Positions 1 through 44,647 of a stretch of DNA of 44,647 bases are shown one piece after another; position 1 is the stretch's first letter, and every line of letters starts with the position of its first letter. The DNA lies in the NCBI GenBank assembly GCA_019119675.1, contig DWWO01000130.1, positions 1 through 44,647 of the forward strand, read 5' to 3'. Position numbers and translations under genes: made by a program. The notes under the pieces are model-generated. The model worked only from the letters and a program-made list of their open reading frames with translations. It made no database searches and was not told the DNA's origin. Origin of the DNA: Candidatus Mediterraneibacter faecipullorum. Its GTDB lineage: Bacteria > Bacillota > Clostridia > Lachnospirales > Lachnospiraceae.

Positions 1-1
1 C

Positions 2-298
2 CGAAGAACCCATTTATTTTACTGCGACCCCTCTGCCCCGTATCAAAAAGGAGCCGCAGAAAATAACCATGAATTTATACGGCGCATCATCCCAAAAGGG
101 GTGGACTTGGCGCTTTATACGCAGGACCAGATCCTGCTGATGATGTCACATATTGATTCTTATCTACGGAAGGCTCTAGGGAATAAAAGCCCTTATGATA
201 CCTTTGCCTTTCAATACGGGACAGAAGCGTTGGAAAAGTTCGGGCTCAGGAAAATCCCTGCTGATGAGATTATCCTGAGCCCAGAACTCTTAAAATAA
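2..298 (+). CDS. IS30-family transposase, C-terminal fragment
   Basis: The reading frame is open from base 2 to a TAA at 296-298, giving 98 residues. It contains the end of the DDE integrase domain: the motif KGAAENNH carries the third catalytic acid (Glu), followed by the typical IS30 tail (FIRRIIPKG, YTQDQILLMMSHI, LGNKSPYDTF, FGLRKI). An internal GTG at 101 could be mistaken for a start, but homology to the transposase at 752-2059 continues upstream of it, so the gene is cut by the window boundary. By eye roughly 60 percent of aligned residues match that second transposase. Whether the full copy is intact cannot be judged. Confidence 0.85.
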   Translation, partial: RRTHLFYCDPSAPYQKGAAENNHEFIRRIIPKGVDLALYTQDQILLMMSHIDSYLRKALGNKSPYDTFAFQYGTEALEKFGLRKIPADEIILSPELLK

Positions 299-510
299 AA
301 TTTTCCGCAGCCGGATATCTATCAGAGGGCAGCTCCATACAATCTAATAGGGGGGTGGAATTAACCGTTTCCGAAAAATTGACCTGTTTTCCACCCTGGA
401 ACGTTTATGCCCAAAATCCGGCAGAAATCAAAGATTTCCATTTCCAATATACACGAAATGATCAAAAAATGGAATAAAACCTTCTCAAAAAGTTTCTTTC
501 TTTTCCCATG

Positions 511-570
511 AGTAGAATTTACTTTTGCAAAATGGAATTTAGTCTTTCAAAGTGGAATTTACTTTTTCAA
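511..570 (+). repeat. Three tandem 20-bp repeats at the end of the first IS30 element
   Basis: Three units lie in exact 20-bp register: AGTAGAATTTACTTTTGCAA (511-530), AATGGAATTTAGTCTTTCAA (531-550) and AGTGGAATTTACTTTTTCAA (551-570). The shared core is GAATTTA-N3-TT-N-CAA. A looser relative may lie near 469-490. Related motifs occur at both ends of the neighbouring IS30 element (633-676, 2283-2300, 2441-2475). Inference: these are transposase binding sites near the element tip. Confidence 0.7.
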
Positions 571-573
571 TCG

Positions 574-589
574 ACCAGTCTGATCAGCA
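574..589 (+). repeat. 16-bp direct repeat, left copy (candidate target duplication)
   Basis: ACCAGTCTGATCAGCA at 574-589 is repeated exactly at 2479-2494, immediately beyond the right end of the second IS30 element. The right copy is part of the cvpA-like coding sequence (it encodes LLIRLV on the minus strand). The two copies bracket the complete element, as expected for a target-site duplication. At 16 bp it is longer than the 2-3 bp usual for IS30. Confidence 0.7.
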
Positions 590-751
590 ATTTATTTTCC
601 AAACTAAGTTCCACCCATTTATTTTAACCATAGAAATTACTTTGACAAAGTTACAGATAGAAGTTACTTAAAAAAATTCTTTACCTCTCGCTTTCACTCC
701 TGTATGATTTTATCTCCTCACCCCAGGTTGTTTTGCAGGAGGTTTTAGAAG

Positions 752-2059
752 ATGAAAAAACATACGCATTTATCTTTAGATGAACGGATTACAATTGCAC
801 AGCTTTTAAAAGACTGTTCCCCTTTTAAAGCAATCGCCCGCGAACTTGGACGTGATCCATCTACTATTTCAAAAGAAGTCCGGGGACATCGGGTTCCTAA
901 AAAATCCGGTGCCCTTGGGAAAGCCTTCAACAATTGCGCCCATCGGTTCGGCTGCGACTGCAGACGTCTCTGTACCGGATGCAAAAATAACCGCTATTGC
1001 TGGACCTGCGGTAAATGTATTTCTATCTGCCCTGACTACAAGGAGCAAAAATGCTCCCGCATTTCCTCTCCTCCCTACGTCTGCAACGGCTGCCAGAACC
1101 TGAATTCCTGCACGCTGGAAAAATGGTTTTACAGGGCTCAGTCTGCACAGGAAGAATACAAGAGCCTCCTTTCAGAGGCAAGGGAAGGGATCTCTCTTTC
1201 CGAAGATGAAATCCGGCATCTGGATTCTATCATCTCCCCTCTGATCCTGAAAGGGCAGTCCCTCAACCATATCTTCCAGAACCACGGGGATTCCATTATG
1301 GTCAGTGAAAGCACTCTCTACCGGCTGATCAATGACAATCTTTTTACCGCAAGAAATCTTGACCTGCCACGCAGGGTTCGTTTTTCCAAACGCAAGTGCA
1401 GAAAAAACAGGAAGATCGACAAGCAGTGTCGGACTGGCAGAACCTATCTGGATTATCAGGTTTATATACAGGAGCATCCTGATCTCCCTGTTACGCAGAT
1501 TGATTCGGTAGAGGGCGTCAAAGGCGGGAAAGTCCTTCTCACCATCCATTTCGTGCAGGCAGAATTCATGGCCGCATTCCTCAGGGATACCAATGATTCC
1601 CAGTCTGTTATCGATATCTTTAACAGGCTTTACCTTGAACTGCGCTGTGATATTTTTATCTCTCTCATGCCAGTCCTTCTTGCAGACAACGGTTCCGAAT
1701 TTTCAAATCCATCCCGGATTGAATTCGATACACAGGGGAATCAGCGGACACATCTGTTTTACTGTGATCCTGCTTCGCCTGGTCAGAAAGGATCTGCAGA
1801 ACGGAATCATGAACTGATCCGCCTTGTAATTCCCAAAGGGAAACCGCTGGATTCCTATACTCAGGATGACATCAGCCTGATGATGAGCCACATCAATTCT
1901 TACTGCCGCCCAAGCCTTGGCAATAAGACTCCTTATGATATGATGTGCTTTTTATATGGGAAAGGAATTCCTGAACGGTTTGGGATTCATAAGATTGCGC
2001 CGGATGATGTCACACTGCGGCCGTCTCTTCTTGCGAAAGGAGATGACAAAGATGAATGA
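752..2059 (+). CDS. IS30-family transposase (DDE) with Cys-rich region
   Basis: A 435-residue protein that would cut and join the ends of the surrounding element. An N-terminal helix-turn-helix (residues about 5-45: HLSLDERITIAQLL, KAIARELGRDPSTISKEV) is typical of IS30. Then comes an unusual block at about residues 60-125 with 13 cysteines, many in C-x2-C spacing, suggesting one or more zinc-binding knuckles. The C-terminal half is the DDE domain: QIDSVEG (first Asp), LLADNGSEF (second Asp) and KGSAERNH (Glu). All catalytic acids are present and the frame is intact, so it may be active. ATG at 752 is preceded by GCAGGAGG with good spacing. No frameshift is seen. Confidence 0.93.
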   Translation: MKKHTHLSLDERITIAQLLKDCSPFKAIARELGRDPSTISKEVRGHRVPKKSGALGKAFNNCAHRFGCDCRRLCTGCKNNRYCWTCGKCISICPDYKEQKCSRISSPPYVCNGCQNLNSCTLEKWFYRAQSAQEEYKSLLSEAREGISLSEDEIRHLDSIISPLILKGQSLNHIFQNHGDSIMVSESTLYRLINDNLFTARNLDLPRRVRFSKRKCRKNRKIDKQCRTGRTYLDYQVYIQEHPDLPVTQIDSVEGVKGGKVLLTIHFVQAEFMAAFLRDTNDSQSVIDIFNRLYLELRCDIFISLMPVLLADNGSEFSNPSRIEFDTQGNQRTHLFYCDPASPGQKGSAERNHELIRLVIPKGKPLDSYTQDDISLMMSHINSYCRPSLGNKTPYDMMCFLYGKGIPERFGIHKIAPDDVTLRPSLLAKGDDKDE

Positions 2060-2207
2060 CAGAGAATGCATTACTATACGGATTGAAGAATACGAAGAGA
2101 TGATCTTCCAATATTTTGACGCATTGGATCAGATTTCTGATCTGGAACTGGAAGTTTTCGAATTAAAGGAAAAGTTATCGCTCCTGACAGGAACCCAGGA
2201 GCGATAA
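2043..2207 (+). CDS. Small coiled-coil protein carried by the IS30 element
   Basis: A 54-residue ORF starting inside the end of the transposase gene (17-bp overlap; AAAGGAG lies just upstream of the ATG at 2043, and a second ATG at 2052 is possible). The product is acidic and heptad-like (IEEYEEMIFQYFDALDQISDLELEVFELKEKL), so a short coiled coil is likely. Its 3' end is part of an 11-bp inverted repeat (2176-2186 / 2196-2206) that could act as a terminator. Function is not known; it may assist or regulate the transposase. The first IS30 element has no equivalent after its transposase stop. Confidence 0.55.
   Translation: MTKMNDRECITIRIEEYEEMIFQYFDALDQISDLELEVFELKEKLSLLTGTQER
2176..2206 (+). 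terminator. Stem-loop at the end of the IS30 genes
   Basis: TATCGCTCCTG and CAGGAGCGATA form an 11-bp perfect stem with a 9-nt loop, ending at the stop codon of the small ORF. No long T-run follows, so it may be a processing or attenuation hairpin rather than a classical intrinsic terminator. Confidence 0.45.
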
Positions 2208-2440
2208 TACAAAAGACAGGCTGATCATGCCTGTACCAAAACCACAACCCGGGATGAGACTTCATAGGCACAAGAACAGGGGTGGAATTTACTCTGAGAA
2301 AAAAACAATGAAATTTCACTTCCGGTCAACTGCGCCCATTTATAGCCCTATTCTCTCGGATTCGCATACTATTTTACCCCAAAACCAGAAAAAGAGCCAT
2401 CAATTTTTTGCAAAAAGAAAAATATGATGGCTCCATATGG

Positions 2441-2477
2441 AAGTTACTTTGAGAAACTAGAAGTTACTTTAAAAACT
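2441..2477 (+). repeat. Paired 20-bp repeats at the right tip of the second IS30 element
   Basis: AAGTTACTTTGAGAAACTAG (2441-2460) and AAGTTACTTTAAAAACT (from 2461) repeat in 20-bp register, ending next to the 16-bp direct repeat. The same motif family occurs near the left end (633-649, 660-676). Probably transposase binding sites. Confidence 0.6.
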
Positions 2478-3287
2478 AACCAGTCTGATCAGCAGCGGAT
2501 TCGTGTCATACAGGAACTGAAGGATCTGGCTCTTCTCCATCATATCAAAGCATGCCATTCCCACTTCTGTCGTATATGCCAGTGTCATAATAAGGAAGCC
2601 CAGCCAGACGATCACAACAGCAAGCACCAGTCCGAGCCCGGCACCTGCGATATGATTCACCAGTCCCAGTACCGGAAGCTCCCCGATAATATTTACCGCA
2701 AACATCAGTGCTTTTACAATGATGATCGCCAGCAGGAATGTTACCAGAAATGACAACAGATTCAGCACCAGTCTTGATATATAGGCTGCCACATATCTCG
2801 GGAAACTGTTTACTCCGAGTTCATCGTAGATCGTACTGTTATTGTTCTCTATAAGCTCGTCTTTCAAAAACTGCGGCATTGGCGCATTTTCTATCTCCTG
2901 GATCTGCATATCTTTCGGAATCTCTCCGATCAGATTCAGGATATCATCCGTCGTGATGCCGAGCAGATCCCAGTCCAGATCATTGAGATTTGCGAGCTGG
3001 TCATTTGTAAGGTCGGCAAACGGCGTACCGCTCAGGTCGATCTGGGAGAGCTGCTCTTCTGTGATATCCGGTATAAAAGCCTCCACGATCCTGGACTCAA
3101 TATAGTCATCCACCGGAGTGTACTCCTCTAATGCATTTGCCACATATGGCGACAGGAACAGTACGAGAATAAGTGTCAGGACGGTCGAAAGAAGAGATAT
3201 CCCGAGTTTCAGGAAACCTCTGACATACCCCACCACAATACAAATGATAAATATTGTTGCAACAATGATCAAAAGCCAGTTATCCAT
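2469..3287 (-). CDS. CvpA family membrane protein, C terminus altered by IS30
   Basis: A 272-residue CvpA/colicin V production-type integral membrane protein. The N terminus (MDNWLLIIVATIFIICIVVG, then GYVRGFLKLGISLLSTVL) matches the family signature with two membrane segments. A hydrophilic acidic stretch at about residues 55-165 follows, then hydrophobic segments at about 170-200 and 212-240. Typical CvpA proteins are about 160-180 residues, so the central loop is an expansion. The last codons (Ser-Phe-stop after NPLLIRLV) come from the insertion sequence, so the native tail is replaced, probably with little loss. It starts 8 bp after the DUF5711 gene (GGAGAG ribosome site), as the last gene of the operon. 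Exact role unknown; the family is linked to envelope processes and secretion. Confidence 0.8.
   Translation of the reverse strand: MDNWLLIIVATIFIICIVVGYVRGFLKLGISLLSTVLTLILVLFLSPYVANALEEYTPVDDYIESRIVEAFIPDITEEQLSQIDLSGTPFADLTNDQLANLNDLDWDLLGITTDDILNLIGEIPKDMQIQEIENAPMPQFLKDELIENNNSTIYDELGVNSFPRYVAAYISRLVLNLLSFLVTFLLAIIIVKALMFAVNIIGELPVLGLVNHIAGAGLGLVLAVVIVWLGFLIMTLAYTTEVGMACFDMMEKSQILQFLYDTNPLLIRLVSF
2479..2494 (+). repeat. 16-bp direct repeat, right copy
   Basis: Exact second copy of the sequence at 574-589; see that entry. It lies within the last codons of the cvpA-like gene. Confidence 0.7.
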
Positions 3288-3295
3288 AATCTCTC

Positions 3296-4492
3296 CTACT
3301 TCGTCAGATAAATCACACGCAATTCATCGACGCTCATCACATAGTATCTGTTTACTCCAAAAGCCCGGGACATGTCCAGCACATCCACATCAAGATCTCC
3401 GTCAAATTTGATGATTCCCGTCACCGTAACGATACAGCACCTGCTGCCGTCATACATAATGATCTCGTCACCGTCTATTTTGGCATTATCATACATTCCG
3501 GGGATTCCCCTGCTGATCATCTGTTCACCGTTCCGGTTGTACAGCCTCAGCTCATATCCTGATTTTTCACGATTAAGAAGAATCAGCCCGATATACTCGT
3601 CTGAATGAAACACACTCTGTATTTCCTGATCTAAAGTGATCGTTTTCACTGCCTCAGGCGCATCAGTCCCCCGGCAGATCGTAAAAGAGTTATCACCTAC
3701 GGCAACAGAGCGGCCGCCTCCCATAAAAAATATCTCTCCCATGATAGTATTATCATATTCTTCCGAAAAGACAATATTATCTGCATTTTCCTGTCCTGCC
3801 TCTCCGAAATTATAATATACCACTCTCGATTTTATGGCAGTCCCGTCAAAGAAGAGATAGGACACCGCCAGCGTAGTTCCGTCATCGGACATGCCCATTG
3901 CGGTCGGATATCCTGTCGTTCCTGTAGATATCTGCATTTCTGCCAATATATTTCCTGTTGCATCATAGGTCATGATCGTCGGAGAAGTCTCATTTCTGAG
4001 GAGCACACTCACTATCCCCTGGTTCGAGATTACAATTTTCTCAATCGGAAGAGTTGTCTCGATTTCACCTTTCAGGCCTTCCTCCGAGAATACCATGATA
4101 CTGTTTCCGCCATTATCTGCCACGGCAAAAGATTCATCTCTCACTACGATGAGCGGATTCTGTATCTGGGTCGGCTGTATCCATCTCTCCTCATTTTTTT
4201 TGTCAAGAAATGCGACGCCGTCACGATTATATCTCACAATGCCGTCAGCAAACTGAGCGTAATTACTTGTATCCGAAATATTTCCAGAATATTGTGCTGA
4301 TATCCGTGCAGTACCATACACCTGATTTTTCATAAGAAGATATGTACCACATACCGCAAGAATAACCAATATAAGGATCACAAGTATCCTCCGCACTTTT
4401 GCATGCCGGAATCTGCGTACTTTCTTCATTATCTCGCTTAGATCATCCGGGGGCGTCAATATTCTGAGGTATGGCTTTTTCTTTTGCGTCAT
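3296..4492 (-). CDS. DUF5711 family membrane-anchored beta-propeller-like protein
   Basis: A 398-residue protein. I place the start at the ATG at 4490-4492, six bases after AAGGGGAG; an upstream in-frame ATG at 4528 lacks a ribosome site. A basic cytoplasmic N terminus (residues 1-35) precedes one membrane helix (about 36-54, ILVILILVILAVCGTYLLM). The rest is a predicted extracytoplasmic beta-rich domain with repeated strand patterns (NPLIVVRDESFAVADNGG, GYPTAMGMSDDGTTLAVSY, FGVNRYYVMSVDELRVIYL), consistent with a WD/PQQ-like propeller. This fits DUF5711 proteins of Clostridia. It lies between the LysM-type protein and CvpA, 8 bp from the latter, suggesting a joint envelope function. No catalytic motif is visible. 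Confidence 0.75.
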   Translation of the reverse strand: MTQKKKPYLRILTPPDDLSEIMKKVRRFRHAKVRRILVILILVILAVCGTYLLMKNQVYGTARISAQYSGNISDTSNYAQFADGIVRYNRDGVAFLDKKNEERWIQPTQIQNPLIVVRDESFAVADNGGNSIMVFSEEGLKGEIETTLPIEKIVISNQGIVSVLLRNETSPTIMTYDATGNILAEMQISTGTTGYPTAMGMSDDGTTLAVSYLFFDGTAIKSRVVYYNFGEAGQENADNIVFSEEYDNTIMGEIFFMGGGRSVAVGDNSFTICRGTDAPEAVKTITLDQEIQSVFHSDEYIGLILLNREKSGYELRLYNRNGEQMISRGIPGMYDNAKIDGDEIIMYDGSRCCIVTVTGIIKFDGDLDVDVLDMSRAFGVNRYYVMSVDELRVIYLTK

Positions 4493-4551
4493 TCTAACTC
4501 CCCTTATTCTGATTTTGCCGGCAGGCATTTACTTTTCAAGCCGTGGCTGCC

Positions 4552-4622
4552 GGTATAATCCCTGCGCAGCAGGGCGAAGCGGTCGTGCCGCTTCGGATCG
4601 CGCTTTGCGCGATCATTATACC
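4552..4622. repeat. 71-bp perfect cloverleaf (four-way junction) palindromic element
   Basis: An 8-bp outer stem, GGTATAAT (4552-4559) with ATTATACC (4615-4622), encloses three adjoining perfect hairpins: CCCTGC-gca-GCAGGG (4560-4574), CGAAGCGG-tcgtg-CCGCTTCG (4575-4595) and GATCGCG-ctttg-CGCGATC (4596-4614). Every base belongs to a stem or a 3-5 nt loop, with no unpaired base at the junction. A further small hairpin (ACCAT/ATGGT, 4620-4635) overlaps its edge. It lies between the LysM-protein and DUF5711 genes, in the transcribed direction. It does not resemble a tRNA in sequence; a REP-like mobile repeat or RNA processing element is possible. Confidence 0.8.
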
Positions 4623-4628
4623 ATGATT

Positions 4629-5867
4629 TTATGGTAATAGCAATTTTTGCCCCACATAAATCAGGTTGCCGTCCGCGATACCGTTCATCCTGCATATAGC
4701 ATCCACATGATCAACATCTCCATACATTTTCCTGCTGATTATAGCAAGGGTATCTCCTTCTTCCACGATATATACGCCGTCGCTTCCATTTTGGGACGCA
4801 GACAGGGAAGCCTGTCCGCTCTCTTCTGCCGCAGAGGCATCACTTGCTTCTGCGGACTCGTTTCCGCCGGAGCTGTCTGTACCAGATTCATCCGTCTGCC
4901 CGTCCTCACTCTCAACATTCTGGCCATCTGAAGCCTGTGCATCTTCACTCTGAGTGTTCTGACCATCCGATGCCTGTCCGTCCTCGCCCGGTGCACCCTG
5001 ATCATCAGAAACCAGCCCGTCTCCGGTCTGTTCTTCCGACGTCACGGCTGTCACGGATCCGCTCGTTTCCCTTGTCTCCACCGTATCCGATGTATCTGCC
5101 AGAGCCTCCAGTGTACTCTGTACGGATTTCATCCGGTCAAAGCTGTTGACCATAGATACGCCCATGATGATCAATATCAGCACAAGACTCGCGCTCGCCA
5201 CATACATCAGGCCTCCTGCTTTCCTGCGTTTTTGGCGCTCCCCCCTCTTTCTAACCAGATCACGAAAGTCCTGTGCAGCTCTGTCTTCCACAGTTTCCGG
5301 GGAGACTGCCCCATTTTTTTTTCGACTGGCGATCATATAGTTCTGCATACACGGATTTTTTTCATAATACGTGTAATGCCCTCCGATCGCCATCAGGTCA
5401 TTCATTTTATGCACATAATATGTCTCATCCTTTTCTATCGGATCCTTCATGATAAATACAGTGTTTTTCTTCGGAAATGATTTCTTGTGGAACTTTATGG
5501 TCGAACTGTCCGGCGTTAGCGGTACTCCCGGATGTGCCACGAACCATCCCAGCATCTCCCCGTCCTCAAAGAACTGCTTACAATCCTCATACGCATGTTT
5601 CCACGTGTCTTCGTCGATCACATATTCATTCCCCGACATCTTCAGCTCATGCATCCGGATCGCTCCGTATATGTATACATAATCCTCGTCATCTCCCGAC
5701 TGGATATCTCCTACAAGAAATGCTCCGACAGGAGCTTTTGCCTTCTCACTTTTTTCACTGAGCTGTGCAAAGAATGTATCTACATAGTCTTCCACATATA
5801 TCTTCGGGCTGTCGCTCACATTCCCAATCTGCCTCACATTTTTCGGTATCTGTCTTTCCATGATCAT
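4629..5867 (-). CDS. Membrane protein with JAMM-like cytoplasmic domain and extracellular LysM domain
   Basis: A 412-residue protein in four parts. Residues about 20-180 resemble a JAB1/MPN (JAMM) fold: APVGAFLVGDIQ, YVYIYGAI, then GWFVAHPGVPLTPDSS. In active JAMM enzymes the last motif is H-x-H-x(10)-D; here the first His is Val110 and the distal Asp is Thr123, so metal binding is probably lost. A basic stretch (RKRGERQKRRK) precedes one membrane helix (about 219-240), giving a cytoplasmic N terminus. Residues 260-360 form an acidic Ser/Asp/Gln-rich linker with a repeated SED-x-QASDGQN unit. The C terminus (about 365-411, YIVEEGDTLAIISRKMYG to VGQKLLLP) is a LysM peptidoglycan-binding domain. 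First gene of a three-gene operon; start follows AGGAAGGTGGAG. It may sense or anchor to the wall. Confidence 0.75.
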   Translation of the reverse strand: MIMERQIPKNVRQIGNVSDSPKIYVEDYVDTFFAQLSEKSEKAKAPVGAFLVGDIQSGDDEDYVYIYGAIRMHELKMSGNEYVIDEDTWKHAYEDCKQFFEDGEMLGWFVAHPGVPLTPDSSTIKFHKKSFPKKNTVFIMKDPIEKDETYYVHKMNDLMAIGGHYTYYEKNPCMQNYMIASRKKNGAVSPETVEDRAAQDFRDLVRKRGERQKRRKAGGLMYVASASLVLILIIMGVSMVNSFDRMKSVQSTLEALADTSDTVETRETSGSVTAVTSEEQTGDGLVSDDQGAPGEDGQASDGQNTQSEDAQASDGQNVESEDGQTDESGTDSSGGNESAEASDASAAEESGQASLSASQNGSDGVYIVEEGDTLAIISRKMYGDVDHVDAICRMNGIADGNLIYVGQKLLLP

Positions 5868-5970
5868 ACTCCACCTTCCTGATAATGATTATTTTCCCGG
5901 CGTCGTAAAGAGAATAGCACAGGGAAATAGCTGAATTTATCAGTTGATGTCAGATAAGTTCGACAAATTT

Positions 5971-6033
5971 AATCGGGGACAGGGCAAAACGCAATCGGGG
6001 ACGTAGTAAAACTGAGTTTTACTACGTCCCCGA
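5971..6033. repeat. 39-bp near-continuous palindrome with a partial direct copy (REP-like)
   Basis: Bases 5995-6033 form a 19-bp perfect inverted repeat around a single central G, with the arm core CGGGGACGTAGTAAAACT. A degenerate copy of the left arm (AATCGGGGAC at 5971-5980, then GCAAAAC) lies in direct orientation 22 bp upstream. It stands 14 bp beyond the stop of the transketolase C-subunit gene and beyond the promoter side of the LysM gene. There is no T-run after the stem on the minus strand, so it is less a classical terminator than a REP-type palindrome; it may still block or stabilise the transketolase transcript end. Confidence 0.7.
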
Positions 6034-6047
6034 CGACAATTTAGAAA

Positions 6048-6989
6048 CTATTCTGCAAATTCTTTTATCTTCTCATAGATACTATCTGTATCAAGTCCGT
6101 ATTTCTTGAGCAGTTCCACTGCCGGTCCGGACTCACCGAAGGTATCGTTGATTCCGATCTTCATCACCTTTGTCGGAGCTTTCTCAGCAAGCACGTCGCA
6201 CACTGCGCTTCCGAGGCCTCCGATCACGGAATGTTCCTCAACTGTAACGACTTTTCCGGTCTCTTTCGCAGCCGCCACAACGAGTTCTTCATCCAGAGGT
6301 TTGATCGTGTGGATGTTGATCACTTTCGCATCGATGCCGTCTGCCGCCAGTTTCTCGGCAGCCTCAAGGCAATTGCTCACCGGAAGGCCTGTCGCGATGA
6401 TCGTAAGATCCTTTCCTTCTCTTAACACAACACCTTTACCGATCTCAAATTTGTAATCCGGTCTGTCATTGATCACCGGCACTGCCAGACGTCCGAATCT
6501 TAAATAAACCGGTCCCTGGTGTTCGTAAGCTGCTTTCACAGCCGCTTTTGCTTCTACATCATCCGCCGGGCTGATCACTACCATCCCCGGGATCGTACGC
6601 ATCAGGGCAATATCCTCATTACACTGATGTGTCGCGCCGTCTTCACCAACAGAGATGCCGGCATGCGTCGCACCGATCTTTACGTTAAGGTGCGGGTATC
6701 CGATGGAGTTTCTTACCTGCTCAAATGCACGTCCTGCCGCAAACATTGCGAAGGAACTTGCAAACGGTACAAGACCTGTCGTTGCAAGTCCTGCCGCTAC
6801 TCCCATCATATTGCTCTCTGCGATACCACAGTCGATGAAGCGCTCCGGAAACGCTTTCTTGAATACGCCTGTTTTCGTAGCTGCCGCAAGGTCAGCGTCC
6901 AGTACTACGACGTCCTTATGTTCTGCTCCCAGTTCAGCCAGTGCATTTCCATAGCTTTCTCTTGTTGCGATCTTCTTTACATCTGACAT
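6048..6989 (-). CDS. Transketolase, C-terminal subunit
   Basis: A 313-residue protein: the pyrimidine-binding and C-terminal domains of a split transketolase. It contains the Pyr-domain Glu region (RFIDCGIAESNMMGVAAGLA), GEDGATHQCNEDIALMR, and a C-terminal domain (GKGVVLREGKDLTIIATG, VVTVEEHSVIGGLGSAV). It pairs with the upstream gene product to move two-carbon ketol units between pentose and hexose/triose phosphates, using thiamine diphosphate, in the cytoplasm. The start overlaps the N-subunit gene by 13 bp, so translation is probably coupled. Length is normal for the split form; all motifs look intact. Confidence 0.93.
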   Translation of the reverse strand: MSDVKKIATRESYGNALAELGAEHKDVVVLDADLAAATKTGVFKKAFPERFIDCGIAESNMMGVAAGLATTGLVPFASSFAMFAAGRAFEQVRNSIGYPHLNVKIGATHAGISVGEDGATHQCNEDIALMRTIPGMVVISPADDVEAKAAVKAAYEHQGPVYLRFGRLAVPVINDRPDYKFEIGKGVVLREGKDLTIIATGLPVSNCLEAAEKLAADGIDAKVINIHTIKPLDEELVVAAAKETGKVVTVEEHSVIGGLGSAVCDVLAEKAPTKVMKIGINDTFGESGPAVELLKKYGLDTDSIYEKIKEFAE

Positions 6990-7813
6990 AACGCTTCACC
7001 TGCCTTTTCCAGATCTTCCATTGCGATCTTGTACTCTTCATCATTCGGAGCTTTTCCATGCCATCCGGCCTGGTTCTCCATGTAGGATACTCCTTTGCCC
7101 TTGACTGTCTTTGCAATGATAGCCGTCGGCTGTCCTTTCACCGTCTTCGCCTCTTTAAATGCTGCGTCGATCTGGTCAAAATCATTTCCGTCGATATTGA
7201 TCACATGGAAATTAAACGCCTCAAATTTCTTGTCGATCGGATACGGAGAGTTGACGTCCGTGATGGCACCGTCGATCTGAAGATTATTATTGTCTACGAT
7301 CACTACAAGATTGTCCAGTTTCTTGTGAGCCGCAAGCATGGATGCCTCCCATACCTGCCCTTCCTGGATCTCGCCGTCTCCGAGCAGTGTATATACTCTG
7401 TAGTCAGCGCCTGTCAGTTTCGCCGCGATCGCCATTCCGACTGCTGCCGAGATTCCCTGTCCGAGAGAACCTGAGGACATGTCAACACCCGGGATATGTT
7501 TCATATCCGGATGTCCCTGAAGATAAGACCCTGTATGACGGAGTGTTTTCAGATCCTCTTTCGGGAAATATCCTCTCTCAGCCAGAACAGAGTAGAGTCC
7601 CGGCGCCGTATGTCCCTTAGAAAGTACGAACCGGTCTCTGTCCGCTTTCTTCGGATCCTGAGGGTCGATATTCATTTCTTCAAAATAAAGATAGGTAAAT
7701 ATATCTGCTGCCGACAGTGATCCGCCCGGATGTCCGGCTTTTGCACTGTGTACTGCTGTCACGATATCCTTGCGGACCTCGTTGGCAGTCTTCATTAATT
7801 TAAGCTTGTCCAT
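6977..7813 (-). CDS. Transketolase, N-terminal (thiamine diphosphate) subunit
   Basis: A 278-residue protein matching the first half of transketolase. The substrate/cofactor motif KAGHPGGSLSAADI and the thiamine diphosphate/metal motif GDGEIQEGQVWEA...NLVVIVDNNNLQIDG are present. It forms the heteromeric enzyme with the overlapping downstream gene product. The ATG at 7813 follows AAAAAAGGAG. It is transcribed after the transaldolase gene, with a 62-bp gap that contains a bulged GC hairpin (7845-7870). The pair supplies erythrose 4-phosphate and ribose 5-phosphate without the oxidative branch, a common arrangement in gut Clostridia. Confidence 0.94.
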   Translation of the reverse strand: MDKLKLMKTANEVRKDIVTAVHSAKAGHPGGSLSAADIFTYLYFEEMNIDPQDPKKADRDRFVLSKGHTAPGLYSVLAERGYFPKEDLKTLRHTGSYLQGHPDMKHIPGVDMSSGSLGQGISAAVGMAIAAKLTGADYRVYTLLGDGEIQEGQVWEASMLAAHKKLDNLVVIVDNNNLQIDGAITDVNSPYPIDKKFEAFNFHVINIDGNDFDQIDAAFKEAKTVKGQPTAIIAKTVKGKGVSYMENQAGWHGKAPNDEEYKIAMEDLEKAGEALCQM

Positions 7814-7844
7814 TTGTTTCTCCTTTTTTACATTTTAAGTCAGC

Positions 7845-7870
7845 CCGGCTCGGCGCAGGATGCGCGCCGG
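7845..7870. promoter_or_regulatory. Intercistronic GC-rich hairpin between transaldolase and transketolase genes
   Basis: CCGGC (7845-7849) and GCGCA (7853-7857) pair with TGCGC (7861-7865) and GCCGG (7866-7870), with a 3-nt bulge and 3-nt loop. No T-run follows. It could adjust mRNA stability or partial read-through inside the operon. Confidence 0.5.
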
Positions 7871-7875
7871 TCATC

Positions 7876-8529
7876 TTACTCACCGAATACAGCAATGTAA
7901 TCTTCCTGGAATTTCTTGATTCCTGCATCTGTCAGCGGATGGTGTGTCATCTGCTCGATCACTTTATACGGTACTGTCGCGATGTCTGCTCCGGCAAGCG
8001 CACAGTCTGTGATGTGCATCGGGTTACGGATGCTTGCTGCGATGATCTCAGTCTCGATACCTGCAACTTCAAAGATCTGTGCAATCTCATTGATCAGGTC
8101 AACACCTCTTACGGAAATATCATCCAGACGTCCAAGGAACGGTGATACATATGTAGCGCCTGCCCTTGCTGCAAGAAGTGCCTGGTTTGCCGTAAAGATC
8201 AGTGTCACATTTGTCTTGATCCCCTCAGCTGAAAGGACTTTAACTGCTTTTAAGCCTTCTGTCGTCATCGGGATCTTCACTACCATATTCGGATGGATCT
8301 TTGCGATCTCGCGTCCTTCTTTGATCATGCCTTCAGCATCTGTTGTCGTAGCCTTTACCTCACCGCTGATCGGTCCGTCTACGATCGATGCGATCTCCGC
8401 GATCACTTCCTCGAATACACGTCCCTCTTTTGCGATCAGTGACGGGTTTGTCGTAACACCGCAGATCACACCCATATCATTTGCCTTTCTGATGTCGTCT
8501 ACATTTGCTGTGTCAATAAAAAATCTCAT
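7876..8529 (-). CDS. Short-form transaldolase (TalC/FSA family), transaldolase-type active site
   Basis: A 217-residue class I aldolase of the short transaldolase / fructose-6-phosphate aldolase family. The Schiff-base lysine is Lys85 in NMVVKIPMT; Asp6 (FFIDTAN) and the TTNPSL loop are present. Two positions used to tell the activities apart favour transaldolase: Phe131 in [11 protein letters not shown] (E. coli FSA has Tyr131) and Glu57 in SGEVKATT (FSA has Gln). It lies just upstream of the transketolase pair, so it probably transfers dihydroxyacetone between sedoheptulose 7-phosphate and glyceraldehyde 3-phosphate. Start follows AAGGAGGA. A consensus promoter lies at 8575-8603. Many databases would call it FSA on homology alone. 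Confidence 0.88.
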
Positions 8530-8574
8530 CTTCGTTCCTCCTTAAAACTGGACATATTAATTGTATCTGTTTTG

Positions 8575-8603
8575 ATTATATAAGCAAAAAAAAATCCGGT
8601 CAA
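8575..8603 (-). promoter_or_regulatory. Sigma-A promoter of the transaldolase-transketolase operon
   Basis: On the minus strand TTGACC (8598-8603), a 17-base spacer and TATAAT (8575-8580) give a near-consensus promoter. Transcription would begin near 8568, about 40 nt before the transaldolase start. Confidence 0.75.
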
Positions 8604-8632
8604 CTCATGAAAAAATTATTAATACAGAAAAA

Positions 8633-8708
8633 TCACTTAATAAATCGGATTATCATAGGTTTTTATTAATAATTAATAATATTTAACAATCCAAAATTTA
8701 TTAAGTGA
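8633..8708. promoter_or_regulatory. 13-bp inverted repeat in AT-rich region upstream of transaldolase promoter
   Basis: TCACTTAATAAAT (8633-8645) and ATTTATTAAGTGA (8696-8708) are perfect inverse copies separated by 50 bp of AT-rich DNA; GGATT (8647-8651) and AATCC also pair. The repeat lies between the end of the lacI-type gene and the transaldolase -35 box. It could be a lacI terminator, a looping operator pair, or both. The rest of the 8530-8790 gap shows no coding potential. Confidence 0.5.
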
Positions 8709-8790
8709 CGCATTTTAAGGATTATTTCGAAGTATACTTTTCAATTTTTCAATTTTTATTACTAATATTTTTCTTATTTTTATTAATTTT

Positions 8791-9894
8791 TTATTTTTTC
8801 CGCCGTTTTTCGGAACGCGGATAAGAAGTCGTTCCCCGCATAACGAGCTTCGGTTCATACTCCACATGATAGATGCTGACAGGCTCGATCTCAGTATATT
8901 TCTGTGTGCGCGATTTCATCTTTTTCATGATGATGTCACAGGCATCCATACCTTTATATATGACAAAATGTTCTATCGTCGTAAGGGACACTTCTTTCAC
9001 CTTTGCGAACAGCGTATTGTCGCATCCCATGACAGACATATCTCCGGGCACCCTGTATTTTTCGTCATAAAGTGCATCCATGATCCCGAATGCGATCATG
9101 TCATTGAGCCCCACAATGGCAGTCAGCTCCGGATATTCTTTCAGAAGCTCTTTTGTCAGATCGTATCCGATCCTGTATTCCGAATCAATCCCCGGTATAT
9201 CCTTATCGATCTGCTCATCTGCTGCCTTGATCACCACACCGTCTTTCAGGCCTGCACTCTGGAACTCCTTTAAAAATCCCTCAACCCTCTTGGATCTCTG
9301 CTTCTGCCGCACGGTAAGCGGCGGCGCGATATACCCCACCTTCCGGTGCCCGAGTTCAAGAAGATGACGCGCCATCAGGCGGCCCAGCTTGGAATTGTCC
9401 AGTTCCACTGCATCTACACTGAGCTTCTCATTCTGATTGTTTATGACCACCACCGGAATCTTCTTCGACAGATCCTCGACCTGTTCCATAAAACACTGAC
9501 TCGGATTGCACATGTAGATGATCCCCTGGGGATTAAGCGATGAGATCATTTTAAGGTAACGCTCTTCCAGTTTCAGATCCCTCTGTGTATTACACACAAA
9601 GATACCGAATCCCTGATCCGCTGCCCTGGATTCAATGCCCTGGAGCAGCATGACATAATACGGATTCGTGAGATTCGGGCTGATGACTACGAGCAGATTC
9701 TGCCTGCGCTCCTCCCTGCGCTTTTTGCGCTTCGGAAGTTCATACCCGAGCTCCTCTGCCGCTTCTTCCACTTTTTGGATTACTTCTTTAGAAAACGATA
9801 CATTATACTTTTTATTCAGCACCATCGACACTGTGGCCTGCGATACTCCGGCCCGCTTCGCCACATCCGATGAAGTTACTTTCTTCCCGCTCAT
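8791..9894 (-). CDS. LacI/GalR family transcriptional regulator
   Basis: A 367-residue repressor-type protein. Residues 5-55 are the LacI helix-turn-helix with hinge (VTSSDVAKRAGVSQATVSMVLN, VEEAAEELGYELP). A very basic linker (RKKRREERRQ) leads to the periplasmic-binding-like domain (LLVVISPNLTNPYYVMLLQGIE to IVGLNDMIAFGIMDAL and MSVMGCDN). The C terminus is extended and basic (SEKRRKK). Its gene starts 14 bp after recR and ends before the transaldolase promoter. Position suggests control of the pentose phosphate genes or the upstream glycolytic operon; the effector cannot be told. Its hinge lacks the plain CcpA signature, so I do not call it ccpA. Confidence 0.88.
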   Translation of the reverse strand: MSGKKVTSSDVAKRAGVSQATVSMVLNKKYNVSFSKEVIQKVEEAAEELGYELPKRKKRREERRQNLLVVISPNLTNPYYVMLLQGIESRAADQGFGIFVCNTQRDLKLEERYLKMISSLNPQGIIYMCNPSQCFMEQVEDLSKKIPVVVINNQNEKLSVDAVELDNSKLGRLMARHLLELGHRKVGYIAPPLTVRQKQRSKRVEGFLKEFQSAGLKDGVVIKAADEQIDKDIPGIDSEYRIGYDLTKELLKEYPELTAIVGLNDMIAFGIMDALYDEKYRVPGDMSVMGCDNTLFAKVKEVSLTTIEHFVIYKGMDACDIIMKKMKSRTQKYTEIEPVSIYHVEYEPKLVMRGTTSYPRSEKRRKK

Positions 9895-9908
9895 GAAAAA
9901 CAGTTCCT

Positions 9909-10505
9909 CTACAATTCCGTCCTGCCCTCCAGCGCCCTCAGAAGCGTGACCTCATCGATATACTCAAGATCCCCGCCTACCGGCACGCCGCTGGCGATCC
10001 TGCTCACCTTGATCCCTGCCGGTTTGATGAGCTTGCTGATATACATGGCTGTTGTCTCACCCTCAAGACTGGAGTTCGTCGCGATGATCACTTCATCCAC
10101 ATCCCCCTGCAGCCGCTCCATCAGCTCTTTCAGTTTGATGTCTCCGGGACCTATCCCCAGCATCGGGGAGATCGCGCCGTGGAGCACATGATAGACGCCG
10201 TTGTATTTGCCCGTCTTCTCATACGCAGCCAGATCCCGCGGTGTCTCCACGACCATAATAGTCTTTTTATCCCTGTCAGGATTGCTGCAGATCGGACACG
10301 TCTCCCGATCTGTCAGTGTACAGCACACCTTGCAGTACCTGACATTCTTTCTGGCGTCCACGATCGTCTTTGCAAGCTGCTCCACCTGATCCACCGGCAT
10401 GTTGATCACGTGGAACGCCAGTCTCTGTGCCGACTTGTTTCCGATCCCCGGAAGGCGGGAAAACTCTTCGATCAGCCGGCTGATCTGATTACTGTAATAA
10501 TCCAT
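9909..10505 (-). CDS. recR: Recombination mediator RecR
   Basis: A 198-residue protein of normal RecR length. It shows the helix-hairpin-helix N terminus ([23 protein letters not shown]), a C4 zinc finger ([16 protein letters not shown]) and a Toprim domain ([45 protein letters not shown]). With RecF and RecO it loads RecA at gapped DNA. It follows ybaB by 2 bp, and dnaX-ybaB-recR is the widespread arrangement in Firmicutes and proteobacteria. Confidence 0.96.
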
Positions 10506-10507
10506 CT

Positions 10508-10861
10508 CTAGAACATCCCCGGGACACCGCCGCCGAGTCCGCCCGTCAGCCTGGACATCGCTGCTCCGCTTTCTTCCTCTACTTTGCGCAGCGCCTCGTT
10601 TGTCGCCGCAACGATCAGATCCTCGAGCATCTCGATATCATCCGGATCGACTACTTCTTCTGCAAGTTTTACTTTCAGCACCTCGCGCTTTCCGGATACA
10701 GTCACTTCCACTGCACCGCCGCCTGCTGTCGCCGTAAATTCTTTTGCCTCCAGCTCTTTCTGCTGTTCTTCCATCTGACGCTGCATGCGCTGCGCCTGTT
10801 TCATAAGGTTTGCCATGTTTCCCGGCATTCCGCCGCCCGGAAATCCTCCGCGTTTCGCCAT
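10508..10861 (-). CDS. ybaB: YbaB/EbfC family nucleoid-associated protein
   Basis: A 117-residue small protein with the family pattern: a Gly/Met-rich start ([24 protein letters not shown]), a charged helix ([17 protein letters not shown]), and the beta-rich core ([52 protein letters not shown]). It forms DNA-binding dimers. It is 2 bp after dnaX and 2 bp before recR, so translation is probably coupled through the three genes. Confidence 0.95.
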
Positions 10862-10863
10862 AT

Positions 10864-12498
10864 TTAATCCTCCACTGTTATTTCCATATTGATCTTCTGT
10901 TCTATGTCTACGAATGTATCTTCAAAATGCCGGCCTTCCTCTACGTGCCGCACTTCTACTTCCACTTTCTTCCCGATCCGCTGTTCGATCAGGTTCTCCA
11001 GCTCCTGCACATGATCCTCCCGTCCGACTACACTCTCCGAGAGAGGGTCGGGAAGAACGATCATAAGACGGTTGTCCCCGCCAAGGCTTAGGCGCGCTTT
11101 CTTCAGATACCCCCGCAGTATACCGGATGCCTCTCCTGCGATGGAGCGGAAGTTCTTTACCACTTCCTGAACATCTTCGGGTATCGCATTGGGAAGCTCC
11201 TTACGGACTCCCGCGCCGCCTGCTGCTCCGGAACCTCCGCCCGGCATACCGGCTCCGTTTCCGCCGGCTCCTCCGTATGCACTGTCCTGCCCATATCCTG
11301 CTCCATATCCTCCCTGTGCCTGGATCACAGCCGCAGCATCAATTCCCTTTTCTACTTTTTCTTCCACTGCGCGGATACGGTCCAGCAGGGAATCCTGTGT
11401 GTTCTCCATTGCCGGAGTACAGAGTTTGATCAACGCCACTTCGAGCATCACTCTTTTCTGAGTGGCATATTTGAGCTGATTGGAAAGTTCGGAAAAAATA
11501 CGGATATACCGGAACAGCATATCCGGCTCGATCATCTGCGCCTCTTCCTTAAGCTGCGCCATATTTTCCGTTGATACATCCAGAACATCCTCTATATTAT
11601 CAGAAGTTTTTACCAGAAGCAAGTTCCTCAGATACCATGTAAAATCCGCCGCAAGCTGGGTGAGTTCCCTCCCCTGCATCACCAGGTCGTCCACCACGTC
11701 CAGCACGCCCGCTACGTCCCTGTCGATCACTTTCCTTAGCAGCCGGCTGAATACATCCGTATCCACTGCGCCGAGGACTTCCAGCACATTATCATACGTG
11801 AGCTTCTGCCCCATATAAAATGCAATGCACTGATCCAGAAGGCTCAGCGCATCACGCATGGAACCGTCCGCCGCTTTCGCGATATACCGGAGCGCCTTGT
11901 CCTCTACCTCCACATGTTCCGTATCCATCAGCTCTTTCATGCGGTCCGTGATCGTCTCGATACTGATACGCTTGAAATCATAGTGCTGGCACCGGGACAG
12001 GATGGTGATCGGGATCTTGTGGACTTCCGTAGTCGCCAGGATAAAGATCACATACTCCGGCGGTTCCTCCAGTGTTTTCAGCAGTGCATTAAATGCGCCT
12101 ATAGACAGCATATGCACCTCGTCGATGATATAGACTTTATATCTGCCCTCTGTCGGACGGTATGCCACCTCCTCACGGATCTCCCTGATATTGTCGACAC
12201 CGTTGTTGGAGGCTGCGTCGATCTCGATCACATTCATGGACGTGCCGGCCGCTATGGACCGGCATGTCTCACATTCCCCGCAGGGGCTTCCGTCCACCGG
12301 GTGCTCACAGTTCACCGCCTTCGCAAATATCTTCGCCACGGTCGTCTTGCCTGTTCCCCTTGTCCCGCAGAAAAGATATGCATGTCCGATCCGGTTGGCC
12401 CGGATCTGATTCTGCAGTGTTGTAATGATATGATCCTGCCCTTTTACATCCGCAAATTCGGACGGGCGGAACTTTCTGTAAAGCGCCGTATATGACAT
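10864..12498 (-). CDS. dnaX: DNA polymerase III subunit gamma/tau
   Basis: A 544-residue clamp-loader ATPase. Walker A is FCGTRGTGKTTVAKI; the four-Cys zinc module is in CEHPVDGSPCGECETC; Walker B region is VYIIDEVHML; the SRC sensor is ILSRCQHYDF. Residues 400-435 are a Gly-rich flexible linker before the tau-specific C-terminal domain. It starts only 3 bp after the pfkA stop, with the ribosome site in the pfkA tail (GAGGTG). I see no obvious slippery heptamer to make a separate gamma. Confidence 0.96.
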   Translation of the reverse strand: MSYTALYRKFRPSEFADVKGQDHIITTLQNQIRANRIGHAYLFCGTRGTGKTTVAKIFAKAVNCEHPVDGSPCGECETCRSIAAGTSMNVIEIDAASNNGVDNIREIREEVAYRPTEGRYKVYIIDEVHMLSIGAFNALLKTLEEPPEYVIFILATTEVHKIPITILSRCQHYDFKRISIETITDRMKELMDTEHVEVEDKALRYIAKAADGSMRDALSLLDQCIAFYMGQKLTYDNVLEVLGAVDTDVFSRLLRKVIDRDVAGVLDVVDDLVMQGRELTQLAADFTWYLRNLLLVKTSDNIEDVLDVSTENMAQLKEEAQMIEPDMLFRYIRIFSELSNQLKYATQKRVMLEVALIKLCTPAMENTQDSLLDRIRAVEEKVEKGIDAAAVIQAQGGYGAGYGQDSAYGGAGGNGAGMPGGGSGAAGGAGVRKELPNAIPEDVQEVVKNFRSIAGEASGILRGYLKKARLSLGGDNRLMIVLPDPLSESVVGREDHVQELENLIEQRIGKKVEVEVRHVEEGRHFEDTFVDIEQKINMEITVED

Positions 12499-12501
12499 GT
12501 A

Positions 12502-13581
12502 TTACACCTCGTCACCGAAGCTGATGCCTGTCATTCTCGCCTCTTTGATCAGGCCGCACTTCGGATCTACTGTCTTTAATTTACCCGCCACTTCCGCAAG
12601 CGGTACTTTCGTTGTCTCACCGTTCTTCATGGCGACCATATAACCATATTTCTCTTCCAGGATGAGCTCAGCCGCTTTCGCTCCGACTCTCGTAGCAAAC
12701 ACTCTGTCGTACGGACACGGGGAGCCGCCTCTCTGTGTATGTCCCGGAACTGTAATCCGCACTTCTTTGTCCGTCTCTTTCTGGATCTGTTCTGCCAGCT
12801 CGTAAGCTATCGAAGGATATTTTCTCTTCGCCAGTTTCTCTTTATACTCTTTCTTGGACAGTTTCGCATCTTTCTTGGAGATTGCGCCCTCTGCTACCGC
12901 AAGGATCGTGAACGGCTTGCCCGCTTTGCTCCGGCCGTCGATCACCTTCTTGATCGCCTTGATATCATACGGGATCTCCGGGAGCAGGATGATGTCAGCG
13001 CCGCCTGCAATACCCGCATGCAGGGTGACATGTCCTACCTTGTGTCCCATAACCTCGATGATGAACACACGGCTGTGGGATGTGGCTGTCGTATGGATCC
13101 TGTCGATCGTATCCGTCGCGATATCCACGGCGCTCTGGAAACCGAATGTCATGTCCGTTCCCCACAGATCATTGTCGATCGTCTTCGGAAGTGTGATAAC
13201 ATTGAGTCCTTCCTCCCGGAGCATATTCGCGGTCTTGTGCGTTCCGTTTCCGCCGAGGATGACAAGACAGTTCAGGTTCAGCTTATGATATGTATGCTTC
13301 ATAGCCTCCACCTTGTCAAGTCCGTCTTTGTCCGGCACTCTCATCAGTTTGAACGGCTGTCTGGATGTTCCGAGGATCGTGCCGCCTCTTGTAAGGATCC
13401 CTGAGAAATCTTTAGATGTAAGCATACTGAAATCCGCATAGATCAGGCCCTTGTATCCGTCTTTAAATCCATAGATCTCCACGTCATCGCGTTTGGAACA
13501 GATTCCTTTTACAACGCCTCTCATAGCCGCATTGAGCGCCTGGCAGTCTCCGCCGCTTGTCAACATACCGATACGTAACAT
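12502..13581 (-). CDS. pfkA: 6-phosphofructokinase (ATP-type residue, group III features)
   Basis: A 359-residue PfkA-type enzyme converting fructose 6-phosphate to fructose 1,6-bisphosphate. Motifs: GMLTSGGDCQALNAAMRGVV, LGGNGTHKTANMLREEG, PKTIDNDLWGTD with catalytic Asp, EVMGHKVGHVTLHAGIAGGAD, and GHTQRGGSP. The donor-selecting residue in GGNGT is Gly (the PPi enzymes have Asp), while PKTIDND carries Lys where classic bacterial ATP enzymes have Gly. That Gly/Lys pair is typical of the actinobacterial-like group III kinases that usually use ATP without classic allostery. It heads a tight series pfkA-dnaX-ybaB-recR-lacI. Confidence 0.92.
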   Translation of the reverse strand: MLRIGMLTSGGDCQALNAAMRGVVKGICSKRDDVEIYGFKDGYKGLIYADFSMLTSKDFSGILTRGGTILGTSRQPFKLMRVPDKDGLDKVEAMKHTYHKLNLNCLVILGGNGTHKTANMLREEGLNVITLPKTIDNDLWGTDMTFGFQSAVDIATDTIDRIHTTATSHSRVFIIEVMGHKVGHVTLHAGIAGGADIILLPEIPYDIKAIKKVIDGRSKAGKPFTILAVAEGAISKKDAKLSKKEYKEKLAKRKYPSIAYELAEQIQKETDKEVRITVPGHTQRGGSPCPYDRVFATRVGAKAAELILEEKYGYMVAMKNGETTKVPLAEVAGKLKTVDPKCGLIKEARMTGISFGDEV

Positions 13582-13684
13582 ATTACATTTCCTCCTTTAT
13601 CTCACCGCTGCCTGATCCCGGATATCTCTGCCGGACCGTTTTTCCATACTCTTCGCATATATCCGGATCTTCTCAATATAACAG

Positions 13685-13716
13685 AATAAGCAGCCGGCTT
13701 TTTCCGACTGCTTATT
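13685..13716. terminator. 13-bp stem-loop between pgi and pfkA
   Basis: AATAAGCAGCCGG (13685-13697) and CCGACTGCTTATT (13704-13716) pair with one G-T over a 6-nt loop. It sits about 50 bases past the pgi stop and directly at the presumed start of the pfkA transcript. It is probably the pgi terminator, but may also be a 5' stabilising hairpin. Confidence 0.55.
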
Positions 13717-13745
13717 ATTATACCCTATTTACGATTTCCATTCAA
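13717..13745 (-). promoter_or_regulatory. Probable pfkA promoter
   Basis: Minus strand TTGAAT (13740-13745), 17-base spacer, TATAAT (13717-13722). The -35 box is weak (4 of 6) and the -10 is perfect. The stem-loop at 13685-13716 begins immediately after it. Confidence 0.5.
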
Positions 13746-13764
13746 TAAAAGTGAACCCCGAACT

Positions 13765-15111
13765 TTACAGTCTTTTAAGGAGAGCTTCTCTCTGCTCCTC
13801 ATACCCCGGTTTTCCGAGAAGAGCGAACATATTCTTCTTGTAGCTCTCAACGCCCGGCTGGTTGAACGGATTAACGCCGAGTAAATATCCGCTCACACCG
13901 CATGCAAACTCAAAGAAATAGAACAGTTCACCGAGGTAATACTCGTTCTGCTCCGGGATCTTTACCATAAGGTTCGGAACATTTCCGTCTGTATGTGCGA
14001 GGATCGTACCGTTCATCGCACTCTTATTGATAAAGTCAACATCCCTGCCTGCAAGATAGTTCAGGCCGTCCAGATCTACCGGCTCTTCATTGATGATGAT
14101 CTCTTCCCTGGACTTTTCTACATTGAGAACAGTCTCGAACAGGATCCTGTTGCCGTCCTGGATGAACTGACCCATGGAATGCAGGTCTGTCGTAAGGTCT
14201 ACAGATGCCGGGAAGATACCTTTCTGATCCTTGCCTTCACTCTCACCATAGAGCTGTTTCCACCACTCAGATACATAGTGCAGGCTCGGCTCATAGTTTG
14301 CCAGGACCTCTATCGTCTTGCCCTTACGGAGAAGGATATTTCTTACCGCTGCATATTTCATTGCATCGTTGTCAGCGAAATCATTCTCGATCGCAGCCTT
14401 TCTTCCTGCTGCTGCGCCTTCCATCAGCTTGTCAATGTCAGCGCCGCTCACAGCGATCGGAAGCAGTCCTACTGCTGTCAGTACGGAGAAACGTCCTCCT
14501 ACATCGTCCGGTACTACGAACGTCTCATAACCTTCTTCTGTAGCGAGATTCTTGAGAGCTCCCTTAGCCCGGTCTGTGGTCGCATAGATTCTCTTTGCAG
14601 CTTCCTCTTTTCCATATTTCTTCTCCAGGATTTCCTTGAACACACGGAACGCAATCGCAGGTTCTGTTGTGGTTCCTGACTTTGAGATCATATTGATCGA
14701 AAAATCTCTGTCACCTACCACGTCGATCAGATCTTTGATATAAGTGCTGCTGATGCTGTTTCCTACATAATAGATTTCCGGAGCCTTGCGGATTTCTTTG
14801 GATACCACATTTGCAAAAGAATGTCCGAGGAACTCGATGGCAGCTCTGGCTCCCAGATAGGAACCGCCGATTCCGATCACGAGGAGTACTTCTGAATCCT
14901 CACGGATCTTCTCCGCCGCTTTCTTGATGCGTGCGAACTCTTCTTTATCATAATCTACCGGAAGATCGATCCATCCAAGGAAATCATTTCCCGCGCCAGT
15001 CTTTGCGAGCAGCTTGTCTTTCGCCTGTGCGGCAAGCTCGCTCATGTACTGCATCTCATGCTCCTGTACAAAACCGCATGCCTTTGAATAGTCAAATGTT
15101 ACTTTGCTCAT
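13765..15111 (-). CDS. pgi: Glucose-6-phosphate isomerase
   Basis: A 448-residue isomerase (449 if the adjacent ATG at 15114 is used; both follow AGGAAGGA, and the spacing favours the inner ATG). It interconverts glucose 6-phosphate and fructose 6-phosphate. Motifs: [53 protein letters not shown], and the C-terminal catalytic-lysine segment [20 protein letters not shown]. The length matches the short Firmicute form. It precedes pfkA by 183 bp with its own promoter (15201-15229). Confidence 0.96.
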
Positions 15112-15200
15112 CATTATCCTTCCTCTCTGATATTCTCTGATATCAATATCATCATTTGAATTCCGGCAATGGCTGAAGCCGCTGCCGATACTCTATGCAT

Positions 15201-15229
15201 ATTTTACCAAATCTGTATACCTTATTCAA
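15201..15229 (-). promoter_or_regulatory. pgi promoter
   Basis: Minus strand TTGAAT (15224-15229), 17-base spacer, TAAAAT (15201-15206). The leader of about 85 nt contains an imperfect GC hairpin near 15160-15185. Confidence 0.55.
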
Positions 15230-15254
15230 GTTAAATGAAAATTCTAATATTCAT

Positions 15255-16196
15255 TCATGCAAGAAATTCTTCCAGTATCTGACGGATCGCCTCCTCTCTC
15301 AGGGCAGGTCTGTCATCGTCCTGTCTGTCCTGTGCCGCATGCCGCGCCGCCTCTTTCACGACAGCCGATTTTGTTGTCGTTCTCGGTTCCCCTTCAATAT
15401 TAATGGGAAGTTCCTCTGCATCCGCTGCGGTTTCCCCTGCATATGCCAGTTCTGCATTTGCCGGCTCTGTACGTGCCGGTTCTGCATACGCCGGTTCCGG
15501 CTGATTTTTCGCTGTCCTGGCGGGCCGCACATTTCTTCCTCCGCGGCCTGCTGTCCGCGGTTCCTGCTTTGCATATTCCGGCCTCTTATATTCTGCATTT
15601 TCCTCAGAAGCCTGTATGCCTTTCCCGCTTCCCTCTGCTGAGATGACATCGATGGATTCACGTTCCCTTGTATTCTGCTTACGCAGACGGAATGTACATA
15701 TATTTTCCAGATAATCCGTCATATACATCTTAACCGCATTTACCTTATACGGCTCATCACTCAGACGCATCACTACCGAGAGAAGCACCACCTCCGCTAT
15801 CCCTGCAGCAATATATTGATAAACGGATTCAGAGAATCCGGAATAAAAGTAAAGTACCGACGCCCCGAGAGCCGCCAGTATCCCGGCAAACCAGACAGAC
15901 AATATTTCAACCTGCCTCCATGTATGGATACGGAACAAAAATCCGCGGTATTCATAGATATATTTTTCCACAAACGCATCGATGTTTTCCACTGAATCGC
16001 GGATCATACATGCGTGTTCGTATTTCGCCCTTACGAGTTTTATCAGTCTGTGTGTACTCTTCGGCATGTTTCCTGCCGCCTTCACCAGTCTGTTCAGGGT
16101 AAAATGATTGACGATCTTAGCTATGATCCCCAGTACCCCGACAGCCGCCATCAGATATGTAATGACCCTGGTATCTGCTGCCAATCCTTCTAACAT
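15255..16196 (-). CDS. Conserved membrane protein with Ala/Pro/Glu-rich tail, function unknown
   Basis: A 313-residue protein I recognise only as a Lachnospiraceae-type hypothetical. It has a hydrophobic segment at about 8-30 (VITYLMAAVGVLGIIAKIV), a charged region (about 35-95), then two more membrane segments (about 98-120, LSVWFAGILAALGASVLYFY, and 128-145). Residues 175-290 are hydrophilic and low in complexity, with repeated PAYAEPARTEPANAELAYAGE-like units. The tail ends REEAIRQILEEFLA, an amphipathic helix that looks conserved and could be a docking motif. It follows a small ORF by about 20 bp. Confidence 0.65.
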   Translation of the reverse strand: MLEGLAADTRVITYLMAAVGVLGIIAKIVNHFTLNRLVKAAGNMPKSTHRLIKLVRAKYEHACMIRDSVENIDAFVEKYIYEYRGFLFRIHTWRQVEILSVWFAGILAALGASVLYFYSGFSESVYQYIAAGIAEVVLLSVVMRLSDEPYKVNAVKMYMTDYLENICTFRLRKQNTRERESIDVISAEGSGKGIQASEENAEYKRPEYAKQEPRTAGRGGRNVRPARTAKNQPEPAYAEPARTEPANAELAYAGETAADAEELPINIEGEPRTTTKSAVVKEAARHAAQDRQDDDRPALREEAIRQILEEFLA

Positions 16197-16217
16197 AGCA
16201 AACCCTCCTGTTATATA

Positions 16218-16352
16218 TTATTTCTCCCACAATGCTCCCTGACGGTTTCTATTGTGTTTGTGGTCATTATAGTCCATCACGGGCAGGTTGTCCTCAAAAA
16301 CCGTTCTACATATTTCTACATCCGCAGGCATCAGATTTCGCACATCCGGCAT
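16218..16352 (-). CDS. Small hypothetical protein (44 aa)
   Basis: A short ORF beginning at the ATG at 16350-16352, six bases after AAGGAG; the longer version from 16421 has no ribosome site. The product (start MPDVRNLMPADVEICRTVFED, end HKHNRNRQGALWEK) has no membrane segment. It immediately precedes the membrane protein gene in the same orientation, so it is probably co-transcribed. Function unknown. Confidence 0.45.
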   Translation of the reverse strand: MPDVRNLMPADVEICRTVFEDNLPVMDYNDHKHNRNRQGALWEK

Positions 16353-16504
16353 CCTCTCTCCTTCTTTCCTGATGTTGATATGAACCTCGAAACCATTGAG
16401 GAACACCTGTATTATCTTCACAGTTCATCCCGCTTTTTCTGTCTGATCCCCGGTGTCATATAAGGTCATGTCAGCCCGAAAAGTGGCGTACAAAACTTTT
16501 TGCC

Positions 16505-16664
16505 AACAGTTCAGCTATCTGTTGTCAGGAGGCTGATTTATACTCGCATAAGAATCCGACGACTGACAGACAGATGAGCGGAGCGCCAGTAAATGAGCAA
16601 AGAAGCGGCGCAGCCGTAGTAAACACGTCAGTGCGGCTTTGCGAATGGCGCGAGCTGAACTGTT
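16505..16664. repeat. Dispersed structured repeat, copy 1 (about 160 bp, 12-bp terminal inverted repeats)
   Basis: AACAGTTCAGCT (16505-16516) and AGCTGAACTGTT (16653-16664) are perfect terminal inverted repeats. The right-hand 100 bp (from about 16563) matches the reverse complement of 27672-27787 at roughly 88 percent by eye. Inside, GCGCCA/TGGCGC and GCAAAG/CTTTGC form long-range stems and CGGCGCAGCCG a hairpin. Copy 1 has about 45 extra bases beside its left end. No ORF of substance lies within. It looks like a MITE or ERIC-type element, just upstream of the promoter at 16677. Confidence 0.75.
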
Positions 16665-16676
16665 ATTCCCATTTTA

Positions 16677-16705
16677 TTGAATTTTTATCTTCTATTTGCT
16701 ATAAT
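16677..16705 (+). promoter_or_regulatory. Promoter of the TSCPD protein gene
   Basis: TTGAAT (16677-16682), 17-base spacer, TATAAT (16700-16705), 12 bp beyond the dispersed repeat. The predicted leader is about 97 nt, in which I see no clear riboswitch. Confidence 0.6.
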
Positions 16706-16808
16706 GTCCTCGCACATAAGGATAATCAGAAATACGACAGAGTGCTCCTGCATATCATTTATACTCAGATCCAGGAAGCGTTCTGTAAGATAAAGGAGGT
16801 CTGAAAGA

Positions 16809-17051
16809 ATGGATTATCAGCCGAAAGGAGTCTGTTCCCAGCAGATTCATTTTGACATAATAGACAACAAAGTAAGAAATGTTTCTTTTAAAGGCGGATG
16901 CCACGGCAATCTCCAGGGAATATCACGTCTGATCGACGGGATGGACGTCAACGAAGCGATTTCCCGCATCGACGGAATCAAATGCGGTTTCAAATCAACA
17001 TCCTGCCCGGATCAGCTGGCACAGGCATTAAAACAGGCAGTCGGTAAATAA
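16809..17051 (+). CDS. TSCPD domain protein (TIGR03905-like)
   Basis: An 80-residue protein with the small TSCPD module found at the C terminus of vitamin B12-dependent ribonucleotide reductases and as a free protein. Motifs: GVCSQQIHFDI, VSFKGGCHGNLQGISRLIDGM, and IKCGFKSTSCPDQLAQAL. Four conserved cysteines (CS, GGCHGN, KCG, SCPDQ) suggest metal or redox chemistry. The ATG follows AAAGGAGGT. It is monocistronic, with its own promoter and a terminator overlapping its stop. Biochemical role is not known. Confidence 0.85.
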   Translation: MDYQPKGVCSQQIHFDIIDNKVRNVSFKGGCHGNLQGISRLIDGMDVNEAISRIDGIKCGFKSTSCPDQLAQALKQAVGK

Positions 17052-17068
17052 CCGGCTGCCCGTTTTCT
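17037..17068 (+). terminator. Intrinsic terminator overlapping the TSCPD gene stop
   Basis: GCAGTCGGT (17037-17045) pairs with ACCGGCTGC (17051-17059; one G-T pair) over a 5-nt loop, followed by the T-rich CCGTTTTCTT. Confidence 0.6.
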
Positions 17069-17122
17069 TCGTTTCGTTATTGAATTATTATTCTGAAAAT
17101 GGGATAATAACTAAAGACTCCA

Positions 17123-17270
17123 CCATTAAACCCTGAGAGCAGCCGCCATATGTATAGCCGATATTTGTGGTGTTTCTCGGAACAGGTTACTCAAATCTTT
17201 ATTTTATTTTTAATTTGATTGTTAATAGTTTCCGCAGCTTCCATTGGCGGCTGCTCTCAGGGTTTAATGG
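17123..17270. repeat. 148-bp element with 26-bp perfect inverted repeats
   Basis: The left arm (17123-17148, beginning CCATTAAACCCTGAGAGC) and right arm (17245-17270) are exact inverse copies. The arms extend outward by six more pairs (ACTCCA) if a 3-base bulge is allowed. The 96-bp interior is AT-rich and non-coding. It lies between convergent genes (TSCPD and the DUF6147-like gene). It could be a MITE or a large bidirectional terminator. Confidence 0.7.
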
Positions 17271-17292
17271 AGTAAGGTGTAATTATTAATTC

Positions 17293-17790
17293 TTATGGAA
17301 GAAGGATTCCATCTGTAACAGATGCAGTCTCATCATAAGAATATGCACTTTCCCCAGCTATATGATTAGCACGTACTCTGTAATAATATCCTCTGTCAAC
17401 TTTAATAGACTTTGCTGTAGAAAGGAAATAATCATTGTGAGTTTCTTCCATCCACCAATCAACTTGTCCCCACGCATCTTCATCTTCATTATATCGTTCA
17501 ACATAAACTATTGTAGCGATATAATCTACTTCCTTATTGGCAGTTGTCGATGCATATGCATACACTCTTGTTAAACCGGCTTTCGAAATCGTACAATCAC
17601 CTGTCATAAGATACTCCCCTCTTGCCTTAGGAGGAGCTGTATAACCTGTTGAACTTTCATCCATAGTAAGAATAGAACCATCTACTACTTTCTGCTCTGA
17701 TTCTGCTGCCTTCACATCAACTACAGATCCAATTACTATTGTACACAAAATTGCCATACTACATAGAATTGATAAAATGCGCTTTTTCAT
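17293..17790 (-). CDS. Secreted protein, DUF6147-like
   Basis: A 165-residue protein with a clear signal peptide (MKKRILSILCSMAILCTIVIG, cleavage probably after VDVKA-AES). The mature part of about 137 residues is beta-rich with many aromatic residues (LMTGDCTISKAG, VYVERYNEDEDAWGQVDWW, YYYRVRANHIAGES). No Cys pairs or sorting motif, so it is probably released. It resembles proteins labelled DUF6147 in Clostridia; the assignment is from memory. AAAGGAATGAG precedes the ATG. It follows the DUF4367 protein gene by 66 bp on the same strand, so it is likely a co-regulated output of that membrane protein. Confidence 0.65.
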   Translation of the reverse strand: MKKRILSILCSMAILCTIVIGSVVDVKAAESEQKVVDGSILTMDESSTGYTAPPKARGEYLMTGDCTISKAGLTRVYAYASTTANKEVDYIATIVYVERYNEDEDAWGQVDWWMEETHNDYFLSTAKSIKVDRGYYYRVRANHIAGESAYSYDETASVTDGILLP

Positions 17791-17856
17791 TCTCTCATTC
17801 CTTTTTTATCTTGATTTTCATGTCTCTATTAATTAAACAGATGATTTTCAAAAAAC

Positions 17857-18642
17857 TTACGCATTTTCATCATAAAAAATTAAATTATTTATTATTTTAT
17901 CAAATTCATCTTTTTCAATTATCCCCATTAATTGGTATTGTGCGTCCATATATTCGAACTCTGCAACATATCTATTTTCAGCCGAATTAGAAATTGTATA
18001 GGCTTTTATATTCACGCTGATATTATTTCTTGTATTAATTTGATATTCATCTATCAATTTATCTAGCTCCGTTTGTCCGTGAGAAGAATCTGTATTATTC
18101 ATATACATAGAATAACGTATTATCTGGCCGCTATATTTATAGAATATAATAGCTCGATTTTGTTCTCTATCCAGTTCATATCCAGTAAAATAAAGATTTT
18201 CTGGCATATATCCAAGCCTTACAGGGAAAATACCTGTTTCTTTTCTTATTTCATTAAATACTTGCACACCATCCAAATCTTTTGCTTGCTGCGCATTCAT
18301 ATCTTCTACATTTATAACCGACATGTCCTCATCCCCCGCAACTCTATCCCAAAGCACCTTCCAATACGACTTACTCCCCGTCCCTGTTATCACACTTCCG
18401 CACACTAGAATAAGCACTGCCGCAAGCGCCAGGAAGAGCCGGCGTTTTTTCTTGCTGCGGTGCACTGCTTTTTTCACTCTCTTGTCATATTCGTATTCCT
18501 GTATTTTATTGAAAAGGGAAGTTTCCATATCTTCGGACACTTTGATATCGTCGAGATCGTCTCTGCTCTCGACTTCTTTTTCTATGTCCTGTGCTTCTCT
18601 GTCCACTTCTTCTTTCAGTGATAACTTTTTCAGTTCTTTCAT
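17857..18642 (-). CDS. Membrane protein, DUF4367-like (anti-sigma-type architecture)
   Basis: A 261-residue single-pass protein. The N-terminal 65 residues are cytoplasmic and strongly charged (EEVDREAQDIEKEVESRDDLDD), a basic stretch (HRSKKKRR) precedes the membrane helix (about 68-87, LFLALAAVLILVCGSVITG), and the outer part (about 90-261) resembles DUF4367 (VFNEIRKETGIFPVRLGYMPENLYFTGYELD, IEKDEFDKIINNLIFYDE). This layout is common in proteins encoded beside ECF sigma factors. Such a sigma gene is nearby (19874-20422, same strand), with murG on the other strand between them. It may restrain that sigma factor; no zinc anti-sigma motif is visible. Confidence 0.65.
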   Translation of the reverse strand: MKELKKLSLKEEVDREAQDIEKEVESRDDLDDIKVSEDMETSLFNKIQEYEYDKRVKKAVHRSKKKRRLFLALAAVLILVCGSVITGTGSKSYWKVLWDRVAGDEDMSVINVEDMNAQQAKDLDGVQVFNEIRKETGIFPVRLGYMPENLYFTGYELDREQNRAIIFYKYSGQIIRYSMYMNNTDSSHGQTELDKLIDEYQINTRNNISVNIKAYTISNSAENRYVAEFEYMDAQYQLMGIIEKDEFDKIINNLIFYDENA

Positions 18643-18673
18643 ACTTTACACCTTTTTCTGTCCTATCTTTTCC

Positions 18674-18701
18674 TTGACTTTTCATCAAATAAGGTTAAGA
18701 T
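18674..18701 (+). promoter_or_regulatory. murG promoter
   Basis: TTGACT (18674-18679), 16-base spacer, TAAGAT (18696-18701), 42 bp before the murG start. It lies in the short divergent gap shared with the DUF4367 gene. Confidence 0.5.
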
Positions 18702-18743
18702 GAAATTAGCTTTAATACGATTATTTCTGGAGGTTGCTTTTTT

Positions 18744-19814
18744 ATGAAACGAATCATTTTAACCGGCGGAGGTACTGCCGGACATGTTACTCCGAACATC
18801 GCCCTGATTCCCAAACTCAAAGACTTGGGATATGACATTCAATATATCGGCTCATACAACGGCATCGAAAAGGAACTCATCGAACCATTCGGGGTTCCTT
18901 ATCACGGAATCTCTTCCGGCAAACTGAGACGCTATTTCAGCGTGCAGAATTTTACAGATCCGTTCCGCGTAGTCAAAGGATTCAGTGAAGCCAGAAAACT
19001 TATCAAAGACCTCAAACCTGATGTGATCTTTTCTAAAGGCGGTTTCGTATCTGTACCGGTCGTCCTTGCCGGAAAGCGGTGTAAGGTACCGGTGATCATC
19101 CACGAATCGGATATGACTCCGGGCCTTGCAAATAAGATAGCGATTCCATCAGCAGCGAAAGTGTGCTGTAACTTTCCTGAGACGCTTGACTCTCTCCCGA
19201 AGGGAAAAGCCGTCCTCACAGGTTCTCCCATCCGTCAGGAGCTGCTGTCGGGAAATAAGATCGCTGCCATGGATCTCTGCGGCTTTACTGCAGACAAACC
19301 TGTCATCCTGGTGATCGGGGGCAGTCTTGGTTCTGTCATTGTCAACAATGCAGTGCGCAAGAGTCTGCCGGAACTGCTGAAAGAGTTCCAGATCATCCAT
19401 CTGTGCGGTAAGGGCAAGACGGACGAATCTCTAAATGGTACGAAAGGTTACTGCCAGTATGAATATATCAAGGACGAGCTCCGGGATATCTTTGCTCTTG
19501 CGGATATCGTAATCTCAAGAGCAGGCGCAAATGCCATCTGTGAGCTTCTCGCACTTCGGAAACCGAACCTTCTGATCCCGCTCTCCGCAAAAGCAAGCCG
19601 CGGTGACCAGATCTTAAATGCACGTTCCTTTGAACGTCAGGGCTTCAGTATGGTCCTCGAGGAGGAAGAACTCACGGAAGAGACTCTTGTTTCAGCCGTT
19701 CATAACCTCTATGACAACCGCGGAACTTTTATCGATGCTATGAGAAATTCCGATCAGCAGGATTCCATCGATACGATCATCTCTCTGATTGAAGATGCAG
19801 CATCCGGCAAGTAA
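18744..19814 (+). CDS. murG: UDP-GlcNAc:undecaprenyl-PP-MurNAc-pentapeptide GlcNAc transferase (lipid II synthase)
   Basis: A 356-residue GT28 glycosyltransferase. It contains the N-terminal loop GGGTAGHVTPNIALIPKL with catalytic His, the acceptor-side VIFSKGGFVSVPVVLAGK and HESDMTPGLANK, and the donor-binding C-terminal half (ILVIGGSLGSVIVN, ISRAGANAICELLALRKPNLLIPL). It makes lipid II at the inner face of the membrane. It is a single-gene unit, not in a division/cell-wall cluster, and runs against its neighbours, so a second murG in the dcw cluster elsewhere is possible. The ribosome site is GGAGG at a slightly long distance (about 11 nt). Confidence 0.93.
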   Translation: MKRIILTGGGTAGHVTPNIALIPKLKDLGYDIQYIGSYNGIEKELIEPFGVPYHGISSGKLRRYFSVQNFTDPFRVVKGFSEARKLIKDLKPDVIFSKGGFVSVPVVLAGKRCKVPVIIHESDMTPGLANKIAIPSAAKVCCNFPETLDSLPKGKAVLTGSPIRQELLSGNKIAAMDLCGFTADKPVILVIGGSLGSVIVNNAVRKSLPELLKEFQIIHLCGKGKTDESLNGTKGYCQYEYIKDELRDIFALADIVISRAGANAICELLALRKPNLLIPLSAKASRGDQILNARSFERQGFSMVLEEEELTEETLVSAVHNLYDNRGTFIDAMRNSDQQDSIDTIISLIEDAASGK

Positions 19815-19839
19815 AATTGCGCTGTTCCTGTTTATGATC

Positions 19840-19870
19840 CAGCAGGTGTGTTAAAGCACCTGCTGATTTT
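19840..19870. terminator. Bidirectional terminator between murG and the sigma factor gene
   Basis: CAGCAGGTG (19840-19848) and CACCTGCTG (19857-19865) form a 9-bp stem with an 8-nt loop; ATTTTCTGT follows on the plus strand. It sits between convergent stops at 19814 and 19874. Confidence 0.75.
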
Positions 19871-19873
19871 CTG

Positions 19874-20422
19874 TCAGTCCTGCCTGTTCATTTCTTCGTA
19901 TTCCACACCGTATGTTTTCTTGATCCACTTTCTCGCTCTGCTCAATAGTGTATGCAGAGCTCCCAGACGCATGCCCATCATCTCCGCTACCCTCTCCTGA
20001 GGTATTTCCATATAGTAGGCGAGATAGACTGCTTCATACCAGCGTGGATTTTTCTCCAGCAGTTCCTTGAATATCCTGTCGTGAAGTTTCGCTCTGTCCC
20101 TCTCAAGTGCATCTTCCGAATATTCCTCTTCCACACTTTCCCTTCTTGGTTCTTCCGGAGGTTCATCACTGTCTATACTCAGGACCTCACGGCTGTGCTT
20201 TTCCTTATAATTTAATGCTGCATGCTTTGCAGTCGTGAACAGCCATGCAGACACATTTCCTCCTTTGAGTTCATCGAATCTTATGTACAATTTCAGAAAT
20301 GTATCCTGAGTAATGTCTTCTGCCGCATCGTAATTGTCACCTGAATAAATGTATGCCGCTTTCAGGACGAGATTCTTATACTTCTTATAAATCTCGTTAA
20401 ACTCACGATTACCTGTCAACAT
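19874..20422 (-). CDS. ECF-type RNA polymerase sigma factor
   Basis: A 182-residue sigma-70 family protein. Region 2 is at about residues 8-75 (FNEIYKKYKNLVLKAAYIYSG, AAEDITQDTFLKLYIRFDELK, VSAWLFTTAKHAALNYKEKH), an acidic linker (about 80-105, DSDEPPEEPRRESVEEEYSED) joins region 4 (RWYEAVYLAYYMEIPQERVAEMMG, LHTLLSRARKWIKKTYG). It directs polymerase to alternative promoters. Its gene starts 12 bp after the HIT protein gene and is probably co-transcribed with it. Its likely regulator, the DUF4367 protein, lies beyond murG. The acidic linker is longer than in minimal ECF proteins. Confidence 0.9.
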   Translation of the reverse strand: MLTGNREFNEIYKKYKNLVLKAAYIYSGDNYDAAEDITQDTFLKLYIRFDELKGGNVSAWLFTTAKHAALNYKEKHSREVLSIDSDEPPEEPRRESVEEEYSEDALERDRAKLHDRIFKELLEKNPRWYEAVYLAYYMEIPQERVAEMMGMRLGALHTLLSRARKWIKKTYGVEYEEMNRQD

Positions 20423-20434
20423 AATTACTCCGGT

Positions 20435-20842
20435 TTATTTCATTTTCTCAAGGATCTCATCTCTTACTTCATCAGTCAGTTCTCCGACTTTCCATTCCAG
20501 TCCGACCTGATCTCCTTTATATCTCGGGATCAGATGCATGTGGAAATGAAATACTGTCTGTCCCGCACATTCCTCATTGTTCTGCACGATATTATATCCA
20601 TCGCATCCGAGCACGTCCGTCAGCTTCTTCACCATCTTTTTGGCAAGGACCATAGCCTTCGCCGCCAGCTCATCATCAATATCATACAGATTTCTAAAGT
20701 GCTCTTTCGGCAGGATAAGGGCATGTCCTTTTGACGCCGGTCCCAGATCCAGGATCACTCTGAAGTCATCGTCCTCATAAAGTGTTGCAGACGGAATCTC
20801 TCCTGCTGCAATTTTACAAAAAATACAATCTTTGTCTCTCAT
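20435..20842 (-). CDS. HIT family nucleotide hydrolase
   Basis: A 135-residue histidine triad protein starting at the ATG at 20840-20842, eight bases after AGAGG. The frame can be extended to 21109, but the extension is hydrophobic, lacks a ribosome site and is not family-like. Motifs: CIFCKIAAGEIPSATLYEDDD with CxxC, ALILPKEHFRNLYDI, and the catalytic HxHxH in VFHFHMHLIPRY. Such proteins hydrolyse AMP-lysine-type phosphoramidates. First gene of a two-gene unit with the sigma factor. Confidence 0.92.
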   Translation of the reverse strand: MRDKDCIFCKIAAGEIPSATLYEDDDFRVILDLGPASKGHALILPKEHFRNLYDIDDELAAKAMVLAKKMVKKLTDVLGCDGYNIVQNNEECAGQTVFHFHMHLIPRYKGDQVGLEWKVGELTDEVRDEILEKMK

Positions 20843-20944
20843 ATTAATTCCTCTTTTCCACAGAATATTTATGTAAGTAGTATAGACCATTTTCTGGAAA
20901 AAGAGAAGTTTTAGTTTTCGTCGAAATTGGTCGAACGATTTTTG

Positions 20945-20973
20945 TTGAATGCAGTCAGTCGCCATGATACACT
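20945..20973 (+). promoter_or_regulatory. Possible promoter of the histidine kinase gene
   Basis: TTGAAT (20945-20950), 17-base spacer, TACACT (20968-20973). Weak -10 box. Confidence 0.35.
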
Positions 20974-21035
20974 GAAAGATAGTGGATATTTCTCTGTACT
21001 TATCAGGTTTCAGAATCAGGAAGAAAGGGATTATT

Positions 21036-21767
21036 ATGCTCAGTAATATAGATATCAACCAGATGAACCGGTTAATGGAAGAAAATGAAGATGCAAAACA
21101 GATCATCACACAGCTTTTGGAGAATCATCATACTTCTGTATCTATGATCGCGCATGAAATCCGCAATCCTCTGACACTTGTGTCCTCCTCTCTTCAGATC
21201 ATAGAGGCCCAGCATCCCGAAGTGAAAGAATTCCATAACTGGAACCAGACTATGGAAGATGTCCGTTTTATGTGTGATCTGCTGAATGAATTGTCTTCTT
21301 TTAATAACAGCAGTACGCTTCACCATTCTGTATTTTCCATCGAAAAACTATTGAAAAATATTGCCGTGTCTTTCGCGATCTCGCTGGATGCGGCTGACAG
21401 TAATATTGAGTTTTCCTCAAAGATCATGCCCCGGATGGGCGATTTTACCGGTGACAAGATCAAACTGGAAGAAGTTATCCTCAACCTCCTGCAGAATGCA
21501 AAAGATGCCGTTGGTCCTCAGGGCAGGATCACACTCTCTGCGGAACGTAAAAATGATACTATAGTGATCTGCTGTCATGATAATGGCTGCGGAATCACCT
21601 CCGATCAGATAGATTCAATATTTGATCCATTTGTCACCTACAAGGAAAACGGTACAGGACTCGGCCTTTCATCAGCAAAACGTATAGCAGAAGCTCATGG
21701 AGGAACGATCCAGGCAGAATCCTCGCCTGAAACGGGAACTGTTTTTACCGTCACTCTCCCTGTCTGA
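21036..21767 (+). CDS. Soluble orphan sensor histidine kinase
   Basis: A 243-residue kinase from the ATG at 21036 (after AAAGGG; the frame opens earlier at 20982 without a ribosome site). There is no membrane segment and no recognisable sensor domain, only about 30 N-terminal residues (NQMNRLMEENEDAKQIITQLL) before the H-box SMIAHEIRNPLTLVSSSLQ with His40. The ATPase domain follows: N-box EVILNLLQNAKDAV, G1 DNGCGI, F-box FDPFVTYKENG, G2 GTGLGLSSAKRIAEAHGG. No response regulator gene is adjacent. It may be fed by another protein or phosphorylate a distant regulator such as Spo0A; that is inference. Confidence 0.88.
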   Translation: MLSNIDINQMNRLMEENEDAKQIITQLLENHHTSVSMIAHEIRNPLTLVSSSLQIIEAQHPEVKEFHNWNQTMEDVRFMCDLLNELSSFNNSSTLHHSVFSIEKLLKNIAVSFAISLDAADSNIEFSSKIMPRMGDFTGDKIKLEEVILNLLQNAKDAVGPQGRITLSAERKNDTIVICCHDNGCGITSDQIDSIFDPFVTYKENGTGLGLSSAKRIAEAHGGTIQAESSPETGTVFTVTLPV

Positions 21768-21775
21768 CTGTTTTA

Positions 21776-21818
21776 TATTTCTAATACTGCCTGTTTCTAA
21801 TACTGTTTTCTTAATACT
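21776..21818. repeat. Short TAATACTG repeat cluster
   Basis: TTTCTAATACTG occurs twice and TTAATACTG once within about 45 bp spanning the rhomboid gene's last codons and the gap to the kinase stop. Probably simple replication slippage. Confidence 0.4.
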
Positions 21819-22398
21819 GCTTTCTCCGATACAGCAGGACCGCCAGCAGAAATCCTGAGACAAGTCCGCCAATATGTGCAAGATTGTCTACCCCTGTGCT
21901 TGTCAGACCGAAGTAGAGACTGAGAATAACCATGACCAGCATCCCGCGTCCGGACAGTCGTCCAAGTCTTCCTCTGTTTGCTATCACGACATACAAGAGT
22001 GCACCCATAAGTCCGAAAATCGCGCCTGACGCTCCTGCGGACACTGCCGGCTGCTCCAGTGTAAGATCGTAGAAAAGCGAGACTATATTTCCAATTATTC
22101 CGCTCGCAAAATAAATGATCACAAAACGTACTTTTCCGATCTCCAGTTCCAGATTCCAGCCGAGAGCCCCCAGCAGCACCATGTTGTTGAGCAGATGGGT
22201 GATTCCGAAATGCAGGAACAGACAGGTAAATATTCTGTAATACTCGTGCCCCTCTATGATATTCGGTTCATACATAGCCCCATGCTGCAGCATAAATACT
22301 GCATCCTCGGTATCTCCGAACATGGTCAGGATAAAAAATACTGCTATATTTATAACGATCAATGCGACTGTGCAGATTGCTTCGGGTTTCTGTCTCAC
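21811..22398 (-). CDS. Rhomboid family intramembrane serine protease
   Basis: A 195-residue polytopic protein with six membrane segments (minimal bacterial rhomboid). Catalytic Ser124 is in SAGASGAIFGLMGAL and His175 in NLAHIGGLVSGFLLA; the oxyanion-side His68/Asn is in FGITHLLNNMVLLGALG. It would cleave membrane helices within the bilayer; substrates unknown. Convergent with the kinase gene. Length and motifs are normal. Confidence 0.92.
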   Translation of the reverse strand: MRQKPEAICTVALIVINIAVFFILTMFGDTEDAVFMLQHGAMYEPNIIEGHEYYRIFTCLFLHFGITHLLNNMVLLGALGWNLELEIGKVRFVIIYFASGIIGNIVSLFYDLTLEQPAVSAGASGAIFGLMGALLYVVIANRGRLGRLSGRGMLVMVILSLYFGLTSTGVDNLAHIGGLVSGFLLAVLLYRRKQY

Positions 22399-22476
22399 CT
22401 GTTATTCCTCTTTTCATTATTGATACACCACACTGTGAACTTCACATTCCCTGCTGGGAATGGAAGACTAACAACG

Positions 22477-23336
22477 TTACTTTTCCTCGGTGCTGGCTAC
22501 AAGACGATCAAAATCGCTCTGATACAAACGGTCTTGGATAACACGATATTGTTCAAATTCGCTTTCCGCAAAGGTTTTTGCGATTGCCGCAGTAACTTTC
22601 CCTTTATCCTGCAAAATTTCAGCATCGTTAAATTGCAGGAACGCATCTAACTTGGAAGCCCAGTCTGCCATTGTCATAGGGATATGTCGTCTGGCCTGCC
22701 TTGTGGCATAACCTCCGCAGCAGTGTTGCCATGAACGGCATAATGCATCTTATTCTGTACTGTTGCAAAGAATTCTTTCATAATTTGACTATCAAGGGAA
22801 TAATCAACGGCAGTAGCATAAATGTCCGTGATTTTCTGATAGAAACGGCGCTCACTGGCCCGAATTTCCTGTATTTCAGAAATCAGGTGGTCAAAATAGT
22901 CCTCATCAAAGATTTGACCGTTAATCAGTCTGCTCTTGTCCAGAACATATCCTTGTTTAGCAAAAGTGTCCAGCACCTTTGTTGCCCACTGCCGGAACTG
23001 CGTTGCTCTGCCGGAGTTAACACAGTAACCAACAGCGATGATAGCGGATAATGAATAGAACTTATATTGATAAGTTTTTCCGTTGTCAGCAACTTGTGCA
23101 AAATTTGCACAAGTTAAATCTTCAGATAATTCACCTCTTTCATAGATATTTTTGAGATGCTTTGTAACAACGCTTCTGTCCACATCGAAAAGCTGACCAA
23201 TCGCTTTTTGTGTCAGCCATACATCATGATCCTGCACACGGACTTCAATCCCATCCTCGTGGGCATCCATCGTGAACACAAGGAAATCTACGGTACTGTT
23301 TCGAATTTGAAATTTCCTGTTCTTATTTGCGGACAT
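22477..23336 (-). pseudogene. RhuM-family gene with internal deletion and frameshift
   Basis: The first ORF (22674-23336, 220 aa) matches RhuM/virulence-associated proteins: DFLVFTMDAHEDGIEVRVQDHDVWLTQKAIGQLFDVDRSVVTKHLKNI, then YSLSAIIAVGYCVNSGRATQFRQWA. After NTAAEV it switches to unrelated MPQGRPDDISL and stops. A second ORF (22477-22677, 66 aa) resumes with the family C terminus (MTMADWASKLDAFLQF, FAESEFEQYRVIQDRL). The segment normally between them (about 70-80 residues in the family, from memory) is missing and the frame is shifted. The two ORFs overlap as ATGA, so coupled translation of both halves is conceivable. The gene lies just beyond the Tad operon and may be a horizontally acquired remnant. 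Confidence 0.75.
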
Positions 23337-23423
23337 TATATATCACCGTCCAATCATTTATCATCAGATTTATTTTGTATTCTCAATTATACTATCTCTT
23401 TGCTCTTTTTATCAACCGTCAAC

Positions 23424-24245
23424 TCAGAACGAGACGTCTTGTCCATCCATTTCCGTAATAAGATCATCCCACTCTCCCCATCGCCCGGTCTTTATCCGGT
23501 TTACCGCCTTTTTGATCAGACCGTACTTTACAGGTTTTTCTTTGATCAGTTCAGTGTCATTTTTTCTCTGATACCGGTTCTCCTGCTGTGCTTCTTTCTC
23601 CTCATTATCTTCATTTACCGAAAAAACGGCACTTTCCGGAAGACTGCTCTCCTTTTTCGCTTTTGCTCTCTGTTCTGATTCCCATGCTTTTTCTTCTTCC
23701 CTGCACGCCTCAATGATCTTCTTTAATTCGTAATTCTCCCTGAGTGTTTCTTTATGCATTTTGTATACAAATAATATTCCGGCCGTATCCTGATAGTCCA
23801 GATTTTTTACAAAGTATTCTGTCATGACATGAAAGGAAGCACACAACGGCTGCCTTTCGTCGGCTTTTGATACAGGGAGATAACAGAATCTGTATCTGCC
23901 ATCACGTATAAATATAAGTTCAGGCGACAGCAAAAGTCCGTCCGGATCGAGCAGATGTTCCCTCAGATCATCCACCGTATCTATGAGATCTTTTGTGAAC
24001 CTTACGACATCCTCCTTTTTCATCTCTTTCCCGGCGAATTCTTTCTGCATACTGTTACCGCCATTGATACGAAAGGTATATCTGCTCTGTCCGTCTCTTC
24101 CGCTTCCTTTTACTTTCATGAGTCCGGAGATATCATTGCTGTTCAGCATACGCATCTGATAGTTTTCCTTATACGGGATTTCAAGATCAATATGAATATC
24201 AGTGTATTCCCAGTTATTTTCATATGTTACATTCACTTCTGTCAC
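23424..24245 (-). CDS. DUF6382-type protein, last gene of the Tad operon
   Basis: A 273-residue cytoplasmic protein starting with GTG at 24243-24245. The N-terminal 170 residues fit the DUF6382 proteins that accompany Gram-positive Tad loci (YENNWEYTDIHIDLEIPYKENYQMRMLNSNDISGLMKVKGSG, LLDPDGLLLSPELIFI, FHVMTEYFVKNLDYQD). A charged helical part (180-240) and a basic end (KKAVNRIKTGRWGEWDDLI) follow. Many relatives carry a C-terminal FHA domain; none is present here. It may link pilus assembly to signalling. It begins 66 bp after the TadE-like gene. Confidence 0.65.
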   Translation of the reverse strand: MTEVNVTYENNWEYTDIHIDLEIPYKENYQMRMLNSNDISGLMKVKGSGRDGQSRYTFRINGGNSMQKEFAGKEMKKEDVVRFTKDLIDTVDDLREHLLDPDGLLLSPELIFIRDGRYRFCYLPVSKADERQPLCASFHVMTEYFVKNLDYQDTAGILFVYKMHKETLRENYELKKIIEACREEEKAWESEQRAKAKKESSLPESAVFSVNEDNEEKEAQQENRYQRKNDTELIKEKPVKYGLIKKAVNRIKTGRWGEWDDLITEMDGQDVSF

Positions 24246-24311
24246 CTCACACGCCGCTTCATCTTCATCACATGTTCACACACAGCCTTTCGCGCCCTTT
24301 GCACTTCAACA

Positions 24312-24743
24312 TCAATTCATACGCCGGATATTTTCTTCCGGTTTTACGATCAAAGCTTTCTGGGTTATCTTCAGTTTCATGAATGATCTCTGTGCAGCAG
24401 CAGTCACTGTAACCTCCTCGTCTGTTTCGGATACAGATATATCTATATCTGTCATATAGATCAGTTTTCCATTTGTCCTTTCCCTGAAGAATCCTTCCAG
24501 ATCATATTCTGTGTCTTCCCTTCTTTCCGCCTGCACGCCAAGGATCGCAGTCTCGCTCGCTGCGCCGTTTAATACTGCCTTGTCATGATAATAAAAGACC
24601 GCGTGCATGATAAGGACGAACAGTCCCAGGAACATCGGTATGATATAAGACATCTCAACGACTGTGCTTCCCCTTGCTGCACGCTTTACTATACTCTTTA
24701 CTGTAATTCTTTTCTCTCTTCTGTCCTGTTCAATATGCACCAA
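24312..24743 (-). CDS. TadE-like pseudopilin
   Basis: A 143-residue protein with a basic leader, then the cleavage/anchor region ARGSTVVEMSYIIPMFLGLFVLIMHAVFY: Gly before the cut, Glu at +5 and a hydrophobic helix, as in TadE minor pilins. The outer part of about 90 residues is beta-rich (ETAILGVQAERREDTEYDLEGFF, ISVSETDEEVTVTAAAQRSF). The start overlaps the prepilin peptidase gene by 14 bp, so translation is coupled. It would be processed by that peptidase and join the Flp pilus. Confidence 0.8.
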   Translation of the reverse strand: MVHIEQDRREKRITVKSIVKRAARGSTVVEMSYIIPMFLGLFVLIMHAVFYYHDKAVLNGAASETAILGVQAERREDTEYDLEGFFRERTNGKLIYMTDIDISVSETDEEVTVTAAAQRSFMKLKITQKALIVKPEENIRRMN

Positions 24744-25224
24744 TGATCATCCCTCCGATATATGCAGCCGTAAGAAACGGGACAAAAGGAAATGCTGATT
24801 TCTTGTGAAACTTCTTCCTGACCAGCATAAAGATTGAAAACAGTGCTGCAATGGAAAATGCTGCCACAAGCAGGGAAAGGATATTCCAGAATCCAAGGAA
24901 ACCTCCCATGATCAGGATCAGTATACTGTCCCCGTATCCCAAAGACTCGTCCGTTACTCTGCTGACAACCAGAAAAACAATTCCTACGCCCGCGCCTGCT
25001 GCCAGTACTATCATGTGGATATCTCTCCCGCATAAAAGTCCTGCAGCCAAAATGATGAATCCGGACAGCAGCACTGAGAGGCTCAGTTTTTTCCACTTTA
25101 TATCCATAATCGCGAGGATGCTCATATACACAGCAAACAATAGCTGACACATGATCCACCTGTTGTCCATAATAAAGGCCGTGACCGATCCGGTCATCAA
25201 CTGTGTCCCGAACACCTGGAACAT
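24730..25224 (-). CDS. Type IV prepilin peptidase (A24 family, TadV/CpaA type)
   Basis: A 164-residue aspartic protease with about six membrane segments and no N-terminal methyltransferase domain, as usual for TadV. The catalytic aspartates are in AIMDIKWKK and in the GxGD-type motif SLGYGDSILI. It should cut the leaders of Flp1 and the two TadE-like proteins encoded beside it. The ATG at 25224 stands directly after GGGAGG (very short spacing); an inner ATG at 25197 is an alternative. The gene overlaps both neighbours. Confidence 0.85.
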   Translation of the reverse strand: MFQVFGTQLMTGSVTAFIMDNRWIMCQLLFAVYMSILAIMDIKWKKLSLSVLLSGFIILAAGLLCGRDIHMIVLAAGAGVGIVFLVVSRVTDESLGYGDSILILIMGGFLGFWNILSLLVAAFSIAALFSIFMLVRKKFHKKSAFPFVPFLTAAYIGGMIIGAY

Positions 25225-26033
25225 CCTCCCACACCCCCTGTCTCTGATCTCTCAACTGCATGGATCGTACGTTTCAGTCCGCTGCAATTTAACGAATTGT
25301 GATACTTTGTTCCGCTGTCTGTTATATATACGCCTGTCATAGCCCGTCCGATCACACACTTATCACAGGCGTGATACCTTCCACCGCTTTCATTTCTTAT
25401 CCCGTCCAGTTCCTCATACGGGACATATCGGATGGAAAGGCGAAGATAGGAGCAGTTATAATCATCATGATAAACAGCCCCGTTATCTGTCATATAGACG
25501 ATACCGGAATCCTCTCCGCCCATTCCACTATCCTCATATCCCCGCCAGGAACTGAGCTTGAACGACTCTTCAAGTTCCGCAGAAGGACTGCCCATGACGG
25601 GCAGAGGTACCATGACCTTATAATTTACTGTAATATTCATCTCTCCCGTCACAGGGGATACGTAAGACTTCCAGCAGGAGATTCCGGCACTTCCGTCTTT
25701 CAGGATGCTCCTGCTGATCCTGTCTTCCCCGATAAGAGAGACAATATCTGACTTCAATTTTACTGTATTGAGTACCGGGATGACTGCTGTATCTTCCGCG
25801 GCACTTTTTGCTGCATTGTGAGCAGCATTTGTAATACTGATCCTGATACTCTGTATCTCGATCAGCCAGATCAGACACAGCGCGGCAAACAGAAAGAGAG
25901 GTATGCCGAAAGAGGCTTCTATCGTAACACTGCCGCTCTGTCTGAAAAGTTTTTTCTTTTCATTCCTCATCCCCGGTACAGATGCCCTTTCCGGTTTCAT
26001 CAGGGTAATATCTTTATTCGTATGTATCGTCAT
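25197..26033 (-). CDS. TadE-like pseudopilin with doubled Cys/His module
   Basis: A protein of up to 278 residues. A likely alternative start is the ATG at 25968-25970 (MRNEKKKLF), giving 257. The pilin signature is RQSGSVTIEASFGIPLFLFAAL (Gly, then Glu at +5, then a hydrophobic helix). The mature part has a beta-rich domain (about 85-160), then two copies of a module: Y-x-T-D-N-G-x2-YH...C...C-x2-C (residues 180-226) and Y-x-T-D-S-G-x2-YH...C...C-x2-C (236-274). These resemble a small Cys/His fold seen at the ends of several Firmicute surface proteins. A 23-bp inverted repeat overlaps its 5' end. No good ribosome site fits either start. Confidence 0.75.
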   Translation of the reverse strand: MTIHTNKDITLMKPERASVPGMRNEKKKLFRQSGSVTIEASFGIPLFLFAALCLIWLIEIQSIRISITNAAHNAAKSAAEDTAVIPVLNTVKLKSDIVSLIGEDRISRSILKDGSAGISCWKSYVSPVTGEMNITVNYKVMVPLPVMGSPSAELEESFKLSSWRGYEDSGMGGEDSGIVYMTDNGAVYHDDYNCSYLRLSIRYVPYEELDGIRNESGGRYHACDKCVIGRAMTGVYITDSGTKYHNSLNCSGLKRTIHAVERSETGGVGGCSRCSGHS

Positions 26034-26136
26034 CGCAGCCGATTTTTTCCTTTCGTATGGACATATATTTGATAGTTACATTGGAATTCGCATGAGGGAA
26101 TGCGCATAGGATGAAAGGGCATCTGTACCGGGGATG
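25968..26136. repeat. 23-bp perfect inverted repeats flanking 123 bp upstream of pseudopilin gene
   Basis: The arm at 25968-25990 (CATCCCCGGTACAGATGCCC plus TTT) is the exact inverse of 26114-26136. The left arm overlaps the pseudopilin start region; the right arm lies 7 bp past the DUF5702 gene stop (26144). The interior is AT-richer and non-coding apart from the optional N-terminal extension. It can form a large RNA stem-loop or be an invertible segment. Confidence 0.75.
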
Positions 26137-26143
26137 ATATTGG

Positions 26144-27640
26144 TCATTCATATCCGAAATATACTGGAAATGTATACGTGATACCGCCTAATATCTCTGA
26201 CGTATTCTTCACCTCTATTTTTGTAATACACTGGTCTGTTCTGAACCAGTCCATACCATATTCCATCTTTATATTCTCTTCGATCCGGTCCAGTACACGC
26301 ATGTTTATGTCATCCGGGTCTTTCAGGAAGAGAAACATTCTCAGATAATCTTTGTACGTGATACCGCCGGGTACGTCAGAGCCGTCTATCTGCTCTGTTC
26401 CGCTGCCCAGCGTCAGCAGGGATGAAAGAGGAAGCTGCCATGTATCGGAACTTTTTATAAGAGCCGTCCTGTTACCGGAAAGCAATGTCCGGATATCAAC
26501 TACACTTTCTCCTGCAGCCCATGCCAGAAGAATCAGCTGTTTCAGTACCTCAGCCGCCTCCGGAATCAGGAGTGCCGTTGTCACGGCAACGGCGAGAGCT
26601 GTTACTTCTGCCTGCTTTGCCGAGTCTCCCATAAGATAGACATAGTTCAGAGCCATACGCACCAAAAATAATTTCATCAAAAACGATTCCAGATTTTCTT
26701 TGTCAGAAGACTTCCCCTCGAGGATATATTCCGTCTCATATGCAAGAGAGCGGCTTTCTGTTCCTTCGTTTTCTCCTGTGCTCACACTTTGCCCCTCGTC
26801 CGGTACTGCACAGGAAAAGTTTTTCAATACATATTCGTTAAATAGCAGCTTTTCCTCCACTCCGTCCGTTCCCTGCCTGACCGGAAATGTTCCTTTTCCT
26901 GTATTCAGACTCCTTGCAGAAGGCTGTGTTTCAAGTTCTATCGCCAGACCGGAAAGCTCCATATCTTTCGGCATCACAACAGACAAGATACCTGATTTTT
27001 CAATCTCTTCTATGCACGTAAACGGCCCTCCTTCCGTCAGGTCTCCCACACCTTCAGAATCCGGAGAAACCACATCCGTTTCCGGACCTTCAAGGTCCGT
27101 ATCCTGATTTTCCTGCGTATCAGCTACGCCGTCTTCTTCTGGGAACTGTGCACTTTCCATCAGGTCATTCACTTCATCGAGGATGTTTCCTTCTGTTTCT
27201 TCCATTTCTTCTCCCTGTATTGCCTGCTCCTCCCACCGGGAAGTAAGGCCGGTAAAATCGCGGATGAGTGAAAGCCCATATCTCTCCTCCATATACTGAA
27301 GTACCTGTTCGCGGAATGCCTGTCCGTTTAAATCTGTCAGATACTGGATTCCCGTGATTTCCTGTTCCATACCGGCAGTGCCATAATAGTGCATCCTTCC
27401 GATCAGCCTTTCATCGCTGTATTCTCCCGTCCCGTAACTTCCCTCTATGGCAAATACATGATAGTCCTCCAGAAGCTTTCTGTGGTATTCTCCAAACACC
27501 GAGAACGCCGCCCTGTCTGCCGCGAGACGGTTCAGATTCTTCGTCGTATGTATGACAGAAACTTCAAGAATCCCCAGCACAAAAGACACTGTAAGTATAA
27601 AAACGATACTCAGGAATGCCGTGATCTCCGCTTTCTTCAT
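26144..27640 (-). CDS. DUF5702-type Tad locus protein
   Basis: A 498-residue protein. I choose the ATG at 27638-27640 (after AGAGGAAG); the frame runs on to 27700, but those codons lie near the dispersed repeat and look unlike the family. The N terminus (MKKAEITAFLSIVFILTVSFVLGILEVSVI) is a TadG-like membrane anchor, followed by DRAAFSVFGEYHRKLLEDYHVFAIEGSYG. Residues about 135-215 are an acidic, low-complexity stretch. The C-terminal half is helical and hydrophobic in parts (LFLVRMALNYVYLM, VTALAVAVTTALLIPEAAEVLKQLILLAWA), ending in ITYTFPVYFGYE. It matches DUF5702 proteins of clostridial Tad operons. Role in assembly unknown. Confidence 0.75.
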   Translation of the reverse strand: MKKAEITAFLSIVFILTVSFVLGILEVSVIHTTKNLNRLAADRAAFSVFGEYHRKLLEDYHVFAIEGSYGTGEYSDERLIGRMHYYGTAGMEQEITGIQYLTDLNGQAFREQVLQYMEERYGLSLIRDFTGLTSRWEEQAIQGEEMEETEGNILDEVNDLMESAQFPEEDGVADTQENQDTDLEGPETDVVSPDSEGVGDLTEGGPFTCIEEIEKSGILSVVMPKDMELSGLAIELETQPSARSLNTGKGTFPVRQGTDGVEEKLLFNEYVLKNFSCAVPDEGQSVSTGENEGTESRSLAYETEYILEGKSSDKENLESFLMKLFLVRMALNYVYLMGDSAKQAEVTALAVAVTTALLIPEAAEVLKQLILLAWAAGESVVDIRTLLSGNRTALIKSSDTWQLPLSSLLTLGSGTEQIDGSDVPGGITYKDYLRMFLFLKDPDDINMRVLDRIEENIKMEYGMDWFRTDQCITKIEVKNTSEILGGITYTFPVYFGYE

Positions 27641-27671
27641 AGCCGCTTCCTCTCTTATCAATATTTGCGAT

Positions 27672-27787
27672 CGTAACAGTTCGGCCCGCGCCATTCGCAA
27701 AGTCGTACTAACGTGCTAACTGCGGCTGCGCCGCTTCTTTGCTCATGTACTGGCGCTCAGCACATCTGGCTGTCAGGAACTGTTACG
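27672..27787. repeat. Dispersed structured repeat, copy 2 (116 bp, 11-bp terminal inverted repeats)
   Basis: CGTAACAGTTC (27672-27682) and GAACTGTTACG (27777-27787) are perfect terminal inverted repeats. The body matches, in reverse orientation, the right-hand part of copy 1 (about 16563-16664). The same internal pairs occur: GCGCCA/TGGCGC, GCAAAG/CTTTGC, and a GCGGCTGCGCCGC hairpin. It sits inside the Tad operon between the Flp1 pilin and DUF5702 genes, and its right end directly abuts the pilin stop codon (27788). Confidence 0.75.
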
Positions 27788-28009
27788 TCAGATTCCCGAA
27801 CTCTCCGATACGATCTTATCGAATATCGTATTGATCAGATCGATCAGCTGATTTTTAAATATAAGCAGCAGTGCGATCACAATGACAAGGATCAGCACAA
27901 GTTCGATCACCGTGATTCCCGACACATATCGGTGCCGCATATAGACTTCCTTCCATTTATCTTTGACAGACCTTATTTTCTGTTTTGTTCTTGTTACGAT
28001 CGTTTCCAT
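27788..28009 (-). CDS. Flp1 family type IVb pilin
   Basis: A 73-residue prepilin. A 31-residue basic leader (METIVTRTKQKIRSVKDKWKEVYMRHRYVSG) precedes the cut site G-ITVIE with Glu at +5, then a long hydrophobic helix (LVLILVIVIALLLIFKNQLIDLINTIF) and a short tail. This is the major subunit of a Tad/Flp pilus. The leader is longer than in proteobacterial Flp but normal for Flp1 of Firmicutes. The ribosome site AAAGGAGGAAAG precedes the ATG. The dispersed repeat directly after the stop could protect or separate the highly needed pilin message. Confidence 0.9.
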   Translation of the reverse strand: METIVTRTKQKIRSVKDKWKEVYMRHRYVSGITVIELVLILVIVIALLLIFKNQLIDLINTIFDKIVSESSGI

Positions 28010-28033
28010 AATCTTTCCTCCTTTTTTCTATTT

Positions 28034-29287
28034 CTAGATCTGTATAGAGAAGAATGCCGGAATGATAACGATCGCAAACACGATGATAAGCATAAGGAAC
28101 ATCGGGATCATCAGTTTTGTTCCGGCTTCTTCTCCAAGTTTTTTCGCCAGATTCTTTCTGTCTTCAAATGCTTCTTCCGCTTCCCGTCCCAGCATCTCCG
28201 TAAGTCCTCCCGAACCTTTTCTCAGATTCTGGGCAAGCAGGGTACCGAACTTTCTGTATGAAGATACATTGCAGCGCATACCGTATTTTTCGTAGCATTC
28301 GCCTTCCGGTATGCCTCCGCTTATCTGGTTCATGGCATATACCATCTCATCGTATGCTTTTCTCCCTGTTTTTCCTGAGTGCTGCTTTTCATAATCCCGG
28401 GCGATCATAAACCACGCCCGCCGTATGGTCATACCTGCACGTATATACAGATTGAACTTATTAACGATCTTAGGATAATCCAGCGTCATCTGACGGATCT
28501 GCCGTTTCTCTTCTTCCTTTTTCCTCTGTCCGTCTGACACAATGAGCATAAACGCCGCTCCCACGCCGAGGATAAGAATTGCTCCTGCCCTGGTCTCTGT
28601 CCCGTAATCCCACTGGAGCACTTCACCGTTTACCTGATCGGGAAGAACCATGTAGTTTTCTGTTCCGGTCTCTTCATCTGCCCGGATAACGCTGCTCTCA
28701 ACATCTTTCATCAGCTTTTCATCACTGCTTAAAACCGGCGGAAATACCTTAATGTAAAATTCATGAGATGCTTTCTCACCTTCATATGACATCACAGCCG
28801 TCAGCTTAACGACAGTCCCTTCTTCTGTCAGGGTATCCTCCTGAATACATCCCCGGCTGTCGATCACGTCATACCGGTCCGGCTGCCACGAAACTGCTAT
28901 GCCCGCATCGGGAACTTCAGTGATCAGGTCAAGGTCATATCTCACTTCGTCAAGGCTTTCATTCTCTCCGAGGATCAGTGTCTCAAGTTTCTCACCTGTA
29001 TCTTCAAATGCTTTTTTCAATTCTTCCTCATTATATTTTCGGCCGGAAACTGAAATATTCATCTCCTCTTCTTTATCTCCGATCCGGACTTTCATCCCGT
29101 GGGTCTGGTCTTTTCCGTTTGCATCTCTCTCAAGAATCTTTTCCCCGTTTTCATTTGTCCTGATTTCCCTGCTGTTATCCCACATGTATACACATACAAA
29201 ACAGACCACAGCAGCTGCTGCCAGTATTCCCGCTTTTAAATAAACCGGATTCTCCCTGACCGCCTTCTTGATCCTTTTCCATCTCAT
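28034..29287 (-). CDS. tadC: TadC-like pilus platform protein with extracytoplasmic insert
   Basis: A 417-residue protein from the ATG at 29285-29287 (after AAAGGAGCAG); the frame is open to 29467, but that overlaps tadB and is not family-like. The C-terminal part (about 230-417) is a type II secretion F domain (DYPKIVNKFNLYIRAGMTIRRAWFMIARDYEKQ, EGECYEKYGMRCNVSSYRKFGTLLAQNLRKG, MFLMLIIVFAIVIIPAFF). Before it are a first membrane helix (about 18-38) and about 175 hydrophilic residues with beta-strand patterns (GIAVSWQPDRYDVIDSRG, TEEGTVVKLTAVMSYEGEKASHEFYIKVFPP) that look like bacterial immunoglobulin-like folds outside the membrane. It forms the platform with TadB. Confidence 0.82.
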   Translation of the reverse strand: MRWKRIKKAVRENPVYLKAGILAAAAVVCFVCVYMWDNSREIRTNENGEKILERDANGKDQTHGMKVRIGDKEEEMNISVSGRKYNEEELKKAFEDTGEKLETLILGENESLDEVRYDLDLITEVPDAGIAVSWQPDRYDVIDSRGCIQEDTLTEEGTVVKLTAVMSYEGEKASHEFYIKVFPPVLSSDEKLMKDVESSVIRADEETGTENYMVLPDQVNGEVLQWDYGTETRAGAILILGVGAAFMLIVSDGQRKKEEEKRQIRQMTLDYPKIVNKFNLYIRAGMTIRRAWFMIARDYEKQHSGKTGRKAYDEMVYAMNQISGGIPEGECYEKYGMRCNVSSYRKFGTLLAQNLRKGSGGLTEMLGREAEEAFEDRKNLAKKLGEEAGTKLMIPMFLMLIIVFAIVIIPAFFSIQI

Positions 29288-29301
29288 TTCTGCTCCTTTG
29301 C

Positions 29302-30033
29302 TCACACTTCGATCCGGATGATCCTTCTTCCGATACAATAAGCTGCAATATATACACACAGACAGACTGTCATAATGATCATCCCCGCCATATTTCCGTA
29401 CAGTACACTCAGGAATTCCCCGAAAGTCAGCTTCATATAAAGAATGATCGCGAACGGAACAGCACACATGATCTCAAATTCCAGTTTATTCGAGGCGATC
29501 ATCGTCTGGATTTCTTTTTCCGTATCAATTTTTCCGCTTATGATCCTGACCGCGTTCCTTATGATCGTGATGCTGTCTCCTCCGCTTTTCTTTGCCGCAA
29601 CAAATACATTGACAAAATCTTCTACATCTTCCTGCCCTGTGCGCTCCGCAAATTGCTCAAGTACTTCGGCTACCGGCATTTTCAGTTCAAGCTGATGTGT
29701 CATCCTGTCATATTCCTTTCGAATCCTGGATTCTTTATCATACAGAGGGACCAGCTCCCGGCTCACTTCACGTATCGCATTTTCTACGGAGTATCCAGCT
29801 TTCAGTACTGCCGACATTTCCTGGATGCTGTCACGGAACTGCACTCTGAACTGCTGCTCTTTCTTTCCCGCCGTATCCCGGATCCAGTCTCTCATATACA
29901 TGAACCATACCGGGATAAGAAATGGAGCTGCCGCAAATGTACCGTAGAAAACATATAATATCAGCAGAAAGACAGCCGTCGTCTTTATTGCTCCAAGGAT
30001 ATACTCAGACTTCTTTATATCCTGCAGCCACAA
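29302..30033 (-). CDS. tadB: TadB-like pilus platform protein
   Basis: A 243-residue type II secretion F-domain protein. Two hydrophobic segments near the N terminus (about 15-45), the F domain (FRVQFRDSIQEMSAVLKAGYSVENAIREVSREL, FAERTGQEDVEDFVNVFVAAKKSGGDSITIIRNAVRII), and two C-terminal membrane segments (about 190-232). It sits in the membrane above the TadA ATPase. Its start overlaps the tadA gene by 29 bp; shorter than proteobacterial TadB but usual for Firmicutes. Confidence 0.88.
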   Translation of the reverse strand: MWLQDIKKSEYILGAIKTTAVFLLILYVFYGTFAAAPFLIPVWFMYMRDWIRDTAGKKEQQFRVQFRDSIQEMSAVLKAGYSVENAIREVSRELVPLYDKESRIRKEYDRMTHQLELKMPVAEVLEQFAERTGQEDVEDFVNVFVAAKKSGGDSITIIRNAVRIISGKIDTEKEIQTMIASNKLEFEIMCAVPFAIILYMKLTFGEFLSVLYGNMAGMIIMTVCLCVYIAAYCIGRRIIRIEV

Positions 30034-31219
30034 GTTTCTCCCTGTTTTTGATCTCGCCAGCTTTCACAAGGCTTCCTTCAATTTTTTCATCCTTCATCCC
30101 CTCCTCTCTGAATTCATACAAGGTCTCTGTCCTGATCCTCCCGTCCATGCAGTCAAGTACTTCCTCGATCTTAAGGACTCTCCTGCTCTTATCCCGAAGC
30201 CGTCCCAGATGGATAATGATATCCAGTGCAGACGCGATCTGTCTCTGGATTGCCTGGAGCGGAAGATCAATCCCCATCATCATCATAGTCTCAAGTCTGT
30301 GGAGCATATCTGCCGGATTGTTGGCATGACCGGTAGACATGGAACCGCTGTGTCCGTTCAGCATTGCGGAAGATATCATATCTACAGTCTCCTCGCCCCT
30401 TACTTCCCCGACAATGATCCGGTCCGGCCTCATCCTGAGAGCCGAACGGATCAGATCCCGGATCGTCACCGCGCCTTCTCCTTCGAGATTGGCGCCTCTG
30501 GCCTCCAGACGCACCAGGTTGTCCACCCCCTGTATCTGTAATTCGGCATTATCTTCAATGGTTATGATCCGCTCCTCCTTGGGAATATAATCCGACATTG
30601 CATTGAGAAATGTCGTCTTCCCGGCTCCGGTCCCGCCGCTGACAAAGATGTTATACTTTGCTTCCACGAGCTGCCGGATAAATTCCGCCGCCTCTCTCGT
30701 AAGGCTTCCCATCCGTATGAGCTGCTCCATAGTGATCGCTTCTGACGGGAATTTTCTGATCGTCATGATCGGTCCGTTCACGGCAACCGGTTTTAATACT
30801 ACATTGACACGGGAGCCGTCTCTCAGTCTGGCATCCACGACAGGCGAAGATTCATTTACATACCGGTTTGTCTCCCCTACGATCTGCTGGATGACATCGC
30901 AAAGCCTCTCTTCTGAGATAAAATGTCTGTCCGTGCGGTACAGTCTTCCTCCCTTTTCATAGAAAATATTCTCTGTCCCGTTCACCATGATCTCTGTTAT
31001 GGAATCATCCTCGATCAGATCCTGCAGGATATCCAGACGTCGGAACGCATTAAACAATTCCCGGCTGATCCGTATCTTCTCGCTCAGGGGCAGAAACTCC
31101 TCTTCCGCTGCCTCTTCAATAACTGCAAGGATGATCTCCTGAAGTTCTTCCTCTCCCGTCTCCCTTGTCATGTCCAGGCGTAGCATTACTTTTTCATACA
31201 GCAGTTCCGACTTTATCAT
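30005..31219 (-). CDS. tadA: Tad pilus assembly ATPase (CpaF/TadA)
   Basis: A 404-residue secretion ATPase of the VirB11/CpaF type. Walker A is [16 protein letters not shown]; the Asp/Glu box and Walker B lie in [16 protein letters not shown] and [16 protein letters not shown]; the His box is [14 protein letters not shown]. The N-terminal domain ([46 protein letters not shown]) is typical of CpaF. It powers pilus polymerisation at the cytoplasmic face. It overlaps tadZ by 4 bp at its start and tadB by 29 bp at its end. Confidence 0.94.
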
Positions 31220-32262
31220 TGCACTGTCCCAGCCCTTTCCGTATCATGACGCTTCTTCTGCATCTGCTTTTTCACTGTACGGCTCAGGATATCCCCGTAC
31301 CCTGTTGTCCGAAGATTTCTCTCATATTGTTCCAGCTTGGCAATGGCCGCCCCCTCCCGGATATATGGCGTATAGACTCTTGAGCAGTTCCGCAGGATAT
31401 CATAGAGTCCGTCAATGCAGTCTCCCAGGTCCAGAATGACCACTTCGTAAATACACTTCTCAAGGATCTGATCGAACAGACTGATCCATTCTTCTCCTCT
31501 GACTGATCTCATATCTAACTCATTTTCCATCGGCATGATAAAATCCATCCCTCCCAGTCTCCCTGCCATAGAGCTGATCTTAAGTCCGTGATCTGTTCTC
31601 TCCTGTTTCATGCAATAGATCAGATCTCCCAGATCGTGTTCTGTCTTCTCCGGAAAATAGTAGCTGCCGCCTGCATATCCCTCCAGGTTGAGATAAAGTA
31701 CCGGTACCTGCTCCGAGAGTTTCTCTCCCAGCCGCATTGCAAATCTTGTCTTGCCTATCCTGTGCACAGGTGAATACACACCGATCAGCCCTCTCGTCTG
31801 CAGGCTGATCCGGGGATCCGCACTCCTGATTTTATCCTGTAAATCCACAGTTTCCGGCTCGTCCCGGATACGTTTCCTGCCATTTTTCTGTACGGAAATA
31901 CGTCTGTCCGGTATCTTGATCCCGCTTTTGATCTGGCTTAATATCTGACTTGCAGACTGATAACGAAATACGGGGATCACATTATTCTCCGTACGCTCTT
32001 TCATTATGTCTGTAAGTACAAAAATTCTTTGTACCTTAGACAGATCCTCGATCCTTTTCCTGTATTCCTCACCGATCAGCAGCACCTCTGCTTCTTCTGT
32101 CTCCATAAATTCCACCATCTTCGCAGGATCGTGAAAAAGATGGAACTGATACTCTCCCGGAAGCTGTTCTGACAGAATTGCAAAAAGATGTTCGATGTAA
32201 TCTTCCTGCTCATCACAGACTACAAAACCGCCTGATACATTTTTTCTTTTTTCTTCTGACAT
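31216..32262 (-). CDS. TadZ/CpaE-like localisation protein, degenerate P-loop
   Basis: A 348-residue protein, first gene of the Tad operon. The N-terminal 110 residues resemble an atypical receiver domain (FVVCDEQEDYIEHLFAILSEQ, EAEVLLIGEEY, IFVLTDIMKERT). The C-terminal half is a MinD/ParA-like fold with GVYSPVHRIGKTRFAMRLGEKL where the deviant Walker A is expected; the usual KGGxGKT reads HRIGKT. VILDLGDCIDGLYDIL is the Walker B position. TadZ proteins place the pilus machine at the cell pole. No clear ribosome site precedes the ATG at 32262, and the leader is about 135 nt. Confidence 0.8.
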   Translation of the reverse strand: MSEEKRKNVSGGFVVCDEQEDYIEHLFAILSEQLPGEYQFHLFHDPAKMVEFMETEEAEVLLIGEEYRKRIEDLSKVQRIFVLTDIMKERTENNVIPVFRYQSASQILSQIKSGIKIPDRRISVQKNGRKRIRDEPETVDLQDKIRSADPRISLQTRGLIGVYSPVHRIGKTRFAMRLGEKLSEQVPVLYLNLEGYAGGSYYFPEKTEHDLGDLIYCMKQERTDHGLKISSMAGRLGGMDFIMPMENELDMRSVRGEEWISLFDQILEKCIYEVVILDLGDCIDGLYDILRNCSRVYTPYIREGAAIAKLEQYERNLRTTGYGDILSRTVKKQMQKKRHDTERAGTVQ

Positions 32263-32402
32263 AATCTGAATTTTGCCGCGATCTCATGCAGCACGAATAA
32301 AGATAATGACTGCCGGCTTTCCCCCGGGCCGACATATTGACACCGCTTGCTTTCCCTCAAAAGCCGGTGTGACATCAGGTGAATCCCTGTTGTGTAAGAC
32401 GC

Positions 32403-32451
32403 ATTATAAATGGCGGATTTTAATTTGTCCAGAGCAAAAATAAAATCCGCC
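32403..32451 (-). promoter_or_regulatory. Tad operon promoter overlapped by an 11-bp inverted repeat
   Basis: Minus strand TGGACA (32426-32431), 17-base spacer, TATAAT (32403-32408). TAAAATCCGCC (32441-32451) and GGCGGATTTTA (32412-32422) form a perfect 11-bp inverted repeat that brackets the -35 box: one arm is just upstream, the other is in the spacer. It could be an operator, or the bofA terminator stem overlapping the promoter. The leader to the tadZ start (32263-32396) shows further pairing (ACACCG/CGGTGT; GCCGGC region) and no ORF I trust. Confidence 0.55.
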
Positions 32452-32467
32452 GATTTTTGTAAAAAAC

Positions 32468-32701
32468 TCACAAAATCTGATAGCACATGATTCCGTAAAG
32501 AAGCCCGACGCCCGGAATACCAAGGGTTCCGGATGTCAAAAAAGACACTGCATTCAGTCCCACATTAATTGAAGAATCAGGCGGGATCACATACTGATTT
32601 ATAAAAAATATCAGAGCCATTCCCACTGCCGCCCGTATAAAAAAATTTATCACGGCCGATACGATTTTCTTCCCCAAATGATCCGCACCCTTTCCTGTCA
32701 T
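32468..32701 (-). CDS. BofA family protein (pro-sigma-K processing inhibitor type)
   Basis: A 77-residue membrane protein with two hydrophobic segments (about 14-37, VINFFIRAAVGMALIFFINQY, and 46-75, GLNAVSFLTSGTLGIPGVGLLYG). The IPGVGLLYG ending is the BofA signature. In Bacillus it holds the SpoIVFB protease inactive in the mother cell; in many Clostridia a homologue exists even where sporulation is doubtful. It stands alone between the Tad operon and the DUF4153 gene. The presence supports a spore-forming ancestry. Confidence 0.82.
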   Translation of the reverse strand: MTGKGADHLGKKIVSAVINFFIRAAVGMALIFFINQYVIPPDSSINVGLNAVSFLTSGTLGIPGVGLLYGIMCYQIL

Positions 32702-32774
32702 CTCTGTACCACTGCAATGATTTCCGCCCCGTCAGTGATACATCCTGATACAGTTTATTCCGGACCCCGGCTAT

Positions 32775-34319
32775 TTATTCTCTCTCTGACAGCCATTCTT
32801 CCGCTGCTTTTCCCGCAGCTGCACGGGAATAATTCCACTCACGCAGAGACATTCTCTGATTCTCTCCGCTTATCTCTTTAAAATAATTCTCCAAATCTGT
32901 CGCCATCCCGCTGTCTTTTATATCTCTGACATCGAGACCGGCAATCTCACCGGCTGCATCCTCTGACAGACCATACATCAGATAATACAGATCAGTTTCT
33001 TCTGTCTCCTGCGCATTCTGGATATTATACCGTGCGATCAGGGCATCCGGACGGCTGAAAGAAAACAGGATATAACAGACGGACACAACCGCCGTGATAT
33101 AACGGAACAGCATAAAATCTTTTTTGAAAATACTGTATATCACACCGAAAAAGATGATCATGAGTACTGCAAGGAACCAGAGCACAAGCACTCTCAGAAA
33201 ACTGAGATCATATTCACCCACATATAACACCATACGATATGCCGCTGAAAGTATCATGATGCAGGTACATACGGAAATCACAGTGAGCAGGATCTTCAGC
33301 ACCCTGTTGTCTTCAAATATTTTTGCACACACAAGGACTGTCACAAAGTTGATAAGACTGACAAATAAAAGCTGCCAGAATCCCTGATGTGCATACTGTG
33401 AATAAGTGACTCCGTCAGGCAGGCCGGAATCAAGTCTGAGAAACAGAAACAGTATCTGGATTCCCGAATAGAGCACATACACCGCCGCCATGATCCCTGT
33501 AAAAGTTATCCCCGTGACATAATTGGAACTTCCCGGTTTTTTCACATCTGTTCCACCCAGGTTCATTTTGAAAAGTCCTGCAAAAAAAGCGTACAGAGAA
33601 ACCATACCGAACAGGAATGTGAAAACAATACCGATAATATTTCCGAAGTCAATATTTCTCATAAAACGGAACGGATTCAGGAACCGGAACAGACTGTTGA
33701 AAATCTGTAAAAATATTTTATCTGACATCATGAGCAGAGGGAGTACAATGATGAGCATAAGCAATGCCGCCAGTATTCCCAGCAGTACGGGACCGGCATT
33801 CTTCCATTTCATTTTCCGGGCACCGGTATTTTCTTTTGGAGTATCCTCAGTACAGTCTGCCCCGTCAGCTTTGATTTTAACTTCAGTATTTTTTCTGTTT
33901 CCGCGGAAAAGTTCGCCCACGGATATGATCCATGTCCACAGCATGATAAAGAATTTTTTCACATATTCCGTAAATCCCCATTCACTGTCTTTATATAGCT
34001 GATGCGCCATTCCCATCATAAAGAGAAGGATGATCCCCACACTGTTGAAAAAATGGAAAAACCCGCTGTCCGTCAGCACTGTGGATATCCCAAGCAACAG
34101 AATACCCACAAAATACCTCAGAGTTCCTTTTTGAAAAGTTATCCCGGCTTTCCTGAGGAAAAGTACGGAAAACCAGAGTGAAACTGCCGTTATCACAGGA
34201 AATGTTATCCCCGAAAGATTACGGTACAGACAAAAAGTAAATAATACTCCGTAGATCAGACTCATGATGAGAAACCATCTGCGGTTTTTCTTCATTCTCT
34301 GAATAAAGATGCTATCCAT
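32775..34319 (-). CDS. Polytopic membrane protein, DUF4153-like
   Basis: A 514-residue protein with about ten to twelve hydrophobic segments (for example FLIMSLIYGVLFTFCLY, YFVGILLLGISTVLTD, VLLGILAALLMLIIVLPLLMM, VLVLWFLAVLMIIFFGVIYSIF). It fits the DUF4153/DUF4173 membrane proteins of Firmicutes. The last 90 residues are soluble and helical (ALIARYNIQNAQETEETDLYYLMYGLSEDAAGEIAGLDV). It overlaps the XRE regulator gene by 8 bp, so it is translationally coupled to it and belongs to the DUF2975 operon. Function unknown. Confidence 0.72.
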   Translation of the reverse strand: MDSIFIQRMKKNRRWFLIMSLIYGVLFTFCLYRNLSGITFPVITAVSLWFSVLFLRKAGITFQKGTLRYFVGILLLGISTVLTDSGFFHFFNSVGIILLFMMGMAHQLYKDSEWGFTEYVKKFFIMLWTWIISVGELFRGNRKNTEVKIKADGADCTEDTPKENTGARKMKWKNAGPVLLGILAALLMLIIVLPLLMMSDKIFLQIFNSLFRFLNPFRFMRNIDFGNIIGIVFTFLFGMVSLYAFFAGLFKMNLGGTDVKKPGSSNYVTGITFTGIMAAVYVLYSGIQILFLFLRLDSGLPDGVTYSQYAHQGFWQLLFVSLINFVTVLVCAKIFEDNRVLKILLTVISVCTCIMILSAAYRMVLYVGEYDLSFLRVLVLWFLAVLMIIFFGVIYSIFKKDFMLFRYITAVVSVCYILFSFSRPDALIARYNIQNAQETEETDLYYLMYGLSEDAAGEIAGLDVRDIKDSGMATDLENYFKEISGENQRMSLREWNYSRAAAGKAAEEWLSERE

Positions 34320-34530
34320 TTTCGTCCTCCTTTACATACTCAAGGATATCTCCCGGCTGACAGTCAAGAGCCTTACATATCGCATCCAGTGTGGTAAACC
34401 TCACCGCTTTCGCCTTGTTATTCTTTAATATAGACAGATTCGCCATGGTAATATCCACTTTATTTGCAAGCTCCGTCACACTCATTTTTCTCTTAGCCAT
34501 CATGACATCAAGATTTACTACGATTGCCAT
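34312..34530 (-). CDS. XRE/Cro-type small transcriptional regulator (YozG-like)
   Basis: A 72-residue single-domain helix-turn-helix protein. I choose the ATG at 34528-34530, eight bases after AGGAGG; the ATG at 34536 is only two bases from it. The fold is clear: VNLDVMMAKRKMSVTELANKVDITMANLSILKNNKAKAVRFTTLDAICKALDCQPGDILEYV. It lies between the DUF2975 and DUF4153 membrane protein genes and likely binds the paired operator upstream of the operon (35082-35117). Confidence 0.92.
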   Translation of the reverse strand: MAIVVNLDVMMAKRKMSVTELANKVDITMANLSILKNNKAKAVRFTTLDAICKALDCQPGDILEYVKEDENG

Positions 34531-34542
34531 TTTCATCTCCTC

Positions 34543-34995
34543 CTATATCGTCAGATCATTCTCTTCCTTATAACGTACCGCCTCAGAAAATACGAGACTC
34601 AGCACATGGCTGAATATTCCCGCGATAAAGAATGTGAGGACAATGATAAATGTGGCGGGCGTCGGAAGGATAAATACCTTGATAAGAAAGAGCACGGCTA
34701 TTACAAATGCAGCTTTTCCCATTACCTTAAGGCTTTTTGTATTACTGTCCACAAAGCAGTTTCTTTCTAAGACCGTAGTTATCATCTTTTTCAACCGCCA
34801 TACAATAATAAGCCCGCAGACTGCAGATAAGAAAAAGATGATCAGCATGGAAATATAGTGGTCTGCAAAATCAGCAGAATAATATTTTCCCGCAAGCCTC
34901 AGTGTATAGGGCAGCGACACTGCCACAAGGATACCTGAGTAAAACATGAAATTCAGCAGATACTTTGTAAATATGACGATTCTTTTCTGCTCCAT
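34543..34995 (-). CDS. DUF2975 family membrane protein
   Basis: A 150-residue protein with four membrane segments (about 13-32, 47-65, 92-112, 117-138). It matches the DUF2975 family, nearly always encoded next to a YozG-type XRE regulator, as here (12-bp gap). It may hold or sense for the regulator; the mechanism is not established to my knowledge. The ribosome site is AAAGGAG. First gene of a three-gene operon with a consensus promoter. Confidence 0.85.
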   Translation of the reverse strand: MEQKRIVIFTKYLLNFMFYSGILVAVSLPYTLRLAGKYYSADFADHYISMLIIFFLSAVCGLIIVWRLKKMITTVLERNCFVDSNTKSLKVMGKAAFVIAVLFLIKVFILPTPATFIIVLTFFIAGIFSHVLSLVFSEAVRYKEENDLTI

Positions 34996-35042
34996 AATGA
35001 CATCTCCTTTAAATGTATTAGTAAAATCTGGTATCTGAGTGT

Positions 35043-35072
35043 ATTATATGGTGTGGTTATATTATTTGTCAA
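35043..35072 (-). promoter_or_regulatory. Consensus promoter of the DUF2975-XRE-DUF4153 operon
   Basis: Minus strand TTGACA (35067-35072), 18-base spacer, TATAAT (35043-35048); both boxes are perfect. The start would be near 35036, about 40 nt before the gene. Confidence 0.8.
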
Positions 35073-35081
35073 TATTTTTTT

Positions 35082-35117
35082 ATTGTTTTTCAATAAATTA
35101 AAATTGTTTTTCAATAA
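35082..35117. promoter_or_regulatory. Two 15-bp operator copies, 21 bp apart
   Basis: ATTGTTTTTCAATAA occurs at 35082-35096 and 35103-35117, exactly two helical turns apart. Each contains an inverted ATTG/CAAT pair around a 5-base T tract. They lie just upstream of the perfect -35 box, on the same DNA face. This position suits an activator or a cooperative repressor, most simply the XRE protein of the operon. Confidence 0.7.
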
Positions 35118-35133
35118 GCACGGGTAAAAAGAC

Positions 35134-35159
35134 TTAAACCGGTGGGTAAACCGGTTTAA
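35134..35159 (-). terminator. Stem-loop downstream of gyrA (second)
   Basis: TTAAACCGG (35134-35142) and CCGGTTTAA (35151-35159) form a 9-bp stem with an 8-nt loop; on the minus strand GTCTTTTT follows. It lies 40-60 bp beyond the gyrA terminator and may be a back-up. Just upstream of it on the minus strand TTGACATTTA is repeated twice (35155-35176). Confidence 0.5.
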
Positions 35160-35200
35160 ATGTCAAGGTAAATGTCAAGCCAAGACCGATCGGTTTTAAT

Positions 35201-35268
35201 AAAATAAAAAAGACCGCCTTACAGCGCAAGGAATTCTTACATCCTTATCCCTGCGCCACATGGCAGCC
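35201..35268 (-). terminator. gyrA intrinsic terminator
   Basis: On the minus strand GGCTGCC (35262-35268) pairs with GGCGGTC (35212-35218) through G-T pairs, with an inner GCGCAGGG/CCTTGCGC stem, followed by TTTTTTATTTTA (down to 35200). Confidence 0.7.
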
Positions 35269-35301
35269 TTTATTCTTATATTTTCTTATAACAACCTTTT
35301 T

Positions 35302-37806
35302 TTATTTTTCGGACTCTTCCTCTGTCTCCTCTTTTATCTCTACCTGTTCCCCGTCTATCTCAGCTGATGCTTTTCTTACTTTTGCAACACTTGCCACAAT
35401 ATCGTTTTCAGATAAATTTATGAGTTTGACTCCGGAAGTTATCCTTCCATATACGGAAATGTCTTCACACTTCATCCTGATCACGATTCCTTCTGTATTG
35501 ATGATCATGATCTCGCTGTCATCGTCCACTGCTTTCATTCCCACTACGTATCCGGTCTTTTCAGTGATCTTATAGCACTTCACACCTTTTCCGCCGCGGT
35601 TCTGTCTTGTGAACTCATCCATGCTGGTCCGCTTGCCCATTCCCTTTTCAGACACGATAAGGAGATCTTTGCCCTGGCTGCTCATCTGCATGCCGATGAC
35701 CTCATCATTATCGCTTAAGTTCATACCGCGTACACCCATGGAAACTCTTCCTGTTGAGCGGACATCCGACTCATGGAACCGTATACACTGGCCATCTTTT
35801 GTCACAAGCAGGATATCCTGATCATTATCTGTTACTTTTACCTCGATCAGCAGATCATCCTCTCTGAGAACGATTGCTGCAAGTCCTGTCTTTCTGACAT
35901 TCATATAATCTTTGATCGGAGTCTTCTTGACAAGACCTTTCTTTGTTGCCATGAACAGATATTTGCCATCCTCATATTCCTTGATCGGAATTGTGGCCGT
36001 GATCTTCTCTTCCGGCATAAGCTGCAGAAGATTGATGATCGCTGTTCCTCTTGCAGTCCTTCCCGCTTCCGGTATCTCATATGCCTTGAGGCGGTATACA
36101 CGTCCTTTATTTGTAAAGAACATGATATAGTGATGACTTGTAGTGACGAAAAGTTCTCTTATAAAGTCATCTTCCAGAGTCTGCATCCCCTTGATGCCTT
36201 TGCCTCCTCGGTTCTGGCTCTTGAAGGTATCCATGCTCATCCTCTTGATATATCCCATATTTGTGACTGTGATCACAACATTTTCTCTCGGGATAAGATC
36301 TTCCATAGAGATATCGAACTCATCATATCCGATATGTGTTCTTCTGTCATCTCCGTATTTTTCGGAAATAACAAGGATTTCTTTTTTGATAACACCAAGA
36401 AGGAGTTTGCGGTCTGCAAGGATTGCTTTGTACTCATCAATTTTTTTCATGAGTTCTGCATATTCTGCTTCCAGTTTTTCTCTCTCCAGACCTGTCAGAG
36501 CTCTCAGACGCATATCTACGATAGCCTGAGCCTGGACATCTGATAATTCAAACCGCTCCATCAATTCAGCCTTGGCGATCTGGACTGTCTTTGATCCGCG
36601 GATGATCTTGATCACTTCATCAATATTATCAAGAGCGATCAATAATCCCTTTAAAATATGAGCTCTTTCTTCTGCTTTGTTAAGATCATATTTTGTTCTT
36701 CTTGTCACGACATCTTCCTGATGCTGAAGATAATATTTCAGCATATCAAGAAGATTCATTACCTTAGGCTGTCCGTTTACAAGGGCAAGCATGATCACGC
36801 CAAAGGTATCCTGAAGCTGTGTATGTTTATAGAGCTGGTTCAGTATGACATTCGGATTAACGTCACGGCGGAGTTCGATACAGATCCTCATTCCTTCACG
36901 GCTGGACTGATCGCTCAGATCCGTGATTCCGTCGATCTTCTTATCTCTTACAAGCTCAGCGATCTTCTCGATCAGCCTTGCCTTATTCACCATATACGGA
37001 AGTTCCGTTACAATGATCCGGTTCTTTCCATTTGCCATCGGCTCGATATTTGTAACAGAACGTACTCTTATCTTTCCGCGTCCTGTACGGTATGCCTCTT
37101 CGATTCCTCTTGTACCTAGAATCTCTGCCCCTGTCGGGAAATCCGGTCCTTTTATGATTTTTAAAATTTCTTCGATCGTAGTCTCACCGTTCTCATCAAT
37201 CTGGTCGTCTATGATCTTTACCACCGCACCGATTACTTCTCTTAAGTTGTGCGGCGGGATATTGGTTGCCATTCCTACGGCAATACCGGAAGTACCATTT
37301 ACCAGAAGATTCGGAAATCTTGACGGCAGTACGGTCGGTTCTTTCTCTGTCTCATCAAAGTTCGGAGTGAAATCAACCGTATCCTTGTTGATATCTGCTG
37401 TCATCTCCATGGATATCTTACTCAGACGCGCCTCTGTATAACGCATGGCCGCTGCCCCGTCGCCGTCCACAGATCCAAAGTTACCGTGGCCGTCTACGAG
37501 CGGATATCGTGTTGACCACTCCTGTGCCAGATTGACAAGAGCTCCGTAGATCGAACTGTCGCCGTGAGGATGATATTTACCCATCGTATCACCGACGATA
37601 CGGGCACACTTACGATGCGGCTTATCCGGACCGTTGTTTAACTCTATCATTGAGTAAAGGATTCTTCTCTGTACCGGCTTCAGGCCATCTCTTACATCCG
37701 GAAGAGCACGGGATGCGATTACGCTCATCGCATAGTCGATATAGGAAATCTCCATTGTCTTTTTCAGATCGACTTCGTGAACTTTATCAAAAATATTGTC
37801 TTCCAT
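35302..37806 (-). CDS. gyrA: DNA gyrase subunit A
   Basis: An 834-residue type II topoisomerase subunit. The N-terminal breakage-reunion domain has [28 protein letters not shown] and the active-site Tyr in [12 protein letters not shown] (about 123). The quinolone-determining segment reads [17 protein letters not shown]: Ser84 (E. coli Ser83) is kept, but the position equal to E. coli Asp87 is Gly88. The C-terminal beta-pinwheel shows repeats and the GyrA box [10 protein letters not shown], with a second [10 protein letters not shown]. The acidic tail ([12 protein letters not shown]) is usual. It follows gyrB by 111 bp. Confidence 0.97.
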
Positions 37807-37917
37807 AGTTTATCTCCTTTTCTTCCAATGCCAGCCCCTGTGTCCACTCTGTGCCAGACAATCAAGTAAACTTGCTTTCTGTCCCATAGCGTCCACAGAG
37901 CCGGTCGCTGTTAATCG

Positions 37918-39855
<1,938 letters not shown>

Positions 39856-39866
39856 TTAATAACCTC

Positions 39867-40955
39867 CTAATTTGCGTTTACTGCATGCCCGTTCCTGATG
39901 TGGAATATTTTGTTTATCGAAAATCTGTGATTTACAAATTCATCAAGCCCGGTACATGTAATTATCGTCTGTATATTGTTAATACTGTCCAATAAATAGT
40001 TTTGCCGATGTTTGTCCAATTCAGACAATACATCGTCAAGTAACAGGACAGGGGTATCCTTTATCACCTGTTTTACCAGTTCTATTTCAGACATTTTCAG
40101 CGACAGTGCTGCTGTTCTCTGCTGTCCCTGCGAACCGAACTTCCTTACATCCAGTCCGCTGTCTGTAGTAAAACAGATATCATCCCTGTGAGGACCTACC
40201 GTGGTGCTCTTCATCCTCATATCTCTTTCCCTGTAACGCTTTAATGCCTCCTCCAGAGACATATTTCCATTACTCGCTTCATAAGAGATAGAAATTCTTT
40301 CTTTCCCTCCGGTTAATTTAAAATGAATATCAGAAATTATTTCATTTACTTGTTTTATAAAATTTTTTCTTGCTTCCAGAACCTTTGTCCCGTATGCAGC
40401 CATCTGCATATCCCATATATCCAGAGTATCCATCAGGTTCTTCTGTCCGTATAGATCTTTGAGTAAGGAATTTCTTTGATTGATGATGCGATTATAGTTT
40501 GAAAGGTTACTGAGATATATTTTATCAAGCTGAGACAATTCAAGATCAATAAATCTCCTTCTCCCCGACGGTCCTTCTTTGATGATATTCAGGTCTTCCG
40601 GAGAAAAAAATACAAAATGGACAATACCGAACAGCTCTCCTGCTTTCCTGATCGGAATCTTGTCGATCGCAATTCCTTTGGGGCTGTTCTTTTTCAGATG
40701 CATATCGATCTGAAAACAGATTCCTCTCTTCTCTACTATTGTCTCTATATGGGATTCATCATATCCAAACTGTATGATATCTCTGTCTTTTGTCCCTCTG
40801 TGTGATTTCGTTGTCCCTGACAGATATAATGCCTCCAGTATATTGGTCTTTCCCTGGGCATTGTCACCATACAGTATATTGGTATTCGGATCAAAATTTA
40901 AGTCCAGCAGATCATAATTTCTGTAATTTTTCAGCTTTAAAGATTTGATTACCAT
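39867..40955 (-). CDS. recF: DNA replication/repair protein RecF
   Basis: A 362-residue SMC-like ATPase. Walker A is NILYGDNAQGKTNILEALYL, the signature is FGSQGQQRTAALSLKMSE, and Walker B is PVLLLDDVLSELD. It helps load RecA at gaps with RecO and RecR (recR is in this window too). Position between yaaA and gyrB is the classical order. Confidence 0.97.
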   Translation of the reverse strand: MVIKSLKLKNYRNYDLLDLNFDPNTNILYGDNAQGKTNILEALYLSGTTKSHRGTKDRDIIQFGYDESHIETIVEKRGICFQIDMHLKKNSPKGIAIDKIPIRKAGELFGIVHFVFFSPEDLNIIKEGPSGRRRFIDLELSQLDKIYLSNLSNYNRIINQRNSLLKDLYGQKNLMDTLDIWDMQMAAYGTKVLEARKNFIKQVNEIISDIHFKLTGGKERISISYEASNGNMSLEEALKRYRERDMRMKSTTVGPHRDDICFTTDSGLDVRKFGSQGQQRTAALSLKMSEIELVKQVIKDTPVLLLDDVLSELDKHRQNYLLDSINNIQTIITCTGLDEFVNHRFSINKIFHIRNGHAVNAN

Positions 40956-41010
40956 AACTTTCCCATCTAATCTATTTTACACTTTTTTCACATTTTTTTC
41001 AACGTATGGA

Positions 41011-41223
41011 TCAGCAAATCTCTATCTCTCTGCCCTCATAGGACGCAATATCTCCCGGATGGAGCTTTCTTCCCCGTCTCGTCTCAGTTTCTCCATTTAC
41101 GGTGACAAGTCCGTCCTGTATGACTTCTTTTGCCTCTGCGCCGGACTCAACAAGTCCTGCTGCTTTTAAAACCTGTCCGAGCCGGATGAATTCTTCTCCG
41201 GCTCTCAACTTAAAATTTTCCAT
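41011..41223 (-). CDS. yaaA: S4-domain RNA-binding protein YaaA
   Basis: A 70-residue S4 protein: FIRLGQVLKAAGLVESGAEAKEVIQDGLVTVNGETETRRGRKLHPGDI. It lies between dnaN and recF as in Bacillus subtilis (yaaA/rlbA, linked to ribosome large-subunit assembly). It starts 11 bp after dnaN. Confidence 0.93.
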   Translation of the reverse strand: MENFKLRAGEEFIRLGQVLKAAGLVESGAEAKEVIQDGLVTVNGETETRRGRKLHPGDIASYEGREIEIC

Positions 41224-41234
41224 TTATTTCTCCT

Positions 41235-42344
41235 CTATACTGCCGCGTTAAAGTTTACAGGAAGGATCAGATAAATATAGCTCTGTTCCTCGTCCTTAAT
41301 GAACAGCGGTGCTTTTGCATTCATAAAATACAGATCTACTTCTTCATCATCGATGACACGGAGTGCATCAATAAGGAACTTCGGATTAAAGCCGATCAGA
41401 AGGTCTTTTCCCTCTTTGATACACATGATCTCCTCATCCATGGATCCAATCTGTGACTTGATCTTAAACTCCATGGACTCATCCCTGATATCAATGATGA
41501 TCGGTTTCTTGTCGCCCTCTTTTATCAGCAGAGTTGCCCTGTCGATACAATCCAGGAGTTCTCTTTTATTGATCCTTACTTTCGTCTCATAATCGCTTGA
41601 AAGCATCTGGTCGATCCTGAAATACTCTCCTTCGATCAGCCTGGATACAACAACCGTCCTGTCAAATTCAAACACTATATGATTTCTCGTAAATGATATA
41701 TCCACATTTGCTTCGGCTTCTCCGCCAATGATCTTGCTTATCTCCTGAAGCGTCTTGCCCGGTACGATCACTTTCTTCGGTGAATAGGAATCTTTCAGCT
41801 CGATCTTGCGGATCGAGATCCTGTGTCCGTCAAGAGATACCACTTTCAGGATATTATCCTCGATCTCGAAGAGTTCACCTGTCATCATTTTATTCGTATC
41901 GCTGTCTGCGATCGAAAAGATCGTCTGACGGATCACTTCCTTGAGTGTAAACTCAGATACCGTGATAAAGTCATCTTTCTCTACGGCAGGCAGATATGAG
42001 AACTCGTCTCCCGGCTGTGCAGCAATGTTAAATTTCGCCTTTTCGCATGTGATCAGGACCTGGCTGTCTCCCTGCGTCTCTATTACGATCTCATTGTCAG
42101 GCAGCTTTCTCACGATTTCCGAGAAAATCCTGGCATTCAATGCGATAATACCTCTCTCTACGATTTCTCCGTCTATTGATGTCTCGATACCGAGTTCCAT
42201 ATCATTGGCGGTCAGCTTTATCACATCAGTAGATGCATCGATCAGTATACATTCCAGGATGGGCATTGTCGTTTTTGACGGAACTGCTTTTGAGACAATG
42301 CTGACTCCTTTTGACAGATTGGTTTTTGTACAGATGATCTTCAT
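41235..42344 (-). CDS. dnaN: DNA polymerase III subunit beta (sliding clamp)
   Basis: A 369-residue clamp. I start it at the ATG at 42342-42344 (MKIICTKTNLSKGVSIVSKAV, about 10 bases after AAAGGAG). The frame stays open to 42470, but that extension is in origin-proximal DNA and not clamp-like. Family features: MPILECILIDAS, TANDMELGIET, EFSYLPAVE, LDGHRISIRK, RNHIVFEF, and the C-terminal FMNAKAPLFIKDEEQSYIYLILPV. It forms the dimeric ring that holds polymerase on DNA. Confidence 0.96.
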   Translation of the reverse strand: MKIICTKTNLSKGVSIVSKAVPSKTTMPILECILIDASTDVIKLTANDMELGIETSIDGEIVERGIIALNARIFSEIVRKLPDNEIVIETQGDSQVLITCEKAKFNIAAQPGDEFSYLPAVEKDDFITVSEFTLKEVIRQTIFSIADSDTNKMMTGELFEIEDNILKVVSLDGHRISIRKIELKDSYSPKKVIVPGKTLQEISKIIGGEAEANVDISFTRNHIVFEFDRTVVVSRLIEGEYFRIDQMLSSDYETKVRINKRELLDCIDRATLLIKEGDKKPIIIDIRDESMEFKIKSQIGSMDEEIMCIKEGKDLLIGFNPKFLIDALRVIDDEEVDLYFMNAKAPLFIKDEEQSYIYLILPVNFNAAV

Positions 42345-42479
42345 GTGATTGTAACTCCTTTCCTTCCTGTAGCCATATCTCTTACGGTATGGTGGTATAA
42401 CTTCCGCGCATATATTGTGTGTGAAAAACTGTAAGGCGGACGCGCGCTGTGTATTATGACAGGATATCAATTCCGCCTC

Positions 42480-42712
42480 CGTATTATTAGGGGCTGTGAA
42501 TATGTTAATAACTGCTCCAAAGCCTTAAAAATAAAGGCTTATCCGTTTTGATAAGTATGTTGGTCACTGTTGGACAGGATGAAGAAACAGTGGGAATAAT
42601 TTTCAGCCCGATATGAAGTTCAGATCATGTAAATCTGTTATTCACATACTGTTCCACATCTTGTCTACAGAGTTATCAACATGATAAGCTGGTTTTATAT
42701 GTATTATACACA
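42480..42712. other. Origin part 2: dnaA-dnaN gap with DnaA boxes and AT-rich stretch
   Basis: Near-consensus DnaA boxes occur at 42638-42646 (TTATTCACA), 42650-42658 (TGTTCCACA), 42673-42681 (TTATCAACA) and 42704-42712 (TTATACACA). An AT-rich stretch at about 42480-42560 also carries two small hairpins (AGCCTT/AAGGCT; CTTATC/GATAAG). By analogy with the Bacillus subtilis origin, this side is where DNA would unwind. The rest of the 42345-42712 gap shows no gene. Confidence 0.6.
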
Positions 42713-44083
42713 TCAGATCGGATTGATCTTCTTTTTAATAATATTAACTGTATTGTTAAGAGCTTCATCTGTTTTCAGCTCATTTTCGATCTTCTTTACT
42801 CCATGGTTAACGGAAGCGTGATCTTTACCTCCTAAAAGTGCCCCGATCGCCTTTAAAGGTGTATCAGTGAGCGTCCTGCACAGATACATTACGATCTGAC
42901 GCGGAAGTACGATCTCGGCATTTCTCTTTTTCCCTTTCAGCTCAGAAATCGGAATATTGAAATGTTCAGACACAATATCTATGATCAGTTCAGGTGTGAC
43001 CGGACGGTTATTATCCGGAGATATCATATCTTTCAGAGCTTCTGCCGCCAGGGAAATATCGATGGGCTTGTTCTCAAGGTTTGAGAGAGCGATCAGTTTA
43101 TTTAGTGATCCCTCAAGCTCACGGATATTCGATTTAATATTGTTTGCAATATACTGCATGACTTCATCAGGAATATGATAACGGTCGAGGCCGTCCAGCT
43201 CTTCTTTCTTTCTTAAGATAGCCATTCGGGTTTCGTAATCAGGAGACTGTATATCAGCGATCAGTCCCCATTCAAATCTGGTCCTGAGACGGGCTTCCAA
43301 TGTTTCGATATCCTTCGGAGGTTTATCACTTGAAATGATGATCTGCTTGCCGGAGACATGCAGATGGTTGAAAGTATGGAAGAACTCTTCCTGCGTACTT
43401 TCTTTTCCGATGATAAACTGGATATCATCGATAAGAAGGACATCATTGTTCCTGTATTTTTCACGGAACTTCGTCATGGCGAGTTCACTTCCCGTCTTAC
43501 CTGCTTTCAGTGCGTCGATCAGCTCGTTCGTAAATGTTTCGCTGGTAACGTAGAGTACCTGTTTGGACGGATCATTTTCAAGGATGAAATGGGCGATGGA
43601 ATGCATAAGATGCGTTTTTCCGAGCCCGACTCCTCCATATATAAAAAGAGGATTATAGATTTCACCAGGCGATTCTGCAACTGCCAGAGAAGCTGCATGT
43701 GCAAAGTTATTATTGCTTCCTACCACAAAGGTATCGAAAGTGTATTTCGGATTCAGGTTTGCCTTCTCAAAAAGTGAATTGGCCCTGTTCTTCTTTACGA
43801 TGTTCTCCTTCTTTTCCTGGATGACAGTCTGATTGTCTGTCACAAAAGCAACTTCATATTCGATCCCCGTTACTTCCGCGATACATACTTTAAAAGGAAG
43901 GAGATATTTTTCCTCAATGTGTTCCAGACTGGCCCTTAACTTGACAAGTATATATACAGTGTCATCTTTAACCTCATATACTGTCAGGGGAGCAATCCAG
44001 GTGTTATATGAAATGTTTGACGAGCAGTATTCCAGCTTCATCTTATTTAATATCTGGTCCCAATTCTGTTCTACAATGTTCAT
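42713..44083 (-). CDS. dnaA: Chromosomal replication initiator DnaA
   Basis: A 456-residue AAA+ initiator. Domain I is at about 1-85 (WDQILNKMKLEYCSSNISYNTWIAPL), a short linker follows, then domain III with GGVGLGKTHLMHSIAHFI, LLIDDIQFIIGKE and the sensor/arginine-finger region RLRTRFEWGLIADI. Domain IV binds DnaA boxes (PRQIVMYLCRTLTDTPLKAIGALLGGKDHASVNHGVKKIE). Start follows AGGAG. The promoter at 44142-44170 sits next to the box cluster at 44181-44339, so self-control is likely. Confidence 0.98.
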   Translation of the reverse strand: MNIVEQNWDQILNKMKLEYCSSNISYNTWIAPLTVYEVKDDTVYILVKLRASLEHIEEKYLLPFKVCIAEVTGIEYEVAFVTDNQTVIQEKKENIVKKNRANSLFEKANLNPKYTFDTFVVGSNNNFAHAASLAVAESPGEIYNPLFIYGGVGLGKTHLMHSIAHFILENDPSKQVLYVTSETFTNELIDALKAGKTGSELAMTKFREKYRNNDVLLIDDIQFIIGKESTQEEFFHTFNHLHVSGKQIIISSDKPPKDIETLEARLRTRFEWGLIADIQSPDYETRMAILRKKEELDGLDRYHIPDEVMQYIANNIKSNIRELEGSLNKLIALSNLENKPIDISLAAEALKDMISPDNNRPVTPELIIDIVSEHFNIPISELKGKKRNAEIVLPRQIVMYLCRTLTDTPLKAIGALLGGKDHASVNHGVKKIENELKTDEALNNTVNIIKKKINPI

Positions 44084-44141
44084 CGAAAGTAACTCCTAAT
44101 CAATAGAATAGAGAGATCTTAAGGCAAAGTCTCTCCATTAC

Positions 44142-44170
44142 ATTTTACATCAAAACAGAGTGTGAATCAA
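44142..44170 (-). promoter_or_regulatory. dnaA promoter
   Basis: Minus strand TTGATT (44165-44170), 17-base spacer, TAAAAT (44142-44147); the leader is about 50 nt. The nearest DnaA box (44181-44189) lies directly upstream. Confidence 0.6.
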
Positions 44171-44180
44171 CGGAAAATAA

Positions 44181-44339
44181 TGTGTATAACTTTTTCAACA
44201 GACGTCGTCACTCAAAAAATGAAGCATAAAAAAAGAAATTATTTTTTATCAACATGTTATTTTGCGGTTATCCACAGTTTATCCACATGATACAGGTTAT
44301 ACACAGACTGTTGATAACAATTGTTGATAATGTGGATAA
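44181..44339. other. Origin part 1: DnaA-box cluster (oriC)
   Basis: Boxes on the plus strand: TTATCAACA (44246-44254), TTATCCACA (44268-44276 and 44279-44287, perfect), TTATACACA (44297-44305). On the minus strand: TGTGTATAA (44181-44189), TGTTGATAA (44309-44317 and 44322-44330), TGTGGATAA (44331-44339, perfect). Eight boxes in 160 bp between dnaA and rpmH mark the main DnaA assembly site. AT-rich DNA surrounds them. Confidence 0.9.
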
Positions 44340-44391
44340 AACAGGTCATAGTGCACTGTTATAAAAAATATAAGCCAATCCCCGATTTTGC

Positions 44392-44420
44392 TTGACTTAT
44401 CAAGGTTTTTTCTCTATAAT
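44392..44420 (+). promoter_or_regulatory. rpmH promoter
   Basis: TTGACT (44392-44397), 17-base spacer, TATAAT (44415-44420): near-perfect sigma-A promoter, about 94 bp before the rpmH start. Confidence 0.85.
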
Positions 44421-44513
44421 TAAATGCGCGTCTTTTTAGGAAGACATAGAAAACCGTTAATTATGTGAATACTTTATTATAAAGTATATCAGAAAAAGGG
44501 AGGTGTATTGGGG

Positions 44514-44647
44514 ATGAAGATGACATTTCAGCCGAAGAAGAGATCAAGATCTAAAGTTCATGGTTTCAGAGCAAGAATGAGCACACCGGGCGGAAGAAAA
44601 GTTTTAGCTGCCAGAAGAGCAAAAGGAAGAAAACAGTTATCAGCTTA
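44514..44647 (+). CDS. rpmH: 50S ribosomal protein L34 (stop codon cut by window end)
   Basis: 44 codons ([20 protein letters not shown] to AKGRKQLSA), then TA of the stop at the window edge. This is the full normal length of L34, a basic protein of the large ribosomal subunit. AGGGAGG precedes the ATG by about 10 bases. Its place beside oriC and divergent from dnaA is the standard bacterial order; rnpA would be expected next, outside the window. Confidence 0.97.

Follow-up and report, generated by a model that had tools for sequence, protein, structure and literature searches.

Short palindromic repeats lying between bacterial genes, such as BOX, RUP, ERIC and Correia, have TA-rich targets, affect neighbouring promoters and are in some cases modular; Correia and RUP elements duplicate TA. 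For REP sequences and the IS200/IS605 family, a guide next to a hairpin has been described that pairs with the cut site; a REP is further defined by the tetranucleotide GT[AG]G on the 5' side of its hairpin foot (PMC6006769). A search of the literature, mostly outside subscription papers, gave nothing on the kind of repeat that we describe below in these bacteria.

Here, we followed up a perfectly paired cloverleaf in a contig of Candidatus Mediterraneibacter faecipullorum (44,647 nucleotides, hereafter the window). We think it rather probable that the cloverleaf belongs to a non-autonomous palindromic mobile element of about 131 bp, whose insertion in -10 boxes would be directed by its own guide and carried out by an HUH-like transposase acting in trans; both the transposase and the transposition are what we infer. 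Like REP/REPIN-RAYT systems, the element is intergenic, present in several copies, built around an irregular hairpin with a guide-like stretch near its foot, and found in head-to-tail arrays, and REP-type Y1 genes occur in 38 of the 58 genomes of the genus. Unlike them, it carries three additional hairpins, its guide of 8 nt matches -10 boxes, and it shows no consistent linkage with RAYT genes. By eye, neither GTAG nor GTGG precedes the hairpin foot on its 5' side in any of 49 copies (hairpin B has a GTGG at its 3' foot instead), and none of 41 RAYT loci has the repeats flanking the RAYT gene within about 1 kb that are a feature of REPs. Hence, we do not class the element as a REP.

The resemblance to IS200/IS605 elements (IS608, ISDra2) and their non-autonomous derivatives lies in an internal guide pairing with the target flank, in subterminal irregular hairpins, and in a target kept on one side with a similar sequence at the other element end and no plain duplication. 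In our copies the guide is complementary, by sequence, to the target, and the target is kept at one end with a similar, element-borne sequence at the other (genomes G054, G036 and G050). Differences are that the element lacks tnpA and tnpB, that its guide pairing reaches 8 canonical bp, that its target is a promoter element, and that the order of guide and hairpin fits only partly, in either orientation. With BOX, RUP, ERIC and Correia the element shares small size, a palindromic and partly modular build, a place between genes, TA-rich targets and, presumably, effects on neighbouring promoters; it departs from these repeats in the four-way junction formed together with the insertion junction and in hexamers unlike a plain duplication. 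The copies showed no terminal inverted repeats by eye (49 copies, whose ends have no more in common than a brief TGCGCA-like word and whose hairpin 3 varies). This and the misfit of a plain 6-bp duplication are the reasons why we do not class the element as a DDE MITE. The first-pass annotation had guessed at a mobile palindromic repeat, REP-like or MITE-like, and was right in kind, since the element is multicopy and has orthologous empty and filled sites.

The cloverleaf and the full unit

Refolding positions 4552-4622 with RNA and with DNA parameters gave a four-way junction in which every junction base is paired (Table 1), as had been reported from the letters alone. The minimum free energy is -43.3 kcal/mol with RNA parameters (z -5.66) and -29.7 kcal/mol with DNA parameters (z -7.06), and in both cases none of 200 dinucleotide shuffles is as stable, which bears out the original remark that chance formation is unlikely. 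The stem lengths first given stand for the closing stem (8 bp) and for the hairpins of 6 and, with DNA parameters, 8 bp; the third hairpin has 8 bp rather than 7. The stem of hairpin 2 has 8 bp with DNA parameters and 9 with RNA parameters. ARAGORN finds no tRNA in the window, so that a tRNA, already excluded at first pass, is ruled out. Membership in an Rfam family was also rejected: there is no match at gathering score, and the two best matches of a related tandem copy used as query lie below threshold (E 0.18 and 0.41).

Table 1. Features of the element copy in the window and of its neighbourhood (positions of the window)
Feature	Position	Strand	Basis
Closing stem, 8 bp, GGTATAAT / ATTATACC	4552-4559 / 4615-4622		Folding
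Hairpin 1, 6 bp, CCCTGC/GCAGGG	4560..4574	+	Folding; double changes in 6/6 pairs (alignment A6)
Hairpin 2, most variable of the hairpins	4575..4595	+	Folding; double changes in 7/8 pairs
Hairpin 3, 8 bp, GATCGCGC/GCGCGATC	4596..4614	+	Folding; double changes in 7/8 pairs
Internal guide GGTATAAT (gene strand: ATTATACC), complement of GnTATAAT, the extended -10 motif	4552..4559	+	
TATAAT on gene strand, putative element-borne terminal hexamer	4615..4620	-	Read here from empty sites of other copies
CC, flanking target bases pairing with the guide	4621..4622		addB empty and filled sites; covariation counts
Hairpin B remnant (GGCATTTACTTTTCAAGCCGTGGCTGCC)	4524..4551	+	Alignment A2; full copy in genome G002, locus L062
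-35-like TTGCTA	4638..4643	-	Within the end part of the LysM gene; 17 nt upstream of TATAAT 4615-4620
LysM-domain gene, upstream of the element	4629..5867	-	PF01476
DUF5711 gene, downstream of the element	3296..4528	-	PF18975

The bounds first drawn fit the cloverleaf; the element itself extends beyond them, positions 4524-4551 being half of a second conserved hairpin. Neither this hairpin nor the -10 target appeared in the first description, nor did the fact that a strand of the closing stem spans the insertion junction. An alignment of six copies showed a full unit of about 131 bp, made of the cloverleaf and a long irregular hairpin B with strands AGAAAAGGAAGCG...CATTTACTTTTCAA. On the gene strand the order is TATAAT, hairpin 3, hairpin 2, hairpin 1, guide ATTATAYC, hairpin B, and the TATAMT of the target. 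The window copy lacks the other half of hairpin B and the far TATAAT, and genome G002 (locus L062) has the full unit at the site of the window copy.

The fold is conserved among copies. Standard pairs fill 97.8% of 4275 pairing cells in 86 distinct aligned copies, and double changes are seen among them at 34 of 50 pairs, against a mean of 18.3 for shuffles and 9-13 for slid structures. Naturally, the RNA-model alignments (A3-A6) were fitted to the structure and somewhat favour covariation, even if the margin is large. The first-pass annotation had proposed a covariance-model search and held that a single-copy sequence with non-compensatory changes would argue against a conserved structure; the search returned a multicopy element with compensatory changes.

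Units also occur in series. Two stand in tandem at locus C31, and head-to-tail arrays of three to four units are found at one promoter in L163 (1056-1515) and L164 (700-1092), from genomes G044 and G031. In the LysM-DUF5711 gap of L089 (genome G012) the same TGGTATAAT and ATTATACC guide accompany different hairpins, a combination suggesting that guide and hairpin may be exchangeable modules.

Empty and filled promoters

Copies of the element are dispersed and share a conserved structure, and at orthologous sites some genomes have the element and others lack it. Comparison of empty and filled sites at four promoters (those of DUF5711, addB, murA and an S1 gene) places the insertion at a -10 box TGnTATAMT. 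The first-pass annotation had asked for a comparison of orthologous LysM-DUF5711 gaps: among 50 gaps read by us (of 55 matches, with genome G027 present twice and labels set by hand), 35 are empty and 9 filled, four hold other inserts and two hold remnants. Following TGn, all but one of the 35 empty gaps have either TATAAT (15) or TATACT (19) at a common position. At addB, where 30 loci were read of 58 matches, the empty site of G057 reads ATGATATAATCACTGG and the filled site of its sister G004 reads ATGATATAAT-element-TATAATCACTGG. The empty G020 is sister to the filled G054 and to G045, which has an internally deleted copy (sister relations from one midpoint-rooted FastTree tree of three proteins). 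At murA (30 loci read of 54 matches), G000 and G006 hold the full element and G037 its cloverleaf part; by coordinates, G016 also carries a copy.

The -10 box of the LysM-DUF5711 gap receives other sequences too. In L085 and L119 (genomes G026 and G038) it holds a different insert of about 100 bp (GTGAACACTTGGCGAGG...). The insert of L085 is flanked by repeated AAATCATGGTATACT and is a second, unrelated element with the same target.

The surroundings of the copies are those of promoters. A native -35-like hexamer is kept upstream: both over 68 flanks and in merged clusters, -35 matches peak at spacers of 16-18 upstream of the element's TATAAT. With 81 copies grouped into 25 over-merged clusters, each represented once, the best match at these spacers has a mean score of 3.44, against 2.49 (sd 0.18) for shuffles, none of 1000 of which reaches it. 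Spacers of 28-31 give raised scores as well, which we count against this result. Copies lie in one orientation upstream of genes: in 38 of 48 a co-oriented start stands at most 150 nt downstream, and in 7 of 48 a divergent start stands at most 150 nt upstream, these 48 copies being partly non-independent and starts being called with a simple ribosome-site rule. In the window, CC at 4621..4622 corresponds to the Gn of TGnTATAAT on the gene strand, and the motif of the empty sites, taken together with the TTGCTA that precedes it by 17 nt, resembles an internal promoter of the extended -10 type for DUF5711. For this copy, the TATAAT at 4615..4620 would then also be the -10 box of the inherited promoter. 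The longest DUF5711 reading frame has its first ATG (4526-4528, - strand) within the hairpin B remnant; either the element may have lent an N-terminal extension to the protein, or this start has been called wrongly. A likelier one is the ATG that follows GGGGAGTT, at 4492-4490.

Which of the two hexamers belongs to the element can be asked where the target is TATACT. The promoter of the S1-domain gene reads TATACT in 24 of 25 unfilled loci (30 read of 58 matches); here the full copies of G054 and G036 have TATAAT upstream and TATACT downstream, and the truncated copies of G045 and G004 have TATAAT. G050 repeats the arrangement of these two full copies at DUF5711, where TATACT stands in its relatives G010, G041 and G014. 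Two different hexamers around copies at TATACT targets make plain 6-bp target duplication unlikely, and we rejected it. Most simply, the upstream hexamer would be the element's and the downstream one the old target, a rule based on three full copies at two loci. The degenerate S1 copy of G027 goes against it, with TATACT upstream and TATACC downstream. Other filled DUF5711 sites are uninformative, their downstream hexamer being TATAAT (G002 and G057), TATAAA (G007), TATGGA (G044) or CATACC (G030). Alternatively, mutations improving the pairing with the guide could have produced the upstream TATAAT once the element was in place. On the + strand of the window, the event reads as insertion 3' of (A/G)TATA, with ATTATA as the element end.

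Guide pairing and rival explanations

The guide ATTATAYC is complementary to the element's TATAAT and to the flanking Gn. Hence, the closing stem of the cloverleaf is the guide paired with the insertion junction. This complementarity is complete (8/8) in 71 of 88 copies; in the other 17 the side that differs is the guide in 14, the flank in 2 and both in 1. The flank base n and its guide base were compared in 80 copies, i.e. those with the hairpin B signature once exact repeats were dropped (99 rows to 82) and L263 and L275, where the guide could not be located, were left out. They are G/C in 72, A/T in 5 (from three loci), C/G in 1 and G.T in 2. At addB, the subclade with A at n has T in the guide and copies with G at n have C. 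At DUF5711, n is G in 9/9 filled sites vs 3/35 empty ones, so that the matching of n and guide may partly arise after insertion. Judging from these sequences, the match may reflect either choice of the target by pairing or adjustment after insertion.

We propose the following scenario for a guide-directed mobile element. The guide would pair with single-stranded DNA of the -10 box, choosing and aligning the insertion point. A trans-acting transposase with the single-strand chemistry of IS200/IS605-REP-like (HUH) enzymes would cut the + strand of the window 3' of (A/G)TATA and join it there. In this view, the perfect cloverleaf would be the guide-junction duplex with three hairpins between its strands. 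The gene would keep its promoter and gain a structured leader and a second extended -10; in the window, the promoter concerned would be the internal one of DUF5711, and the copy would since have lost its far end. A bolder version, which we hold only tentatively, is a self-guided family homing to promoters: the 8-nt guide would pair with a -10 box possibly single-stranded in the open promoter, and the promoter would be rebuilt upstream with the original -10 left downstream. Such an element could enter essential promoters without killing them. If true, this would be a mobile repeat that targets the core promoter itself by base-pairing and leaves the promoter of the host alive. Gut Lachnospiraceae would then provide a natural test of insertion directed by a guide, and genes such as DUF5711, addB and murA could acquire new 5' leaders and tandem promoters from the repeat. 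It would also call for caution, as perfect multi-branch DNA folds may be insertion junctions and not RNA structures.

The same observations might be read otherwise. A classical MITE, moved by a DDE transposase and duplicating a short TATA target, would account for the TATA found in the sequence to either side of most full copies and for the TATAAT on both sides at addB, which resembles a 6-bp duplication. We regard it as unlikely, since G054, G036 and G050 have an upstream TATAAT though their relatives read TATACT, and since terminal inverted repeats were not seen in the copies read; as far as the sequences go, a duplication of 2-4 bp (TA or TATA) could have occurred. More improbable still, in our opinion, is the conserved structured RNA or cis-regulatory leader, under selection at promoters and only secondarily mobile, that the first-pass annotation had suggested. 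Strong covariation, the recurrence across many species of a similar element at these promoters and a position just upstream of genes all speak for it. Yet, close relatives lack the element exactly, and Rfam gave no match at gathering score. Besides, departures from standard pairing outside the main stem of hairpin B, in cells that are non-independent, are G.T in 65 cases vs A.C in 39 on the window + strand. This is the reverse of what selection on the mRNA strand should give, so that the pairing is no evidence for an RNA function of the transcript. The upstream TATAAT, which forms the -10 half of the closing stem, would moreover precede the expected transcription start and lie outside an RNA started from that promoter, given the anatomy of promoters.

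Perfect stems might finally be maintained by template switching that corrects imperfect palindromes when the DNA is replicated, with passive spread of the repeat by recombination and no dedicated enzyme to recognise it. Such a process fits the presence of both G.T and A.C departures, the hairpin 2 variants in which several pairs differ together between copies, and the want of a consistent transposase partner. It leaves unexplained the exact insertion at -10 boxes, in fixed orientation and at unrelated loci, as well as the likeness of the internal strands of hairpin B across genera, and we give it very little credit. A guide-directed mobile element thus remains the reading that we favour.

Distribution and candidate enzyme

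BLAST finds nine matches in the own genome (2.76 Mb in 153 contigs), whose genus is probably Mediterraneibacter. Of the 58 genomes of the genus, 41 are matched by the covariance model R1, which also gives a weak match in 1 of 41 genomes from outside. There are up to 16 matches per genome; these include some opposite-strand echoes and overlaps, and copy numbers are approximate. In a wider sample of one genome per genus of the family, the model matches 5 of 199 besides the own genome. When named genomes were scanned with an exact pattern, 11 stretches came up, from Candidatus and uncultured Mediterraneibacter, uncultured Lachnoclostridium and uncultured Ruminococcus. Plasmid and phage records hold no match to one full unit, and IMG/VR no exact match to one pattern. 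Among the copies fetched, identity between loci of one genome reaches at most 91% (in G031 and G044 the maximum lies within an array). Movement within the genus may thus not be recent, which we count against the mobile-element reading.

One genome of another genus, G291, carries a diverged relative (L301, L304, L306-L322) with 18 BLAST matches, four of them 97-100% identical. This relative has TCATTATA-type ends and, from the likeness of its copies, looks recently mobile.

REP-type Y1 genes are the obvious place to look for a partner. Of the 38 genus genomes with such a gene 31 carry the element, as do 10 of the 20 that lack one (p 0.017, phylogeny being left out of account); nine genus genomes in the second Y1 search were picked as lacking the gene in the first. 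Sorted by eye, the genes of the genus form two groups, one beside a gene that we take, from its product's N-terminus, for a glycyl-tRNA synthetase-like gene, and one between transketolase and LysM genes. Against NF047646, three of these genes reach 70-75 bits, short of the cut-off of 80. Among the five carriers outside the genus only G240 exceeds this cut-off, G221 having a weak match (E 0.12), and in G291, where copies are up to 99-100% alike, no gene of NF047646 type was found. Physical linkage is poor as well. The RAYT1-type loci that we searched have no element copy in their flanks (about 1.5 kb), and a text search of Y1 loci L122-L151 for words of the element gave isolated words in four loci and no element ends. 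Among 41 loci with RAYT genes, copies occur only in L153, L155, L227 and L232; these linked copies belong to two genomes (G044 and G007) and lie about 1.3-1.4 kb away, beyond the LysM gene. With loose co-occurrence and no linkage found, we rejected RAYT as the obvious mobiliser.

Two features of the neighbourhood may be mentioned. In relatives (L153, L155, L157, L161) a REP-type Y1 gene stands between the transketolase and LysM genes, where the window has a 180-bp gap (5868-6047). Near its start, at 752-2059 (+), the window holds an open reading frame of 435 aa with an HTH_38 domain, perhaps an IS30-type transposase.
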